DNA from: Aquabacterium fontiphilum
Lineage (GTDB): Bacteria; Pseudomonadota; Gammaproteobacteria; Burkholderiales; Burkholderiaceae_C
Assembly: GCF_009909205.1 (NCBI RefSeq)
Contig: NZ_JAAAPN010000014.1
Span: 62,001 to 126,000 of the forward strand
Direction of reading: 5' to 3'
Length of the DNA: 64,000 nucleotides
In this document: positions 1 to 64,000 of the stretch, piece by piece
Position numbering within the stretch: position 1 is the first letter of the stretch
Layout of the letters: the number at the start of each line of letters is the position of its first letter
Program-made: the position numbers and the translations under genes
The notes under the pieces: model-generated
Databases searched by the model: none
What the model saw: only the letters and a program-made list of their open reading frames with translations
What the model was told of the DNA's origin: nothing

Positions 1-200
1 CCCTGGCACAAATCGAAGAAGAAGTTGGAAAGTTGCCCGCACGTCAACGCGAGGCCTTTCTGTTGCGTTATTGGGAGGAGATGGACGTGGCCGAGACCGC
101 CGTGATCATGGGCTGCTCAGAAGGCAGCGTGAAAACCCATTGTTCGCGTGCGGTGCAGGCGCTCGCCCGTGCCCTTCAGCTTCGCGGAATCACGCTGTGA
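1..200 (+). CDS. RNA polymerase sigma factor, C-terminal end (sigma-70 region 4), partial
   Basis: Only the last 65 codons are present; the frame enters at base 3 and stops with TGA at 198-200. The peptide reads LPARQREAFLLRYWEEMDVAETA, then MGCSEGSVKTHCSRAVQALA. This is the helix-turn-helix of region 4 of group 4 (RpoE-like) sigma factors, which contacts the -35 element. The TGA overlaps the GTG start of the next gene, so the two are probably translationally coupled. In Burkholderiales this sigma factor commonly precedes DUF3619 and DUF3106 genes, as here. The N-terminal region 2 lies outside the window, so the subgroup cannot be fixed. Confidence 0.9.
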   Translation, partial: LAQIEEEVGKLPARQREAFLLRYWEEMDVAETAVIMGCSEGSVKTHCSRAVQALARALQLRGITL

Positions 201-799
201 CACACCCGGTCGATCACCCCTTGCACAATGCGCAAGCCGAAGCCCTTGAGGCCCGGTTCGCACTGCGCGTGGGCGCTCGCCTGAGCGAGGGCGCCGCGCA
301 ACTGCCGCACGACATCACGGAACGGCTGCGCGTGGCCCGCCAGCAGGCGCTGGCACAGGCTCGTGGTCAGGTGCTGGCGCGTCCGGCCCACGAGGCAGCG
401 TCTGCCACGGGCGTGGGTTTGACCATCGACGTCCAGGGTACCGCCACCGCGTCCGGGTGGGGTGGTCACCCGCTGGCCTCGCCCACCTGGCGCAAACTGG
501 ACGACGGGCCCGTGTCCTGGCGCTGGCGCCTGGCATCGCTGGCCCCGCTGGTGGCGCTGGTAGCCGGGTTGTGGGCCATTCATGCCTATCACAAGCACGA
601 ACGCATTCGCGCCACGGCCGAGGTCGACATGGCGCTGTTGACGGACGACCTGCCACCAGCCGCCTACGCTGACCCCGGTTTTGAAGAGTTCCTGCGCACC
701 GGCGCCTCGGATCCTGCCCCGCCGACGGACATGCCGCTGTGGGTGGAGGACCTGATTGCCGAAGCCCTCAGCAACACGGCTGGGGAGTCGCAGCCGTGA
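197..799 (+). CDS. DUF3619 family membrane protein
   Basis: A 200-residue protein starting with GTG in a GTGA overlap with the sigma factor stop. The N-terminal half is soluble and rich in Ala, Arg and Gln. One hydrophobic segment (about residues 115-135, LASLAPLVALVAGLWAIHAY) makes it a single-pass membrane protein, followed by an acidic tail containing DLPPAAYADPGFEEFL. That layout and the position directly after an ECF-type sigma factor fit the DUF3619 family. Its role is unknown. An anti-sigma-like function is a guess from position only. It is again coupled by GTGA to the next gene. Confidence 0.8.
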   Translation: MTHPVDHPLHNAQAEALEARFALRVGARLSEGAAQLPHDITERLRVARQQALAQARGQVLARPAHEAASATGVGLTIDVQGTATASGWGGHPLASPTWRKLDDGPVSWRWRLASLAPLVALVAGLWAIHAYHKHERIRATAEVDMALLTDDLPPAAYADPGFEEFLRTGASDPAPPTDMPLWVEDLIAEALSNTAGESQP

Positions 800-1644
800 C
801 ACACAAGCGCCTGCGCAAGCTCGCCGGCCCCCTTCTGTCTGCCACGCTGATCTCGCTGACGGCCGGCCTGACCTTGCCCCCGGCCTCTGCCTGGGGCTCG
901 CCCGGGCGCGTGGACATGGCCGAAGACAGTCCCAGTTGGACCCAGCTCAGCGCCGAGCAACGACGCGTGCTGCAACCCCTGGCTGCGCAGTGGGACAGCA
1001 TGGACGAAACGAGCCGTGGCAAGTGGGCCACCGTTGCCTTGCAGTACAAGCGCCTGAGTGCCGCCGAGCAGCGACGTGTGGACGAACGGCTGGCGCAATG
1101 GGTTCGCCTGGCCCCCAAGGAACGGGGCGAAGCCCGCCTGCGCTTCCAGCAGACCCGTGAATGGACGCCGGAAGAGCGTCAACGTCGATGGAACGCGTAT
1201 CAGGCGCTGTCTGAAGACGAACGGCGCGAGCTGGCGCGGCAGGCTCAGCGACGCGCGCAACCGACGCACCTGCCGGACAAGGCACCGGGGCCGCGTGATG
1301 CACGCGAGCTCGAGCGACGCCAGCGCCAGGCGGAGCAGCAGGCGCGCAAATCGAACGATGTGCCGCCGGCCCTGCCCCTGCGCTCCACGGGCAAGGCCGT
1401 GACGCCGGCCACCGTCAAAGCAGCGTCAGGCGCCACGACCCGCCTGGTCACCGAGCAGCCGGCACCGCCGTTGCATCAGCATGCAGGCTTACCGAAGATT
1501 GCGGCCACGGAAGGCTTTGTGGATCCTGTGACACTGCTGCCGCGCAAGGGCCCGCAAAGCGCAGGCATGGTGCCGCCGCCCGCTCCTCGGGACGGCAAGG
1601 GGCGCGACCAGCCCGAAAAAGACCGGCGTAACGGCAAGCCATGA
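796..1644 (+). CDS. DUF3106 domain-containing exported protein
   Basis: A 282-residue protein starting with GTG in a GTGA overlap with the DUF3619 stop. An N-terminal signal peptide is visible (basic KRLRKLA, hydrophobic core, ASA cleavage region near residue 32). The mature part has repeated Trp-containing helical units such as WTQLSAEQRRVLQPLAAQWDSM and LSAAEQRRVDERLAQWVRLAP, the hallmark of DUF3106. The C-terminal third is low-complexity and rich in Pro, Ala and Lys. It probably acts in the periplasm. Molecular function is not known. It forms a three-gene overlapping unit with the sigma factor and DUF3619. Confidence 0.8.
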   Translation: MTHKRLRKLAGPLLSATLISLTAGLTLPPASAWGSPGRVDMAEDSPSWTQLSAEQRRVLQPLAAQWDSMDETSRGKWATVALQYKRLSAAEQRRVDERLAQWVRLAPKERGEARLRFQQTREWTPEERQRRWNAYQALSEDERRELARQAQRRAQPTHLPDKAPGPRDARELERRQRQAEQQARKSNDVPPALPLRSTGKAVTPATVKAASGATTRLVTEQPAPPLHQHAGLPKIAATEGFVDPVTLLPRKGPQSAGMVPPPAPRDGKGRDQPEKDRRNGKP

Positions 1645-1692
1645 CGCCGGTGGTATGGTTGCGCGCTTGTCCGAGTCTGCCACCTGCTGCCC

Positions 1693-2238
1693 ATGTCGTT
1701 CTGGCGCCCGCCCACTTACCGCCCCCTGACTTCCGCCGAATGCACCGAGCGCGCCAGCGCCCAGGCGCCGAGTCTGCGACGCAGATTGACCGCATTCGTC
1801 TATGAAGGCGTGCTGCTGTTTGGCATCGTCGTGCCTGTGGCATTGGTTTACGGGGTATTGACCAACCAGCGTCATGGCATGGAAGGCCGCCTGGGCCTCG
1901 GGCTCACGCTGTTTGCCACCTTGCTGATCTACTTCGTGTGGTGCTGGCGACGCTCTGGTCAGACGCTGGCCATGAAGACCTGGCACCTGCAACTTGTCGA
2001 CGCCGGTGGTGCCCGCCCGCCCATCTGGCGGGCCATGCTGCGCCACTTGCTGAGCTGGCTGTGGTTCGCTCCCTCACTCGTCGCGGCCTGGGCATTCGAC
2101 TGGCACAGCACCAGGCAGATCATGGGCGCACTGGTGGGCTGGATCGGGGTCTACAGCTTGCTGAGCTACCTGCTGCCGCGGCGCCAGTTCCTTCACGACG
2201 TGCTCAGCGGCACCCGACTGATCGACGCGCGTCCCTGA
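1693..2238 (+). CDS. RDD family membrane protein
   Basis: A 181-residue integral membrane protein with about four hydrophobic segments (roughly residues 37-54, 68-84, 124-140, 145-162). The RDD-domain signature is present: an RR...AFVYEGVLLFG first helix, GQTLAMKTWHLQLVD after helix 2, and the C-terminal QFLHDVLSGTRLID. RDD proteins are small membrane proteins; some are implicated in ion or solute transport, but this one has no assigned substrate. It follows the DUF3106 gene by 48 bases on the same strand and is a usual neighbour of that block. Confidence 0.85.
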   Translation: MSFWRPPTYRPLTSAECTERASAQAPSLRRRLTAFVYEGVLLFGIVVPVALVYGVLTNQRHGMEGRLGLGLTLFATLLIYFVWCWRRSGQTLAMKTWHLQLVDAGGARPPIWRAMLRHLLSWLWFAPSLVAAWAFDWHSTRQIMGALVGWIGVYSLLSYLLPRRQFLHDVLSGTRLIDARP

Positions 2239-2268
2239 CGCGTCACTTCTTCCAACAGAGCATCCCCC

Positions 2269-2880
2269 ATGCCCTTGTCCTTGTGCGTGTACTGCGGCTC
2301 ACGCGATGGCGCCGCCCCCATTCACCGTCAGACGGCCATCGAGGTCGGTCGGCAAATCGGCGAGCGGGGCTGGCAGTTGGTCTATGGCGGTGGCAGCACA
2401 GGCCTGATGGGCACGGTGGCCAATGCCGCGCTGGCAGCGGGCGCGCCCGTGGTGGGCGTCATCCCGCACAAGCTGATGACCCGGGAGTTGGGCCACGGCG
2501 GCGTGAGCGAGCTGATCGTGGTCGACAGCATGCATGAGCGCAAGCACACGATGGCCGTGCGCTCGGATGCCTTCCTGGCCCTGCCCGGCGGCATCGGCAC
2601 CATGGAGGAGATCTTCGAGGTGTGGACCTGGCGCCAGCTGGGCTACCACCGCAAGGCGTTGGGCCTGCTCAATGTCGGCGGCTACTACGACGACCTGCTG
2701 CGCTTCATCGATCGCAGCCGCGACGAGGGTTTTCTGTGGCCCGATGTCCAGCAGTTGCTGCTGGTTGACGACGACGTCACCCGCTTGCTGGACCGGATGG
2801 CCGCCGAGCACGACGCGCTCGTCGCCACGGCGCCGCCAGACGAGCGCGTTGGCCTGGCCAGCGTGTCCGATCAGATCTGA
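2269..2880 (+). CDS. LOG family protein (TIGR00730, nucleotide 5'-monophosphate phosphoribohydrolase type)
   Basis: A 203-residue protein of the LOG/lysine decarboxylase-like Rossmann family. The nucleotide-binding segment VYGGGSTGLMG lies near residues 40-50 and the family signature LPGGIGTMEEIFEVWTW near 104-120, including the catalytic Glu and nearby Arg. Family members hydrolyse cytokinin ribotides or related nucleoside monophosphates to free base and ribose 5-phosphate. Bacterial homologues are often mis-annotated as lysine decarboxylases. The gene faces glnB convergently across a short hairpin. The physiological substrate cannot be told from sequence. Confidence 0.92.
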   Translation: MPLSLCVYCGSRDGAAPIHRQTAIEVGRQIGERGWQLVYGGGSTGLMGTVANAALAAGAPVVGVIPHKLMTRELGHGGVSELIVVDSMHERKHTMAVRSDAFLALPGGIGTMEEIFEVWTWRQLGYHRKALGLLNVGGYYDDLLRFIDRSRDEGFLWPDVQQLLLVDDDVTRLLDRMAAEHDALVATAPPDERVGLASVSDQI

Positions 2881-2884
2881 GGCC

Positions 2885-2908
2885 GCCCCGCGTGTAGGCG
2901 CGTGGGGC
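2885..2908. terminator. candidate bidirectional terminator hairpin
   Basis: GCCCCGCG at 2885-2892 can pair with CGCGTGGGGC at 2899-2908 with one bulge. The hairpin sits in the 43-base gap between the convergent LOG and glnB genes. There is no U-tract, so intrinsic termination is only inferred from position. Confidence 0.4.
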
Positions 2909-2923
2909 GACCCGCGCACATCA

Positions 2924-3331
<408 letters not shown>

Positions 3332-3408
3332 CTATTTAAGCACGTCTGCGCGTGTTTCCACAGGCCGGTGTGGCATCCGGCAAGCGCCGGACGCCCTTGC
3401 CTGTCATC

Positions 3409-5115
3409 TCAGGCGCGAAAACGCGAGGTGATGGGGTAGCGCCAGTCGCGGCCGAACGCCCGGTGGGTGATGCGGATGCCCACCGGCGCCTGACGGCGCT
3501 TGTACTCGTTGAGCTTGATCAGCCGGGTGACCTTGTCGACATCTGCGCGATCAAAACCGTCGGCGACCAGTTCCTCGATCGAGCGGTCGTGTTCCATGTA
3601 GCCGTCCAGGATCGCGTCGAGCACCTCGTAGGGCGGCAGGCTGTCCTGGTCGGTCTGATCAGGGCGCAGTTCGGCCGACGGCGGGCGCGTGATGATTCGC
3701 TCCGGAATGGGCTCGACCTGGCCCTGCTCGGCCGCCTGCGCATTGCGCCAGCGCGCCAGCCGGTAGACCAGCGTCTTGGCCACGTCCTTGATCACGGCAA
3801 AGCCGCCGGCCATGTCGCCATACAAGGTGCAGTAGCCCGTGGCCATCTCGCTCTTGTTGCCCGTGGTCAGCACGATCGCGCCTGTCTTGTTGGACAAGGC
3901 CATCAGCAGCGTGCCCCGGATGCGGGCCTGGATGTTTTCCTCGGTGGTGTCCTCTGCCAACCCGGCGAACAAGGGTGCCAGCGACGCCTTGAACGCATCG
4001 AACTCGGGCGCGATGGCGATCTCGTCGTGGCGCACCCCCAGGCGGTCGGCCATGTCGCGCGCGTCGATCCACGAGATGTCGGCGGTGTAGGGCGACGGCA
4101 TCATCACGGTGCGCACCTTGTCGGCGCCGAGCGCCTCGACCGCGATGGCCAGCACGAGCGCCGAGTCGATGCCACCCGACAAGCCGATGATGGCGCCGGG
4201 AAAGCCGTTCTTGCCCACGTAATCGCGCACGCCGCACACCAGCGCCGCCCAGACCTCGGCCTCTTCACCCAGAGGCTCGGCCACGGCGCCCGACACGCTG
4301 CCATCGGGCGCCAGACGCAGCAGCAGCGTCTGCGCGACGAAACTGCCGGCCCGGGCCTTCACCGCGCCAGTGGCGTCCACGGCAAACGAGGCGCCATCAA
4401 AAACCACTTCGTCCTGCCCGCCCACCATGTGGGCATAGACCAGCGGCAAGCCCAGGGTGTGGGCGCGCTGGCCCATGCGGGCCTCGCGCTCGACACGCTT
4501 GCCCGCATGGAAGGGCGACGCATTGAGCACCACCAGCACATCGGCCCCCATGGCCGCCGCAGCCGACGACGGCTCGTCGAACCATGCGTCTTCACACACC
4601 AGCAGCGCCACGCGCCAACCTGCCACGTCCACCACCACCGGGCCCAAGCCCGCTTCGCGGCCCGAGACAAAGTAGCGACGCTCGTCGAACACCTGGTAGT
4701 TGGGCAGCTCGCGCTTGGCGTAGCTGGCCCGAATCTGGCCGCCCTGAATGAGGCTGGCAGCGTTCAGCCTGCGGGGCACCGACCACGAGCGCGTGCGAAG
4801 GTCGTCGCCCAGCGCCTGCAGCGGGTGGCCCAGCACCAGGTGCAGATCGGGCAAATCGGCCAGCGCCTCGGCAATCTGGCCCGCGGCGGCGTCACAGGCT
4901 TGCATGAAGGCCGGGCGCAACAGCAGGTCTTCGGGCGGGTAACCGCACAGGGCCATTTCCGGGGTGACGACAAGGCGTGCGCCTTGCGCGTACGCTTGAC
5001 GGGCCAGATCGATGATGGCGCGGGCGTTGCCCGTGAGGTCACCGACCACCGGATTGAATTGCAGCACGGCCACGGCCAGCGAGGCCCTGGCGTCGGAAGT
5101 CGACTCGAGGTTCAT
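3409..5115 (-). CDS. nadE: Glutamine-dependent NAD+ synthase
   Basis: A 568-residue two-domain enzyme. The N-terminal nitrilase-type glutaminase domain (about 1-270) has AVLQFNPVVGDL, a YAKRELPNY Lys region and the catalytic Cys in LLVCEDAW. The C-terminal synthetase domain carries the PP-loop GLSGGIDSALVLAIA, plus NKSEMATGYCTLYGDMAGG. It makes NAD+ from deamido-NAD+, ATP and glutamine. The start chosen (MNLESTSDARASLAVAVLQFNP) matches the family. Its ATG lies within a CATG shared with a possible plus-strand start, and a second in-frame ATG at 5157 lies upstream. It is probably transcribed towards glnB. Confidence 0.95.
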   Translation of the reverse strand: MNLESTSDARASLAVAVLQFNPVVGDLTGNARAIIDLARQAYAQGARLVVTPEMALCGYPPEDLLLRPAFMQACDAAAGQIAEALADLPDLHLVLGHPLQALGDDLRTRSWSVPRRLNAASLIQGGQIRASYAKRELPNYQVFDERRYFVSGREAGLGPVVVDVAGWRVALLVCEDAWFDEPSSAAAAMGADVLVVLNASPFHAGKRVEREARMGQRAHTLGLPLVYAHMVGGQDEVVFDGASFAVDATGAVKARAGSFVAQTLLLRLAPDGSVSGAVAEPLGEEAEVWAALVCGVRDYVGKNGFPGAIIGLSGGIDSALVLAIAVEALGADKVRTVMMPSPYTADISWIDARDMADRLGVRHDEIAIAPEFDAFKASLAPLFAGLAEDTTEENIQARIRGTLLMALSNKTGAIVLTTGNKSEMATGYCTLYGDMAGGFAVIKDVAKTLVYRLARWRNAQAAEQGQVEPIPERIITRPPSAELRPDQTDQDSLPPYEVLDAILDGYMEHDRSIEELVADGFDRADVDKVTRLIKLNEYKRRQAPVGIRITHRAFGRDWRYPITSRFRA

Positions 5116-5155
5116 GGAAGCATTCGACACACATGGCGCACATGCGCCAGACAGC

Positions 5156-6352
5156 ATGGTAGCCGGCCTGACGGCGCGTTGGCACGACAGCCTGGACACC
5201 ATCGCCGCCCCTGCCTGGGATGCACTGCTCGACGGTGTGCCGGGCGCCCGGCCCTTTCTGACACACAACTGGCTCAAGGCGCTCACGGATCACGGATGCG
5301 CGGCGCCCGACACCGGTTGGCAACCGCTGTACCTGACCCTGGAAGACGCCGATGGCCGCCTCTGGGCCGCCTGCCCGCTCTACCTGAAAGCACACTCGTA
5401 TGGCGAGTACGTGTTCGACTGGTCATGGGCTGACGCGCACGACCGCGCACTGGCCGCGCAGGGCCATCGCTACTACCCGAAGCTGGTGTCTGCGGTGCCC
5501 TTCTCCCCCATCCCGGGGCAGCGCCTGTTGACGGCCCCGGGCGCAACTGAGGCGCGCTGCCATGCACTGCGGGCGCGGCTGCTGGCCGCTGTGCGCGCCC
5601 GTTGCACGCAAGAGGGATGGTCTGGCGCCCACCTGCTCTTCTTGTCCGAGGCCGAGGCCGGGCAAGCCTGTCAGGCCGGCTGGCTGGTGCGCCACGGCGT
5701 GCAGTTCCACTGGCTGAACCGCAGCCCCGCCCCCTATGCCGACTTCGATGACTTCCTGAGCAGCCTGCACCGCGACAAGCGCAAGAAGATCCAGCAAGAG
5801 CGCCGCAAAGTGCGCGAGGCGGGCGTCAGCTTCTCGGTTCTCGAAGGTCAGTGCATCCGGCCGCAGGACTGGGCTTTCTTCTACGGCTGCTACGCGCGCA
5901 CCTATCTGGAGCACGGGCAGCACCCTTACCTCAGCCGCGACTTCTGGATGGCTGTGGGCGCGAACGCGCCGGAGCACTGGGTCATGTTCGTGGCCGAGAT
6001 GCACGGCGAACCCGTGGCCGCCTCACTGGTGGCGCTGGACCACCAGACCGGCACGGCCTACGGTCGCTACTGGGGCAGCATGGCCCAGGTGTCGTGCTTG
6101 CATTTCGAGGCGTGCTACTACCAGCCGCTGGCCTGGTGCATCGCTCGGGGAATGGCTCGCTTCGAAGGCGGCGCCCAGGGCGAACACAAGCTGGCACGGG
6201 GCCTGCTCCCGGTCGGCACACGCTCGGCTCATTGGCTGGCACACGATGGTCTGCGCACCGCCGTAGCAGACTTTCTGGGCCGAGAAGACGCGGGCCTGTC
6301 GCACTACGTGAACGAATTAAACGACCGAATGCCGTTCAAACCCCAAGACTGA
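5156..6352 (+). CDS. GNAT-like acyltransferase of the DUF482 (peptidogalycan biosynthesis) family
   Basis: A protein of 398 residues, or 412 if it starts at ATG 5114. Family features are visible: FLTHNWLKALTDHGCAAPDTGW, APLYL-type CPLYLKAHSYGEYVFDWSWAD, RDKRKKIQQERRKVREAG, and the C-terminal FEGGAQGEHKLARGLLPV. Such proteins belong to a FemAB/GNAT superfamily branch found widely in proteobacteria; substrate is unknown. Neither start has a convincing ribosome binding site. 5156 was chosen because it fits the family N-terminus and leaves room between this gene and divergent nadE. Confidence 0.85.
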   Translation: MVAGLTARWHDSLDTIAAPAWDALLDGVPGARPFLTHNWLKALTDHGCAAPDTGWQPLYLTLEDADGRLWAACPLYLKAHSYGEYVFDWSWADAHDRALAAQGHRYYPKLVSAVPFSPIPGQRLLTAPGATEARCHALRARLLAAVRARCTQEGWSGAHLLFLSEAEAGQACQAGWLVRHGVQFHWLNRSPAPYADFDDFLSSLHRDKRKKIQQERRKVREAGVSFSVLEGQCIRPQDWAFFYGCYARTYLEHGQHPYLSRDFWMAVGANAPEHWVMFVAEMHGEPVAASLVALDHQTGTAYGRYWGSMAQVSCLHFEACYYQPLAWCIARGMARFEGGAQGEHKLARGLLPVGTRSAHWLAHDGLRTAVADFLGREDAGLSHYVNELNDRMPFKPQD

Positions 6353-6446
6353 GACGGCGGCGTTGGTGCGACACTCGCGCGAGCAACCGGGTCGTCAAAC
6401 GACCGTTCCAATCATCCGCACACAACGTCACACAGGGTCCTCCAAC

Positions 6447-6983
6447 ATGTCTGCCAACACACCGCCTCCCGATCCGGCCCGGCCGTTGCCACCCGCCATA
6501 CTTGACATTGAGGCATCGGGCTTCGGGTTGGGCAGCTACCCGGTCGAGATCGGGTTCGTGCTCGCTGACGGCGAGAGCGGATGCTGCCTGATCCGGCCTG
6601 AACCGGACTGGCAACACTGGGACCCGAACGCGGCCGCCGTGCATGGCATCACGCGCGAGCAACTGGCCCGACATGGCCGCAGTGTGCTGGATGTGTGCGA
6701 GATGCTGAATACGCGCCTGCGCGGCCTGACGGTCTACTCCGATGCCTGGGCCCATGACTACACCTGGCTGAACCGGCTGTACGAGGCCGCAGAACGGACG
6801 CCCGCCTTCCGGCTGGACAACCTCCGGGCGCTGCTGGACGACGCCGAGGCCGCGCGCTGGCACGAAGTGAAACGTCGGGTTGCCGCCACTGCGGGACTGC
6901 AGCGCCACCGCGCCAGCGGCGACGCACGCTTGCTGCAACAGACCTGGTTGCGACTGCGCAGCCCGCTGCAAGCTGCCGCCTGA
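6447..6983 (+). CDS. 3'-5' exonuclease-like protein (DEDDh, RNase H fold)
   Basis: A 178-residue protein. The Exo I motif is LDIEASGFG (Asp and Glu metal ligands) near residues 21-29. A middle Exo II region contains YSDAWAHDYTWLNRLY, and the C-terminal Exo III region is RHRASGDARLL with the catalytic His and Asp. This is the arrangement of DEDDh exonucleases related to the DNA polymerase III epsilon subunit. Whether it acts on DNA or RNA is not clear. It begins after a 94-base gap from the acyltransferase-like gene. Confidence 0.75.
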   Translation: MSANTPPPDPARPLPPAILDIEASGFGLGSYPVEIGFVLADGESGCCLIRPEPDWQHWDPNAAAVHGITREQLARHGRSVLDVCEMLNTRLRGLTVYSDAWAHDYTWLNRLYEAAERTPAFRLDNLRALLDDAEAARWHEVKRRVAATAGLQRHRASGDARLLQQTWLRLRSPLQAAA

Positions 6984-7089
6984 ACGGCTAGACAACCCGA
7001 TCAGGGGGGTGAATCCCCGCCATTTCCCGGTCAAGTTGCTTCCGGGCAGTCCGAAATTCCTTGAACTGTTTCTTGCAGTCGGGGTGTCC

Positions 7090-9018
7090 ATGTTCTCTGC
7101 CGTTTCCACGGCGGTCATGGGGGCGCCCACCATCATCCGCCAGGCGGCGTGCACAGCCCAGGGGCTGCTTGCAGGCTGCGCCATCGGCGCGGGGTTCGTG
7201 TTGTCGTCCTCTGATCGGCCCTTATTCCAGCTTCTCGGCGCCACTTGCCTGGGTCTCAGCATCTGGCATGTGTGGCGCGAGCGCCGTCGGCTCGACCAGC
7301 AACTGCACACCGGGCGCCTCGCCGAAGACCGATGGAGTGCGCTGGTGGCCGGCACCCAGGACGCCGTGCTGGTCCTGCGCCACAGGGTGGATCTGTTCGG
7401 CCGTTTCATGGGCTTCGAAATTGCAGACGCCAACGCCTGTGCCCACACGGTCTATGGCGGCGGCGGAGCGCCGCTGCAGGGCCGGCTTGTGTTCGACGTG
7501 CTGCCGGGCAGCTGGCCGCCGAGTTTTCAGGAGCGGCTTGACCAATGCTGGCAAACCGGCCTGAGACAAGAAGACGAGCACGCCTGGACCACCCTGCGCG
7601 CAGACGAGGCCGAGCCGCAGACCCGCTGGCTGCACCATCAGTTCATTCGTCTTCCAGACGGCGTGGCCATCGTGAGCCGTGACACCACGGCCATGCGGCA
7701 CTCCCTGCAGGCCCAGCATGAGCAGGAGGTGTTCTATCGCACGCTCGTGGACAGCCTCCCGATGGCCGCGTTCGCCCGCAGCATGCGTCCGCACAACCGC
7801 GGTCGTTACGTGGTGTGGAACCAGGCCGCCGCCCGCATCATGCAGCAACCGACTGAAGCGGTCCTTGGCAAACTGCCGACGGACGTGCTGCCGCGCGAGG
7901 TGGCCGAGCGTGCCGAGGCACAGGACGTCGAAGTGGCCCGCCAGGGTTGCCCGGTGGTACATGACAACCTGACTTACACCACGCCCGATGGCGACCGTCT
8001 GGTGAACGTGATCAAGACACCGGTGTACGGCGCGGACGGCGCGCTTGACCACATCCTCACGATTGCCACCGACGTGACCGAGCAGCGACAGGCCGCCGAT
8101 GAGCTTCGGCTGGCCTCGCGGGTGATTGAAGAAGCCGGTGAGGCCATCGTGATCACCGACGCACTCGACCGGGTGGTGCGCGTGAACCCCGCCTTTCTGC
8201 ACCTCAGTGGCCTGACGCCCAGCGAGGCGCTGGGCCATCCCGCCGAGTTGCTGGGCATGCCGCCTTTGCGCGAAAGCCATCTGCCCGGCATCCGGCAGGC
8301 GTTGCATGGCGCCGAACGCTGGACCGGCGAAAGTCAGCAGGTTCGAGCCGACGGGCGCACACTGGACATCTGGCTCAGCGTGAGCACGCTGCGCAATGTG
8401 CACAACGGCATCACACAGCACATCCGCGTCTTCAGCGACATCTCGGTGCTCAAGGCGCAGCAGCGCGAGCTGGCGGAGCAGGCCCGCCACGACGTGCTGA
8501 CCGGACTGCCCAACCGAAGGGCCTTCAGCGAGCGGCTGCGCCAGGCAATGGCCCGCGCACGGCGCCGCCCCGAAACCCTGGCCGTGCTGTTCATCGACCT
8601 GGACGGATTCAAAGCCGTCAACGATGCGCTGGGCCACGCGGCCGGCGACCGGCTGTTGCAGGAAGTCGCGCTGCGCCTGCAGCAATGCGTGCGCACCACC
8701 GATTGCGTGTGCCGGCTGGCCGGCGACGAGTTCACGGTCATTCTCGAAGGCGCGGGCCACCCCGGCGAAATCCATCGCATCGGACAGCGCATCATCGATC
8801 GCGTGAGTGCGGATGTGACCCTGCTGGGCCAAGCGGTGCGGGTGACACCCAGCATCGGCGCGGCGTTGCTGCAGGCCGACGAAGACGAGGAAACCCTGTG
8901 CGCACGGGCCGACGCGGCCATGTACGACGCCAAGCGCAACGGCAAGGCCCGGCTGGTCATGTCGGAACTTCCACCCAAATCAGATAACGTGTGTTGTCTG
9001 AAAGAAGCAGCAAATTGA
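7090..9018 (+). CDS. PAS-domain diguanylate cyclase (membrane-associated)
   Basis: A 642-residue protein from ATG 7090; a GTG at 7009 would add 27 residues. Two hydrophobic N-terminal segments (about 1-60) are followed by two or three PAS-type sensor regions. One starts at EQEVFYRTLVDSLPMAAFARS and one at LRLASRVIEEAGEAIVITD. The C-terminal GGDEF domain (about 464-640) starts RHDVLTGLPNRRAF, contains FIDLDGFKAVND, and has AGDEF at 544-548 instead of GGDEF, a variant seen in active cyclases. An RxxD inhibitory site (RTTD) lies exactly five residues before AGDEF. It should make cyclic di-GMP with product inhibition. The input signal is unknown. Confidence 0.9.
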   Translation: MFSAVSTAVMGAPTIIRQAACTAQGLLAGCAIGAGFVLSSSDRPLFQLLGATCLGLSIWHVWRERRRLDQQLHTGRLAEDRWSALVAGTQDAVLVLRHRVDLFGRFMGFEIADANACAHTVYGGGGAPLQGRLVFDVLPGSWPPSFQERLDQCWQTGLRQEDEHAWTTLRADEAEPQTRWLHHQFIRLPDGVAIVSRDTTAMRHSLQAQHEQEVFYRTLVDSLPMAAFARSMRPHNRGRYVVWNQAAARIMQQPTEAVLGKLPTDVLPREVAERAEAQDVEVARQGCPVVHDNLTYTTPDGDRLVNVIKTPVYGADGALDHILTIATDVTEQRQAADELRLASRVIEEAGEAIVITDALDRVVRVNPAFLHLSGLTPSEALGHPAELLGMPPLRESHLPGIRQALHGAERWTGESQQVRADGRTLDIWLSVSTLRNVHNGITQHIRVFSDISVLKAQQRELAEQARHDVLTGLPNRRAFSERLRQAMARARRRPETLAVLFIDLDGFKAVNDALGHAAGDRLLQEVALRLQQCVRTTDCVCRLAGDEFTVILEGAGHPGEIHRIGQRIIDRVSADVTLLGQAVRVTPSIGAALLQADEDEETLCARADAAMYDAKRNGKARLVMSELPPKSDNVCCLKEAAN

Positions 9019-9160
9019 CGACAGATCCCCACAGATGCGGGGTCGCACCATGACGGTGCAATGGGCTTGACAGGGGCGGCGACTGGTATAACCCTCAACC
9101 TTTCGCCTGACGCCTGTCCATGACAGTGCGGCGGCCTTGCCACCCCCACTGTCCCGCTCA

Positions 9161-10615
9161 ATGTCCCACGCTTCGACCAAGCCCGTCGCCACGCCAGCCA
9201 CCCCCCGCCTGTCGGCGCCCTCGGCCCGCCCGCGCGTCGTGATCATCGGCTGCGGCTTCGGCGGCCTTGAGGCGGCCAAGGCGCTGGACGGGGCCAATGT
9301 CGAAGTCATCGTCATTGACCGGACGAACCACCACCTGTTCCAGCCGCTGCTCTACCAGGTGGCCACCGCCGGGTTGAGCGCCCCCGCCATTGCGGCCCCC
9401 ATTCGCCACGTGCTGCGCACGCAAATCGCGCGCGGCGACCTCACCGTGCTGATGGGCGAGGTCAACGCGATCGACACATCCACCAGCTGCGTGGTGCTGG
9501 ACGGCGGCGAGCACGTGCATTACGACCACCTCATCGTGGCAGCCGGCGCCACCCACAGCTACTTCGGCCGCGATGAATGGGCCAAGTACGCGCCGGGGCT
9601 CAAGACCCTGGGCGATGCTTTCACCATCCGCCGTCGGGTGCTGAGCGCGTTCGAGCAGGCCGAGCGCGAAACCGATCCGGACAAGCGCGAGCCGTGGCTC
9701 ACGTTTGCCATCGTCGGCGCCGGCCCCACGGGTGTCGAGATGGCCGGCACGCTGGCTGAGATCTCGCGCGAGACCTTGAAATCCGAGTTCCGCCGCATCG
9801 ACTCGCGCGTGGCGCGCATCATCCTGCTGGAAGGCGCGCCCCGCGTGCTCGGCGCGTTCCCGGAGGACCTGTCCGAGCGCGCTCGGGAGCAGTTGGAAAT
9901 GCTGGGCGCCGAGGTGCTGCTGGGGGCGAAGGTGACCAACATCACCGCGTTCGGCATCCACTACGAACTGCAGGAAACGCAGCCCGACGGCAGCAGCAAG
10001 ATGGTCGCCCACTTCCTGCCCAGCCGCACCGTGGTGTGGGCCGCGGGCGTGGCCGCCTCACCGCTGGGACGCGCGCTGGCCAAGACCACCGGCTGCGAGC
10101 TCGACCGGGCCGGCCGCGTCGTCGTGCAGCCGGACCTGACCATCCCGGGCCACCCCAACATCTACGTGGTGGGCGACCTGGCCTCGGCCAAGAGCTACCT
10201 GGATCCCGCCCACCCCACCCCAGTGCCCGGCGTCAGCCCGGGCGCCAAACAGATGGGCCGCAAGGCAGCGTTCAACATCTTGCGCCGCATGAAAGGCCTG
10301 GATGGTCAGGCCTTCCGCTACTTCGATTACGGCTCGCTGGCCACCATCGGCAAGCGTGCGGCCGTCGCCTCGGTCGATGTGCCCTTCTTCAAGCGCAACA
10401 TCAAGTTCAGCGGATTCTTGGCCTGGCTGTTCTGGCTGTTCGTGCACGTCTATTTCCTGATCGGCTTCCGCAACCGCACGGTGGTGCTGATGGACTGGGC
10501 CTGGGCCTACTTCACCTCGCAGCGCCATGCCCGCGTCTTCCCTGATCCGCACGCGCTGGAGCCCACCGCCATGCTGGTGCGCGTGAAAGAGCCGGGCAGC
10601 CCGCCCGCCCCCTGA
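9161..10615 (+). CDS. ndh: Type II NADH dehydrogenase (NAD(P)/FAD-dependent oxidoreductase)
   Basis: A 484-residue flavoprotein from ATG 9161. Two Rossmann nucleotide-binding motifs are present: VVIIGCGFGGLEAAKAL for FAD near residue 27 and FAIVGAGPTGVEMAGTL for NADH near 183. NHHLFQPLLYQVATAGL and the NIYVVGDLA flavin-binding segment are typical of NDH-2. The C-terminal hydrophobic stretch (FLAWLFWLFVHVYFLIGF) fits membrane attachment. It passes electrons from NADH to quinone without proton pumping. It sits alone between the cyclase and an aminopeptidase gene. Confidence 0.93.
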   Translation: MSHASTKPVATPATPRLSAPSARPRVVIIGCGFGGLEAAKALDGANVEVIVIDRTNHHLFQPLLYQVATAGLSAPAIAAPIRHVLRTQIARGDLTVLMGEVNAIDTSTSCVVLDGGEHVHYDHLIVAAGATHSYFGRDEWAKYAPGLKTLGDAFTIRRRVLSAFEQAERETDPDKREPWLTFAIVGAGPTGVEMAGTLAEISRETLKSEFRRIDSRVARIILLEGAPRVLGAFPEDLSERAREQLEMLGAEVLLGAKVTNITAFGIHYELQETQPDGSSKMVAHFLPSRTVVWAAGVAASPLGRALAKTTGCELDRAGRVVVQPDLTIPGHPNIYVVGDLASAKSYLDPAHPTPVPGVSPGAKQMGRKAAFNILRRMKGLDGQAFRYFDYGSLATIGKRAAVASVDVPFFKRNIKFSGFLAWLFWLFVHVYFLIGFRNRTVVLMDWAWAYFTSQRHARVFPDPHALEPTAMLVRVKEPGSPPAP

Positions 10616-10652
10616 CGCCTGCCGGCGTGCGACTCATGGCACCATAGCTGCC

Positions 10653-12494
10653 ATGCTGTCGACCATTTCTTCCCGCCTGGCGGCGCTACGCGCCCACATG
10701 GCCCAGCAGGGCTGGCACGCCGTGCTGGTGCCCAGCAGCGACCCCCATCTTTCCGAGTACCTGCCCGACCGCTGGCAGGGGCGCGTGTGGCTCAGCGGCT
10801 TCACCGGCTCGGCCGGCACGCTGCTGGTGTCGGCCACGCGGGCAGCCCTGTTCACCGACAGCCGCTACTGGGAGCAGGCCGAGACCGAACTGGCCGGCTC
10901 GCCGGTGGCGTTGGTCAAGCTCGACGGGCCCGCCGTGCCCGCCTATCTGGCGTGGCTGAAAGCCGAAGCGTCAGGCTCTGACGCGGGCACCCTGGCCGTG
11001 GACGGCGCGGTGCTGGGTCTGGCCCAGGCCACACAGCTGCGCGACGCCCTGCAACGCGGCGGATGGCAACTGGACACCGCATCGGACGGATTGGCCACCA
11101 TCTGGGCTGACCGCCCTGCCCTGCCTGCCGCCGCCGTGTATGAGCACGCCTTGCCGCATGCCGCCACGCCTCGTACGACCAAGCTGGAAGCCCTGCGTGC
11201 AGCGATGCGCGACAAGGGCGCCACCCACCACTGGATCGCCACGCTCGACGACCTCGCCTGGCTGTTCAACCTGCGCGGTGCCGACGTCGACTACAACCCG
11301 GTGTTTCTGGGCCATGCGCTGATCGACCTGCAGACCGCCACGCTGTTTGTGGGCGCCGGCAAGGTGCCGGACGCGCTGGCGCAACGTCTGCGCGACGATG
11401 GCGTCACGCTGCGCGATTACGACATGGCCCTGGGCGCCCTGCGTGGCCTGCCGGCAGGCAGCACGCTGCTGGTCGACCCGAAACGCATCACCTGGGGTCT
11501 GCGCGAGGCCGTGCCCGACGGCGTGAAGGTGATCGAGGCCACCAACCCGACCACGCTGGCCAAGGCGTGCAAGACCGAGGCCGAGGCGGCTTTCATCCGC
11601 GAGGCCATGGAAGCCGATGGCGCGGCCATGTGCGCCTTCTATGCCTGGCTCGAACACGCCCTCGGCCGCGAACACGTCAGCGAGCTGACCATTGACGAAC
11701 GCATGACCGCAGAGCGGGCGCGTCAGCCGGGTTATGTGTCGCTGAGTTTCCCGACCATTGCCGGTTTCAACGCCAACGGCGCACTGCCCCACTACCGCGC
11801 CACCGCGCAGTCGTACAGCGTGCTGAGCACCCCTCAGGGGCTCACGGCCGAAGGCCTGCTGCTGATCGATTCGGGCGCACAGTATCTGGGCGGCACGACC
11901 GACATCACCCGCGTGTGGGCCATTGGTACGCCCAGCGCCGCGCAAAAGCGCGACTTCACGCTGGTGCTCAAAGGCACGATGGCGCTGTCGCGCACGCGCT
12001 TTCCGCGCGGCACGCTGGCCCCGATGCTGGACGCCATTGCGCGCGCGCCGCTGTGGGCCGAGGGGCTGGACTTCGGGCATGGCACCGGGCACGGCGTGGG
12101 CTACTTCCTCAACGTGCACGAAGGGCCGCAGTCGATCTCGAAGGCCGTGCCCGTGCCAGACATGGCCATGCAGCCGGGCATGATCACCTCCATCGAGCCT
12201 GGCTTGTATCGGCCGGGCCAGTGGGGCATTCGCATCGAGAATCTGGTCCTCAATGTGGCCGTGCCCCCGGCGGTGGCCGATGCCGCGCCAGGCACGCCCG
12301 AACATGGCGACTACTTGGCGTTCGAGACGCTGAGCCTGTGCCCGATCGACACGCGCTGCATCGACCGCAACCTGCTTCGTGACGACGAGGTGCAGTGGCT
12401 CAACGCCTACCACGCCGAGGTGCACCGCAGTCTGGCGCCCCATGTCTCGGGCGACGCGTTGAACTGGCTGACGGCACGCACGCGCCCGATCTGA
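10653..12494 (+). CDS. Xaa-Pro aminopeptidase (M24B, aminopeptidase P family)
   Basis: A 613-residue protein, the long three-domain form of aminopeptidase P. The first creatinase-like domain begins LRAHMAQQGWHAVLVPSSDPHLSEYLP, the second spans about 170-310, and the catalytic pita-bread domain is C-terminal. Metal ligands are recognisable in DSGAQYLGGTTDITRVW, GHGTGHGVGYFLNVHEGPQ and SIEPGLYRPGQWGIRIEN. It removes N-terminal residues preceding proline. There is no signal peptide, so it is cytoplasmic. The ATG at 10653 matches the family start. Confidence 0.95.
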   Translation: MLSTISSRLAALRAHMAQQGWHAVLVPSSDPHLSEYLPDRWQGRVWLSGFTGSAGTLLVSATRAALFTDSRYWEQAETELAGSPVALVKLDGPAVPAYLAWLKAEASGSDAGTLAVDGAVLGLAQATQLRDALQRGGWQLDTASDGLATIWADRPALPAAAVYEHALPHAATPRTTKLEALRAAMRDKGATHHWIATLDDLAWLFNLRGADVDYNPVFLGHALIDLQTATLFVGAGKVPDALAQRLRDDGVTLRDYDMALGALRGLPAGSTLLVDPKRITWGLREAVPDGVKVIEATNPTTLAKACKTEAEAAFIREAMEADGAAMCAFYAWLEHALGREHVSELTIDERMTAERARQPGYVSLSFPTIAGFNANGALPHYRATAQSYSVLSTPQGLTAEGLLLIDSGAQYLGGTTDITRVWAIGTPSAAQKRDFTLVLKGTMALSRTRFPRGTLAPMLDAIARAPLWAEGLDFGHGTGHGVGYFLNVHEGPQSISKAVPVPDMAMQPGMITSIEPGLYRPGQWGIRIENLVLNVAVPPAVADAAPGTPEHGDYLAFETLSLCPIDTRCIDRNLLRDDEVQWLNAYHAEVHRSLAPHVSGDALNWLTARTRPI

Positions 12495-12609
12495 GCTGGC
12501 GAGGCGGCTGGACACAGTTGTTTGCACACCTTACCCGCCGCTGTTTCTTGCAGAACGGGATAGGTGGCCTACTGAACGCCTGTCCGACTTGGCGCCAGCC
12601 CTTTGCCTC

Positions 12610-13560
12610 ATGCCTCAGCTCAACGTGCCCGCGTCCGCGCCCGTGGACCACAAAGCAACCGCCATCCGCTCGCATGTGAGCGCCCTCGCGCTCGTCTTCT
12701 GCGCCAGCCTGTCGCACCACGCGCTTGCGGGCGTGACCGCTCAACCGCTCGCCGGTGGCGGCCTGGTTCATTGGGAGACAGCGCGCACGGTGTCCATTTC
12801 AGGCCAGGCGAGTCTGTTTGGCGGCGACCCCTTTCAGAGCGTCGAGGTCAGCTACGCCCGCACCCTCAGCGGCGACCTGCACCCTGCCGAGCTGCGGGCG
12901 GGCATGGCGCTGCGCTTGCCCGAAGACCAGCCGCTGGGCTGGGGCGGTGTCGACGGGCAGGCCCGGCAGTGGCTGGACACCGACGCGGGTGGGCTGTCTT
13001 TCAACGGGCTGGCCGACGTGTTCGCGTCCGGTGGCACCAGCGACTGGGGCGTCAGCTTCGAGGGCCAAGGCCGGTCGCAGGTGCAGCTGGTCCACCGCTT
13101 CGACCTGCTTGACAGCCGCCCCATGCAGCTGCGCATGGACAGCACCGTCGGCCAGTGGCGCGACGACGATTACCGCTTCGCGCTGCGCTACATCGACCCC
13201 AAAGGCGGCCCCGCCCACACTGTCTGGCAGGACACCGTGGTCTACGACGACGACTGGCGCCCCTTGCGGGATTTCAGCCAGGTGCTCGAGCTCAAAGCCG
13301 GCGGCTATGAGCTGGAGGTCAGCCTGAACGCGGCCAGCTGGAGCAATGGCAACTGGCAGACGGCGGGGCGCACGCTCGCCAGCTTCAGTCTGCAGTCCAT
13401 CTGGCGCGACGGCGGTGTTCGGGCATCCATGCCCGGCGTGCTGAGCCCCGTGCCCGAACCCACGGCCCTATGGCTGGTCGGCGCAGGCCTGCTGGTGCTC
13501 GCAATGCGCGGCAGGCAACGCACCACATCCGCGCCCGACGCTCAAGCGGCTCGCTGCTGA
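12610..13560 (+). CDS. PEP-CTERM sorting domain-containing exported protein
   Basis: A 316-residue protein with an N-terminal signal peptide (about residues 18-40, ending HHALAG). The C-terminal sorting tag is VPEPTALWLVGAGLLVLAMRG followed by basic RQRTTS. PEP-CTERM proteins are processed by exosortase and are linked to exopolysaccharide. The mature middle (about 41-285) looks like a beta-rich extracellular domain with many Asp, Trp and Gly. It matches no family I recognise. No exosortase gene is in the window. The gene is alone on its strand and precedes the riboswitch leader. Confidence 0.85.
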   Translation: MPQLNVPASAPVDHKATAIRSHVSALALVFCASLSHHALAGVTAQPLAGGGLVHWETARTVSISGQASLFGGDPFQSVEVSYARTLSGDLHPAELRAGMALRLPEDQPLGWGGVDGQARQWLDTDAGGLSFNGLADVFASGGTSDWGVSFEGQGRSQVQLVHRFDLLDSRPMQLRMDSTVGQWRDDDYRFALRYIDPKGGPAHTVWQDTVVYDDDWRPLRDFSQVLELKAGGYELEVSLNAASWSNGNWQTAGRTLASFSLQSIWRDGGVRASMPGVLSPVPEPTALWLVGAGLLVLAMRGRQRTTSAPDAQAARC

Positions 13561-13708
13561 GCAGACGAGGCGCACCGGCACTGTGCGTGGCGCGCGCCCC
13601 TGCGCACCGCCACAGGCTCTTGCGGCTCACGCAAGGGCGTCAGGTGCTGGCACGGGTCGTGCATACAAGGTGCATGAGAGGAACGGCGAGGTCGTCGCTC
13701 CCCGAAAG
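13561..13708. other. Intergenic region upstream of the riboswitch
   Basis: This 148-base stretch must hold the promoter of the guanidine operon, because the aptamer begins right after it. I see no convincing -35/-10 pair and no coding capacity. With the aptamer and leader it makes up a 316-base gene-free region. Confidence 0.4.
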
Positions 13709-13817
13709 GGCAGCTAGGGTTCCGGCTCTGATGCATTCAGGGTGTCTGGTCCGAGAGCTGCCGGCTCAGGTCGGCGCATACCGGCATGGGCTCCACGGCG
13801 GGACAAAAGCCCGGGAG
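13709..13817 (+). promoter_or_regulatory. Guanidine-I (ykkC class) riboswitch aptamer
   Basis: The conserved signature blocks of this class occur in order: CTAGGGTTCCG at 13714-13724, TCTGGTCCGAGAG at 13745-13757, and GGGACAAAAGCCCGGGAG at 13800-13817. A P1-type helix is formed by GGCAGC (13709-13714) and GCTGCC (13757-13762), and CGGG/CCCG close the last hairpin. This class binds guanidinium and turns on guanidine export or degradation genes. It lies about 60 bases before the first gene of an importer-carboxylase operon, the classic context. GGGCTCC at 13788-13794 is complementary to the GGAGCCC that contains the ribosome binding site at 13867-13873, which may be part of the expression platform (inference). 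Confidence 0.93.
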
Positions 13818-13876
13818 GTTCGCTTCGGCTTCACGAAGTGTCCTCTCACGTGCGTTCAACCTGCCAGGAGCCCTGC

Positions 13877-14917
13877 ATGCGATCTGCCTCTTTCGCCCTC
13901 TCGTCGGCGCGTTTGCCGTTGTTGTCTTCCGCCTCCGGGCTGAAGGCCCGTGTGCTCGGTGCCATGGCCGCGGTCGCCGCCGCCATGGCACTCGCAGCAC
14001 CTTCGCCCGCACGGGCCGAAGTGAAGGTAGGCGTATCGGACTGGCCGGGCTGGGTGGCTTGGTATGTGGCCGAGCAAAAAGGCTTCTTCAAGAAGCACGG
14101 CGCCGACGTCAAGCTCGTCTGGTTTGCCAACTACACCGACTCCATCTCGGCCTTGTCCGCCGGCCGGCTGGATGCCAACTCACAGACTTGGTCCGACACC
14201 ATGGGGCCGCTGGCCAAGGGCCTGCCGCTGAAGGCCATCCTGGTCAACGACAACTCGGCCGGCAACGACGCCGTGGTGGTGTCACCGAAGATCCAGTCCA
14301 TCAAGGATCTCAAGGGCAAGACGGTGGCGCTGGAAGAGTTCAGCGTGTCGCACTTCGTGCTGGCCACCGCGCTGGCCAAGAACGGCATGAAGCCATCTGA
14401 CGTGAAGATCACCAACCTGAGCGCTGGCGATGCGGCCGCCGCCTTCATGGCTGGTCGGGTGGATGCCGCCGTGGTGTGGAACCCCTGGATCCACCAGATC
14501 GTCTCCAGTGGCAAGGGCAAGGCGGTGTTCACCTCGAAGGACATGCCCGGCCTCATCCCGGACCTGCTGGTGGCCCAGGACAAGGCCATCCAGACCAAGC
14601 GCAAGCATCTGGTGGGCATGATCAAGGCCTGGTTCGACACCGTCGCCTTCATCCAGCAGAACCCCGACGAAGCCGCCAAGATCATGAGCAAGGTCGTGAG
14701 CATGAAGCCCGACGAATACAAGGTCTTCTTGCCGGGCACCCGCTTCTTCGACGCCGCAGCCAACCAGACCGCGCTGGACCCGAAACACCCGCAGTCGCTG
14801 GTGGCGGTGGCCCCCACGATCGCGAACTTCCTGCTGGAGCACAAGCTCATTGACGGCCGGCCCGACCCCGCCAAGGGCGTGGACGCGACGCTGCTGGCCG
14901 ATGCGCTGAAGAAGTGA
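13877..14917 (+). CDS. ABC transporter substrate-binding protein, guanidine operon (urea-carboxylase-associated type)
   Basis: A 346-residue periplasmic binding protein of the NitT/TauT type. It starts at ATG 13877, six bases after AGGAG. A long signal peptide (about 1-45) ends APSPARAE. The mature protein begins VKVGVSDWPGWVAWYVAEQKGFFKKHG and has SAGRLDANSQTWSDTMGPLAKG and AGRVDAAVVWNPW, typical of the binding protein found with urea/guanidine carboxylase operons. It probably captures guanidine or a guanidino compound for the downstream permease and ATPase. Substrate is inferred from the riboswitch. It is the first gene of a six-gene operon. Confidence 0.9.
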   Translation: MRSASFALSSARLPLLSSASGLKARVLGAMAAVAAAMALAAPSPARAEVKVGVSDWPGWVAWYVAEQKGFFKKHGADVKLVWFANYTDSISALSAGRLDANSQTWSDTMGPLAKGLPLKAILVNDNSAGNDAVVVSPKIQSIKDLKGKTVALEEFSVSHFVLATALAKNGMKPSDVKITNLSAGDAAAAFMAGRVDAAVVWNPWIHQIVSSGKGKAVFTSKDMPGLIPDLLVAQDKAIQTKRKHLVGMIKAWFDTVAFIQQNPDEAAKIMSKVVSMKPDEYKVFLPGTRFFDAAANQTALDPKHPQSLVAVAPTIANFLLEHKLIDGRPDPAKGVDATLLADALKK

Positions 14918-14924
14918 GCGCGGC

Positions 14925-15788
14925 ATGAGCAGGCCACCGGCCCCTTTGCCCCCCGGGCTCCTGGACGGGCGCGCCAGCGCGCCGCCGGTGATGCGTCCGC
15001 GACGGCTGCGCTTGCTGGGCGTGCGCACCGGCATCCCCGGTGGCATCTATCTGGCGCTGGCCCTGCTGGGTCTGGCGGTGCCCGTGCTGCTGTGGACGCT
15101 GGCTGCCGTGAGCGGCGCTGACCCGGTCTTCATGCCTGGCCCCGACAAGGTGTGGGCCCAGGCCCAGGCCTGGTGGGACGATGGGCTGCTCGGCGATGCC
15201 GGCATCAGCACCTTCCGCGTGGTGGCCGGCTGGGGGCTGTCGGCCCTGATCGCCCTGCCTCTGGGGCTGCTGATCGGCACCTGGCGTGCCGTACAGGCCA
15301 TGCTGGAGCCGCTCACCGATTTCATCCGCTACATGCCCGCGGTGGCCTTTGTGCCGCTGGTGATGGTATGGGTGGGCATCGACGAGAGCGCCAAGGTGGC
15401 CGTGATCTTCATCGGCACCTTCTTTCAGATGGTGCTGATGGTGGCCGAAGACGTGCGCCGCGTGCCCATGGCCCAGATCGAGGCTGCGCAGACCATGGGG
15501 GCCACGCGCTGGGAGGTGGTCGAGAAGGTCATCGTGCCCTCGGCCAAACCGGCCCTGCTCGACACCTTACGCGTGACCATGGGCTGGGCCTGGACCTACC
15601 TGGTGGTGGCCGAGCTGGTGGCCTCGAGTTCGGGGCTGGGCTACGCCATCCTCAAGGCGCAGCGCTTTCTGCAGACCGACAAGATCTTCGCCGGCATCCT
15701 GATCATCGGCCTGATCGGGCTGCTGATTGACCAGCTCTTCCGCCTGGCGCACCGCAAGTCCTTTCCGTGGCTGTATGGCCGCCATTGA
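14925..15788 (+). CDS. ABC transporter permease, guanidine operon
   Basis: A 287-residue inner-membrane permease of the NitT/TauT (SsuC-like) family with about six membrane segments. The cytoplasmic coupling motif EAAQTMGATRWEVVEKVIVPSA (about residues 186-207) is the EAA loop that docks to the ATPase. It starts seven bases after the binding-protein stop. It forms the import channel together with the next gene's ATPase. Confidence 0.92.
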   Translation: MSRPPAPLPPGLLDGRASAPPVMRPRRLRLLGVRTGIPGGIYLALALLGLAVPVLLWTLAAVSGADPVFMPGPDKVWAQAQAWWDDGLLGDAGISTFRVVAGWGLSALIALPLGLLIGTWRAVQAMLEPLTDFIRYMPAVAFVPLVMVWVGIDESAKVAVIFIGTFFQMVLMVAEDVRRVPMAQIEAAQTMGATRWEVVEKVIVPSAKPALLDTLRVTMGWAWTYLVVAELVASSSGLGYAILKAQRFLQTDKIFAGILIIGLIGLLIDQLFRLAHRKSFPWLYGRH

Positions 15789-15814
15789 ATGATGGAAGAC
15801 CGACGGAGTCGCGC

Positions 15815-16693
15815 ATGACGCCCACCCCATACGCCATGGACATCCGCTGCGAACAGCTGTGGAAGACCTACCCGGGTGCCGCTGCGCCCGCGCTGCAAGC
15901 CATCGACCTGCACATCCAGGCCAATGAGTTTGTGGTGATGGTGGGCGCCTCAGGGTGTGGCAAATCGACGCTGTTGCGCACGATGGCGGGGCTCGAAGAC
16001 TACGACGCGGGCACGCTCACCGCCGGTGGCCTGCCCATCGACGGCCCGAGCCTGACGCGCGCCATGGTCTTCCAGCACTACAGCCTCTACCCCTGGCTGA
16101 CGGTGCTCGACAACATCAGGTTCTGCCGGCAGCTGAAGGCGCACACCGCCGAGCGCACCAGCGCCGACGTGGAAGACGCGGCCGGCCGCGCCGATGCCTT
16201 GCTGCGTCTGATGGGGCTGACCCATGTGGCCCACGCTTACCCCAGCCAACTGTCGGGCGGCATGCAGCAACGCGTGGCGATTGCGCGAGCTCTCATGAGC
16301 CGCCCGCCCATCCTGCTGATGGACGAGCCCTTCGGGGCGCTGGACGCGCAGACACGCGAGGTGATGCACGACCTGATCCAGCACGTGCACCGGCTGGAGC
16401 GCACGACCATCGTCTTCGTGACCCATGACGTGGAAGAGGCCATCTACCTGGCAGACCGGGTGGTGCTGATGGCCCCGCGACCAGGGCGCATCGACTCGAT
16501 CCACACCGTGCCCCTGCCCGAGCGCCGCACGCAGGACATGAAGCTCTCGCCCGAGTTCCTGCAACTCAAACGCCACCTGCTGGACCGCATACGCGACACC
16601 TCGGGGATGAAGACCGACCTCGATCTGCTGGAACAGCTCAGCCGATCGGCCGCCGATGTGGCTTCAGGCGCCTCGGGCGCCACCCCACGCTGA
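15815..16693 (+). CDS. ABC transporter ATP-binding protein, guanidine operon
   Basis: A 292-residue ATPase starting at MTPTPYAMDIRCEQLWKTYPG. Walker A is GASGCGKST (about residues 44-52), the Q-loop is in VFQHYSLYPWLTV, the signature is LSGGMQQRVAIARAL, Walker B is ILLMDEPFGALD, and the switch His is in FVTHDVEEAIYLADRV. This matches the nitrate/taurine/bicarbonate importer subfamily. A C-terminal tail of about 50 residues is beyond the core fold. It powers the importer encoded by the two preceding genes, 26 bases after the permease. Confidence 0.93.
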   Translation: MTPTPYAMDIRCEQLWKTYPGAAAPALQAIDLHIQANEFVVMVGASGCGKSTLLRTMAGLEDYDAGTLTAGGLPIDGPSLTRAMVFQHYSLYPWLTVLDNIRFCRQLKAHTAERTSADVEDAAGRADALLRLMGLTHVAHAYPSQLSGGMQQRVAIARALMSRPPILLMDEPFGALDAQTREVMHDLIQHVHRLERTTIVFVTHDVEEAIYLADRVVLMAPRPGRIDSIHTVPLPERRTQDMKLSPEFLQLKRHLLDRIRDTSGMKTDLDLLEQLSRSAADVASGASGATPR

Positions 16694-16713
16694 CGACTTG
16701 CCTGGACGACCCC

Positions 16714-17517
16714 ATGACCCCGAGCTTTGACATTCCCGCCAATCCACCCGGCACCCAACCCGTGGATGCCCCCAACGTCTGGCAGCGCTTTGCCCCTGAC
16801 CTGCCCGCTGAGCGGGTGATGTGGTCCGAGATCGTGCCCGGGGGCTGCCACTGGTCCTGGGTGATGCCCCGGGGCAGCCGCCTGCGCATGGTGGCGCTCG
16901 AAGCCGGCGCCAACCTGAGCATGGTGCTCTACCACGCCCGCGAGAAGCTCGAGCGCTACAACATGCCCGACTCGCTCAAGGCGCAGCACACGGCCCACTA
17001 CACCCGGGGCCACGTGCTGATGAGCGACATGGGCCGCGCGCTGGCCAGCATCACCGCCGACACCGTAGGCTGGCACGACCCGCTGGGCGCCTTGCTGGAC
17101 GCCGAACGCCTGCACGCCAAGTATGGCGATCAGAGCTTCCACACCCACCGCAACAGCATGTTCCGCAGCGGCAAGGACGGCCTGCTCATCGAGATCGGCA
17201 AGTACGGTCTGGCCCGCCGCGACCTGATTGCGCCGGTCAACTTCTTCAGCAAGGTGGCGGTGGACGCCGAAGGTCGTTTCCAGTTTGCGCCCGAGCATGC
17301 GCCGGCTGGCGCGATGGTCGAGTTGCGCTTCGACATGGACACGCTGATCGCCATCTCCACCGCGCCCCACCCGCTGGACCCGAACCCCACCTACGCACCG
17401 CGCAAGGTGGGGCTGGCCGCGTGGAAATCCGGCCCCGCCGACGCGCACGACTTCAACCGGCGCTTCCGCCCAGAGTGCGCCCGTGCGCTGCACAACGCCG
17501 ACATGGCCTACCTCTGA
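16714..17517 (+). CDS. DUF1989 protein, urea/guanidine carboxylase-associated; carboxyguanidine deiminase subunit (larger)
   Basis: A 267-residue cytoplasmic protein of the DUF1989 family, one of the two associated proteins (UAAP1/UAAP2). Pairs of such proteins in riboswitch-controlled operons are known as CgdA and CgdB, which together convert carboxyguanidine to allophanate. Visible parts include LRMVALEAGANLSMVLYHAREKLERYN, RGHVLMSDMGRALASI, DTVGWHDPLGALLDAE and RRDLIAPVNFFSKVAVD. At the position where its partner has Cys101 and Cys111, this protein has Val118 and Leu128, although His121 is kept. It may therefore be the structural rather than metal-binding subunit (inference). I cannot say which of CgdA or CgdB it is. 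Confidence 0.88.
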   Translation: MTPSFDIPANPPGTQPVDAPNVWQRFAPDLPAERVMWSEIVPGGCHWSWVMPRGSRLRMVALEAGANLSMVLYHAREKLERYNMPDSLKAQHTAHYTRGHVLMSDMGRALASITADTVGWHDPLGALLDAERLHAKYGDQSFHTHRNSMFRSGKDGLLIEIGKYGLARRDLIAPVNFFSKVAVDAEGRFQFAPEHAPAGAMVELRFDMDTLIAISTAPHPLDPNPTYAPRKVGLAAWKSGPADAHDFNRRFRPECARALHNADMAYL

Positions 17518-17535
17518 TCTGAGCAGGAGCACGCG

Positions 17536-18201
17536 ATGACCGCCACCGCCATCCGCATCCAGGAAAGCCCCCTCGACCCGGCCCAGGCCGTGGTCAACCA
17601 CGTGCTGCCATCGGGCGAGCCTTACTTGCTGCACTTCAAGCAGGGCCAGACCCTGCGCATCGTCGACCTGGAGGGCAACCAGGCCGTCGACGTGATCTTC
17701 TACAACGCGCAAGACCTGGCCGAGCATTACAGCGCCACCGACACCATGCTGGCGCAAGGCGGCATCTACCTGACCACCGGCTCGGTGCTGATGAGCAGCG
17801 AAGGTCGGCCCATGCTCACCATCGTGGCCGACACCTGCGGGCGGCACGACACGCTGGGCGGCGCCTGCGCGGCCGAGAGCAACACGGTGCGCTACGCCCT
17901 GCAGAAGAAGTACATGCACAGCTGCCGAGACAACTACCTGATCGCACTGCAGCACGCCGACCTGGCCTTAAGCAAGCGCGATCTGGTGCCCAACGTCAAC
18001 TTCTTCATGAACGTGCCGGTGACGGCCGATGGGCAACTCACCTTCGCCGATGGGGTATCGGGCCCGGGCAAGTACGTCGAGCTGCGCGCCGAGATGGACA
18101 TCCTGATGCTGGTGTCCAACTGTCCGCAGCTCAACAACCCCTGCAACGCCTACAACCCCACCCCGGCGCAGTTCCTGGTCTGGGATGCCCAAGATGTTTG
18201 A
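17536..18201 (+). CDS. DUF1989 protein, urea/guanidine carboxylase-associated; carboxyguanidine deiminase subunit (smaller)
   Basis: A 221-residue DUF1989 protein, partner of the preceding gene. It contains [36 protein letters not shown] and the full motif [12 protein letters not shown] with Cys101, His104 and Cys111, a likely metal site, followed by [15 protein letters not shown]. Partnered DUF1989 proteins deiminate carboxyguanidine to allophanate and release ammonia. The stop overlaps the ATG of the carboxylase (ATGTTTGA), so the subunit and enzyme are probably translated together. Start is ATG 17536, after AGGAGCACGCG. Confidence 0.9.
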
Positions 18202-21200
18202 CACCGTCCTGATTGCCAACCGCGGCGCCATTGCCTGCCGCATCATCCGCTCGCTCAAGGCCATGGGCCTGAAGTCGGTGGCGGTGTACTCCGAGGCCGA
18301 TGCCGATTCGCGCCATGTGGCCCTGGCCGATGCCAGCGTGTGCATCGGGCCGGCACCGGCGGCCCAGAGTTACCTGAACGTCGAGCGTATCCTGGAGGCC
18401 GCCCGAGAGACCGGGGCCGGTGCCATCCACCCCGGTTACGGCTTTCTGTCGGAGAACCCCGGTTTTGCGCAGGCCTGCGAAGACGCGGGCATCGCCTTCA
18501 TCGGCCCCACGCCCGAGCAGATGCGGGCCTTTGGCCTGAAACACACGGCACGGGCGCTGGCCGAACAGCACCAGGTGCCCTTGCTGCCCGGCAGTGGCTT
18601 GCTGAGCGATGCGACCCATGCGCGCACCGAGGCCACACGCATCGGCTACCCGGTGATGCTCAAGAGCACGGCCGGCGGTGGCGGCATCGGCATGCGCCTG
18701 GTGCGCAATGAAGCCGAGCTGGATGCCGCCTGGGAGGCCGTGGAACGCCTGGCCCGCGCCAACTTCAAGGATGCCGGGCTGTTTCTGGAGAAGTTTGTCG
18801 AGCGGGCCCGCCACATCGAGGTGCAGCTGTTTGGCGATGGCCAAGGCGCCGTGGTGGCCCTGGGCGAGCGCGATTGCTCGGCCCAGCGCCGCAACCAGAA
18901 GGTGATTGAAGAAACCCCGGCACCAGGCCTGAGCACCAACACCCGCGAGGCCTTATTGGCCGCCGCCGTGCGCCTGGGCCAGGCCGTGGCCTACCGCTCG
19001 GCCGGCACGGTCGAGTTCGTGCTGGATGCCGACACCGGCGCCTTCTACTTTTTGGAGGTCAACACCCGCCTGCAGGTGGAACACGGCGTGACTGAACAGG
19101 TCACGGGCGTGGACCTGGTCGAGTGGATGGTGAAGCTGGCGCGGGGCGACCACTGGCCGCTGGTGGCCCCCGCACCACAAGGCGCGGCCATCCAGGTGCG
19201 GCTGTACGCCGAAGACCCGGCACGCGGCTTTCAGCCCTGTGCGGGCGTGTTGACCGAGGTGAGCTTTCCGCCGGGCGTTCGGCTGGATGGCTGGGTGGAC
19301 ACGGGCACCGAGGTGCCCCCGCACTACGACCCCATGCTGGCCAAGCTCATCGTCACGGCCGACACGCGCGAGCAGGCAGTCCGCCAGCTGCAGCAGGCCC
19401 TGGCTGAGACCCGACTGGCCGGCATCGAGACCAATCTGCGTTACCTGCGCGCCGTCACGGCCGCGCCGGTGTTCGTGCAAGGCCAGGTGGTCACGCGCAG
19501 CCTGGGCGATTTTGTGTGGCAGCCGCGTGCGCTGGAGGTGATCGACGGCGGCGTGCAGACCACCGTGCAGGACTGGCCCGGCCGGCTGGGCTACTGGGAC
19601 GTGGGCGTGCCGCCCTCCGGCCCGATGGACGACCTGCACCTGCGCCTGGCCAACCGCCTGGTGGGCAACGCGCCGGGCGTGGCCGCCCTGGAATGCACGG
19701 TGGCCGGCCCCACCCTGAAGGCCCACGCCGACCTGCGGGTAGCCCTGTGCGGCGCCCCCATGCCGGTGTGGGTAAACGGCCAGCCCCTGCCCGCTGACGA
19801 GGCCATGAACCGAGCCTGGACGCTTCGGGCCGGCAGCACCCTGAAGCTGGGCACCGCGCCCCTGGCCGAGGGCGGTGCGCGCACCTACCTGGCCGTGCAA
19901 GGCGGGCTGGATGTGCCCTTGTACCTGGGCAGCGCCAGCACCTTCACCCTGGGGCAGTTTGGCGGGCACGCCGGTCGTACCCTGCGCACCGGCGATCTGC
20001 TGCATGTGCATGGCGCCGAGGACAACGCAGCCACTGAACCAAGCACTCTGCCCGCCCACGTTCCAAGCTCCCCGCCCACCCTCACCCGCCACTGGGACAT
20101 CGGCGTGCTCTATGGCCCCCACGGCGCACCGGACTTCTTCACCTCCGAGGACATCACCACCTTCTTTGGCACCGACTACCAGGTGCACTACAACAGCAGC
20201 CGCACCGGCGTGCGCCTGATCGGCCCCAAGCCGCAGTGGGCCCGCACCGATGGGGGTGAAGCCGGCCTGCACCCCTCCAACATCCACGACAACGCCTACG
20301 CCATTGGTGCCATCGACTTCACAGGCGACATGCCCGTGATCCTGGGCCCCGATGGCCCCAGCCTGGGCGGCTTTGTCTGCCCCGCCGTGGTGGTGGCCGC
20401 CGAGCGCTGGAAGTTGGGCCAGCTCAAGGCGGGCGACACGGTGCGCTTCCACGCCATCCACATCGAGCAGGCGCTGGCCTTGCAGGCGGCCCAGGACGCC
20501 TTCCTGGCCGGCACCGGCCCCGCCCCGGTGCTGCCGGCTGGCGTGCCCGCGCATGATGTCGATCAGGTGCTGAGCCCCATCCTCGATCAACGCCCCGCCC
20601 AGGGTGACACCCCCGCGCGCTGCATCCGCCAGGCCGGCGACCGCTATGTGTTGATCGAGTACGGCCCGCTGGTGCTGGACCTGGAGCTGCGCTTCCGCGT
20701 GCACGCGCTGATGCAGGCCTTGCAGGCTCAGCGCGATCAAGGCCGGCTGCCAGGCGTCGTCGACATGACGCCAGGCATCCGCTCACTGCAACTGCATGTG
20801 GACCCGGCCGCCCTGCCCCGGCCACAGCTGCTGGCGGCCATCAACGAGGCCGAAGCCAGTCTGCCCGCCATCGACGACCTGACGGTGCCGACCCGCACCG
20901 TGTGGCTGCCCCTGTCGTGGGACGATCCAGCCACCCGCGAGGCCATCGACAAGTACATGCAGTCGGTGCGGCCCGATGCGCCCTGGTGCCCCAGCAACAT
21001 CGAGTTCATCCGCCGCATCAACGGGCTGGACAGCATCGACGAGGTGCAGCGCATCGTCTTCGAGGCCAGCTACCTGGTCATGGGCCTGGGCGATGTCTAC
21101 CTGGGCGCCCCGGTGGCCACACCGCTCGACCCGCGCCACCGTCTGGTCACCACCAAGTACAACCCCGCCCGCACCTGGACGCCCGAGAACGCCGTGGGCA

Positions 21201-21847
21201 TCGGTGGCGCCTACCTGTGCGTGTACGGCATGGAAGGCCCGGGGGGCTACCAGTTCGTGGGCCGCACCGTGCAGATGTGGAACCGCTGGCGCGATGCGCG
21301 ACACGGCGCACGCGACTTCGAGCCCGGCAAACCCTGGCTGCTGCGCTTCTTTGACCAGATCCGCTTCTACCCCGTCAGCGAAGCCGAGCTGGCCCGGATG
21401 CGCCGCGACTTCCCCGCGGGTCGCTGCCATGTGAAGATCGAGCACGGCAGCTTCAGCCTGGGCGCCTACCGTCGCTTTCTGCGCGACGAGGCCGACAGCA
21501 TCGAGGCCTTCAGGGTGCAGCAACGCCAGGCCTTCCACGATGAGCGTGAGCGCTGGAAGGCCTCTGGCCAGGATGGCAGCCTCAGCGAGCTGACGATGGA
21601 CGCGCCGCCTGAGGACGACACCTTGCCCGAGGGCGCCACGGCGGTGGGCAGCCCGGTGCCCGGCAGCGTGTGGAAGGTGCTGGTGGCAGCGGGCGATGCG
21701 GTGGCCGAGGGCCAGACCCTGGCCGTGGTCGAGTCGATGAAGATGGAGTTTCCGGTGCTCGCGCCGATGACGGGCCAGGTTCAGGCCGTACGCTGTGCCG
21801 AAGGCGGCGGCGTCACGGCCGGGCAGACCGTGGTGGTGCTGGCCTGA
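18194..21847 (+). CDS. Guanidine carboxylase (biotin-dependent; urea carboxylase family)
   Basis: A 1217-residue single-chain enzyme. Residues about 1-450 are the biotin carboxylase domain ([25 protein letters not shown] grasp loop, [10 protein letters not shown]). Residues about 465-1105 are the KipI/KipA-type carboxyltransferase ([42 protein letters not shown]). The C-terminal carrier has the biotinyl Lys1183 in VVESMKMEF. Family members were named urea carboxylases; those behind guanidine-I riboswitches with DUF1989 pairs are guanidine carboxylases, so that name is preferred. ATG 18194 fits the family start; ATG 18185 is an alternative. Allophanate hydrolase does not follow. Confidence 0.93.
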
Positions 21848-21870
21848 AGGGCCGCACCGTTCAGCACGGC

Positions 21871-22584
21871 TCAGGCCGCCTGGGCCAGTCGCCCCACATC
21901 GGGGATGTGGATGTCGCGCCGGTTCACGGCGATCAGGCCCCGGGCCTGCAACTCGTGCAGGATGCGCGAGAAATGCTCGGGCGTGACCGACAGCAGCGAG
22001 GCCAGCGTGCTCTTGCTGAAGGGCAACGACACCGTAACCTCCGCGCCCGCCTGCTCAGGCGAGCTCTGTCGGGCCTGGGCGCGCAGGAGGTAATCCACCA
22101 CCCGTCGCACGCTCGAGCGCAGCGTCAGCGCCTCGATGTCACGCACCCGATCATTGAGTCGGCGCGACAGGCCAGCCAGCATGCGCGCCGCCAGCCCCGG
22201 ATCTCGCGCGAGTTCGTCCAGCACCACGGCCGCCGGCACCCGCAGCACCGCGGCTTCAGTGAGCGCGCGGGCGCAGGCCACGTGCACGGCCTGGTCGAAC
22301 ACGATGGATTCGCCCAGATGACCGTGCTGCGGCACCACCTCGATGACTTTCTCCTGCCCGTTGTCGGCGCGGGCAAACAGCTTGATCTGGCCGCTGAGCA
22401 CGATGTAGAGCCCCTCGGTAGGCTGGCCGGCTTCGAACAATGTTGCGCCGCGAGGCAAGCGGCGGATCTCGGATGCAGCGGCCACGCGAGCGCGCAAGGC
22501 CGCGGACGTGCCGCCAAACAGGGTCGTCTGGGCGAGGCCGTCTGCCACCACCTCGGTCACCTGTTTGTCGTCCACGTTGCTCAT
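21871..22584 (-). CDS. Crp/Fnr family transcriptional regulator
   Basis: A 237-residue regulator starting MSNVDDKQVTEVVADGLAQ, with AAAGGATCC as ribosome binding site. The N-terminal cyclic-nucleotide-binding-like domain (about 15-130) has LPRGATLFEAGQPTEGLYIVLSGQIKLFA and GHLGESIVFD. The C-terminal helix-turn-helix is FSKSTLASLLSVTPEHFSRILHELQARGLI. The cysteine cluster that holds the iron-sulfur centre in FNR is absent, so oxygen sensing by that route is unlikely. It faces the guanidine operon convergently across 23 bases. Its targets are unknown; the adjacent DUF3299 gene is a candidate by proximity only. Confidence 0.9.
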   Translation of the reverse strand: MSNVDDKQVTEVVADGLAQTTLFGGTSAALRARVAAASEIRRLPRGATLFEAGQPTEGLYIVLSGQIKLFARADNGQEKVIEVVPQHGHLGESIVFDQAVHVACARALTEAAVLRVPAAVVLDELARDPGLAARMLAGLSRRLNDRVRDIEALTLRSSVRRVVDYLLRAQARQSSPEQAGAEVTVSLPFSKSTLASLLSVTPEHFSRILHELQARGLIAVNRRDIHIPDVGRLAQAA

Positions 22585-22685
22585 GTCCCGGATCCTTTTG
22601 TCAGCCTGTCGTCCGGATTGTGGTGGGGCACGGGGGGCGCTTCTTTGATGCGCCGCAAGTTTTCCCCACGCGCGGCGCCCTGCGC

Positions 22686-23309
22686 TCAGCGGCCCCGCTC
22701 GGGCGCCACGCGCTCGTAAGGGTCTACCCTGATGGCATCCAGCCGGTAGCCGCTGACACCCATGTCGGACTGGTTGCGCGCCGCGCTGAGTCGCCCCTGC
22801 ACCCAGACCGTGTCCATGGTCTGAAAGCCCTTGACCGGTTTGCTCAACACCACATGGATGATCTGATTGGCGGGTGGTGGCGGGGAGTGGATGCAGGCGC
22901 CGTAATAAGGCACCAGCAGGAAGGACTTCAACCCGGCACGCGAGTCTTCCAGCGGCACGACGTAACCCGGCACCCGGCCCGTCACGCCGTCCATGGCGGG
23001 ATTGACCGGCGCGTTGTCCCAGATGGTGCGCAGCTCTTCCATCATGGCCTGCACGCGAGGGTCCGCGTCGTTGAGCACAGCCAATTGCGGGTCGTTGAAC
23101 TTTTCTCTGAGCAACTTGGCCGGGTCCCAGCCTGCCGGCACCAGTTCCTGCCATTTGATGTGGCGCACGGCCCCGCCGCCTCGTGCCGCCCTCTCCTGTG
23201 CCTGCGCGGCAGGCAGTCCCCAAGCCGCGAGGCCCGCTGCGGCCAGCGCGTGCAAGGCGCGGCGCCGCGCGGGGGCAAATGAGCGTGCGGTCATGCGTGT
23301 CGTTTTCAT
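22686..23309 (-). CDS. DUF3299 domain-containing exported protein
   Basis: A 207-residue protein with an N-terminal signal peptide that has a twin-arginine-like start (ARRRALHALAAAGLAAWGLPAAQAQ). The mature part contains IKWQELVPAGWDP, VPGYVVPLEDSRAGLKSFLLVPYYGACIHSPPPPANQIIHV, the hallmark of DUF3299 with its single conserved Cys, and DTVWVQGRL. These periplasmic proteins are common next to FtsX-like permease, ABC ATPase and ZrgA genes, as here, which suggests a role in metal, probably zinc, handling. It follows the permease gene by 80 bases on the same strand. Confidence 0.85.
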   Translation of the reverse strand: MKTTRMTARSFAPARRRALHALAAAGLAAWGLPAAQAQERAARGGGAVRHIKWQELVPAGWDPAKLLREKFNDPQLAVLNDADPRVQAMMEELRTIWDNAPVNPAMDGVTGRVPGYVVPLEDSRAGLKSFLLVPYYGACIHSPPPPANQIIHVVLSKPVKGFQTMDTVWVQGRLSAARNQSDMGVSGYRLDAIRVDPYERVAPERGR

Positions 23310-23389
23310 GTCGGCCTTGTCACGTGTGTCTGTTCACGTTGTCTCTTTCACGTCTGCGTCGCCAGTGTGCCCCGTGCGCGCCCGCCCCA

Positions 23390-24628
23390 TCAGGCCCGTG
23401 GGCTCAGGCCATCGGCCAGCGCCATGCGGTAAGCCCGCCAGCCAGGCCACAGACAGGCCAGCCAACCGGCCAGCAGCAAGGCGGCCAATGCGGTCAGTTG
23501 CTCGGGCGTCACGACCCACGGCCGCAGCACCACGCCGGCCTGTAGCCACACTGCGTCCATCAAAGCCACGCTGGCTGCGACCGAGGCCAGCCAACCCAGC
23601 GCCACCCCCAGACACACCAGCAAGCCGCCTTCCAGCGACAGCAAGGCCCAGATGTGCCGCCCGGAAGCGCCCACCGCGCGCAACACAGCGAGCTCGCGCC
23701 GCCGGCTGTCCAGCCCCGCCAGGATGACGGCCACCAGACCGGCCAGCGACACCGCGGCCACCAGGGCGCTGATGCCCTGCAGCACGCGCTCGCCCACCCC
23801 GACCACCTGCCACAGCTCATCAAGCACCACACCGGGCAAGATGGCCATCAGGGGCTCGCCCCGGTGTGCACTGACCGCGCGCTGCACGGAGAACACGGCG
23901 GTGCGGCTGTGCAGCCCCACCAGCGCCGCCGTCACTTCACGCGACATGCCGGGCAAGCCACCCAAGCCCCAGCTGCCGCCCTGGTGCAGGGCATCCATCG
24001 CGTCCAGGCTGATGTGCAGCGAACGGTCGACCGGGGTGCCGGTGGGCGCCAGGATGCCCACGACCTGAAAGGGATGGTCGTCATGGTCGGTGCCTTCGAG
24101 CGCCCCGTCACCATGGGACAGAACCAGCTCGCTGCCCAACCGGTATCCAAGCCGACGGGCCACCTCGGCGCCGAGCACCACATCATGCAAGCCTTCGAAG
24201 CGGCGCCCCTCGGCCATGCGCAGGGCCTGGCCGTCGCCATGACGGAAATGATCGAAGTAGGCCGAGACCGTGCCCACCACGGGGAAGCTGCGGTGGCTGT
24301 CGCCCAATGACAGCGGCACCACCCAGGCCACGGCCCGATGACGGTGCAGCACCTCCAGGCTGTCGAGCCGGATGTTGTGGCTGGCCTGCCCCACCCGGAA
24401 GACCGAATACAGCAAGAGCTGCAAGGACCCCGAACGCGCGCCCACGATCAGATCGGTGCCCGAGACGGCCTGCGTGAAGCTGTGCGCCACATCGGCCCGC
24501 ACGCGCTCGATGCTGGTCAACAAGAAGGAGGCCAGCGCCACCGACAGCACCGTCAACGCGAGAACAAACCGGCGGCTCCACGCGCTGCGCCACGCCAGCC
24601 CCCACAGCCCGCTGGTGACGCCCGTCAT
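23390..24628 (-). CDS. FtsX-like ABC transporter permease
   Basis: A 412-residue permease of the MacB/FtsX class. One N-terminal membrane helix (FVLALTVLSVALASFLLT) is followed by a large periplasmic region (about 45-270) and three C-terminal helices around LVAAVSLAGLVAVILAGLDSRRRELAVLRAVGASGRHIW, the latter being the family coupling segment. Its ATG overlaps the stop of the ATPase gene by four bases (ATGA). It should work with that ATPase. The ZrgA context suggests zinc-related transport or release of a periplasmic protein (inference). Confidence 0.88.
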   Translation of the reverse strand: MTGVTSGLWGLAWRSAWSRRFVLALTVLSVALASFLLTSIERVRADVAHSFTQAVSGTDLIVGARSGSLQLLLYSVFRVGQASHNIRLDSLEVLHRHRAVAWVVPLSLGDSHRSFPVVGTVSAYFDHFRHGDGQALRMAEGRRFEGLHDVVLGAEVARRLGYRLGSELVLSHGDGALEGTDHDDHPFQVVGILAPTGTPVDRSLHISLDAMDALHQGGSWGLGGLPGMSREVTAALVGLHSRTAVFSVQRAVSAHRGEPLMAILPGVVLDELWQVVGVGERVLQGISALVAAVSLAGLVAVILAGLDSRRRELAVLRAVGASGRHIWALLSLEGGLLVCLGVALGWLASVAASVALMDAVWLQAGVVLRPWVVTPEQLTALAALLLAGWLACLWPGWRAYRMALADGLSPRA

Positions 24629-25344
24629 GCGGTCTCCTCCAACCAGCGGCCGTGGTCCAGGTGGCAGACGCGGTCGAAGTGATGGCGCAGGCGTCGGTCA
24701 TGGCTGACGAACACCAGCGCCGCACCGGCCGTCTCACAGGCCTCCAGCAAGACCTGCATGTACTGGTCGCGCGTGTCGTCGTCCAGCGCCGAGGTGGGCT
24801 CATCAGCGATCACCAGCCCAGGCTTGCCGATCAGCGCACGGGCCGCGGCCACCCGCTGCTGCTGCCCCACCGAAAGCTGATCTGCACGCTGCGACCAAAG
24901 CCCCTCGGGCAGGCCGAGGGCGGCCAGCAGTTCGGCCCCCGCCCGCGCCGGATCGCCTGCGCGTTGGCGGCGGCTGCGCGAGAACCGGCAAGGCAAGGTG
25001 ACGTTGTCCAGCGCAGAGAGATAAGGCAGCAGGTTGAACTGCTGGAAGACATAGCCCACGTGGTCGGCGCGCCAGGCATCACGCCGCCCGGATGGCAGAC
25101 CCGCCCAGTCGGCACCCATCACGGCCACGCGCCCCTGCGCGCTGATCCGCACGCCGGCCAGCAGCGACAGCAGCGTGCTTTTGCCGGAGCCGCTGGGGCC
25201 CAGCACCAGCACACGCGTGCCGCCACGCAACTCCCAGCGCGGAATGTCCAACAGACGGCCACTCGCACCAGGCCATTCGAACTGCAAGCCTTCGACCGAC
25301 ACGGCCACGGGTGACGTGCCGACCATACCGCCCATCCCGGTCAT
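24625..25344 (-). CDS. ABC transporter ATP-binding protein (LolD/MacB type)
   Basis: A 239-residue ATPase. Walker A is GPSGSGKST, the Q-loop is YVFQQFNLLPYLSALDNV, the signature is LSVGQQQRVAAARAL, Walker B is LVIADEPTSALD, and the switch His is in VFVSHDRRL. The chosen start MTGMGGMVGTS overlaps the ZrgA stop by four bases (ATGA), and its own stop overlaps the permease start. The signature reads LSVGQ rather than LSGGQ, a tolerated variant. It partners the FtsX-like permease. Confidence 0.9.
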   Translation of the reverse strand: MTGMGGMVGTSPVAVSVEGLQFEWPGASGRLLDIPRWELRGGTRVLVLGPSGSGKSTLLSLLAGVRISAQGRVAVMGADWAGLPSGRRDAWRADHVGYVFQQFNLLPYLSALDNVTLPCRFSRSRRQRAGDPARAGAELLAALGLPEGLWSQRADQLSVGQQQRVAAARALIGKPGLVIADEPTSALDDDTRDQYMQVLLEACETAGAALVFVSHDRRLRHHFDRVCHLDHGRWLEETA

Positions 25345-25907
25345 GGCGCGCCAGCACCCCAGCGCAGCACCGCGGCCTCGCCCGAGGCGGGTCGGCGCAA
25401 GACGACCTTGCGCGACGCCTGGGGGAGCACCACCGCTGCCTCCAGACGCTGTAGGCGGGGTATGACCGGCCACAGCGTGACGCGCAGGCTGCGCAGCAGC
25501 GCGGGCTGGGCACAACGCCACTGCACGGTGAGCTCGATGTCCGCGTGGCTGTCATTGCCCTCACGCTCATGCTCGACGTCCTGATACTCACGGGTGCAAC
25601 CCGCCTCCGGGTTGGGCGTGAACCACTCGCCACCGCTGCGCAAGCGCTGCAAGGCTGCGTCATATGCCCTCTTCTCGCGCTCGGTGCGCGGGGCATGCTC
25701 AAAGCCCAACACATTGTCCAGCGGCCCATGCACACTGACCTGCAACACGGGCCCGTCTACGGCGAGCTCCAGTTGCGCCACGCCATGGACGTGCGCCCGG
25801 TGAGCCTGTGCCAGCGGCGCCGCACACAGCGCCACCCACGCAACGCTTGCAGCGCCCCAGATGCGTACCGCGCGCAATGCGCGGCGTGAAACCGTTTTGC
25901 CAACCAT
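25341..25907 (-). CDS. zrgA: ZrgA-family (DUF2796) zinc uptake protein
   Basis: A 188-residue exported protein. The signal peptide ends LAQAH, and the mature protein begins with a His-rich segment HRAHVHGVAQLELAVDG, a typical ZrgA metal-binding start. It goes on to PLDNVLGFEHAPRTEREKRAYD and an acidic/His region HEREGNDSHAD. DUF2796 proteins are zinc-regulated periplasmic proteins needed for zinc uptake in Vibrio. It is the first gene of a four-gene unit (zrgA, ATPase, permease, DUF3299), with the first three overlapping by four bases. AGGAG lies 12 bases before the ATG, a longer spacing than usual. Confidence 0.85.
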   Translation of the reverse strand: MVGKTVSRRALRAVRIWGAASVAWVALCAAPLAQAHRAHVHGVAQLELAVDGPVLQVSVHGPLDNVLGFEHAPRTEREKRAYDAALQRLRSGGEWFTPNPEAGCTREYQDVEHEREGNDSHADIELTVQWRCAQPALLRSLRVTLWPVIPRLQRLEAAVVLPQASRKVVLRRPASGEAAVLRWGAGAP

Positions 25908-26035
25908 GTTGCAGTCACGCTCCTGAGGTTGAGTTGCAGAAAAAAAGGGGGCCCTTGCAAACGAGATGCCGGCCTCTTCGGCGGGTCATTGTGCCGCGCC
26001 TGGGCAATCCGACCCCTGCTTCCTAGAATGGTTTC

Positions 26036-26518
26036 ATGCCTAGAACCTTCTCACACTCCTCCTCTCGCCCATCGTCTCGCCAGGCTCCGCCGCGTGGACG
26101 AAGCCGCCGTCGCGCCGGTCCGGATGCCGCGACGCTGTTGCAGGGGGCCGGCCTGCGCGTGACACCGGCGCGGGTCGCCGTCTGGGACACGCTGCAATCC
26201 AGTGATGCGCCCATGAGCCATGCGGACCTTGAGCAACTGCTGCCCGAAGCAATGGACCGCGTGACGCTTTACCGGACATTGGATCGGCTGCACGATGCCG
26301 GGCTGCTGCACCGCAGCGTGGGCGACGACCGCGTGATGCGGTTTGCGCCCCACCAGGTGGAGAGCGTGCACGCGCGCCACGCCCACTTCCGTTGTGACAA
26401 CTGCGGCCGGCTCTATTGCCTGGACGCCAAACTGCCTCGCAAGCCCGCCTTGCCGGAAGGTTTTGTCGTCGAAGGCGCTGAGTGGACCCTGCACGGCCGC
26501 TGTCCACACTGCGACTGA
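26036..26518 (+). CDS. zur: Fur-family transcriptional regulator, Zur-like
   Basis: A 160-residue Fur-family repressor divergent from the zrgA operon. The N-terminus (1-28) is a basic low-complexity extension. The winged helix follows (LLQGAGLRVTPARVAVWDTL; DRVTLYRTLDRLHDAGLLHRS). The dimerisation domain has HFRCDNCGRLYCL and a final CPHCD, the two CxxC pairs of the structural zinc site. Divergence from zrgA and the zinc theme suggest Zur rather than Fur or PerR. No sequence that I recognise as a Zur operator was found in the 128-base divergent region. Confidence 0.8.
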   Translation: MPRTFSHSSSRPSSRQAPPRGRSRRRAGPDAATLLQGAGLRVTPARVAVWDTLQSSDAPMSHADLEQLLPEAMDRVTLYRTLDRLHDAGLLHRSVGDDRVMRFAPHQVESVHARHAHFRCDNCGRLYCLDAKLPRKPALPEGFVVEGAEWTLHGRCPHCD

Positions 26519-26583
26519 CATAACTGCAAAGTCTGCCGCAGCATTTACACGCGGGACTGGAGGGCTTGACCGACGGCGATTTG

Positions 26584-26618
26584 TTACCCAAAATGGCACT
26601 CATTGCATTTTTAGGTAA
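26584..26618. promoter_or_regulatory. Inverted repeat TTACC...GGTAA upstream of the PaaX-family gene
   Basis: TTACC at 26584-26588 and GGTAA at 26614-26618 are inverted repeats about 25 bases apart. The second half ends seven bases before the GTG start of the PaaX-like regulator. The spacer is AT-richer than its surroundings. It could be an autoregulatory operator, but the halves are short and chance is possible. Confidence 0.3.
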
Positions 26619-26624
26619 TGAGTC

Positions 26625-27479
26625 GTGTCGCCTACGCCCAAGTCGCTCATCCTGAACCTCCTGACTGCCGCAGAGGGCGCGCCCCTGTGCGCGAGCGAAG
26701 CGGTGGGCGCCGCGAGCCTGTTCGGCATCCGCGAGAACAGCGTGCGGGTGGCCTTCGTACGCTTGGGCGCCGCGGGCCTCATCGAGTCCGCCGGCCGCGG
26801 CGCATACAGACTGGGGCCCCAAGCCGCAGGATTGGCCGCAGACCTTTCGCGGTGGCGCCACGCGGAGACCCGCGTGGTGGACTGGGCGGGCGACTGGGTC
26901 ATGGTCTGTTCCGCCGATCTGGGTCGCAGCGACCGTTCGGCCCTGCGGGTGCGCCAGCGCGCCCTCGCACTTCTGGGCTTTCGGCCACTTACCGCCAGCC
27001 TGCACGTGCGGCCAGCCAACCTGGACGGCGGGGCGGCCGGCATCCGGGAACGCCTGCAGCGGCTCGGGCTCGAGCCCGAGGCAGCAGTGTTCATTGCCCA
27101 CGATCTGGCGCCCGCGCTCGACCAGCAGGCTCGTGGCCTATGGGACGGCCCCGGGCTGAATCGTGCCTACGAAGCCACGCATCGCCAGCTCCGCGACTGG
27201 CTGGCGCGCCACGCCGAACTCGACCTTGAGACCGCCGCGCGTGAGTCCTACCTGCTGGGCAACGAAGCGATCCGGCAACTGGTCTTCGATCCGCTGCTTC
27301 CCGACCCACTCGTGAACGTGGCGGCGCGCCGCGCCTTCACCGATACGGTGATCGCCTTTGACCGTGCAGGCCATGCCATCTGGCAACGGCTGCTTGACGC
27401 CCTACGCCAAGGGCACGGCCTGACGGGCAGCGCAGCAGACAGCGTCATGCCGACACCGGCAAGGCACATCACCCACTGA
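26625..27479 (+). CDS. PaaX-family transcriptional regulator
   Basis: A 284-residue protein beginning at GTG 26625. The N-terminal winged helix (about 1-65) reads SLILNLLTAAEGAPLCASEAVGAASLFGIRENSVRVAFVRLGAAGLIES, followed by GRGAYRLG. The middle has WRHAETRVVDWAGDWVMVCSADLG and the C-terminal half ends in a helical domain, the PaaX plan. PaaX usually represses phenylacetate degradation and responds to phenylacetyl-CoA, but no paa genes are here. A fatty acid desaturase gene follows after 41 bases on the same strand, so control of that gene is plausible (inference). Confidence 0.8.
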   Translation: MSPTPKSLILNLLTAAEGAPLCASEAVGAASLFGIRENSVRVAFVRLGAAGLIESAGRGAYRLGPQAAGLAADLSRWRHAETRVVDWAGDWVMVCSADLGRSDRSALRVRQRALALLGFRPLTASLHVRPANLDGGAAGIRERLQRLGLEPEAAVFIAHDLAPALDQQARGLWDGPGLNRAYEATHRQLRDWLARHAELDLETAARESYLLGNEAIRQLVFDPLLPDPLVNVAARRAFTDTVIAFDRAGHAIWQRLLDALRQGHGLTGSAADSVMPTPARHITH

Positions 27480-27520
27480 CAACCCGTCAGGCCGCACCCA
27501 TTCGACCGAGGAGACAACAC

Positions 27521-28549
27521 ATGGGCCACAGTGACCCCCACCTCACCGCCACACCGCAGGCGCAAGACCTGCCTGCGCCCACACGCCGCAAGCTCAACGA
27601 ACTGTTCACACGGGAACAGATGGCATGGCTCACCCAGCGCTCCGACTGGCGGGGCGCCTGGGCCATTGCCTCCACCTGGGGTGTGATTGCGCTGGCCTTC
27701 ACCGCGCTGGCGCTGTGGCCTGGCGTGCTCACCTTTGTGCTGGCCTCGGCCGTGATCGCCGGCCGCCAGCTGTGCCTGGCCATCCTGCAACACGAAGGCT
27801 CGCACGGCACGCTGTTCAAGAACCGCTGGGCCAACGATGTGCTCACCGACTGGCTGTGCGCCCGGCCCATCTGGCAGAACCTGCCCAAGTACAAGGTGCA
27901 CCACCTGGGCCACCACACCCGCACCGGCACCGATGCCGACCCCGACATCTCGCTGCACGACGGTTACCCGGTCACCCGCCGCTCGCTGGCGCGCAAGATG
28001 CTGCGCGACGTCAGCGGCCTGACCGGTCTGAAGATCGCCTACGGTCTGGTGATGATGGATGCAGGCGTGTTCAAGTGGACAGTGGCCAACCACATCGAGC
28101 GCCTGCCACAGCAAGGCCGCACCTGGCGCGATGTGGTGGCCTCGCTCGTGGTGAACATGGGCCCGATGGTGCTGACCAACCTGGTGCTGTTCGGCATCCT
28201 GGCGGCCACCGGCCACGCCTGGCTGTATTGGGCGTGGGTGCTCGCCTTCTTCACCTTCCTGCCGCTGTTCGTGCGCATCCGCTCGGTGGCCGAGCACGGC
28301 TGCCTGGCGCGCACGCCCGACATGTTCCTCAACACGCGCACCACGCGCGCCGGCTGGCTGGCGCGCATGACGGTGGCGCCCGTCAACGTGAACTACCACC
28401 TCGAACACCACGTGATGGCGTCTGTGCCGTACTACCGGCTGCCCCAGATGCACCGCTGGCTGCGCGAGAAGCACGCGGCGCCCGTGGCGCCGGGCTACCT
28501 CGACGTGCTGCGGCTGGCCAGCAGCGGCAGCAGCCCTGTCAGGACATGA
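27521..28549 (+). CDS. Fatty acid desaturase (membrane di-iron)
   Basis: A 342-residue membrane enzyme with all three histidine boxes: HEGSH (about residue 92), HHLGHH (about 127) and HLEHH (about 292). It has two pairs of hydrophobic segments (about 45-85 and 205-245). It should insert a double bond into acyl chains using oxygen. The start ATG is well placed after GAGGAGAC. Its 3' end overlaps the convergent glutathione transferase gene by 11 bases. The double-bond position cannot be told. Confidence 0.9.
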   Translation: MGHSDPHLTATPQAQDLPAPTRRKLNELFTREQMAWLTQRSDWRGAWAIASTWGVIALAFTALALWPGVLTFVLASAVIAGRQLCLAILQHEGSHGTLFKNRWANDVLTDWLCARPIWQNLPKYKVHHLGHHTRTGTDADPDISLHDGYPVTRRSLARKMLRDVSGLTGLKIAYGLVMMDAGVFKWTVANHIERLPQQGRTWRDVVASLVVNMGPMVLTNLVLFGILAATGHAWLYWAWVLAFFTFLPLFVRIRSVAEHGCLARTPDMFLNTRTTRAGWLARMTVAPVNVNYHLEHHVMASVPYYRLPQMHRWLREKHAAPVAPGYLDVLRLASSGSSPVRT

Positions 28550-29225
28550 TGACCGGCCCGCCCTTGGCCAGCGCGCGCTGGTAAGCCGGGCGGGCTTCCA
28601 TCTTCTTGAAGTAGGCCTTGATGTGGGGGCACTGGGCCGCCATGTCGCCACGCGACATCAGCGCGGCCACGGCAAAGCTCATCTGGAAATCAGCCAGCGT
28701 CAGGCGATCGCCCGCGAACCAGGCCTGCTTGGCCAGGTGCGACTCGATGAAGCCGGCCGCCGCCGTCAGATTTGGGTCGATCAGCTTGGCCTGCACCTGC
28801 TGACACAGGATGCGGGCGATCGGGCGCGCGAAAAAGGGCATGGGCTGGGTCGGGATGGTCATGAAGACGAGCTTCATCACCAGCCAGTTCATCAGCGAGC
28901 CCTCGGCGTAGTGCATCCAGTAGCGCAGCTGCATGTGCTCGGGCGTGCCGGGCTGGGTCAGCAACTGGGCAGCCTCGCCCTGAGCCTGGGGGCCATAGCG
29001 CTCGGCCAGGTATTCGAGGATGGCGCCGGATTCAGCCACCACCAGATCGCCATCGGTGATCACGGGCGACTTGCCCAGCGGGTGGATCTTCTTCAGCTCG
29101 GGCGGCGCCAGCTTGGTCTTGGGATCGCGCTTGTACAGCTTGATCTCATAAGGCAGGCCGAGCTCTTCGAGCAGCCACAGCACGCGCTGCGACCGGGAGG
29201 TTTCAAGGTGGTGGACGGTGATCAT
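28539..29225 (-). CDS. Glutathione S-transferase
   Basis: A 228-residue protein starting MITVHHLETSRSQRVLWLLEELGLPYEI. The thioredoxin-like N-terminal domain includes HPLGKSPVITDGDLVVAESGAILEYLAERY (about 48-77), with the cis-Pro and the glutathione-binding Glu-Ser pair. The helical C-terminal domain has FAGDRLTLADFQMSFAV with the N-capping motif. It conjugates or reduces substrates with glutathione; the class is near the beta/theta-like bacterial GSTs. Substrate is not predictable. It is a single gene. Confidence 0.93.
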   Translation of the reverse strand: MITVHHLETSRSQRVLWLLEELGLPYEIKLYKRDPKTKLAPPELKKIHPLGKSPVITDGDLVVAESGAILEYLAERYGPQAQGEAAQLLTQPGTPEHMQLRYWMHYAEGSLMNWLVMKLVFMTIPTQPMPFFARPIARILCQQVQAKLIDPNLTAAAGFIESHLAKQAWFAGDRLTLADFQMSFAVAALMSRGDMAAQCPHIKAYFKKMEARPAYQRALAKGGPVIMS

Positions 29226-29485
29226 GCCGCGCAGCATACACAGGCTGGGCTGTGCGCGGTGACTGGCCTGCGGGAAGACCGAGGCGCTTCGTCGTGTTCC
29301 GTTCTTTCGTCGATTGCCACGCTCTGACGAAAAACCGGAACGTTTTGACCATGGGCTGTTGGTGACGCCGGTGGCACGCGATGCGCCACAAGCTGCTGCG
29401 CCCGCCCCTCGGGACCGAACGCATTCGGACCCGGTATCGACGCGGACAGGATGGCCAATAGCCAGCATCCGCCTCACTTGCTGGG
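29226..29485. other. Intergenic region between the glutathione transferase and the toxin-antitoxin pair
   Basis: No gene with a credible start, family match or codon pattern is seen in these 260 bases. The region should hold the divergent promoters. It is somewhat less GC-rich than flanking genes. The operator palindrome lies just beyond it. Confidence 0.4.
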
Positions 29486-29505
29486 TGTAGCGCATTTGTG
29501 CTACA
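29486..29505. promoter_or_regulatory. Palindromic operator of the toxin-antitoxin operon
   Basis: TGTAGC (29486-29491) and GCTACA (29500-29505) form a perfect inverted repeat around an 8-base AT-rich centre, 42 bases before the antitoxin start. Sites of this kind are bound by ribbon-helix-helix antitoxins in autoregulation. Binding is inferred. Confidence 0.7.
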
Positions 29506-29547
29506 TTTTTTCATCCGCCTTGTTCATGACGGACGAAAAGGTTTGCC

Positions 29548-29835
29548 GTGAGTACAACGACCATCCGTATCGAAGACTCGTTAAAGGCGCGCATATCTGC
29601 GGCAGCCGAACGCGCGGGCACCACGACGCATGCCTTCATCCTTGAGGCCATCGAGCGAACCGTCGAGCAGGCTGAACAGGAAAAGGAATTCCACGAGTTG
29701 GCGGATGCTCGCTGGACACGACTTTTAGAAACCGGGAAGACCGTCTCGTGGGACGAGGCGAAAAGCTACGTTGCCGCGCGCGTGCGTGGTGAGCATCCTT
29801 CCAAGCCAACTGCCCGAAAGCCGAAGGGCGCATGA
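29548..29835 (+). CDS. Ribbon-helix-helix antitoxin
   Basis: A 95-residue protein with a GTG start. The N-terminal ribbon-helix-helix TTTIRIEDSLKARISAAAERAGTTTHAFILEAIERTVEQ (about 3-42) is a CopG/ParD-like DNA-binding dimer domain. The C-terminal half (SWDEAKSYVAARVRGE) is the toxin-binding tail. It overlaps the toxin gene by ATGA. It should neutralise the toxin and repress the operon via the upstream palindrome. Confidence 0.88.
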   Translation: MSTTTIRIEDSLKARISAAAERAGTTTHAFILEAIERTVEQAEQEKEFHELADARWTRLLETGKTVSWDEAKSYVAARVRGEHPSKPTARKPKGA

Positions 29836-30137
29836 CGCGGATCGAGCTTGCGCCCGAGGTTCTGGAGGACTTCGATCGACTCATTGAACATCTGACGAAG
29901 TTCGAAGTACCGGACGCAGCGTCGCGCATCACCGAAGTGCTCGATGCAATCCAGATTTTGTCGCATAGCCCTCTCATCGGACGGAGGGTCAAAGGCGGCA
30001 AGCGAGAGCTGGTGATCGGTAGAGCATCCCGTGGATACGTCGCGCTGTACCACTACGTAGACGCGATCGATGTGGTCTTCATTCTGGCTGTGCGTGGTCA
30101 GCGCGAGTCAGGCTTCAAACGAAAGCAACGACAGTGA
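29832..30137 (+). CDS. RelE/ParE-family toxin
   Basis: A 101-residue protein of the RelE/ParE superfamily: LAPEVLEDFDRLIEHLTKF at the start, SPLIGRRVKGGKRELVIG in the middle and GYVALYHYVDAIDVVFILAVRGQRE at the end, the typical beta-sheet core. RelE members cut mRNA on the ribosome and ParE members poison gyrase; sequence alone does not decide. It is coupled to the antitoxin by a four-base overlap. Confidence 0.88.
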   Translation: MTRIELAPEVLEDFDRLIEHLTKFEVPDAASRITEVLDAIQILSHSPLIGRRVKGGKRELVIGRASRGYVALYHYVDAIDVVFILAVRGQRESGFKRKQRQ

Positions 30138-30332
30138 GTTCTCGTCAAGAGCCGCGCATGTTGCTTGCGCAACACCGCCAAGCAACCTCTGGCAATTGAC
30201 CGCTCCTGGCCGAAAGCAGGCTTTGTGAGTCGGTGGGTGAAGGGCCGCAACCGCTGCAAAGCCGCCCGTCGTCCGCCACACATGTTTCAAGCCGCGGAGG
30301 TCGGGTGGACAACGCAGCGAGGTAAAGGAGGA

Positions 30333-30353
30333 GGGGCGGACGCAGTCCGCCCC
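30333..30353. repeat. Strong 9-bp stem hairpin in a 237-base intergenic region
   Basis: GGGGCGGAC at 30333-30341 and GTCCGCCCC at 30345-30353 pair perfectly around a GCA loop. It lies 21 bases beyond the stop of the efflux outer membrane gene, between that gene and the convergent toxin gene. It could end either transcript, but there is no U-tract. The rest of the 30138-30374 gap holds nothing I recognise. Confidence 0.5.
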
Positions 30354-30374
30354 GGGGGACACGAGCGGAGTTGT

Positions 30375-31865
30375 CTACCCCACACCCCCACCCAACGCCT
30401 GAAACAGCGTGGCGCGGGCCTGCAGTCGGTTGAGGCGGTTCAGCGCCAGGCTGTTCTCGACCTGCCGGCGGCTTTCCTGGGCATCGAGCCAGGTCTTGAG
30501 AGCCACGGCGCCTGCGCGGTAGCGGGCTTCGCTCAGACGCTCGGCGTCGCGCGCGGCCTGCGTGGCGGCCAGCAGTTGCTCGCCTTGCACGTCGTACTGC
30601 TGCAGGGCAGACAGCGCGTCTTCGACATCGGCCAACGCCTGGTACCAGGTCTGGCGGTATGACCAGACGGCCAGCTCCTGGTCGGCCTGCGCCACGGCGA
30701 TGTTGCGTTGCATGTCGCGCCACTGCACAAACGGCAGCAGCAGGCCAGCGCCCAGGGTGCCCACCGGGTTGCGCAAGACATCGGCCAGCTCGGTGGATGA
30801 GGTGCCCACGCTGCCGGTGAGCGTGAGCGCGGGGTAGAACGCGCGGCGGGTGGCGTCCACCGATGCCACTGTTCGGCGCAGGCGGTGCTCGGCGGCCACG
30901 ATGTCGGGGCGGCGGGTCAGCAAAGCCGCAGGCAGCCCCGGCGCCACGGGCGGCAGATCGGCCTGCGGCAGTTGTGCCGGTGTGGGCAAGGCCGCACTGG
31001 GCTCGCCGCCCAGCAACAGAGCCAGGGCGTGACGCGTTTCGACGCGCTGCTGCAGCCACTGCGTGTGGGCCGCCTGCTGGTTGGCCAGCAGCTGGGTGGC
31101 CTGGGCGCGCTCCAGCCCCGAGACCGCGCCGGCCCGGTACTGGGCTTCGACCAGCGCCTGTGTGCGCTCGGCGTAAGCGATGCTCTGGAGGCTGGCATCC
31201 ACGCGTTGGTTCAGGTAGCCGAGCTGCCAGTACAGCCGGGCCACGGTGGCCGTCAGGGCCAGTGCCACGCCTTGCCGGTCGGCCTCGGTGGCTTCGGCCT
31301 CCCACTGGGCGGCATCGCGCGCCGCGGCCAGCCGGCCCCACAGGTCTGCCTCCCAGCTCACGGTGCCGGTCAGGCCATGCTGGCGCACGGTGGCCGCGCC
31401 CGATGTCAGCGCGCGGCTTGCGTTCGTGCTGCCCCGCACACTGACAGAGGGCAACTGATCACTGGCTGCCAGCCCCGCCTGCAGCTGCGCCCGCCGAACC
31501 CGGATCGCCGCGCGCGCCAGATCGGCGTTGTGTTGTGTGGCCTGCTGCAGCAAGGCAGACAGCGCCGGGTCGCCCAGCGCTTGCCACCAGGCCAAGTCGC
31601 CCGGTGCGCCAGCTGGCCGGGCCGCCTCGGCATCGGTGGAGGCTGCTTGCTGCCAGCCTGCCGGCACACGCAGCGCGGGATCGACCGGCGGCGTGGTGCC
31701 CGCACAGCCGGTCAGCGCCAGGGCAGCGAGCACGGCCAGCGTGCCCGCAGGGCGCCTGCGCAGCCCATGGCCATGGGTGGTGGTGGCCTGCGGGGCCAGC
31801 CGTGTGCTCGTGTGTATGCTCATTTGGCTGTCTGGTCGTGATGCTGTGTGTGCCGGCATGTCCAT
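30375..31865 (-). CDS. Outer membrane efflux lipoprotein (NodT/OprM-type TolC family)
   Basis: A 496-residue outer membrane factor. A lipoprotein signal peptide ends in the lipobox LALTGC. The fold shows two tandem OEP repeats, with WEADLWGRLAAARDAAQWEAEATEADRQG in the first, LLTRRPDIVAAEHRLRRTVASVDATRRAFYPALTLTGSVG in the middle and SYRQTWYQALADVEDALSALQQ in the second. It forms the outer membrane channel for the MacAB pump encoded just upstream in the same operon (seven-base gap). GAGG lies six bases before the ATG. Confidence 0.92.
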   Translation of the reverse strand: MDMPAHTASRPDSQMSIHTSTRLAPQATTTHGHGLRRRPAGTLAVLAALALTGCAGTTPPVDPALRVPAGWQQAASTDAEAARPAGAPGDLAWWQALGDPALSALLQQATQHNADLARAAIRVRRAQLQAGLAASDQLPSVSVRGSTNASRALTSGAATVRQHGLTGTVSWEADLWGRLAAARDAAQWEAEATEADRQGVALALTATVARLYWQLGYLNQRVDASLQSIAYAERTQALVEAQYRAGAVSGLERAQATQLLANQQAAHTQWLQQRVETRHALALLLGGEPSAALPTPAQLPQADLPPVAPGLPAALLTRRPDIVAAEHRLRRTVASVDATRRAFYPALTLTGSVGTSSTELADVLRNPVGTLGAGLLLPFVQWRDMQRNIAVAQADQELAVWSYRQTWYQALADVEDALSALQQYDVQGEQLLAATQAARDAERLSEARYRAGAVALKTWLDAQESRRQVENSLALNRLNRLQARATLFQALGGGVG

Positions 31866-31872
31866 CGTGGCC

Positions 31873-33852
<1,980 letters not shown>

Positions 33853-33855
33853 GGG

Positions 33856-35091
33856 TCAGAACATCCCCGGCGAGCGACGCATGCCGGCGCCACCGCTGTT
33901 GGCAGAGGCATCGCCGACCACCACGCGGTCGCCCTCGGCCAGACCTTCGAGCACCTGAGCCTGCACGCGGTTGTTCAAACCCACCTTGACGCTGCGGCTC
34001 ACGACCTTCTGTTCCCGAGGCTCGTCGGCCGGGCCTTCGAGCACCTTGACCTCATGACGGCCGGTCTTGCGGTCGTAGCGGCCCAGCGCCGAGGCGGGAA
34101 TGACCAATGCGTTGTCGATCTTGTCCAGCACGATGGAAACCTGTGCCGTCATGGCCATGCGCAGCTTGCCGTCCGGATTGGGCACCTCGAACAAGCCGTT
34201 GTAGTAGATGGCCGCGGTGGTGGACGACGACGAGCTGGTCGCCGTGCGCGTGGTCGCGTCGGCCTGGTCGGCTTGGGTCGAGGGTTCGATGGTGCGCAAT
34301 TGGGCCTCGTACCGACGCGCCGGCTCGCCCAGAATGGTGAAGTAGACCGGCAGCCCAGGGCGCACGCGCACCACATCGGCCTCCGAGATCTGGGCCTTCA
34401 CCAGCACGCGATCGAGCTTGGACAGGCGAATCAGCGTGGGCGCGGACTGTGCGGCGTTCACCGTGCGGCCTTCTTCGACCAGCACGGCCGTGACCACGCC
34501 GTCCATCGGCGCGGCGATGCGCGTGTAACCCAGGTTCACCCGCGCCGTGTCCATCGAGATCGTGGCCTGGCGGATCTGCGCCTGCAGCACGGCCACTTCG
34601 GCCCGTGTGGTGGCCAGCGTGGCTTCGGCCTCATCGAGTTCGGCCTTGGCCGCCGCGTCGGCCTCGAACAGCGCCTTGCGGCGTGCGTGCACGATCTCGG
34701 CCTGACGCAGCAAGGCCTCCTTCGCCTTGCGTTGGGCCTCCAGCAATGCCACCTGCGCCTCGGCATTGCGCAGCGTGTTGGTCTGGGTGGTGGAGTCGAT
34801 CTCGGCGATCAGCTGCCCTTGCCGCACCTGGTCACCCAGTTGCACATGCAGGCGTTTGATCTGGCCCGAGACCTGCGCCCCCACGCTCACGTCTTTTTCG
34901 GCCTCGATGGTGCCGGCAGCCAGCACGGTGTCTTCCAACTCGGCGCGGCGCGCCTCGACCGTGATCACCTGGGGCGGCGGTGGGCTCGAAAAGAAGGCTG
35001 TCCGGATCCCCCACCCCAGCAGGGCCAGGGCCGCCACCGCGGCAGGCAGGCGCCATGTCCGCCACCACGCTTGTCTGTTCGAGCTTGTCAT
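33856..35091 (-). CDS. macA: MacA-like periplasmic adaptor protein (HlyD/RND-type)
   Basis: A 411-residue membrane fusion protein. One N-terminal helix (LPAAVAALALLGWGIRTAFF) anchors it. The lipoyl half-motif VSVGAQVSGQIKRLHVQLGDQVRQGQLIAEID, the coiled coil (about 110-200, rich in Ala/Glu/Arg) and the second lipoyl half YTRIAAPMDGVVTAVLVEEG follow, then beta-barrel and C-terminal domains ending in GLAEGDRVVVGD. A serine stretch (SSSSSTTAA) interrupts the beta-barrel. It bridges MacB and the outer membrane factor. The start MTSSNRQAWW is chosen as the first Met before the helix. Confidence 0.92.
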   Translation of the reverse strand: MTSSNRQAWWRTWRLPAAVAALALLGWGIRTAFFSSPPPPQVITVEARRAELEDTVLAAGTIEAEKDVSVGAQVSGQIKRLHVQLGDQVRQGQLIAEIDSTTQTNTLRNAEAQVALLEAQRKAKEALLRQAEIVHARRKALFEADAAAKAELDEAEATLATTRAEVAVLQAQIRQATISMDTARVNLGYTRIAAPMDGVVTAVLVEEGRTVNAAQSAPTLIRLSKLDRVLVKAQISEADVVRVRPGLPVYFTILGEPARRYEAQLRTIEPSTQADQADATTRTATSSSSSTTAAIYYNGLFEVPNPDGKLRMAMTAQVSIVLDKIDNALVIPASALGRYDRKTGRHEVKVLEGPADEPREQKVVSRSVKVGLNNRVQAQVLEGLAEGDRVVVGDASANSGGAGMRRSPGMF

Positions 35092-35161
35092 GTCCAGCAG
35101 TGTCCGTCTTGAGGATGTCGCGCAGGCGAAGCCGAGGTTAAGGCCATGTAAAGTCCGCACC

Positions 35162-35911
35162 ATGCAGCCCACCACCCTCGTCACCGGCGCGAGCCAGGGC
35201 ATCGGCGCCGCCACGGCCCGCCTGCTGGCGCAACAAGGCCACGCCCTGCTCATCCACTACGCCCATCGCCAGGATCTGGCCGAGCAGGTAGCGCAGTCAT
35301 GCCGCGACCTGGGTGCCCCACACGTCATCATCGCTCAAGCCGACCTGGCCGATGAGGGCGACGTCCACAAACTGTTCGCTGCAGCCGACAGTGCGCTGCC
35401 ACCCTTGACGGGCCTGGTCAACAACGCCGGCATCATCGACCGCACCGCCCGACTCGACGAAATGGATGGCGCCCGCCTGCAGCGCATGCTGGCCGTCAAC
35501 GTGCTGGGGCCCATGCTGTGCGCGCGCGAGGCCGTGCGCCGCATGTCCACGCGGCATGGCGGCCACGGCGGCGTGATCGTCAACGTCTCCAGCAGCGCGG
35601 TACGCAGTGGTTCACCGGCGATGTATGTCGACTACGCCGCCGCCAAGGGGGCCATCGACGTGTTCACGCAGGGGCTGGCACGCGAGGTGGCGGCCGAAGG
35701 CGTGCGCGTGGTGGCAGTGCGGCCCGGCATCACCGATACGGGCATCCACGCCACGGGCGGCGAGCCGGACCGTGCCCAGCGCATGGCCTCGGCGCTGCCC
35801 ATGGGGCGTGCGGCGCAGCCAGAAGAGGTGGCTCAGGCAATTGCCTGGTTGCTGTCGGATGCGGCCAGCTACACGGCCGCGGCCATCCTGGACGTGACGG
35901 GCGGGCGGTGA
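35162..35911 (+). CDS. SDR-family oxidoreductase
   Basis: A 249-residue classical short-chain dehydrogenase/reductase. The NAD(P)-binding motif is TGASQGIG (about residues 7-14), NNAG is present, VNVSSSA carries the catalytic Ser, and YAAAK carries the Tyr and Lys. The C-terminal VRPGITDT and ILDVTGGR complete the family pattern. It reduces or oxidises a small alcohol or ketone; resemblance to FabG/glucose dehydrogenase-like enzymes gives no substrate. It is divergent from macA with a 70-base gap. Confidence 0.92.
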   Translation: MQPTTLVTGASQGIGAATARLLAQQGHALLIHYAHRQDLAEQVAQSCRDLGAPHVIIAQADLADEGDVHKLFAAADSALPPLTGLVNNAGIIDRTARLDEMDGARLQRMLAVNVLGPMLCAREAVRRMSTRHGGHGGVIVNVSSSAVRSGSPAMYVDYAAAKGAIDVFTQGLAREVAAEGVRVVAVRPGITDTGIHATGGEPDRAQRMASALPMGRAAQPEEVAQAIAWLLSDAASYTAAAILDVTGGR

Positions 35912-35915
35912 AGCC

Positions 35916-35940
35916 ATCGCCCGGCGTGCCGCCAGGCGAT
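35916..35940. terminator. candidate bidirectional hairpin
   Basis: ATCGCC (35916-35921) pairs with GGCGAT (35935-35940), enclosing a smaller self-complementary CGGCGTGCCG. It lies between the convergent SDR and DUF3034 genes. No U-tract is present, so terminator function is inferred from location. Confidence 0.4.
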
Positions 35941-36872
35941 CAGAACGAGAGCTGGCCAGACAGGTACCAGCCCGCCTGTTTGTCCTTGCCGGCGATGTTG
36001 CCCAGGTTCACCCAGGCCAGGGTCAGGCTGCCCAGACGGCCGGGAAACCAGGCAACAAACACATCCCAGGCGTCGTCTTCCTTCAGGAAGGCCGTGCCCT
36101 GGTTGTAGGCCAGGTTGTTCGGCTTCATGCGGTATTCGGCGCCCAGCACCAGGTCATCGCGGAGCATCAGCCCCAGGCTGCCTTCAAGCTGCAGGCGGTG
36201 TTTCTCGCCGCCTTGCCCGCCGAAGCCGATCAGACCGAACTGGTTGGCGCGGGTCAGGCGCACGGCACCCGACGCAATCAGGTTGCGCCCGGCCGCCGCC
36301 CCAAGCCAGAGCTTGGTCGCGGTGGCATAGACGTCGATGTCGCTGGTGGCGCTGGCGCCCAGCGCCTTGACCAGATCCCGGTCCTGCGCCGATTTGTACT
36401 GCGCGCCGACGCTGATCTGCGGCATCCACGTGTCCTGGTCATAGACGGCATCGCCAGCCAGCCGCACCTTGACGCTCGCCACATTCATCTCGAGCGAGCG
36501 CCCGGGCACCACATCCGCCAACCTGAAGCTCCAGCGCGCCATGCCCAACTCCACACGGTCATGGACGCCCACGGCGGCCCCCACGATGCGCAGCTCGTAG
36601 TCGCCCTGGGTCTTCATGCGGGTGACGTAGGCCGAACCACCGATCTGGTTGCTGCTGCCGGTGCCCGTGATGGTGGCCCAGGGTGCCAAGCCGCCGCCCC
36701 CTGCCCCTTCGACCTGGCTCACGCCCCAGGTGCCGAGCAGGCGGTCGCCCGCGTGGGCGACTGAGCCCAGCACAGACAAAGCCACCAGGACGCTCACTGG
36801 TCTGCCGGCCGCGCCGCGAGGCATGGCCCTGGTTGACCTTCTTCCCACGTGTTCACTTTGCGTCGACAACAT
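35940..36872 (-). CDS. DUF3034 family outer membrane protein
   Basis: A 310-residue protein with a signal peptide ending VAHAGDRLLGTWGVSQVEGAGGGGLAPWATI, the DUF3034 start. The rest has alternating hydrophobic strands and many aromatic residues, ending YLSGQLSF with a C-terminal Phe, the pattern of an outer membrane beta-barrel. Function is unknown. AAGGGA sits nine bases before the ATG at 36872. The gene is divergent from the truncated hemoglobin and cupredoxin-like genes, a grouping seen in other betaproteobacteria. Confidence 0.82.
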   Translation of the reverse strand: MLSTQSEHVGRRSTRAMPRGAAGRPVSVLVALSVLGSVAHAGDRLLGTWGVSQVEGAGGGGLAPWATITGTGSSNQIGGSAYVTRMKTQGDYELRIVGAAVGVHDRVELGMARWSFRLADVVPGRSLEMNVASVKVRLAGDAVYDQDTWMPQISVGAQYKSAQDRDLVKALGASATSDIDVYATATKLWLGAAAGRNLIASGAVRLTRANQFGLIGFGGQGGEKHRLQLEGSLGLMLRDDLVLGAEYRMKPNNLAYNQGTAFLKEDDAWDVFVAWFPGRLGSLTLAWVNLGNIAGKDKQAGWYLSGQLSF

Positions 36873-36992
36873 CGGGGTTTCCCTTAACAGCCAGAGGGGA
36901 GCATCGGCTCCAATTCCGCTTGTATCGTCCGATAACCTGGGAACATGAGCCCTCGTCTGGCCATGATGCCCAAGTCAGCCAAAGGACACGTG

Positions 36993-37463
36993 ATGGTTTT
37001 CGCTCACAAACGCCCACTTCTCGACGCATTCCCTCGGCTGGCCTGGGCCACGTGCCTGGCGCTGTCCGTCATGGCTGGCGGCTGCGCCAGCCTGCCGCGC
37101 ATGGACAGTCGCCCGCTGTATCAACAACTGGGCGGCACCGAGGCGCTGACCCGGATCACCGACCGCACCATGGACCGCGTCTCGACCGACCCGCGCACCC
37201 GCCGCACGTTCGACGGCGTGAAGATGAGCACGCTGAAAGCCAGCGTGGCGAGCTACGTCTGCAAGGTGGCCGACGGCCCGTGCACCTACGAAGGCGAAAC
37301 CATGGCCCGTTCGCACGCCGATCTGGGCATCACCGGCGCCGAGTTCGACCTGATGGTGTCCATGCTGCGCGACGAACTCAACGCAGCGGGTGTCTCCGAA
37401 GGCGCCAAGAACGAGCTGCTCAAGCGGTTGGCGCCTTCGCGGCGGGACATCGTCAAGCGCTGA
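36993..37463 (+). CDS. Group 1 truncated hemoglobin with an export signal (probable lipoprotein)
   Basis: A 156-residue protein. An N-terminal signal (MVFAHKRPLLDAFPRLAWATCLALSV) ends in AGGC, a possible lipobox, then a truncated hemoglobin: SRPLYQQLGGTEALTRITDRTMDRVSTDPRTRRTF, and MARSHADLGITGAEFDLMVSML, where the His is the expected proximal heme ligand. Two extra Cys occur in YVCKVADGPC. Truncated hemoglobins bind O2 or NO, but most are cytoplasmic; this one appears exported. AAAGGA lies seven bases before ATG 36993. It is 23 bases from the cupredoxin-like gene. Confidence 0.85.
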   Translation: MVFAHKRPLLDAFPRLAWATCLALSVMAGGCASLPRMDSRPLYQQLGGTEALTRITDRTMDRVSTDPRTRRTFDGVKMSTLKASVASYVCKVADGPCTYEGETMARSHADLGITGAEFDLMVSMLRDELNAAGVSEGAKNELLKRLAPSRRDIVKR

Positions 37464-37486
37464 ACGCCGACACGGAAAGGCCAACC

Positions 37487-38098
37487 ATGCGACCCACCTC
37501 TGTGCATGCGTCGGCCCGACGCGCCGCGTCAGCCTGTCTGCTGGCCCTCTGGGCCGCCTCGGCCCACGGGGCACCGCAAACCATCCAGGTCATCAACTTC
37601 GAAGGCCAGCCCCAGGTTGGCGCCGCGGTTTCGGTGATGGTCAGGGGTACGCGTCCCGCCGCACCGCCCGGCACGCTGGCCGAGATGGGCCAACGCCAGC
37701 GCGCCTTCGTGCCCGCCTTACTGGTGGTTCAGACCGGCACAGCCGTGAACTTCCCGAACTTCGACACGGTTCGTCACCACGTCTATTCGTTTTCGCCGAC
37801 CAAGCCCTTCGAGATCAAACTGTACGCCGGCACGCCTGCGGCGCCGGTCGTCTTCGACAAGGCCGGCACCGCCACCCTGGGCTGCAACATCCACGACCGC
37901 ATGCTGGCCCACATCCACGTGGTTGACACGCCCTTTTTCGGTGTGACCGACGCACTGGGCCGCGTCACGATTGATGTGCCCGACGGCGAGCACCGCGTGC
38001 GAGTCTGGATGCCGGCGATGGGCGAAGGCCGGCCCGGGGTGGAACAGGCGCTTCGTACCGCTTCCACGCCGGTGATCGTGCGCCTGGCTGCGCCCTGA
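37487..38098 (+). CDS. Cupredoxin-like 'methylamine utilization' periplasmic protein
   Basis: A 203-residue exported protein with a signal peptide ending AASAHGAPQ. The core resembles a plastocyanin-like fold: VQTGTAVNFPNFDTVRHHVYSF supplies the first His ligand, and TLGCNIHDRMLAHIHV supplies Cys, His and Met, together a likely type 1 copper site. Proteins annotated as methylamine utilization proteins have this form, but no methylamine genes are nearby. It probably carries electrons or binds copper in the periplasm. It follows the exported truncated hemoglobin gene in what is likely one operon. Confidence 0.8.
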   Translation: MRPTSVHASARRAASACLLALWAASAHGAPQTIQVINFEGQPQVGAAVSVMVRGTRPAAPPGTLAEMGQRQRAFVPALLVVQTGTAVNFPNFDTVRHHVYSFSPTKPFEIKLYAGTPAAPVVFDKAGTATLGCNIHDRMLAHIHVVDTPFFGVTDALGRVTIDVPDGEHRVRVWMPAMGEGRPGVEQALRTASTPVIVRLAAP

Positions 38099-38102
38099 TG
38101 CT

Positions 38103-39095
38103 TCAGCCCGCCATCAGATAAGCCAGTACATCAGGCCGTTGTGGCGGGGCCAGCAGCTGCAGTGTCAGCGCCACACGGGTTTGCCCGACCGTCAGCCCGC
38201 CGGTGGCCGGCCATGGCGCATCGTCTGCCGGCATCACGCCCCCGCGGGCGACGCGCGTGCTGCGCCAGATGGTCACACCCTGCGCCTGGGCGTCCTTCAA
38301 CGCCGCTTCGAGCGCCTCATGAACGGTGCCATGGCCGGTACACGCCACCACCAGGCCCTTCAACGGCGCATCGGGCTGCGACGCCGCCAGGGCAGCGTGC
38401 ACCAGCCAGCCATCAGCATCGGCATGGCTGAAGACGCAGGCCACGCGCGGCGGCGTCTGCCTGGCCAGCCAATGCCATAACGGGGGCTGTTCAGCGCGCG
38501 CGCCCCAGTTTTCGGCAGCTTGCCAGCCACCGGCCTCATCCCAGAGCGCTGCGGGGGCCGCGCCCCCTCCGTCGAAGGCATCGATGGCGTGGCTGTGTGC
38601 CTTGCGCACATCGCGTGCGCGCCACAGGCGCCCGTGCACAGCCACCCAGATGCCGCCCAACCCGGCCGCAGCCAGGCTGGCCACGGCGGCCAGCGCCTGC
38701 TCCAGATTGGCAGGGCCATCGGCATCTGCGGCAGTCGCTGGTCGCATCGCCGCCGTCAGCACCACGGGGCGGCGCTGATCATGGAGCACATCCAGCAGGC
38801 AAGCGGTTTCTTCCACCGTGTCGGTCCCATGGGTGACCACCACACCACCCACATCCGGCTCGGCCAGATGGCGCGCCAGCGCAGCTGCCAGCGCCTGCCA
38901 ATGTGCCCACGTCAGATCCTTGCTGTCGATGGCCACCACCTGCTCGGCGCTGGCCTGCCATCCTTCGGGCAGGCGCCGGCCCGCCAGCAAGGCATCCACC
39001 GGCAACACCCCAGCCTGGTAACGGCCCTCGGCCATGCCCGCCTGCGCCACCCCGGCAATCGTGCCACCGGTGCCCAAGACCACCACGCGTTGCAT
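38103..39095 (-). CDS. L-asparaginase
   Basis: A 330-residue asparaginase. The first catalytic motif VLGTGGTIAGVA (Thr nucleophile) is near residue 10. The second motif VVTHGTDTVEETACLLD has the second Thr plus Asp. DADGPANL and GVMPADD fit the active-site region and C-terminal domain. No signal peptide is visible, so it is probably cytoplasmic. It hydrolyses asparagine to aspartate and ammonia. ATG 39095 was preferred over an upstream GTG. It overlaps nothing and is convergent with the cupredoxin-like gene. Confidence 0.9.
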   Translation of the reverse strand: MQRVVVLGTGGTIAGVAQAGMAEGRYQAGVLPVDALLAGRRLPEGWQASAEQVVAIDSKDLTWAHWQALAAALARHLAEPDVGGVVVTHGTDTVEETACLLDVLHDQRRPVVLTAAMRPATAADADGPANLEQALAAVASLAAAGLGGIWVAVHGRLWRARDVRKAHSHAIDAFDGGGAAPAALWDEAGGWQAAENWGARAEQPPLWHWLARQTPPRVACVFSHADADGWLVHAALAASQPDAPLKGLVVACTGHGTVHEALEAALKDAQAQGVTIWRSTRVARGGVMPADDAPWPATGGLTVGQTRVALTLQLLAPPQRPDVLAYLMAG

Positions 39096-39122
39096 CAGCA
39101 CCCCACCTCGCTCACTAAACCA

Positions 39123-39156
39123 CTGGACAAAACAACAGCCCTGTATAAAATGCCAG
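39123..39156 (+). promoter_or_regulatory. Two LexA (SOS) box candidates upstream of lexA
   Basis: CTGTATAAAATGCCAG at 39141-39156 and CTGGACAAAACAACAG at 39123-39138 each match the CTGT-N8-ACAG pattern with one deviation. They are two bases apart and 38 bases upstream of the lexA start. Tandem boxes are common at lexA itself and would give negative autoregulation. Confidence 0.7.
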
Positions 39157-39193
39157 ACATCGAGACGCTTGTTTCGCCCCGACCGCCCACACC

Positions 39194-39892
39194 ATGGCCA
39201 ACGATAGCCCCAAACTCACCCCTCGGCAGCAGGAAATCTTCGAGCTGATCCAGCGGGCGATCGCGACCACCGGCGCGCCGCCGACACGGGCCGAAATCGC
39301 AGCACAGCTGGGGTTTCGTTCAGTCAACGCCGCTGAAGAACACCTGCAGGCCCTGGCCCGCAAAGGCGTGATCGAACTCGTGGGCGGCACCTCGCGTGGT
39401 ATTCGCCTCAAGGCCGGCACGCTGCGCGGCCTGCATGACGGACGCCGCGGCAGCAGCCGCAGCGCTGCCGGCCTGGGCACCTCTCTGCCCTTGCCCGGGC
39501 TCGAACAACTGGCCCTGCCACTGGTGGGTCGGGTGGCAGCCGGTCAGCCCATCCTGGCGCAGGAACACGTCGAGCAAACCTACTCGGTCGAGCCCAGCCT
39601 GTTCGCCCGCAAGCCGGATTACCTTCTGCGTGTGCGCGGCATGAGCATGCGCGACGCCGGCATCCTTGATGGTGATCTGCTGGCCGTGGCGCGTGCGCGC
39701 GAGGCTCGCAACGGCCAGATCGTCGTGGCGCGACTGGGCGACGAGGTTACCGTCAAACGTTTTCAACGCAATGCACAAGGCATCGCGCTGCTGCCTGAGA
39801 ACCCCGATTTCGAGCCCATTGTGGTCGGCCCTGATACGGCCGACTTCGAGCTGGAAGGCTTGGCCGTGGGTCTGATCCGCAACGGCTTCTGA
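39194..39892 (+). CDS. lexA: LexA repressor
   Basis: A 232-residue SOS repressor. The winged-helix N-terminus reads [56 protein letters not shown]. The C-terminal S24 peptidase domain has the cleavage site AG in RVAAGQPI, the catalytic Ser in [14 protein letters not shown] and the Lys in VKRF. RecA-stimulated self-cleavage releases the SOS genes. The protein is slightly longer than E. coli LexA owing to an Arg/Gly/Ser-rich linker (about 78-100). Confidence 0.95.
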
Positions 39893-40015
39893 GCGCCCTG
39901 TGTTCCCCCACCACGCGGGTGGCGGGCATTCGCATCGTCCACAAGACGCTGCAATCCCGTGTGGTGGCCCTGTCATGAATCCTGCCGAACTTCCCTGATG
40001 TCAAAGGAGTTCAAC

Positions 40016-40366
40016 ATGATTCACCATTTCGCACGCGCCCTGTTCGTTCGCAGCGCCATGGCTGCACAGGCCTCTGAGGCACAGCCCCCCGCCGCGCGGC
40101 CCTCGTCCGGTCAACCGGTGCGCCCGCGCCCCATTACCCCGTGGACGGTCCCGGCAAATCAGGGTGCGCGCGCAACCCCTCCTCAAAAGGCACCTGGCAC
40201 CCGTGCGGGCGCCAAGGTGGTCGCGTTTCCCGCCGCCAGCGCAGGCGGTCGGGTGCGCATCAGCAGCGACCCCAGCGACGCGCGACGCACCGTGATCAGC
40301 GGGCGCTTCGCCGAAGTCTGTGCCGCGCTCGACCGCCTCGTGCGCGAGCAGGAGGCGGCCGCCTGA
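40016..40366 (+). CDS. Hypothetical protein downstream of lexA
   Basis: A 116-residue protein with a good ribosome binding site (AAAGGAG) before the ATG at 40016. The N-terminal 75 residues are low-complexity, rich in Pro, Ala, Arg and Gln. The last 40 residues look folded: GGRVRISSDPSDARRTVISGRFAEVCAALDRLVREQE. I do not recognise the family. It is 123 bases downstream of lexA; co-regulation with SOS is possible but no box is seen between them. It is convergent with phaB, six bases apart. Confidence 0.6.
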   Translation: MIHHFARALFVRSAMAAQASEAQPPAARPSSGQPVRPRPITPWTVPANQGARATPPQKAPGTRAGAKVVAFPAASAGGRVRISSDPSDARRTVISGRFAEVCAALDRLVREQEAAA

Positions 40367-40372
40367 GCGGCA

Positions 40373-41110
40373 TCAGCCCATGTGCAGGCCGCCGTTGACC
40401 GAGAAATCGGCGCCGGTGGCAAAGCCGGCCTCGTCAGAGGCCACCCAGGCCACCATGGAGGCAATTTCCTCCGGCGTACCCAGGCGCTTGACGGGGATCG
40501 TGGCCACGATCTTTTCCAGCACGTCGGGACGAATGGCGCGCACCATCTCGGTTCCGATGTAGCCCGGCGACACGGTGTTCACCGTCACACCTTTGTTGGC
40601 AACTTCCTGGGCCAGGGCCATCGTGAAGCCGTGCATGCCCGCCTTGGCGGCCGAGTAGTTGGTCTGACCGAACTGGCCCTTTTCGCCGTTGACCGAGCTG
40701 ATGTTGACGATCCGGCCCCAGCCCCGCTCGACCATGTCGTCGATGACCTGCTTGGTCACATTGAACAGGCTGTTGAGGTTGGTGTCGATCACCGCATCCC
40801 AGTCGGCTTTGGTCATCTTGCGGAACATGCCGTCGCGCGTGATGCCGGCGTTGTTGACCAGCACATCGATCGGGCCATGCTCGGCCTTGGCCTTGCGGAA
40901 GGCCTCGACCGTCGACTCCCAGTCGGACACATTGCCCACCGAGGCGTAGAACTCGTAGCCGAGCGCCTTCTGCTCGTCCAGCCACTTGTTGTAGTCGCGG
41001 CTGGGGCCGCAGCCTGCCAGCACGGTGAAGCCGTCCTTGTGCAGCCGCTGGCAGATGGCCGTGCCAATGCCACCCATGCCACCGGTCACGTACGCTACTT
41101 TCTTGCTCAT
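40373..41110 (-). CDS. phaB: Acetoacetyl-CoA reductase (PhaB)
   Basis: A 245-residue SDR enzyme: TGGMGGIG cofactor loop at the N-terminus, NNAGITRDGMF, Ser in NISSVNG, and the catalytic Tyr-Lys in NYSAAKAGMHGF. The DYNKWLDEQKALGYEFYASVGNVSDW segment matches PhaB. It reduces acetoacetyl-CoA to (R)-3-hydroxybutyryl-CoA with NADPH for polyhydroxybutyrate synthesis. It is the last gene of a phaCAB unit, 39 bases after phaA. Confidence 0.95.
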   Translation of the reverse strand: MSKKVAYVTGGMGGIGTAICQRLHKDGFTVLAGCGPSRDYNKWLDEQKALGYEFYASVGNVSDWESTVEAFRKAKAEHGPIDVLVNNAGITRDGMFRKMTKADWDAVIDTNLNSLFNVTKQVIDDMVERGWGRIVNISSVNGEKGQFGQTNYSAAKAGMHGFTMALAQEVANKGVTVNTVSPGYIGTEMVRAIRPDVLEKIVATIPVKRLGTPEEIASMVAWVASDEAGFATGADFSVNGGLHMG

Positions 41111-41149
41111 TCAATGCTCCTCAATGAGGTGTTCGTCAGGAGATAGGGC

Positions 41150-42331
41150 TCAATCACGCTCGATGGTCAGGGCCACGCCCATGCCCCCACCGATGCACAG
41201 CGATGCCAGGCCCTTCTTGGCGTCGCGTCGGCGCATTTCATGCAGCAGCGTCACCAGCACACGGCAGCCGGAGGCGCCGATGGGGTGACCGATGGCAATC
41301 GCCCCGCCGTTGACGTTGACCTTGCTGGTGTCCCAGCCCATTTCCTTGTGAACCGCGCAGGCCTGGGCCGCGAACGCTTCGTTGATTTCGAGCAGATCCA
41401 GGTCGGCTGGCTGCCAGCCCGCGCGCGCCAGGGCCCGGCGAGAAGCAGGCACCGGACCCATGCCCATGGTGGCCGGATCCAGACCCGCGCTGGCGTAAGA
41501 AGCGATGCGACCCAGCGGCGTCAGGCCGAGTTCCGCCGCTTTCTTCGCGCTCATCACCATCACGGCGGCCGCGCCGTCGTTGATGCCAGACGCATTGCCC
41601 GCCGTCACGCTGCCAGCCTTGTCGAAAGCAGGCCGCAACCCAGCCAACGCTTCCGCGGTGGACTTGCGGTTGATGAACTCGTCGGCGTCGAACACGATCG
41701 GGTCGCCCTTCTTCTGCGGGATCACCACGGGCACGATCTCATCCTTGAAGCGGCCGGCTTCCTGCGCCGCAGCGGCCTTCTGCTGCGAGGCCAGCGCCAG
41801 CGCGTCCTGCTCCTCGCGGGTGATGCCGTACTGTTTCGCCACGTTTTCTGCGGTGATGCCCATGTGGTACTGGTTGTACACGTCCCACAGGCCGTCGTTG
41901 ATCATGGTATCCACCATCTGCCAGTTGCCCATGCGCATGCCATCACGCGAGTTGGGTACGACATGGGGCGACAGACTCATGTTTTCCTGGCCGCCAGCGA
42001 TCACGATCTCGGCATCACCATCGCGGATGGCCTGGACGGCCAGCATCACGGCCTTCAGGCCGGAACCGCAGACCTTGTTGATCGTCATGGCCGGCACGCC
42101 GTTGGGCAAGCCGGACTTGATGACGGCCTGGCGCGCCGGGTTCTGCCCGCAGCCGGCCTGCAGCACCTGGCCCAGGATCACTTCGCTGATCTGCTCGCCC
42201 GGCACGCCGGTGCGCTTGAGCAGATCCTGGATGACGATGGCGCCAAGCTCGGCCGCTGGGGTCTTGGCGAGGGTGCCGCCAAATTTGCCCACTGCGGTGC
42301 GGGACGCTGCAACGATGACGATGTCGGTCAT
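41150..42331 (-). CDS. phaA: Acetyl-CoA acetyltransferase (beta-ketothiolase, PhaA)
   Basis: A 393-residue thiolase. The nucleophile Cys88 is in [14 protein letters not shown], the middle His motif is [18 protein letters not shown] is present, and the second active-site Cys lies in [13 protein letters not shown]. It condenses two acetyl-CoA into acetoacetyl-CoA, the first step of polyhydroxybutyrate synthesis. It lies between phaC and phaB. Confidence 0.95.
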
Positions 42332-42379
42332 GGATTTTCTCCTTCAGTCGTACACATGCCTGCCCGCCTTGTGGGTGGG

Positions 42380-44395
42380 TCAGGCCTTCTTCAACACATA
42401 ACGCCCGGGTGCGGGCTCGATGGGTCGGTGGGCCGCGCTGCCGGGTTGGCGGGGGGCGGCCACCTTGGCGCCAGATTGGCGCGCCAGCCATTCTGCCCAC
42501 ACCGGCCACCAGCTCCCTGGTTGCTCCTGAGCGGAGGCAAACCACTCCTTGGCCGTGGCCGGCAAGGCGCGCACGCCCGGGCCAGTCAGCCAGTGGCTGC
42601 GCTTTTTCTTTTCAGGCGGGTTGATCACGCCGGCGATGTGGCCGGAAGCACCCAGCACGAAGGTCACGTCGCCCGAGACCAGCTGGGTCGAGGCATAGGC
42701 CCCCTCCCACGGCACGATGTGGTCTTCGCGTGAGCCATAGATGAACACCGGCATGTCCAGCACGCCGAAGTCCACCGGCTCGCCGCAGACGGTGGTGGAC
42801 CCGGGCTTGCACAGCCTGTTCTCAAGGTAGGTGTGGCGCAGATACCAGGCGTACATGGGGCCCGGCAGATTGGTGCTGTCGCTGTTCCAGTAGAGCAGGT
42901 CGAACGCCGGGGGCATCTCGCCCTTGAGGTAGTTGCCCACCACGTAGTTCCACACCAGGTCGTTGGCGCGCAGGAACGAGAAGGTGGCCGCCAGTTCGGC
43001 GCCGCGCATCAGCCCGCCGCCTCGAGGGCTGTCGGGCCCCAGCGTCATCTCGCGCATGCGCACCATGGCCTCGTCAACGAAGACGTCCATGATGCCGGTG
43101 TCGGCAAAGTCCAGGAAGGTGGTCAGCAGGGTCAGGCTGGCCACGGGCTTGCGCCCCTTGGCGGCCAGCACGGCCAGCGCAGTGGCGATGAGAGTGCCGC
43201 CCACGCAAAAGCCCAGGGCGTTGATCTGCGGGGTGCCGGCGATCTCGCGGGTAACATCAATGGCGCGGATCACGCCCTCTTCGATGTAGTCATCCCATGT
43301 GACCTTGGACAGCGACTCGTCGGCATTGACCCAGCTCACCATGAACACGCGGTGGCCCTGCGACAGCAGGTAGCGCACCACCGAGTTGTCAGGCTGCAGA
43401 TCGAGGATGTAGTACTTGTTGATGCAAGGCGGCACCATCAGGAAGGGCACGGCGTGCACCTTGTCCGTCAGCGGCTTGTACTCGATCAACTGGAACAGGC
43501 GGTTCTCGAAGACCACCGTGCCTTCGGTGGTGGCCACGTTGCGGCCCACTTCGAAGACGCGCTCGTCGGTCTGCGACATGTGGCCCTGCTTGAGGTCGTG
43601 CATCAGATGCTGCAGCCCTTGCTGCAGGCTCTCGCCCTTGGTCTCGATCGCCTTCTTGAGCACCTCGGGGTTGAAGGCGAGGTAGTTGGCCGGTGAAGCA
43701 GCATCGGCCCACTGCTGGACGGCGAAGCGCACGCGCTGGCGGGCCTTCTCATCGCCCTGAAGCGATTCGGCCAGGCGCTGCAACGTCTGGGCGTTGAGCA
43801 GGTACACGGCGGCCATGAAGGAGCTGACCTTGCTGTCGCGCCAGGCGGGCGCAGCGAAACGTTTGTCGTTCAAGCCGATGTCAGCCGATTGCGCCAGGGC
43901 CTGGTTCCACAGTTCGGTGACCTGCTTGAGGTAGTCGTCCTGAATGGCCTTGAGCTTGTCGGAGGGCACGGTCAGGCCCGCGACCGATTTCAGTGTCTCG
44001 GCCATGCTGCTGCCGATGGCCGCCATGGCTTCGCCAAGGTTGCCTGGCAGCCCCGAGAGACCCGGCACGCCCGTCAGACCGGGCAGGCCGCCGGGCATTT
44101 GAGGCGGGAAGGCCTTCATCCAATCCTGCCAGGTGGGCAGGCCGGCTGCAGGCTTCACGAAGGCAGCCCAATCTGGCAACGCCTGCGCACCGAACGCGGC
44201 ACCGGCGGTCTGGAAGGCCTCGCGCGCCGAAGCCTGTGGCGCAGCCGACGCCTCTGGCCCAGGGGCCGCGGAGGGCGTGGCAGATGTCGACGCCTTCACG
44301 CCCGGCTTGGCCCGACTGCGCCCCGCGGCGGTCTTGCGGGAAGCCGTCTTGCTGGGGGTGCCGCTGCCAGCGCGCACGCGCGGGGTGTCTGCCAT
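42380..44395 (-). CDS. phaC: Class I polyhydroxyalkanoate synthase (PhaC)
   Basis: A 671-residue synthase with start [10 protein letters not shown] after AAGGAGA. The first roughly 75 residues are a Lys/Ala/Ser-rich extension of the kind seen in histone-like basic tails. The catalytic domain has the lipase-like box GFCVGG with Cys397, an Asp in the [13 protein letters not shown] region and the C-terminal [13 protein letters not shown] with the His. It polymerises 3-hydroxyacyl-CoA into polyester. It is longer than the roughly 590-residue Cupriavidus enzyme by about this N-terminal extension. No phasin or phaR gene is in the window. Confidence 0.93.
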
Positions 44396-44594
44396 ATGTC
44401 TCCTTCGTGTTGCGTATATCGCCACAGACCGAAAAGCTTACCCGTGGCATGTTGCCGTATTCTGACGCCATGTCAGCGCGCCGGGCGCATGTCGCAGCAT
44501 CCTCACGACATTCCCGCACGTTCGGACGCCGGGGCGGGCTTGTTTGTACATGGCCTGCGGGAAAGCAACCTCAGTGCCAACATCAGGATTTCGC

Positions 44595-44897
44595 ATGTGG
44601 ATCGTCGCCATCGCCTGGATGTACGTGGCCGTGATGATGACGTTGGCTGAAGCCACGCATCCTCAGGGCAGCATCCTCGGCGCCATCATCACTTTCCTTT
44701 TCTACGGCCTGGCGCCCGTGGCCATCGTGATGTACATCCTTGGCACGCCTGCGCGGCGTCGCGCTCGCCGGGCGGCCGAAGCCCGCGAACTCGCGCTGGC
44801 TGCTGCCACCGAGGCCCCCTCACTGCCTGCCGATGGCAGCGGCCTGCCTGCCGGTGACCCCATCGCGGCGGAAAGAAAAGAACCGGGCGGGGTCTGA
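44595..44897 (+). CDS. Small hypothetical membrane protein
   Basis: A 100-residue protein with two hydrophobic segments (MWIVAIAWMYVAVMMTLAEA and ILGAIITFLFYGLAPVAIVMYIL), then RRRARRAA and a low-complexity tail rich in Ala, Glu and Pro. The pattern is common in Burkholderiales and its function is unknown. The 3' end overlaps the convergent pgeF-like gene by 78 bases, so the tail may be longer than the real product. Start ATG 44595 fits the first helix. Confidence 0.65.
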   Translation: MWIVAIAWMYVAVMMTLAEATHPQGSILGAIITFLFYGLAPVAIVMYILGTPARRRARRAAEARELALAAATEAPSLPADGSGLPAGDPIAAERKEPGGV

Positions 44898-45626
44898 GAC
44901 CGTGCAATCGCCTTGCGCGTGGATGTGACGCACGCCCAGGCGGCCCAGCCGCGCATGCGCGAGGGCATGCAGATCTGCGCGCCACTTGGGTGCCTCCCCC
45001 CCGTTTAGCAGGCGAAACGCCGGATGCGGCTCTTGCTGCCCCACACCAAAGGCTTCGAGCACCGGTGCTCCGACCTCGAAGGCCGTCGGCCCGATGCAGG
45101 GCCCGAGCCACACAGTGATGTCGGCCGGCTCACAGCCAGCCAGTTCGCACAGCGCCGGCACGCCGGTCTCCAGGATGCCCTGCCCCGCCATCTCGCCTGC
45201 CCCCGACAAGCCTCGCCATCCCGCGTGCAGCGCTCCCACGGCGCGGCCTTCGGGCGCCGCCATGAGTACTGGCAGGCAATCAGCCACCATCACGACGCAT
45301 CCAACGCCGCGCTCGGCCGTGATGGCACCGTCGGCAGGCTGGGCACGCAAGGTCTGTGCGTCAACCGTCAGCACCCGGTTGCCGTGGACCTGGTCCAGCC
45401 AGACACACGACATGCCCAGTCGCCGCTCAAACTCGGCGCGGTTGCGCTGCACGGCCAGCGGATCGTCGCCCACATGCAGCCCGAGGTTGCTGGTGGCATA
45501 TGGCGCCACGCTGTGCCCGCCGGCACGGGCGCTGCTGAGGCTGCTCACACCGGGCAGCTGCGCCAGCGGACGCAGCCAGCCTGCAGGCAGCGGCTGGTCG
45601 GAAAGACGGGTGGGCGCAAGAGACAT
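44820..45626 (-). CDS. pgeF: Purine nucleoside phosphorylase/polyphenol oxidase-family protein (PgeF, YfiH, LACC1-type)
   Basis: A 268-residue protein of the DUF152 family. The catalytic zinc ligands sit in VWLDQVHGNRV (His), ADCLPVL (Cys) and LHAGWRG (His), and NLGLHVGDD is an N-terminal family mark. Members act as purine nucleoside phosphorylases or adenosine deaminases, and in E. coli YfiH corrects mis-incorporated peptidoglycan precursors. An upstream ATG at 45659 is possible. Neither start has a clear ribosome site. Confidence 0.88.
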   Translation of the reverse strand: MSLAPTRLSDQPLPAGWLRPLAQLPGVSSLSSARAGGHSVAPYATSNLGLHVGDDPLAVQRNRAEFERRLGMSCVWLDQVHGNRVLTVDAQTLRAQPADGAITAERGVGCVVMVADCLPVLMAAPEGRAVGALHAGWRGLSGAGEMAGQGILETGVPALCELAGCEPADITVWLGPCIGPTAFEVGAPVLEAFGVGQQEPHPAFRLLNGGEAPKWRADLHALAHARLGRLGVRHIHAQGDCTVSDPARFFSFRRDGVTGRQAAAIGRQ

Positions 45627-45687
45627 GGCAAACGTGCAACGGGCGCTGGCGGAACCCATGGAAGGGGCACCGCTATGATTGTGCGCG

Positions 45688-46257
45688 ATGCGTGGTCCAC
45701 ATGCCTACCGATCCCCTCTTCCGCTGGCACGGCATGCGTGTGCACATGGCCGCCTGCCGGAATGGCTGACAGCGCCCGGCTCGCTGACGGCGCGACTGCG
45801 TCGGCATGGCACCGTGCGGGTTCAGGTTCTGACGCAGGGAACACGGCGCCTGTGGGCGCATGAGCGGGGCGTTCTGGGCGTCGCGCATGGCCACGTGCGC
45901 GAGGTGGTTCTGTGGCTGGATGCCCGGCCTGCTGTCTGGGCGCGCAGTGCCACACGGCTCGCCGATGCGCGGGGCCCCTGGCGCGCCATACGCGGCCTGG
46001 GCAACCGGCCGCTGGCCGAAGTGCTGTTCAATGGCGCGGGCATCCGCCGGGATCCGCTGCATGTGCATCGCTGGCCCATGACAGGCCCGGAGCATGGTCG
46101 TTGCCGTCGTCAATGGGCTGCGCTGCCCGGCCCGACGGACGACGACGCGCCAGTCTGGGGCCGCAGCTCGGTGTTCCGCCACCGCGGCGCACCGCTGCTC
46201 GTCACCGAGTGCTTTGCCGCCGCGCTGTCCCGGTTGTCAGCGCTGCCCGACGGTTGA
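45688..46257 (+). CDS. ubiC: Chorismate lyase (chorismate--pyruvate lyase)
   Basis: A 189-residue protein matching UbiC: LPEWLTAPGSLTARLRRHGTVRVQVLTQG, then REVVLWLDARPAVWARSATRLAD with the active-site Arg/Glu region, LGNRPLAEVLFNGAGIRRDPLHV, and the final WGRSSVFRHRGAPLLVTECF. It makes 4-hydroxybenzoate and pyruvate from chorismate, the first committed step of ubiquinone synthesis. ubiA is not in the window. It is divergent from pgeF with about 60 bases between. The start is ATG 45688. Confidence 0.88.
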   Translation: MRGPHAYRSPLPLARHACAHGRLPEWLTAPGSLTARLRRHGTVRVQVLTQGTRRLWAHERGVLGVAHGHVREVVLWLDARPAVWARSATRLADARGPWRAIRGLGNRPLAEVLFNGAGIRRDPLHVHRWPMTGPEHGRCRRQWAALPGPTDDDAPVWGRSSVFRHRGAPLLVTECFAAALSRLSALPDG

Positions 46258-46285
46258 GCCCGGGGTCTTGCCCTACACTGCCTGC

Positions 46286-46831
46286 ATGTTTTTTACCCGG
46301 CGCATCGAACACTGTCAGGTCTGTGGCACCCCGGTCGAGCACAAGGTGCCCGAGGGGGACAACCGCGACCGGGCCATCTGCCCGGGCTGCGGCCACATCC
46401 ACTACGTCAATCCGCTGAATGTGGTGGGCACCCTGCCCGTCTGGGAAGACCGGGTGCTGCTGTGCCGCCGCAACATCGAACCCCGCAAGGGCTTCTGGAC
46501 GTTGCCAGCCGGCTTCATGGAGCTGGGGGAAACCACCGAAGAGGGCGCCAGGCGCGAAACAGACGAAGAAGCCGGCGCGCGCATCGAGATGCTGGGGCTG
46601 TACTGCGTGCTCAATGTGGTGAGCGCCGGGCAGGTACACCTGTTCTACAGGGCGCGGCTGCTCGATAACGATTTTGATCCCGGCCCGGAGACGATCGAGG
46701 CCCGGCTGTTCCGGGAGGAAGAGATTCCCTGGGACGAACTGGCCTTCCGAACGGTGCGCATGACGCTGGAGCGTTACTTCGCCGAACGACAGGCCGGTCA
46801 ATTTGGCGTGTATTGCGCCGATATCCGCTGA
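46286..46831 (+). CDS. Nudix hydrolase with N-terminal zinc ribbon
   Basis: A 181-residue protein. An N-terminal zinc ribbon has CQVCG and CPGCG near residues 10-38. The Nudix box GFMELGETTEEGARRETDEEAGA (about 76-98) fits GX5EX7REUXEEXGU with Asp in place of Glu in one position. This is the type often found in proteobacteria as NudC-like or ADP-ribose/dinucleotide hydrolases. Substrate is not predictable. It begins 28 bases after ubiC and could share its transcript. Confidence 0.9.
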   Translation: MFFTRRIEHCQVCGTPVEHKVPEGDNRDRAICPGCGHIHYVNPLNVVGTLPVWEDRVLLCRRNIEPRKGFWTLPAGFMELGETTEEGARRETDEEAGARIEMLGLYCVLNVVSAGQVHLFYRARLLDNDFDPGPETIEARLFREEEIPWDELAFRTVRMTLERYFAERQAGQFGVYCADIR

Positions 46832-46900
46832 AGCGCCCAGAAAACCGATTCAGTCAACCGCATTGGTCGAACCCTGGGCGTGGTCCCCGACAAGCGCAGC

Positions 46901-49081
46901 ATGAACCCTGTAGACGCCCCCGAACCCGCGGACACCGCCACGGCCGAGCCCCGGCTGCGCGATGACCTCATCACGCCCGACCCGCTGCTGGACTGCCTCG
47001 TCGAGGTGGCGCGCCTGCACGGCCAAGTGGCCAGCCGGGCCGCCTTGTCCGCCGGGCTGCCGCTCGAGCGCGGCGCACTGCCCTTGTCGCTGGCCGAGCG
47101 GGCAGCAGAACGAGCCGGGCTGACCACCCGCCTTCAGCGCCAGGCACTCACCGAGATCGACGCCGCCACACTGCCAGCCATCCTGCTGCTCCAGGGCCAG
47201 CAGGCCTGCGTGCTGCTGTCGCGAGAAGGCGCGCGCTGCAAGGTGCTGCTGCCCGAGACCGGCCAGGGCGCCGTGTCGATGGAGCTGAGTGCCCTGCAGG
47301 CGCGCTACAGCGGCGTGACCCTGTTCGTTCGCCCCCATTTCCGGCTCGACGAACGCACGCCACGCCCCCGCCCGCAGGCGGCCGACCACTGGTTCTGGGG
47401 CCCGGTGAAGGCCCAGCGCTTCGTCTACCGCGATGTGTTGTGGGCCGCGCTGCTGATCAACCTGTTCGCGCTGGCCCTGCCGCTGTTCTCCATGAACGTT
47501 TATGACCGTGTGGTGCCCAACCATGCGGTCGAAACGCTGTGGGTGCTGGCCATTGGCGTGGTACTGGTGCTGGGCAGCGACCTGTTCATGAAGCTGCTGC
47601 GCAGCCACTTCGTCGATGAAGCCAGCGCGCGCATCGACGTGCTGATCTCGTCGCGGCTGATGGAACGCGTGCTGGGCATGCGGCTGGAGAACCGGCCCCT
47701 GTCGGTCGGCTCATTTGCGTCCAACCTGCGAGGCTTCGAGCAGGTGCGTGACTTCATTGCCTCCAGCACCGTGACGGCGCTGGTCGACCTGCCCTTTGCC
47801 CTGCTCTTCCTGCTGGTGATGGCGTGGATCTCGCCCTGGCTGATCATCCCTGTGGTGCTGGTCTTCGTCAGCATCCTGGTGATGGGCTACATCGCACAGC
47901 ACCGCCTCCATGAGTTGTCGCAAAGCACCTACCAGGCTGCCGCCCAGCGTAACGCCACGCTGGTCGAGAGCCTGACCGGCATCGAGACCATCAAGACGCA
48001 AGGCGCTGAACACCAGATCCAGGCCCGCTGGGAGCGGGCCAACCAGTTCCTGGCCACCTTGAACGTGCGCATGCGCCGGCTGTCATCCGGCTCGGTGTAT
48101 GCGGCGGCCACGCTGCAACAACTGGCCACGGTGAGCATCGTGCTGATCGGCGTGTACCTGATCAGTGATCGGCAACTGACCATGGGCGGTCTGATCGCCT
48201 CCACCATGCTGGCCGGGCGGGCGCTGGCACCAGCCGGCCAGATCGTGGGACTGCTGATGCAGTACCAGGGCGCGCGCACCGCGCTCGAATCGCTCAACCA
48301 GATCATGGCCAAGGATGTCGAGCGCGAGGCCTCCCAGCGTCGCCTTGAGCGCGCCGAACTGAAGGGGGCCATCGAGTTCCGCCATGTGTCTTTCAGCTAT
48401 CCCGGCCGTCAGGACGCCTCGGTACAGGACGTCAGCTTCAAGCTGCAGCCTGGCGAGAAGGTCGCCTTCATCGGCAAGGTCGGCTCCGGCAAGACCACGC
48501 TGCAGAAGCTGCTGCTGGGCCTGTACGCACCCAGCGAGGGGGCCGTGCTGCTCGACGGCATTGACCTGCGACAGCTCGACCCGGCCGACGTGCGCCGCAA
48601 CATGGCCCATGTCTCGCAGGATGTGCAGCTGTTCTACGGCTCGCTGCGCGACAACATCGCATTCGGCATGCCGCACGCCCGCGACGATGCCATCTTCGCC
48701 GCCGCCGAAGTGGCCGGTCTGAGCGAGTTCGTCTCGCGCCACCCGCAGGGCTTCGACATGCCGGTGGGTGAGCGCGGCGAGCTGCTCTCGGGCGGCCAGA
48801 GGCAGAGCGTGGGCATTGCGCGTGCCGTGCTGCACAACGCACCCATCCTGCTCCTGGACGAACCCACCAGCGCCATGGACTTCTCGACCGAGGCTTTCGT
48901 GACACAGCAGCTGCAGCGTTTCTGCCAGAACAAGACCGTGGTGCTGGTCACCCACCGCACGTCCATGCTGTCGTTCGTGGACCGCGTGATCGTGATCGAC
49001 CAGGGCCGCGTCGTGGCAGACGGCCCACGCGACCGCATCATGCAGGCGCTGGCCGCCGGCCGCATCGCCCGCGCATCGTGA
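46901..49081 (+). CDS. lapB: Type I secretion ABC exporter (LapB-like)
   Basis: A 726-residue half-transporter. Residues about 35-160 are a C39-peptidase-like domain without a recognisable QxxxxDCG catalytic site, so it should bind rather than cleave substrate. Membrane helices lie at about 180-415. The nucleotide-binding domain has Walker A GKVGSGKTT near 527, signature LSGGQRQSVGIARA and Walker B ILLLDEPTSAMD. In Pseudomonas this type exports giant biofilm adhesins. The following lapC gene and the nearby lapD, lapG and lapE genes fit a Lap system. The start MNPVDAPEPAD was chosen over an upstream GTG. Confidence 0.9.
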   Translation: MNPVDAPEPADTATAEPRLRDDLITPDPLLDCLVEVARLHGQVASRAALSAGLPLERGALPLSLAERAAERAGLTTRLQRQALTEIDAATLPAILLLQGQQACVLLSREGARCKVLLPETGQGAVSMELSALQARYSGVTLFVRPHFRLDERTPRPRPQAADHWFWGPVKAQRFVYRDVLWAALLINLFALALPLFSMNVYDRVVPNHAVETLWVLAIGVVLVLGSDLFMKLLRSHFVDEASARIDVLISSRLMERVLGMRLENRPLSVGSFASNLRGFEQVRDFIASSTVTALVDLPFALLFLLVMAWISPWLIIPVVLVFVSILVMGYIAQHRLHELSQSTYQAAAQRNATLVESLTGIETIKTQGAEHQIQARWERANQFLATLNVRMRRLSSGSVYAAATLQQLATVSIVLIGVYLISDRQLTMGGLIASTMLAGRALAPAGQIVGLLMQYQGARTALESLNQIMAKDVEREASQRRLERAELKGAIEFRHVSFSYPGRQDASVQDVSFKLQPGEKVAFIGKVGSGKTTLQKLLLGLYAPSEGAVLLDGIDLRQLDPADVRRNMAHVSQDVQLFYGSLRDNIAFGMPHARDDAIFAAAEVAGLSEFVSRHPQGFDMPVGERGELLSGGQRQSVGIARAVLHNAPILLLDEPTSAMDFSTEAFVTQQLQRFCQNKTVVLVTHRTSMLSFVDRVIVIDQGRVVADGPRDRIMQALAAGRIARAS

Positions 49082-49103
49082 TGAGAACCCGAAGGATCAC
49101 GGC

Positions 49104-50546
49104 ATGAGCACGCTGCAACGCATGGGCCAAGGCACGCTGGACGTGCTGGAGCGCATTCGCCGGGGCTGCGCCCCCGTCACCGATCGGCTGCTGGACAAGC
49201 TGGCAGGCCCCCGAGTCGACCCCTCTGCCGCCGCTCAGGCCGGCATGCGCAGCTTCGAGCAGGAGGCCGAGGCCATCATGTCCACCGCGAAGACACATCG
49301 CGCGCAGACGCTCGTTCGCAGCGCGGTCGTCGTCACGGTCGTCTTGCTGGTGTGGGCCAGTGTGGCACCCATCGACGAGGTCACCAAGGGCGAGGCCAAG
49401 GTGATCCCTTCACGGCAACTGCAGGTGATCCAGTCGCTGGATGGCGGCGTGGTGTCAGAGATTTTGGTCAAGGAAGGCCAGGTAGTGGAAGCCGGCCAGC
49501 TCCTGCTCAAGGTCGACGAGACACGCGCCACCTCGGGTGTGCGCGAGAGCGCGGCGCAGGCGTTTTCGCTGCGGGTGAAGGCGGCACGACTGAAGGCCCT
49601 GGCCGAGGGCACGGGCTTCTCCCCGCCCGCCGCGCAAGATGGCAACGAGGAAGAAGCGCGCATTCTGGATGAAGAGCGCCAGCTGTATGACGCCAAACGC
49701 TCGGAGCTGATGGCACTGGTGTCGATCAGTGAACAGCAGCTCGCCCAGCGCCGTCAGGAGCTCAGCGAGGCGCAAGCCCGACGCAGCTCGGCCGCCCGCA
49801 GCCTCGACCTGTCGCAGCAGGAGCTGGCCAAAACCCGGCCGCTGTTGAGCACGGGCGCCGTGTCAGAGGTCGAAGTCTTGCGGCTCGAACGTGAGGTGAG
49901 CCGGGCCCGAGGCGACATGGAGCAAGCCGGTGCGCAAAGCGCCCGCGCCCAGGCCGCCATTGCGGAGGCCTCGCGCAAGATTCAGGAAACCGATCTGTCG
50001 TTCCGCAACGAGGCGCGGCGCGAGTTGTCCGACGTGCTCGCCCGCCTCAATGCCCTCAATGAAGGCGCGGTGGCCCTGGCCGACAAGGTCGACAAGTCCC
50101 AGGTGAGATCGCCGGTGCGCGGGCGCGTGCAGCGCCTGCTGGCCAACACGGTCGGCGGGGTGGTGAGCCCGGGACGGGACATTGTCGAAATCGTGCCGCT
50201 GGACGACGCGCTCGTGCTCGAGGCCAAGATCCAGCCGCGCGACATCGCCTTCATCCACCCCGGCCAGAAGGCCACCGTCAAGTTCACGGCCTACGACTTC
50301 TCGATCTATGGCGGCATGGACGCCGTGGTCGAGAACATCAGCCCGGATACCGTCACCGACGAGCGCGGCAACAACACCTACTACGTTGTGCGCGTGCGCA
50401 CCACGCAACCGCAGATCAAGGAAGGCATGCCCATCATGCCGGGCATGACAGCCGAGGTGGATGTGCTCACAGGCAAGAAGACGGTAATGGGTTACCTGCT
50501 CAAGCCGGTGCTCAAGGCACACGACCGAGCGCTAACCGAGCGCTAA
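49104..50546 (+). CDS. lapC: Type I secretion membrane fusion protein (LapC-like, HlyD family)
   Basis: A 480-residue protein. A cytoplasmic N-terminal part (1-70) precedes one helix (VVVTVVLLVWASVAPI). Lipoyl halves QVIQSLDGGVVSEILVKEGQVVEAGQLLLKVDE and SPVRGRVQRLLANTVGGVVSPG flank a long coiled coil (about 150-330). The C-terminal domain ends ALTER. It connects LapB to the TolC-type channel LapE. It follows lapB by 22 bases. The stop falls inside a tandem 11-bp repeat. Confidence 0.92.
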   Translation: MSTLQRMGQGTLDVLERIRRGCAPVTDRLLDKLAGPRVDPSAAAQAGMRSFEQEAEAIMSTAKTHRAQTLVRSAVVVTVVLLVWASVAPIDEVTKGEAKVIPSRQLQVIQSLDGGVVSEILVKEGQVVEAGQLLLKVDETRATSGVRESAAQAFSLRVKAARLKALAEGTGFSPPAAQDGNEEEARILDEERQLYDAKRSELMALVSISEQQLAQRRQELSEAQARRSSAARSLDLSQQELAKTRPLLSTGAVSEVEVLRLEREVSRARGDMEQAGAQSARAQAAIAEASRKIQETDLSFRNEARRELSDVLARLNALNEGAVALADKVDKSQVRSPVRGRVQRLLANTVGGVVSPGRDIVEIVPLDDALVLEAKIQPRDIAFIHPGQKATVKFTAYDFSIYGGMDAVVENISPDTVTDERGNNTYYVVRVRTTQPQIKEGMPIMPGMTAEVDVLTGKKTVMGYLLKPVLKAHDRALTER

Positions 50547-50556
50547 CCGAGCGCTA
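50524..50556 (+). repeat. Three tandem copies of an 11-bp unit at the 3' end of lapC
   Basis: ACCGAGCGCTA is repeated three times without interruption (50524-50534, 50535-50545, 50546-50556). The lapC stop TAA at 50544-50546 spans the second/third copies. The unit is not a multiple of three. Degenerate GCGCTA/CACTAGTGGG units continue to about 50590. Slippage may have created it. Confidence 0.9.
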
Positions 50557-50603
50557 GTGGGCGCGCTAATGGGGGCACTAGTGGGCGCTGACCCTGCGTC
50601 CTC

Positions 50604-50619
50604 GTCCGGCGCGCCGGAC
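50604..50619. terminator. 16-bp perfect palindrome between lapC and lapD
   Basis: GTCCGGCGCGCCGGAC is self-complementary over its full length. It sits in the 86-base gap between the convergent lapC and lapD genes. It lacks a loop and a U-tract, so terminator action is uncertain; it could be a protein-binding site. Confidence 0.4.
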
Positions 50620-50632
50620 TCGGGTCGCCACC

Positions 50633-52552
50633 TCAGGACGCCAGGCGCACAGCCGGGCCAGTCACGCCGTCCACCCCACACTGCCACAGCGCCGACATGT
50701 CGGCCGCATCGTTGACGCCCTCGGCATAGACCTGCAGGCCGAGGCCGTGCAGCATGCTGGCCGTGGCCGTCACGAAGGCGGCGCGGCTCGCGTCCTGGGC
50801 CACGCCCTGCACCACAGCCGCATCCAGCTTGATGTAGTCCAGCCCCACCTCGAACAGCGCCTCCACCCGGGTCAGGCGCTCACCGGCATGCTCCAGGCCG
50901 ACGCGTACGCCCAGGGGGCGCAATTGCTGGCACAACTCGTGAACCAGATCGGGACGCTCGATCGCCGCCGGCTCGGCCACTTCCAGCCACAGCCGCGAGG
51001 CAAGCTGTGGCGACTCAAGCAGGTGATCGCGCAGACGCGGCACGAAGCTGCTGTCCAGCAGCGACGCGGGCGACACATTGACGCCGCGGCTGGCGTGGTC
51101 CTGCGCCATCCCCTCCAGCGCCAGCACGACTGCCAGCTCGTCGATCTGCGAGGTCAGGCCGGTGCGCATGGCCATGGGCAGCCAGTGCGCTGCCGACACG
51201 GGCTCACCTGCCTCGTCGAGTTGCAGCCGCATCGGGCACTCCATGTGCACCAGGCGCCGCTGGGCATCCACCACCGGGAAGGCCCCCAGCTGCACGCGCC
51301 GCTCCATCAGCGCAGCGTGCAGCACGCGGCGCCATTCGTCTTCGCCTCGCACCGGGGTCTGGTCCGTCGGAGACAAGGCCTGCTCCACCGAGAACACGCC
51401 CTTGCTTTCGGCCAGGGCCAGCGCCGAATCGGCTGCGGCGAGCAATTGGTGCATGCGCATGCCGCGGCGCCAGGCCACCGCCCCGACCACCACACCGCCT
51501 TGTACCGCGTGTTCGGCAAAGGCCCGGCGCAGCGCATCCGCATAATGCTGCGCCTCGGGCAGCGGGACGTCGCCGCCGGCCAGGCACACGGCAAAGTCGC
51601 CACCATTGAGCCGCCCGAGCGCCGAGACGGTCACGCCGGAGGACACCTCGCCCAAGGCCTTGGCAATGCGCTGCAGCAAGGCGTCGGTGTGGCGGTGGCC
51701 GAGCGTGCGGTTGATGCCGGTCAGGTCCAGCACCCGGATCAGGTACAGGGCACCATGCGTGGCGCGCTCTTCGCTGTCGAGCAACGCCGTCAGCTGCGCC
51801 ATGAAATGCCGTCGGTGCGACAGCCCGGTCAAGGGGTCGCAGTGCGCTTGCTGACGCAGGAGCTCCACCTGAGCGGCCTGCTCGTCGAACAAGGCCTTGA
51901 GGCGCACCACCATCGTGTTCATGGCGCCGCCGAGTCGGGCCAGCTCCGGCACCTTGGGTTCAGGCAGCGTCACGAACCGGCGGTCCATCAAGGCTTGCGC
52001 CTGGCCGACCACCCCATCCAGCGGGCGCCGGATGCGCGCCACGCCCCACGAGGCCACCAGCCCGGACAGCGCCCCAAGGACACCCAGCCAGCCGGCGGTC
52101 TGAATCGCCCCCTGCCACAGCTGCGCATGGGCAAAGCTCGAGTGGCTGACCACCTCGACCGAGCCCACCGCACGCCAGCCGTTGGAAACCTGGGCCACCC
52201 CCGGCGCAGACTGCACCGGCATCATCCGTACAAACCACTGCGGCGCCTGACGCGGCAGCACACGGGCGTCCATCTCGCGGTCGACCACCACGCGGCCGCC
52301 CGCGTCCTTGAGGGTGATGCGCTGGTAGAAGCCGGTATCGAACATGGCCGCCACGGTCAGTTCCATGGCGGTGACATCGCCGCGCTGCTGCGACAGGTTG
52401 AGCGCCAGCGACTGGGCGTTGTCGGCGTTCTTCAGCCGCAGCTGGGTCTCGAGGTAGCCCCGAGCCGACCACATCCACACGGCAAAACTGCCCACAAACG
52501 CCATCAGCAGCGTGGCGAGCAGCAGCAACCAGATCTGGCGGATCAATGACAT
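50633..52552 (-). CDS. lapD: LapD-like c-di-GMP receptor with degenerate GGDEF and EAL domains
   Basis: A 639-residue inner-membrane protein. A LapD/MoxY periplasmic domain (about 30-150) lies between two helices and contains VSNGWRAVG with Trp126, aligned with the LapG-contacting Trp125 of Pseudomonas LapD. A HAMP segment (about 165-215) leads to a GGDEF domain whose motif is NGGDF (316-320), lacking the catalytic Glu, and an EAL domain reading ECP (438-440) in place of EAL. Both enzyme sites look dead, as in LapD, which binds c-di-GMP and sequesters LapG. The gene follows lapG on the same strand. Confidence 0.9.
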   Translation of the reverse strand: MSLIRQIWLLLLATLLMAFVGSFAVWMWSARGYLETQLRLKNADNAQSLALNLSQQRGDVTAMELTVAAMFDTGFYQRITLKDAGGRVVVDREMDARVLPRQAPQWFVRMMPVQSAPGVAQVSNGWRAVGSVEVVSHSSFAHAQLWQGAIQTAGWLGVLGALSGLVASWGVARIRRPLDGVVGQAQALMDRRFVTLPEPKVPELARLGGAMNTMVVRLKALFDEQAAQVELLRQQAHCDPLTGLSHRRHFMAQLTALLDSEERATHGALYLIRVLDLTGINRTLGHRHTDALLQRIAKALGEVSSGVTVSALGRLNGGDFAVCLAGGDVPLPEAQHYADALRRAFAEHAVQGGVVVGAVAWRRGMRMHQLLAAADSALALAESKGVFSVEQALSPTDQTPVRGEDEWRRVLHAALMERRVQLGAFPVVDAQRRLVHMECPMRLQLDEAGEPVSAAHWLPMAMRTGLTSQIDELAVVLALEGMAQDHASRGVNVSPASLLDSSFVPRLRDHLLESPQLASRLWLEVAEPAAIERPDLVHELCQQLRPLGVRVGLEHAGERLTRVEALFEVGLDYIKLDAAVVQGVAQDASRAAFVTATASMLHGLGLQVYAEGVNDAADMSALWQCGVDGVTGPAVRLAS

Positions 52553-52580
52553 GCGTGCTCCTGGCTGTTGCGTTCCTGCA

Positions 52581-53291
52581 TCACCACCAGCCCTCCGAAC
52601 GCGCCTTCATGAGCGCGTCGCGCCAGCGCGACAGCCGCGCAGTCGGGTCACCGGCCGTGGTCGTGCCCACCCCTTGCCACAGCCCCTCTGCATTGAAGCT
52701 GAAGACAGGCGTGAGGTCGGGGCGGCGGGATGCAGGGCGGATGTCGGTCACAAGGTTGTCCAGAATGAGGGGTTCGGCATCGGGTTCGGGGTAGTACGCC
52801 AGGACCATGTGGGCCTGTACCGCACCGCCCATGTCGGCCCGCACATACACGAGTCGCATCTTCACACCTGGGACGCCGGCCGCGAGCAAGGAGAAATACT
52901 TGCCGATGGCGTAATCCTCGCAGTCGCCGCGCGCCTTGGCGAGCGTTTCCAGCGGCGAGGCCCAATAGTCAACCTGGCCCCAGACCTCACGGTCGTCGGC
53001 ATACAACACCTGGCGGTTGAAGAACGCATTGATGGCCCGCAGCCGGGCCACTTCCGGTTGACCGGCGGCCTCGGCGATTTCCTGAATCAGCATCTGCGCG
53101 CGCGCGGCCGTGCCCGGCCCCATGCGCCCCGCCTGCTGCAGCACCCGGGGCGAATCCCAGGCCTGCACGGCCCCCAGCATCAGACACGCGGCCACCAGTG
53201 CGCCACGCAGCCAGCGGCCAGCGCGCTTCAGGCGCGCGCGCACCTCCCCCGGCCAGCCCAGGCCAGCGGCATGCGGATAGAGCGAGGGCAT
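52581..53291 (-). CDS. lapG: LapG-like periplasmic cysteine protease (transglutaminase-like, BTLCP)
   Basis: A 236-residue protein with a signal/membrane segment (about 30-45). The triad is complete: Cys124 in RGDCEDYAIGKY, His161 in VQAHMVLAYY and Asp178 in LILDNLV. Each is exactly 11 residues below Cys135, His172 and Asp189 of Pseudomonas LapG, which supports the assignment. The family is calcium dependent and cuts the N-terminus of LapA-type adhesins to release biofilm. It precedes lapD by 28 bases in the same operon. The start ATG 53291 is preferred over GTG 53309. Confidence 0.92.
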   Translation of the reverse strand: MPSLYPHAAGLGWPGEVRARLKRAGRWLRGALVAACLMLGAVQAWDSPRVLQQAGRMGPGTAARAQMLIQEIAEAAGQPEVARLRAINAFFNRQVLYADDREVWGQVDYWASPLETLAKARGDCEDYAIGKYFSLLAAGVPGVKMRLVYVRADMGGAVQAHMVLAYYPEPDAEPLILDNLVTDIRPASRRPDLTPVFSFNAEGLWQGVGTTTAGDPTARLSRWRDALMKARSEGWW

Positions 53292-53504
53292 GGAAAAGGG
53301 GCGATCCACACTGGTTCATCGGCATCCCAGGGGGAAAACTTGACCAGGCAGCCCCGCCCCTGGAGGGGACCCTGCAACCGCGGGGGGCACCCATCCACCC
53401 AGGGGGGCGCCCGCATTTCAAGAGGAAATTTTTGATGCCAGAATGATCGGTTAGAAATTGTTTCTTTGCCTGACGCTCAGCAACAACCGCACTGAGGTAT
53501 CGAG

Positions 53505-55361
53505 ATGTCCATGAAGTTGAAGACCGGTCTGACCCTTCTGGCCCTGGCCAGCCTGAGCACCGTGGCCCTGGCCCAGAATGCCCCTCAGAGCGCCGCTCTG
53601 AGCGGTCTGTCCGACGCAGCACAGAAGGCCATCTCGCAGAATCCCGAGGTCACTGCCCGTTTGAACGCCTTGCGTGCGGCCGCAAATGAGATGGATGTGG
53701 CCCGTGGCGCCTACCGGCCCCGCGTCGACCTGAGCGCCGGTGTGGGTCGTGACAGCGACCGCATCACCACCCGCAACCCCGAATCGCAAAGCCTCACCCG
53801 CAATGGCATCGCCCTGAGTGCCACCCAGGTGCTCTGGAACGGCCAGGCCACCCGCAACGAGGTCGAGCGCCTGGGCCATGCCCGCCTGGTGCGCTACTTC
53901 GAATTCCTGGGCGCCACCGAAGACGCCGCCCTGGAAGCCGCCCGCGCCTACATCGACGTGCAGCGCTTCCGCCGCATGGTTGAACTGGCCGAAGAGAACT
54001 ATGTGCAACACAAGTACGTCTTCGACCAGCTGCAAAGCAAGTTCAAGGCAGGCGTGGGCCGTGGCGTGGATTCCGAACAGGCCAACGCCCGCCTGGCCCT
54101 GGCCGAGTCCAACCTGACCACCGAGCGTGCCAACCTGCACGACGTGAGCGCCCGTTACCTGCGCATCGTGGGCGAGGCGCCGCGCGCCGGCCAGGCCGCT
54201 GCAGCAGGCCTGGATCGCAACCTGCCGGCCACCTACACCGACAGCATCAGCCTGGCGCTGGCCCAAAACGCCACCATCAGCGCATCCATCGAAAACGTGC
54301 GCGCCGCACAGGCCGATGTCCGTGTTCAGGACAGCGCCTACCAGCCTCGCGTAGAAGCCCGCGTGCGCAGCGGCTTCGGCAAGAACTTCGACGGCGTGCG
54401 CGATCAGAAGCGTGACACCGCTGCCGAATTGCTGCTGAACTGGAACCTGTACAACGGCGGCTCGGATCAGGCCCGCGTACGCCAGTACGCCGACCTGCTC
54501 AACCAGGCCCAGGATCTGCGCGACAAGGCCTGCCGCGACGTGCGCCAGACCGTGGCCATCGCCCACAACGACATCCGCAAGCTCAAGGAGCAACTCGTTG
54601 CGCTGGACCGCAACGTCCTGGCCATCGAGAAGGCCCGCGACGCCTATCGCCAGCAGTTCGACATCGGCCAGCGCAGCCTGCTGGATCTGCTCAACGCCGA
54701 GAACGAGCTCTACACGGCCAAGCGCGCCTACGCCAACGCCGAGCAGGATCTGATGCTGGCCTACGCCCGCACCCATGCCGCCCAGAACACGCTCACGGCC
54801 ACGCTCGGCCTGAGCCGTGACAACACCGGCGCCGACGCCGCCAACAACTGGCGAGCCGAGGGCGACGCAGCTCAACGCTGTCCGGTGGTGACGGTCGAGC
54901 CTGAAGGCGCCACGCGCGAGCAACTGAACGATCGCGCCCGCAAAATGGCCACCCCGGCCATGAGCAGCAGCATCGCCGCACCAGCAACCGTTGCTGCTGC
55001 GCCCGTGAGCTCCGCGCCGGACGCGACCGCCCTGGCCACCGTGAACGAACGCCTGCAGGGCTGGGCCGAGGCCTGGACGGCCAAGGATGTCGAGCGCTAC
55101 CTGGGCTTCTACAGCAAGTCCTTCGCGCCTGCCCGCAGCTCGCACGCCCGCTGGGAGGCCGAGCGTCGTCGCATGGTGAGCAAGCCTGGTCCGATCGAAG
55201 TGCGTGTCAGTGACGTGAAGACGTCGGTTCAGAACAATGCCGTCGTGACCCGTTTCAGCCAGACCTACCGTTCGCAGGGCTACAACGACACCAGCGCCAA
55301 GGCGCTGACCTGGCAGAAGGACGATGGCAACTGGGTGATCGTTGCGGAGAGCAACCGCTGA
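53505..55361 (+). CDS. lapE: TolC-family outer membrane channel (LapE-like) fused to an NTF2-like domain
   Basis: A 618-residue protein with signal peptide ending VALAQNAP. The TolC core (about 30-450) has GAYRPRVDLSAGVGRD, LNWNLYNGGSDQARVRQY and FDIGQRSLLDLLNAENELYTAKRAYANAEQDL. A linker rich in Ala/Pro (about 480-505) leads to residues 505-618, which form an NTF2/SnoaL-like domain: VNERLQGWAEAWTAKDVERYLGFYSKSFAP and WQKDDGNWVIVAES. This domain resembles the Cds6-type domains of some L,D-transpeptidases. It probably completes the LapBC exporter. It is followed by a clear terminator. Confidence 0.9.
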   Translation: MSMKLKTGLTLLALASLSTVALAQNAPQSAALSGLSDAAQKAISQNPEVTARLNALRAAANEMDVARGAYRPRVDLSAGVGRDSDRITTRNPESQSLTRNGIALSATQVLWNGQATRNEVERLGHARLVRYFEFLGATEDAALEAARAYIDVQRFRRMVELAEENYVQHKYVFDQLQSKFKAGVGRGVDSEQANARLALAESNLTTERANLHDVSARYLRIVGEAPRAGQAAAAGLDRNLPATYTDSISLALAQNATISASIENVRAAQADVRVQDSAYQPRVEARVRSGFGKNFDGVRDQKRDTAAELLLNWNLYNGGSDQARVRQYADLLNQAQDLRDKACRDVRQTVAIAHNDIRKLKEQLVALDRNVLAIEKARDAYRQQFDIGQRSLLDLLNAENELYTAKRAYANAEQDLMLAYARTHAAQNTLTATLGLSRDNTGADAANNWRAEGDAAQRCPVVTVEPEGATREQLNDRARKMATPAMSSSIAAPATVAAAPVSSAPDATALATVNERLQGWAEAWTAKDVERYLGFYSKSFAPARSSHARWEAERRRMVSKPGPIEVRVSDVKTSVQNNAVVTRFSQTYRSQGYNDTSAKALTWQKDDGNWVIVAESNR

Positions 55362-55385
55362 GCCCCGCTGACATCGCTGGTTACC

Positions 55386-55411
55386 AAGCGCCCCTCGGGG
55401 CGCTTTTTTTT
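55386..55411 (+). terminator. Rho-independent terminator after lapE
   Basis: AGCGCCCC (55387-55394) and GGGGCGCT (55397-55404) form a perfect 8-bp stem with a minimal loop, followed by a run of eight Ts. It lies 25 bases past the lapE stop. Confidence 0.92.
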
Positions 55412-55500
55412 GGTACGGCGTCGGGATGAGGCCGCTTTGTCGCCGCTAAGGGGCGTCTCGCAAACACATGCGCACCACCAAGGTGCCATAGCATCATGGC

Positions 55501-56715
55501 ATGCACGAGCCCGATGCCTCTGACGGCACCCGCGACGCCTTCCCGCCCAGTTTGCGCGCGGCGCAAGATCGCCTGCGCCGCGTGCAGCCAGAGGCCTACG
55601 CGCGCACGCGTAACCACCTGGATGGGGCAGTGACCCGGCTGTCGCCCTACATCACACACGGCGTGCTCAGTCTGGATCAGGTAGCCGGGTACCTGCGTGA
55701 CCAGCATGGCCTCGCTGACAGCCACAAGCTGATGTACGAACTGGGCTGGCGCGCCTACTTCCAGCACGTCTGGCGGCGTGAGGGCCAGGGCATTCTGCGC
55801 AGCCTGCGCCCAGGCCTGTTGCGGGACGCCGATTACACCAACACGGTACCCGACGACATCCGACAGGCGCGCACCGGCCTGGCCGTGATCGATCAGGCGG
55901 TGCGCACGTTGTATGCCACCGGCTACCTGCATAACCACGCCCGCATGTGGCTGGCGTCGTATCTGGTCCATCTGCGCAAGGTGCACTGGCGCGCTGGCGC
56001 AGACTGGCTCTACGGCCACTTGCTTGATGGCGACCTGGGCAGCAACCACCTGTCCTGGCAATGGGTGGCGGCCACGGGCAGCACCAAGCCGTATCTGTTC
56101 AACGCCGAGAATGTGGCCCGCCACGCACCACCAGGCTGGCACGTGCAGGGCAGCCTTCTGGACACCGACTACGATGCGCTTGACACCTGGGCTCGGCAGC
56201 CCCTTGCCCCCCCCGCGCCTGGCGAACACCGCCTGGCGGCCTTGCCCGAGACAACGAACGAACCCGCCTTGCTGCACACGCCGCCGTTTGCGTTGCGATC
56301 CGCCAGCGCGGGCGAGTTGACCCATGCATGGCTGGTCCACCCCTGGGCGGTGCGTAACCCCTGCACCGAGGCCGCTGCGCCTCATCGCAAACGCCTCGGT
56401 GTGTTTGCGGCCGATTTCCACAACGCGTGGCCCTGGAGCGCCCGACGCTGGCACTTCGTGCACGCGGCCATGCGTGAGGTGTGCGACGACATCGTGTGGC
56501 TGGAAGACCCGCCACCGGCCTCATGCGCTTACACCGACAACCCGCATCTGCACATGACCGGCAAGGCGTGGCCGCGAGCGCACTGCGTGCCCGAGCCACT
56601 GCTGTGGCCCGACCCGGCCAAGCGCTGCAACTCGTTCTCTCAATACTGGCGGGAAGCCTCGCGCACGGCCGTTCCCGCCCGCGCGCACCGCTCAGTCCCG
56701 CTCGTCGACGCCTGA
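55501..56715 (+). CDS. Photolyase/cryptochrome-like FAD-binding protein lacking the N-terminal antenna domain
   Basis: A 404-residue protein. It opens directly with a photolyase FAD domain: LSPYITHGVLSLDQV, YELGWRAYFQHVW, and HNHARMWLASYLVHL, DWLYGHLLDGDLGSNHLSWQWVAATGS, all helical signatures of FAD binding (about 45-225). The usual alpha/beta antenna domain of about 130 residues is missing in front. After about 240 comes an extra region with RLGVFAADFHNAWPWSARRWHFVHAAMREVCDDIVWLED, which looks Rossmann-like. It could repair pyrimidine dimers or act as a light sensor. Its 3' end overlaps the next convergent gene by 24 bases. Confidence 0.8.
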   Translation: MHEPDASDGTRDAFPPSLRAAQDRLRRVQPEAYARTRNHLDGAVTRLSPYITHGVLSLDQVAGYLRDQHGLADSHKLMYELGWRAYFQHVWRREGQGILRSLRPGLLRDADYTNTVPDDIRQARTGLAVIDQAVRTLYATGYLHNHARMWLASYLVHLRKVHWRAGADWLYGHLLDGDLGSNHLSWQWVAATGSTKPYLFNAENVARHAPPGWHVQGSLLDTDYDALDTWARQPLAPPAPGEHRLAALPETTNEPALLHTPPFALRSASAGELTHAWLVHPWAVRNPCTEAAAPHRKRLGVFAADFHNAWPWSARRWHFVHAAMREVCDDIVWLEDPPPASCAYTDNPHLHMTGKAWPRAHCVPEPLLWPDPAKRCNSFSQYWREASRTAVPARAHRSVPLVDA

Positions 56716-58119
56716 CGGCGGGGCGGCCAGGCGAATGCAGCGCGTGCCCACAGATTGGGCGAGCCCCTCATCGTGCGTGACCAGCATCAGCGCAGCACCG
56801 GACGCGTCGACTGCATCCAGCAACACGGCCATGGCGTCCTGCTGCGTGATGGGGTCGAGGCGCGAGGTGGGCTCATCGGCAAACACCAGCGCAGGCTGGA
56901 CGGTCAAGACGCGTGCCAGGGCGACACGCTGCAGTTCGCCACCCGACACCGATGCCGGCCGGCGAGCAAGCAGCGATTCGGGCACCCTCAAGCGGTCGAG
57001 CAGCGCCTGGACCGTCTGCCAGCGTCGCCGGTGCAGCCGCACCACATCCCTCAGTGATTGCTCAAGCGAGACCTGCGGTGCGAACGACGCAACAGGGTCT
57101 TGGTAGAGCTTCTGGAACGCCTGAGGCTCCAGCCCGGCAGCGCGCTGGAGCGTGCCGGTGTCAGGCGGCATCAAGCCCAGCAGCACATTGCCCAGCGTGC
57201 TCTTGCCGCTGCCGCTAGGACCTTGCAGCACCAGCCGCTCGCCCCGCAGCACCGAGAGATCCAGCCTTTCGAACAGCTTGTGCGCGCCGAAGCGCTTGCT
57301 CAGGCCGGTGGCCTGCAGCAACACCTCGCCAGCTGGTGCTGCACCGCGAGGCGCCCAGTGGCGCGGATCGGCGGCAATCAGGCGGCGTGTGAAGTCATGC
57401 CGAGGCGCCTCCAGCACGTCGGACACCTCGCCCTGCTCAACCACCCTGCCCTCGCGCAGCACGATCACACGACCGCCAAGCGCCCGCGCCACGCGCAGAT
57501 CATGCGTGATGGTGACCACGCACCCACCCGCCCGTTGCACAGACTGCAGCAAGGTGATCACATGATCGCACCAGTGTGCGTCCAGGCCTTTGGTCGGTTC
57601 ATCCACCATCAGCACCTGAGCGCCTCCTGCCATCGCAATGGCCATCGCAGCGCGTTGCGCCATGCCGCCCGAGACCTGCCAGGGGTAGCGGGTCGCAGCC
57701 GGACCGAGGCCGACAGAGTCGAGTTCCCGCGCCGCGATCGCGCGCGCCTCCTCCGCAGGACGACCCTGCACCAGCGCATGCACTTCGGACAGCTGCGGCC
57801 CGATATGGCGCAACGGGTCGAGCGCCAGAGCCGGCTCTTGGGGAAGCAGGGCCAACTGGCGGCCCCAGCGCGTCCGGCGCGCGGCTGCGTCGTCTGCCCG
57901 ACTGGTCTGGCCGCACAGCGTCACGCGGCCGCCCGCACGCAGCGCGGGGTCGAGGTTGCCCATCACGGCCTGCGCCAACAGGGACTTGCCGGCCCCGCTC
58001 TCGCCGACGAGGGTCAACGTCTCGCCAGCGCGCAGCGCAAACGAGATCGACTCCAGCAGGCAGCGCTGCTGCACATGGACGGTCAATCCCTCGACCGCCA
58101 GCAGGAAAGCGTCGCTCAT
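56692..58119 (-). CDS. Dual-domain oligopeptide/nickel-type ABC transporter ATP-binding protein
   Basis: A 475-residue protein with two complete ATPases, corresponding to fused DppD and DppF. The first has Walker A GESGAGKS, signature VSGGMAQRAAMAIAM and Walker B LMVDEPTKGLD. The second has GPSGSGKST, VSGGELQRVALARVL and LVFADEPTSRLD. It energises the permease pair encoded just upstream. It is the last gene of a five-gene operon; its start overlaps the preceding stop by four bases (ATGA). The substrate is discussed under the receptor. Confidence 0.92.
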   Translation of the reverse strand: MSDAFLLAVEGLTVHVQQRCLLESISFALRAGETLTLVGESGAGKSLLAQAVMGNLDPALRAGGRVTLCGQTSRADDAAARRTRWGRQLALLPQEPALALDPLRHIGPQLSEVHALVQGRPAEEARAIAARELDSVGLGPAATRYPWQVSGGMAQRAAMAIAMAGGAQVLMVDEPTKGLDAHWCDHVITLLQSVQRAGGCVVTITHDLRVARALGGRVIVLREGRVVEQGEVSDVLEAPRHDFTRRLIAADPRHWAPRGAAPAGEVLLQATGLSKRFGAHKLFERLDLSVLRGERLVLQGPSGSGKSTLGNVLLGLMPPDTGTLQRAAGLEPQAFQKLYQDPVASFAPQVSLEQSLRDVVRLHRRRWQTVQALLDRLRVPESLLARRPASVSGGELQRVALARVLTVQPALVFADEPTSRLDPITQQDAMAVLLDAVDASGAALMLVTHDEGLAQSVGTRCIRLAAPPSGVDERD

Positions 58120-58940
58120 GCGCCCACCTTGTCACTGCCAAGCAGCATCATGCCAAGCACCAGCGCCATCAGCAGCAAGACGGGTGCGGCGATCAGCCAC
58201 GGTGCCTCTTCGTAATGAGGGAGGAACTCGGTCATCATGAGTCCGAGTTCGGGGGCGGGCGGCTGAAGGCCAACGCCAATGAAGCCCAGGGCGGCCAGCG
58301 CCAGCACCGCCTGCGCCACACTGAACGCCAGCAGGGTGGTCAACGTGGGCGCCAGCGCAGGCAGCAAGTGCCGGCGCATCACGTAGAGCGGGCCGAAGCC
58401 GAGCAGACGCGAGGCCTGTACCGCATCACCGGCCAACACCGGGCGACTCGCGGCACGGCTGACCCGGAAGTACTCAACCCACAACGACAAGGACAAACCA
58501 ACATACAGCGCCCAGTGGCGCCCCGGCGCCAGGCTGGCAAACAGCAGCACCACCAGCAGTCCTGGCAAGGACATGACCGCATCGGCCAGCAATACCAACG
58601 CGCGCTCGATGCGCCCACCGCGCCATGCTGCCACCACGCCCAACAGCACCCCGGGTACCGCCGCCGTGATGGCCGCCAGCAGCGCGAGACCCAGCGACAG
58701 CTGCGCCGCATGCGCCAGCCGGGACAACACGCTTCGGCCCAGCAGGTCCGTTCCCAGCCAATGGGCCGCCCCGGGTGGCCGAAGACCCGCATAGAGGTTC
58801 TGGCTTGCGGGATCAATCCCGATCAGCGTCGGCCCCAACAAGCCAAAGGCCGCCACCAGCACGATCAGGCCCATGCCCAGATGGCGTGCCGCGCGGGGTC
58901 GGCGCATTTCGCCCGGAAAAGACGTGGCGATCAGGCTCAT
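58116..58940 (-). CDS. ABC transporter permease (DppC/NikC-like)
   Basis: A 274-residue membrane permease with about six helices. The N-terminal segment GIDPASQNLYAGLRPPGAAHWLGTDLLGRSVLSRLAHAAQLS is the DppC signature, and the EAA-like loop is QASRLLGFGPLYVMRRHLLPALAPT. Both ends overlap the neighbouring genes by four bases (ATGA). It pairs with the DppB-like protein. Confidence 0.92.
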   Translation of the reverse strand: MSLIATSFPGEMRRPRAARHLGMGLIVLVAAFGLLGPTLIGIDPASQNLYAGLRPPGAAHWLGTDLLGRSVLSRLAHAAQLSLGLALLAAITAAVPGVLLGVVAAWRGGRIERALVLLADAVMSLPGLLVVLLFASLAPGRHWALYVGLSLSLWVEYFRVSRAASRPVLAGDAVQASRLLGFGPLYVMRRHLLPALAPTLTTLLAFSVAQAVLALAALGFIGVGLQPPAPELGLMMTEFLPHYEEAPWLIAAPVLLLMALVLGMMLLGSDKVGA

Positions 58941-59914
58941 GCCCCCTCCCCCCGCACTCGGCGTGGATCGAGCGCGAAACAGGCCGCGTCCACCAACACG
59001 TTGAACCCCACGAACAGCAGACCCATGCACAGCGCCGTGCCTTGAATCATCGGGACATCGCGGCCGAACACGGCGTGAACCAGTGCATGCCCGATGCCGG
59101 GCCAGGCGAACAAGGTCTCGACCACCAGGGCCCCTTCCACCAGAAAAACTGCCTGCACACCCAGCCAGGCCACCACCGGCAACGCAGCGTGGCGCAGCGC
59201 GTGGCGCCACAGCGCCTGTCTGTCCGACAGGCCTTTGGTGCGCGCGAACTCATGCGAGGGCAACAGCACCGCATCGCGGACCGCATCGCGCGTGACGCGG
59301 GCGAGCCCCGCCGTGAGCGGCAGCGCCAGCGTAAGCGCAGGCAGGAGCAGCCCGCCGTTGTGGGCGTCACCGGCTACCGGCAACATGCCGAGCTGCACCG
59401 CCACCAGCAGCATCAGCAACAGCGCCAGCAGAAATGGCGGCATGGCGCGCAACACCACGGCGAGCATCACGGTGAGTCGATCAGCAACACCACCGGGGCG
59501 CAGGCCAGCACGGATGCCCAGCGGCAAACCGGCCGCGGCGGCAAGCACGATGGCGGCCACCGACAAAGCAATGGTGTGGCCCAGCTGGTGGATCACCTCC
59601 TGCCAGACTGGCGCGCCCGTGACAAGCGAGGTACCAAGCTGGCCGCGCATGAGCTCGCCCCACCACTGAAGCAACGCCAGGCCCAAAGGTCCGTCCAGGC
59701 CAAGCTCCGCCCGAACCGCGTCCGCGGCCGCATTGCTGACCAGGTCGTAGCCGTAACGGCCGGCGGCAATGCGTGTGGCGATGTCGCCCGGCAGCGCCCG
59801 CGCCATGAAGAAGCAGATCGTGCCCACAAACAATGCAAGGACCAGCGCTTGCAGCGCCCGGCGTGCGAGCACCGCAGCCCACCGGGACGACATCCACGAC
59901 ACCCCGGCCATCAT
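58937..59914 (-). CDS. ABC transporter permease (DppB/NikB-like)
   Basis: A 325-residue permease. The first helix (LQALVLALFVGTICFFMARALPGD) is typical of DppB, the EAA-type loop is FARTKGLSDRQALWRHALRHAALPVVAWLG, and the C-terminal GALVVETLFAWPGIGHALVHAV completes the pattern. It forms the translocation path with the DppC-like subunit. Its start overlaps the binding-protein stop by four bases. Confidence 0.93.
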   Translation of the reverse strand: MMAGVSWMSSRWAAVLARRALQALVLALFVGTICFFMARALPGDIATRIAAGRYGYDLVSNAAADAVRAELGLDGPLGLALLQWWGELMRGQLGTSLVTGAPVWQEVIHQLGHTIALSVAAIVLAAAAGLPLGIRAGLRPGGVADRLTVMLAVVLRAMPPFLLALLLMLLVAVQLGMLPVAGDAHNGGLLLPALTLALPLTAGLARVTRDAVRDAVLLPSHEFARTKGLSDRQALWRHALRHAALPVVAWLGVQAVFLVEGALVVETLFAWPGIGHALVHAVFGRDVPMIQGTALCMGLLFVGFNVLVDAACFALDPRRVRGEGA

Positions 59915-61473
59915 GAGCGCCGCCGTATTTGCGTGAGCCGATAGGAGCGCTCCAGCGGATCCAGGCTCACCCCGCTGAGCCGGCTGCTGACGGCCACTTG
60001 CTGCCTGTACCAGGCGACAGGGATCACGGGCAGCTCGGCATGCAGAAGACCGGCCACCCTTCGGCGTCGCTCAGACAGCATGGCAGGCGGAAGATTGCCT
60101 TGCACCAGATCGATCAGGTTGGCCTCAAGCGCCTGGTTGTGCCAGCCCATCGCTCCCCAGTCGCCGCCCCCGGCACCAAAATCCTGCAGCAAGGTGCCCG
60201 CGGGGTCGGGCACGGTCGCGTAGTTGCGCGCCACCAGACCGAGCTGAAGGCTGCCGTCCCGGTGCCCGATGGGGATGTCGCCCGAGTTGCCGATGCGCAC
60301 GGAAACCGCGATGCCAGCCTGCCGCCACTGCTCTTGCAAGACAGTGGCAATGATGGGCAGTTCGGGCCGGTCAGGAAACGTTCTCAGCGACAAGCTCAGG
60401 GGCTGGCCCTGCGCGTCGCGCAAGCCGTCAGCCGCACGGCGCCAGCCCGCGCTGACCAGCAGACGCGCCGCCGCCTCGGGATCATGGATCAGGGGCGTCA
60501 ATGTCGGATCGTGCCACCCGGCCAGGGTTGGCGGAAACAGCTGGGTGGCGGCGAGCTCAGGCGCGCGCAGCACAGCCAGGGCGATGCCACGCCGGTCAAG
60601 CGCCATGCTGAGCGCCCGGCGCACGCGCACATCCCGAAGCGCCGGGAGCCCCGCATTCACCTTGACAATCATGGTGCGTGGCACGGTCACCGCTTGCACG
60701 GGCACACGGCCACGACGCCGCAGTCGCTGCACGCTGGCCGGGTCGAGTCCATAGGCCAGGTCGGCTTGCCCACTCTCTGCCATCAGCGCACGCGTCTCGG
60801 GCCGGCTGGCCACCAGGTAGCTGACCCGCTCGATCTCGGGCCGCGGGCCGTCATAGGTGTCGGCCACCTGCGCGTCGACACGCTGCGGCGGCGCCAGCAG
60901 TGCCACCCGATACGGGCCGCTGCCCACGATGCGGCGCACGCCACCATCGGCGCCATAACTGGAAGGCGCCAGGATGAGCGTGCTGCTGTGCGCCAGCAAC
61001 GCCGGCAGACCGCCATAGGGGCCGGTCAGGCGGATCACCACGGTGTCTCCCCCGTCGGCCTCTACGGCCTGCACAGGGGCCGTGCTCAGCAGGGCTGGTG
61101 CGATGCGTGCGGCCTGCAGGCAGCGCACCACCGCGTGGGCCGTGACCGGCGTACCGTCGTGAAACCGCGCGGCAGATCGCAGCGTGAAACGCCACACCTT
61201 GCCGTCCGCCGATGCCTGCCACTGCCGGGCCAGGCCCGGAAGCGGTGTGCCGTCGTCAGCGGCCTCCAGCAAGGTCTCGGCGATCTGCAAGCGCGTGAAG
61301 ATGTAGCCGCTGGATGCGGGTGCGAGCCCCCCGATCTCCCAGGGGCCCACGATCTGAAGCGCGCCGTGCGACGGCTGGCCGTGCGCCAGGACTCGCGGTG
61401 CGGCGCCTGCCGCAAGGCCTGCCGCACCGGCTTGCAGCAAGGCGCGCCGGGAGAAAGACAGTGAATCAAACAT
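59911..61473 (-). CDS. ABC transporter substrate-binding protein (DppA/NikA family, SBP_bac_5)
   Basis: A 520-residue periplasmic binding protein. The N-terminus FSRRALLQAGAAGLAAGAAPRVLA has a twin-arginine-like export signal. Core marks are WRFTLRSAARFHDGTPVTAHAVVRCLQ and DVRVRRALSMALDRRGIA. The start ATG overlaps the last base of the receptor stop (TGATG), so receptor and binding protein are translated from one message. In this context the ligand is likely a metal complex or metallophore rather than a peptide (inference). Confidence 0.92.
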   Translation of the reverse strand: MFDSLSFSRRALLQAGAAGLAAGAAPRVLAHGQPSHGALQIVGPWEIGGLAPASSGYIFTRLQIAETLLEAADDGTPLPGLARQWQASADGKVWRFTLRSAARFHDGTPVTAHAVVRCLQAARIAPALLSTAPVQAVEADGGDTVVIRLTGPYGGLPALLAHSSTLILAPSSYGADGGVRRIVGSGPYRVALLAPPQRVDAQVADTYDGPRPEIERVSYLVASRPETRALMAESGQADLAYGLDPASVQRLRRRGRVPVQAVTVPRTMIVKVNAGLPALRDVRVRRALSMALDRRGIALAVLRAPELAATQLFPPTLAGWHDPTLTPLIHDPEAAARLLVSAGWRRAADGLRDAQGQPLSLSLRTFPDRPELPIIATVLQEQWRQAGIAVSVRIGNSGDIPIGHRDGSLQLGLVARNYATVPDPAGTLLQDFGAGGGDWGAMGWHNQALEANLIDLVQGNLPPAMLSERRRRVAGLLHAELPVIPVAWYRQQVAVSSRLSGVSLDPLERSYRLTQIRRRS

Positions 61474-63647
61474 CAGAACTTGGCTTGAATGCCCACAGTG
61501 ACGCTGCGCGGTGCGCCCGGAGCGACCCACTCCCTGCTGTAAGAGCTGGCGTAGTAGGTGCGATCAAAAACGTTGTCGACGTCCAGGGACAGTCTCAGCG
61601 AAGGGTTCAGGCGCCAGTTGGCTACCAACTTGGCCGTCGTATAGGCCGGCAGGTTGAACGCCGGCGCGCCCAGTTGGGCTTCGTCCTTCGTCCGTGCCTG
61701 TTGGCCCAGCCGCTTACCAACATGCGTGAAACCGCCACCCACGCTGAAGCGCTGACCGCCTGGCAGGACATCCTCGTACACCGCCAGCACGCTGCCGTTC
61801 ACGCGCGCAATGTTGCTCAGACGCCCGCCCTCCTGCAGGGCATTGTCGCGGGTGACTTCCGCATCGTTGAGCACGAAGCTGGCGTTGACACGCCAATGCG
61901 TGCTCAGGCGGCCCGAGAGATCCATCTCCACCCCGCGGCTGCGAACCTCGCCCGTTGCGACCTTGAAACTGTCAGAGCCCGTGTTTGCCGGATCAGCCGT
62001 CAGCACGTTGCGCTTGCGGATGTCGAACACGGCGGCCGTGACGCCCACACGCCGGTCTGCACTCTCCCATTTCGTGCCGGCCTCGATGGCACGTCCCCGC
62101 TCGGAGCGGAACGCCTCGCCATCACGGTCGACCCCGGTATTCGGCCGGAACGATTCGCCCACATTGGCGTAGAGCGTCCACTGCGCCGTGGGCAACCAGC
62201 TCAGACCGATGCGTGGCGAGGTGGCCGTAGGCGATTGCCGCTGGTCCACGGGCCGACGATTGCTGACGCCCTTGAGCGTTTGCTCGTTTGTGTCGACACG
62301 CAGGCCGAGAAGCAACCGCCAGTGGGTGTCGAGGTGAACCACATCCTGCAGGTACAAGGACGTGCCTTGCTGGCGCTCGCGGCTGTCGGTGTGGGCCGTG
62401 GGCACCGGCTGGGGCTGACCGTAGACTGGCGCGTAGATGTCGATCAGGTACGGCGCAGCAGCACTCGGATTGGCCCGCAGCATCAAGGTGTCGAGACGGT
62501 AACGGTAGGTCTCCAGACCGAGCAACAGCTCGTGCCGATGACCGCCCATGTCGATTGCGCCAAGCAGCTCGGCCTGCAGCACCGCATCGACCGACTCGTT
62601 GTCACGGTAACGTCGCTGGCGCCACAGGGTGCGTTGGTCTGCCTGCAGCGTGGTCTGCTCGGTCGAGAACCCTTCCAGCGTCGTCTCGCGCAGCGAGAGG
62701 CCCATGCGGCTGCGCCATTGACCATCCCATGCATGCGTCAGCACGAACTGGTGGGTGTGGTTGGCCACGGTCACATCGCCGTCAGCGGGCTCGCCAAAAA
62801 AGCGATGGCGCGGCACCGCCCCCAACCGATTGCCCACAGCCACCACCCCTCGATCCAGCGGCGCGGCATGGCGCAGGTACTCGCCTCGGTAATCCAGCAC
62901 CGTGTCGTCGCCGAGCCGCCACGTCAGGGCTGGCGCCAACACGACACGCTTCGTGCCGACGTGGTCCCGCCAGCCATCACGGTCTTCCAGCGCCACGTTC
63001 AGCCGGTAAGCCAGCGTGTCACTCAGCGCGCCAGTGGCATCCAGTGCGGCACGCTTGAAGCCATGGCTGCCCGCATAGGCCTCGACGGCATGTGCAGTCT
63101 TCCAGGCTGGCCGCTTCGAGACAATGTTCAGCGTGCCCCCCGGCTCGCTGCTGCCGTAAAGCGCAGCAGCCGGGCCCTTGAGAAACTCGATGCGCTCGAC
63201 GCCCGCCAGGTCACGCGGTGCGTTGAAACCACGGTTGCCGGCAAAGCCATTGAGCAGCGTCGCCATGTTGACGTTTTCGTTGCCGGGCAGCCCCCGGATC
63301 ACGATGTTGTCCCACAGCCCACCGAAATTGTTCTGACGCGATACGCCGCCCACGTAATCCAGCACTTCGTCCAGCCTCGTGACGCCCAGATCATCGATTG
63401 CCTGACGGGTGATCACCCGGACGGACTGGGGCAACTCGCGCAGCGGCAACTCGGTCTTGGCCGCCTCGGCCTCAGAGGCATGATAGACACCCGATTGCGA
63501 GCGGCCGACGACCTCCACCACAGGCATCTGCGGCGCGTCAGTCACTGAGGCGGTGTCCTGCGCTTGCGCGATGGCGGAATGAACGAACAACAAAGCCACC
63601 GCTTGAGCAATGGCTGCGGTAGCGGGACGGAAGGATCGAATCGACAT
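61473..63647 (-). CDS. TonB-dependent siderophore/metallophore receptor
   Basis: A 724-residue outer membrane receptor. The signal peptide ends AIAQAQD. The plug domain (about 40-170) has LPLRELPQSVRVITRQAIDDLG, IVIRGLPGNENVNM and RIEFLKGPAAALYGSSEPGGTLNIVSKRP. A 22-strand barrel follows, with DVDNVFDRTYYASSYSREWVAPGAPRSVTVGIQAKF at the end and a terminal Phe. Sequence is of the FpvA/FhuE-like siderophore type. It heads an operon with a complete Dpp/Nik-type ABC importer. A Fur-box-like site lies 35 bases before the start. Ligand unknown. Confidence 0.93.
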   Translation of the reverse strand: MSIRSFRPATAAIAQAVALLFVHSAIAQAQDTASVTDAPQMPVVEVVGRSQSGVYHASEAEAAKTELPLRELPQSVRVITRQAIDDLGVTRLDEVLDYVGGVSRQNNFGGLWDNIVIRGLPGNENVNMATLLNGFAGNRGFNAPRDLAGVERIEFLKGPAAALYGSSEPGGTLNIVSKRPAWKTAHAVEAYAGSHGFKRAALDATGALSDTLAYRLNVALEDRDGWRDHVGTKRVVLAPALTWRLGDDTVLDYRGEYLRHAAPLDRGVVAVGNRLGAVPRHRFFGEPADGDVTVANHTHQFVLTHAWDGQWRSRMGLSLRETTLEGFSTEQTTLQADQRTLWRQRRYRDNESVDAVLQAELLGAIDMGGHRHELLLGLETYRYRLDTLMLRANPSAAAPYLIDIYAPVYGQPQPVPTAHTDSRERQQGTSLYLQDVVHLDTHWRLLLGLRVDTNEQTLKGVSNRRPVDQRQSPTATSPRIGLSWLPTAQWTLYANVGESFRPNTGVDRDGEAFRSERGRAIEAGTKWESADRRVGVTAAVFDIRKRNVLTADPANTGSDSFKVATGEVRSRGVEMDLSGRLSTHWRVNASFVLNDAEVTRDNALQEGGRLSNIARVNGSVLAVYEDVLPGGQRFSVGGGFTHVGKRLGQQARTKDEAQLGAPAFNLPAYTTAKLVANWRLNPSLRLSLDVDNVFDRTYYASSYSREWVAPGAPRSVTVGIQAKF

Positions 63648-63681
63648 GGGACGGCGTGAAGCAAGAGGCAGGCCAAAGAAC

Positions 63682-63701
63682 GATAATGATAATCTCTTAT
63701 C
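63682..63701 (-). promoter_or_regulatory. Fur box upstream of the TonB-receptor operon
   Basis: GATAATGATAATCTCTTATC at 63682-63701 has two intact GATAAT hexamers followed by an inverted TTATC, close to the classic Fur box. It lies 35 bases before the receptor start, where a promoter would be. Iron repression by Fur is inferred. Confidence 0.8.
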
Positions 63702-63780
63702 AAATGCAGAGACACTGCAATCGCTTACCACCCCCTCATGCGAAGGGCGCGTCTGCCACCGCTCATAGGAGCCCAGATGC

Positions 63781-63814
63781 AAAAAGCCCAGGTGACTTGC
63801 GTGCACCTGGGCTT
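63781..63814 (-). terminator. Intrinsic terminator, minus strand
   Basis: AAGCCCAGGTG (63784-63794) and CACCTGGGCTT (63804-63814) form a perfect 11-bp stem around a 9-base loop. On the plus strand five As (63781-63785) precede it, giving a U-tract on the minus strand. It lies just beyond a tRNA-Ser 3' end on that strand, as expected for a tRNA terminator. Confidence 0.88.
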
Positions 63815-63820
63815 GGGTTC

Positions 63821-63837
63821 TGGCGGAGAGGGCGGGA
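63821..63837 (-). other. tRNA-Ser 3'-end remnant, probable att site of an integrative element
   Basis: On the minus strand this reads CCCGCCCTCTCCGCCA after a T. This fits a tRNA 3' end: T-stem CCCGC, acceptor CCTCTCC, discriminator G (typical of tRNA-Ser) and CCA. Upstream on the minus strand no tRNA body follows; the sequence diverges. A terminator lies 7 bases past the CCA and an integrase begins about 125 bases away, so this is probably the left att site of an element. Confidence 0.7.
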
Positions 63838-63886
63838 GGATCCGCCAAAGGGAATTTAAGTACCTGATTTCCCATGTACACGGGCA

Positions 63887-63924
63887 CCCCACGGTAACAG
63901 CGTGGGGGAAAATCGTGGGGGAAA
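63887..63924 (+). repeat. Inverted and direct repeats before the integrase gene
   Basis: CGTGGGGGAAA occurs at 63901-63911 and 63914-63924, 13 bases apart, and CCCCACG at 63887-63893 is an inverted partial copy of the first. Repeats of this kind next to an integrase start can be arm-type binding sites or part of the integrase promoter. Function is inferred from position. Confidence 0.55.
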
Positions 63925-63963
63925 CGGGCTAGACTGGGGCCCCTCCCACCTGAAAAGTGCCCT

Positions 63964-64000
63964 GTGTCGTCCTACATCGAGAAGCGCCGCCAGCTCTGGT
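63964..64000 (+). CDS. Site-specific integrase, N-terminal start (partial)
   Basis: Twelve codons from a GTG start read VSSYIEKRRQLW and continue past the window. This resembles the arm-binding N-terminus of tyrosine recombinases that begin with a short basic stretch and a Trp. Only position and 12 residues support it. The neighbouring tRNA-Ser remnant and repeats strengthen the call. Confidence 0.55.
   Translation, partial: MSSYIEKRRQLW

Follow-up and report, generated by a model that had tools for sequence, protein, structure and literature searches.

The DNA examined here is a stretch of 64,000 nucleotides from Aquabacterium fontiphilum (the window). It carries a guanidine-I riboswitch aptamer followed by an operon that is likely a doubly gated system for guanidine assimilation, its last enzyme being a distant allophanate hydrolase (AH) shared with a biuret pathway.

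The Aptamer and Its Operon

The initial annotation had placed a guanidine-I aptamer ahead of genes for an ABC importer, two DUF1989 proteins and a biotin-dependent carboxylase. The covariance-model search that it proposed as a check gave a significant match, and all of these genes are present in a one-strand operon.

13703..13819, + strand: guanidine-I riboswitch aptamer (RF00442, 88.2 bits against a gathering score of 63, E 1.9e-14)
13877..14917, + strand: ABC importer substrate-binding protein (SBP), SsuA/NMT1 family, predicted guanidine binder (TIGR01728, 216.1 bits against 163.5)
14925..15788, + strand: ABC importer permease (PF00528)
15815..16693, + strand: ABC importer ATPase (PF00005)
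16714..17517, + strand: DUF1989 protein UAAP1, predicted carboxyguanidine deiminase subunit (TIGR03425, 337.9 bits against 205.95)
17536..18201, + strand: DUF1989 protein UAAP2, predicted metal-binding catalytic subunit of the carboxyguanidine deiminase (TIGR03424, 339.9 against 284.7)
18185..21847, + strand: biotin-dependent guanidine carboxylase, family name urea carboxylase (TIGR02712 urea_carbox, 1858 against 1303.85)

The match spans the full model (1-107) and is the single one over the gathering score in a cmscan of the entire window; its start lies 6 bases before the 13709 originally noted. A permissive scan of 13500-14000 returned no other RNA family up to E=1, and a genome-wide search found this one guanidine-I site. 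Membership of the guanidine-I class is confirmed by the covariance score, and guanidine binding with raised expression is predicted. Across the genus (42 genomes surveyed) 45 such sites were found, and the seven genomes without an aptamer match are also without carboxylase, AH and biuret hydrolase (BiuH) matches.

The six genes follow the aptamer with short gaps, UAAP2 and carboxylase overlapping by 17 bases, and the next gene, for a Crp-type regulator, is convergent on the minus strand and ends at 21871. The ATPase start was placed at the ATG at 15815, within a frame open from 15767 (domain scan from 15812). Against the urea SBP model TIGR03427 the SBP scores 177.1, short of the required 333.9, and the carboxylase comprises biotin carboxylase, carboxyltransferase and biotinyl domains. 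Adjacent UAAP1- and UAAP2-type DUF1989 proteins beside a carboxylase are the arrangement expected of CgdAB, for which the available part of PMC11410670 uses a phylogenetic rule, by which members descend from the CgdA/CgdB ancestor in a tree of DUF1989 proteins. In UAAP2, residues C101, H104, D105, C111, H128 and C130 are invariant in all 77 or 78 relatives covering each position; UAAP1 is without this cysteine set and has no cysteine conserved in more than 95% of 77 relatives. By this gene content, the importer would take up guanidine, the carboxylase would convert guanidine, bicarbonate and ATP to carboxyguanidine, and UAAP1/UAAP2 (CgdAB) would deiminate carboxyguanidine to allophanate.

The Leader and the Mode of the Switch

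The aptamer and the leader between it and the first gene contain the elements of a switch that would act on ribosome access.

13788..13794, + strand: anti-Shine-Dalgarno strand GGGCTCC, the 3' strand of the aptamer's second stem (exact complement of the Shine-Dalgarno sequence and its partner in the free fold)
13821..13840, + strand: hairpin CGCTTCG...CGAAGTG in the linker from the aptamer to the ribosome-binding site (predicted folds; no T run after the hairpin)
13867..13873, + strand: Shine-Dalgarno (SD) sequence GGAGCCC of the first gene

In the absence of ligand, GGGCUCC (13788-13794) would pair with GGAGCCC (13867-13873), and guanidine binding would lead the aptamer to release the SD of the first gene. 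Predicted probabilities of being unpaired are 0.0 at all seven SD bases in the free fold and 0.21, 0.02, 0.75, 0.73, 0.76, 0.96 and 0.94 with the aptamer enforced, so the first two bases stay mostly paired even then, a point against this model. Over 43 genus sites the SD duplex averages 6.77 contiguous pairs, compared with 5.20 when the SDs of other GGAG-led genes are substituted (275 uncurated background genes, taken as open frames of at least 150 amino acids behind a GGAG). Of 44 natural leaders, 41 are predicted to pair their SD with the aptamer at P>0.5, as against 65 of 344 chimeras of aptamers with other genes; one further leader, whose contig ends 31 bases past the aptamer (G039), was left out of the folding. 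The first GGAG was taken as the SD throughout, and two of the three non-pairing leaders (G025 and G009) may owe their result to this rule, since a later GGAG is likelier in both.

The alternative that the switch acts on transcription, through a Rho-dependent or non-canonical terminator, is unlikely, though it carries some weight. Guanidine-I riboswitches are usually transcriptional according to the available part of PMC12186494, and a terminator mechanism is presumed for Vreelandella in that of PMC12508155. Against this, a terminator scan found no intrinsic terminator between 13819 and the first start codon, and the SD is predicted to pair with the aptamer in a far larger share of natural leaders than of chimeras. 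An intrinsic terminator platform was rejected, the two matches at 13905 both lying inside the first gene. The predicted SD-aptamer pairing without an intrinsic terminator thus fits a translational ON switch.

A Distant Allophanate Hydrolase

The pathway first proposed for this operon ran through allophanate to ammonia and CO2. Enzymes predicted for the steps up to allophanate are encoded as proposed; the hydrolysis step is not, as the operon contains no AH, a gene that the canonical pathway operon would include. The only AH over the cut-off in this genome lies on another contig (G000:C8:134682-136397), in a biuret-type cluster with the order BiuH, ABC genes, BiuH-like, AH, AtzH-like, GntR. The BiuH-family hydrolase of this cluster exceeds the NF050097 cut-off (411.1-413.3 against 370), the second, BiuH-like protein falls below it (267.4 against 370), and the small gene behind AH is AtzH-like by Pfam. 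A box of the sigma-54 type near the cluster (L016:3044, 10 of 12 consensus letters) is without a consistent counterpart in the clusters of relatives, and sigma-54 control of the cluster is not claimed. Against the sharing of this enzyme stand the GntR regulator encoded in the cluster itself and the lack of any Rfam match there, so that AH may not be produced on guanidine as sole nitrogen source.

The survey of the genus gives this placement its context. A carboxylase is encoded in 34 of the 42 genomes, and 32 have both carboxylase and AH; among these, AH lies behind the carboxylase in 14 and elsewhere in 18 (in 17 of the 18 within a biuret-type cluster), and in none is it found in both places. 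Where the operon includes AH, the biuret cluster, where present, is without it (8 of 8 genomes). An AH match over the cut-off is present in all 26 carboxylase-bearing genomes that are at least 90% complete with no more than 5% contamination, that of G002 being interrupted by a contig end, and the less complete G024 (89%) and G035 (82%) have a carboxylase and no AH match. An unassembled operon AH is possible in G005 and G012, since their contigs end at or soon after the carboxylase. Two AH lineages are found, and AH placement changed at least three times on the carboxylase tree, which was built without three genomes of the split type: G037, although its match is full, and G005 and G018, whose matches are partial or broken.

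It could be argued that the operon needs no AH from outside, with allophanate losing CO2 to give urea that is then split by urease. The position of AH outside the operon would agree with such a route, as would the presence of urease in the genome and the finding of zero Rfam matches over the gathering score at the AH cluster, on which count a riboswitch there was rejected. This route is nevertheless improbable, given the AH match in all 26 good-quality genomes and the eight in which the operon has AH and the biuret cluster does not. The single AH probably serves both the guanidine and the biuret pathways: because the operon is without its own, the allophanate formed from guanidine would apparently be hydrolysed by the enzyme of the biuret/triuret-type cluster, and with the sole AH kept there, two pathways would have a common last enzyme.

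A Predicted Sigma-54 Type Promoter and the Probable Physiological Role

A further element lies upstream of the aptamer.

13648..13663, + strand: -24/-12 promoter box of the sigma-54 type, TGGCACG-N4-GTGCA (agrees with the consensus at 11 of 12 letters; begins 55 bases upstream of the aptamer)

With GG at -24, GC at -12 and conserved flanks, it is a predicted promoter by motif scan. Comparable boxes, each with at least 9 of 12 letters, stand upstream of all 45 genus aptamers (43 scanned first, the remaining two scoring 11 and 10), whereas 157 of 4300 shuffles reach 9 of 12; this null, like that for NtrC below, uses single-letter shuffles, and the sites, here as in the SD comparison, are phylogenetically non-independent. 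Among named relatives the box is present at 0 of 7 cyanobacterial sites, at 0 of 1 from Nitrosomonas and at 50 of 50 sites outside these two groups. The genome encodes two RpoN proteins and NtrC. NtrC boxes scoring at least 11 occur at 45 of 101 sites, as against 40 of 2020 shuffles; in the window a motif scan found no NtrC box, the score of 9 being at background level. The sigma-54 promoter at 13648 would start the transcript, with NtrC probably acting on it when nitrogen is limiting.

The importer had been taken to indicate uptake of external guanidine. Its genes do stand in this operon and import remains the likely function, but they are not a constant part of it: an SBP match at E<=1e-60 was found in 14 of the 42 genomes, and G034, which is the closest relative and has a 95% identical carboxylase, carries no importer gene in the stretch from aptamer to UAAP1. 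That 20 of the 34 carboxylase-bearing genomes are without such a match, together with the many guanidine riboswitches tied to exporters in the available part of PMC12186494, would suit an operon mainly for guanidine detoxification. This role is quite improbable beside nitrogen supply, in view of the importer in the window's operon and the sigma-54 type box ahead of every genus site, a box that speaks for guanidine as a source of nitrogen in the genus rather than a stress alone.

Guanidine or Urea

The residue at Kluyveromyces position 1330 separates guanidine carboxylases (Asp) from urea carboxylases (Asn), according to the available part of PMC11410670, and within the TIGR02712 family Asp at both K. 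lactis 1330 and 1584 marks a guanidine carboxylase. Both positions were read from the alignment to 3va7/5i8i, the 1584 equivalence being assigned by counting.

20315..20317, + strand: codon of Asp711, aligned with Asn1330 of K. lactis urea carboxylase (alignment to 3va7/5i8i)
21092..21094, + strand: Asp970 codon, within GLGD, corresponding by count to K. lactis Asp1584 (alignment match line, identity at GLGD)

The comparison at Asn1330 that had been suggested therefore yields Asp, the mark of a guanidine carboxylase, in the one carboxylase of this genome. Among 80 named relatives, Asp occupies the Asp711 position in 78 and the Asp970 position in all 80, and both in all 30 genus loci examined. 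The names that NCBIfam gives, urea carboxylase and urea amidolyase associated proteins, are a urea-type labeling that had been correctly anticipated, and they suggest an operon for genuine urea carboxylation (urea amidolyase) whose aptamer merely happens to sense guanidine. This reading is very improbable and was rejected on Asp711, which stands where urea carboxylase has Asn. In addition, a guanidine-I aptamer precedes the operon, two deiminase-type DUF1989 proteins would be unneeded for urea carboxylation, and the genome has a gene for a urease alpha subunit at another location. The evidence supports the operon as the known guanidine carboxylase pathway, with guanidine as predicted substrate and the urea names misleading.

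Comparison with Known Systems and Implications

Guanidine carboxylase operons under guanidine riboswitches are described from Pseudomonas syringae, Raoultella/Erwinia/Klebsiella, Vreelandella boliviensis and ammonia-oxidising bacteria in the available parts of PMC11410670, PMC12186494 and PMC12508155. As far as those parts go, the Aquabacterium operon shares with them the guanidine-I aptamer, the ABC importer with SBP, cgdA/cgdB (UAAP1/2) and the Asp-signature carboxylase; it differs in having no AH and in a leader predicted to be translational rather than a terminator platform, and they make no mention of a sigma-54 type box. The AH cluster resembles the biuret/triuret cluster biuH-trtA-atzF-bmpA/nupABC-gntR of PMC12625717, likewise available in part, in its biuret hydrolase, BiuH-like protein, ABC genes, AH, small AtzH-like protein and GntR, but its AH apparently must also serve guanidine. 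The carboxylase aligns with K. lactis urea amidolyase (PDB 3va7/5i8i) over residues 3-1219 (1143.8 bits), from which it differs in having no AH fusion, in Asp at 1330 and in its riboswitch and deiminase genes.

For the genus as a whole, the balance tips slightly toward guanidine and biuret/triuret breakdown forming one nitrogen-scavenging unit. Its single AH would reside in one cluster or the other and never both, with repeated changes of placement that sometimes put a biuret-lineage AH in the guanidine operon, and its guanidine arm would be an AND gate of sigma-54 promoter and translational guanidine-I switch. The core of this system is known biology, and the first value of the analysis lies in correct naming, whereby genes labeled as urea degradation are assigned to a guanidine pathway. 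New are the sigma-54 type box before each guanidine-I site read in the genus and an example, open to experimental test, in which two catabolic pathways would rely on one enzyme gene.

Operon Composition and Substrate Signature

A scan of the window for RNA families returned one match over threshold, a guanidine-I aptamer (88.2 bits against a cut-off of 63; E = 1.9e-14); guanidine-I is not matched anywhere else in the genome. Six genes in the same orientation lie 3' of the aptamer, as the initial annotation had described:

13703-13819, forward strand: guanidine-I aptamer
3' of the aptamer, forward strand: substrate-binding protein (SBP), permease and ATPase of an ABC importer; two DUF1989 proteins (UAAP1 and UAAP2); biotin-dependent carboxylase of 1220 aa

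The operon ends at 21847, since the following gene, of Crp type and ending at 21871, is convergent. Directly 5' of the operon, 12589-13560 encodes a protein with a PEP-CTERM sorting motif. As had been foreseen, NCBIfam assigns urea-type names, calling the carboxylase a urea carboxylase and the DUF1989 pair urea amidolyase associated proteins.

The proposed comparison with Kluyveromyces Asn1330 came out in favor of guanidine. In the methods of one study, guanidine carboxylases are described as requiring Asp at position 1584, with Asp at 1330 separating them from urea carboxylases (PMC11410670). In alignments to 3va7 and 5i8i, Asp711 of the window carboxylase falls on K. lactis Asn1330 (AIN-FTGD to AID-FTGD), a position assigned by counting along the 1829-residue chain, and Asp970 corresponds by count to 1584, with identity at the GLGD motif taken from the match line. 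Among 80 named relatives, Asp970 is kept in all and position 711 is Asp in 78, while all 30 genus loci examined carry both residues. The two exceptions, from Verrucomicrobiota (L084, L090), have Cys, neither Asp nor Asn, at the specificity position, with allophanate hydrolase (AH) and UAAP1/2 genes nearby. In UAAP2, residues C101, H104, D105, C111, H128, and C130 are invariant in all covering relatives (77 or 78 of the 80 loci). UAAP1 has no Cys with conservation above 95%; UAAP2 is thus the likely metal site of the pair. The operon is confirmed as a member of the known guanidine system, and its initial interpretation was correct.

Predicted Promoter and Switch Mechanism

The sequence TGGCACGGGTCGTGCA, which starts 55 bases 5' of the aptamer, matches 11 of the 12 letters of the sigma-54 consensus. 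Of 45 guanidine-I sites in the genus, 43 have such a box 48-89 bases 5' of the aptamer, scoring 9 (3 sites), 10 (22), 11 (14), or 12 (4), and for the remaining two sites the scores are 11 and 10; a score of 9 was reached by 157 of 4300 letter shuffles. A pattern search yielded 58 sites in named relatives. A score of at least 9 occurs in all 50 that are neither cyanobacterial nor from Nitrosomonas, several of which belong to genomes also in the genus set; it occurs in none of seven cyanobacterial sites and not in the single Nitrosomonas site. Cyanobacteria are not known to have sigma-54. The genome encodes two copies of RpoN as well as NtrC, and an NtrC-like box is enriched over 101 sites but absent from the window. 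At 6192 (forward) and 44564 (reverse), the window has two more sigma-54 type boxes with 11 of 12 letters. The literature searched, in which subscription papers were thinly covered, yielded no report of sigma-54 at guanidine riboswitches, a weak negative.

Published descriptions treat guanidine-I riboswitches as usually transcriptional (PMC12186494; PMC12508155). Our scan listed no terminator-like site in the stretch from the aptamer to the start codon, and the Shine-Dalgarno (SD) sequence GGAGCCC (13867-13873) is perfectly complementary to GGGCTCC (13788-13794) in the second aptamer stem. The mean length of the contiguous duplex is 6.77 pairs across 43 sites, as compared to 5.20 with SD sequences from 275 other GGAG-led frames (maximum control mean in 1000 draws, 5.88), though in six of the 43 sites the duplex reaches only 4 or 5 pairs. 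In folding predictions, SD-aptamer pairing exceeds 0.5 for 40 of the 43 natural leaders (mean, 0.89) and for 65 of the 344 control chimeras (mean, 0.20); one further natural leader reaches 0.68. With ligand and co-transcriptional folding left out, the window leader has a predicted energy of -91.5 kcal/mol when free and -70.7 kcal/mol with the aptamer enforced, and in the latter fold the first two SD bases are still mostly paired. The far more stable free fold fits a switch that would be OFF without ligand.

Importer and Second Guanidine-I Sites

The SBP is matched in 14 of 42 genus genomes at E<=1e-60, a threshold that a diverged SBP would escape, and in G034, the closest relative, UAAP1 directly follows the aptamer. 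Judged from these gene contents, the importer is therefore a trait of the window's genome and some relatives and not of the whole genus. Importer genes are missing between aptamer and UAAP1 in L208 (the G034 locus), L189, L192, L198, and L200; by eye, the leaders of the last four resemble an SBP gene start, as if the remainder had been deleted.

A second guanidine-I site occurs in several relatives (L219:1969-6340; also L218, L221, L223, L199, and L214), likewise with a sigma-54 box and followed by genes for an SBP-like protein (32-37% to the window SBP, tblastn) and a biuret hydrolase (BiuH)-like protein. In L219 the latter is under its cut-off (254.4 vs. 370), and the locus also encodes an SDR along with a creatininase-family protein (349.6 vs. 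235 bits). These loci possibly represent an upstream guanidino-compound pathway.

Placement and History of Allophanate Hydrolase

In three enterobacteria, AH is described as sitting with the other pathway genes (PMC12186494). The window's operon has no AH. The only AH of the genome over cut-off lies in a separate cluster:

G000:C8:134682-136397: AH (757.3 vs. 511.05)
same cluster: biuret hydrolase (411.1 bits vs. 370)
same cluster: ABC set and a further ABC ATPase
same cluster: BiuH-like protein, under cut-off
same cluster: AtzH-like protein
same cluster: GntR-type regulator

There are no Rfam matches in the 20 kb around it. Clusters of such composition are assigned to triuret/biuret degradation in PMC12625717.

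Among 42 same-genus genomes, the window's own included, guanidine-I is matched in 35, the carboxylase in 34, AH in 33, and BiuH over cut-off in 24. All four are missing from the seven genomes with no aptamer match, of which two are incomplete (G022, 75%; G029, 71%); in G039 (53% complete), the aptamer and AH are matched but the carboxylase is not. AH is present in 32 of the 34 carboxylase genomes, the exceptions being G024 (89% complete) and G035 (82%, with the carboxylase truncated where the contig stops). In 14 of the 32 it lies directly behind the carboxylase, and in 18 it is on another contig or far away; no genome has matches in both places at E<=1e-100. Seventeen of these 18 split genomes have AH adjoining a BiuH-like gene, and in the remaining one, G013, it shares a contig with a biuret hydrolase. 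The split could be an assembly effect in G005 and G012, where the contig stops at or soon after the carboxylase. It is not one in G008, because both loci lie on a single 4.87-Mb contig, 1.39 Mb apart.

A biuret hydrolase over cut-off is found in 24 genomes, of which 16 place AH outside the operon and eight inside it; when the biuret clusters of these eight (L245-L252) were read directly, none matched AH at 1e-12. G040, in which BiuH is not matched, carries three AHs. G006 and G010 carry an additional AH copy, under cut-off and with an in-frame stop, which is separate from the main operon and has UAAP1/2-like and BiuH-like genes next to it (L244 and L243, respectively). In 80 named loci, a set that reaches beyond the genus yet includes at least 10 records of genus genomes, AH is directly behind the carboxylase in 52, elsewhere in the locus in seven, and absent in 14, with seven too short for its placement to be judged.

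An AH tree was built by a quick method from 89 rows, 86 of them distinct, and rooted at the midpoint. One branch with support 100 unites 18 of the 19 AHs from biuret-type clusters (18 split genomes and G039); that of G013 stands outside on a long branch. Operon AHs of the genus number 14, and 11 of these are placed with operon AHs from other Burkholderiales. Those of G026, G036, and G041 cluster with the biuret lineage, a position suggestive of relocation. In the carboxylase tree (44 rows, 39 labelled, with 15 of 18 split genomes; L032, L033, and L042 are unlabelled, AH not being seen within 10 kb), well-supported branches force at least three changes between the two placements.

Sharing of AH between guanidine and biuret pathways was not reported in the literature searched, again a weak negative given thin coverage of subscription papers. 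Ultimately, the window operon is a variant of a known system in which the last enzyme, AH, is outsourced, and this distant AH is probably common to guanidine degradation and a second, biuret-type pathway.
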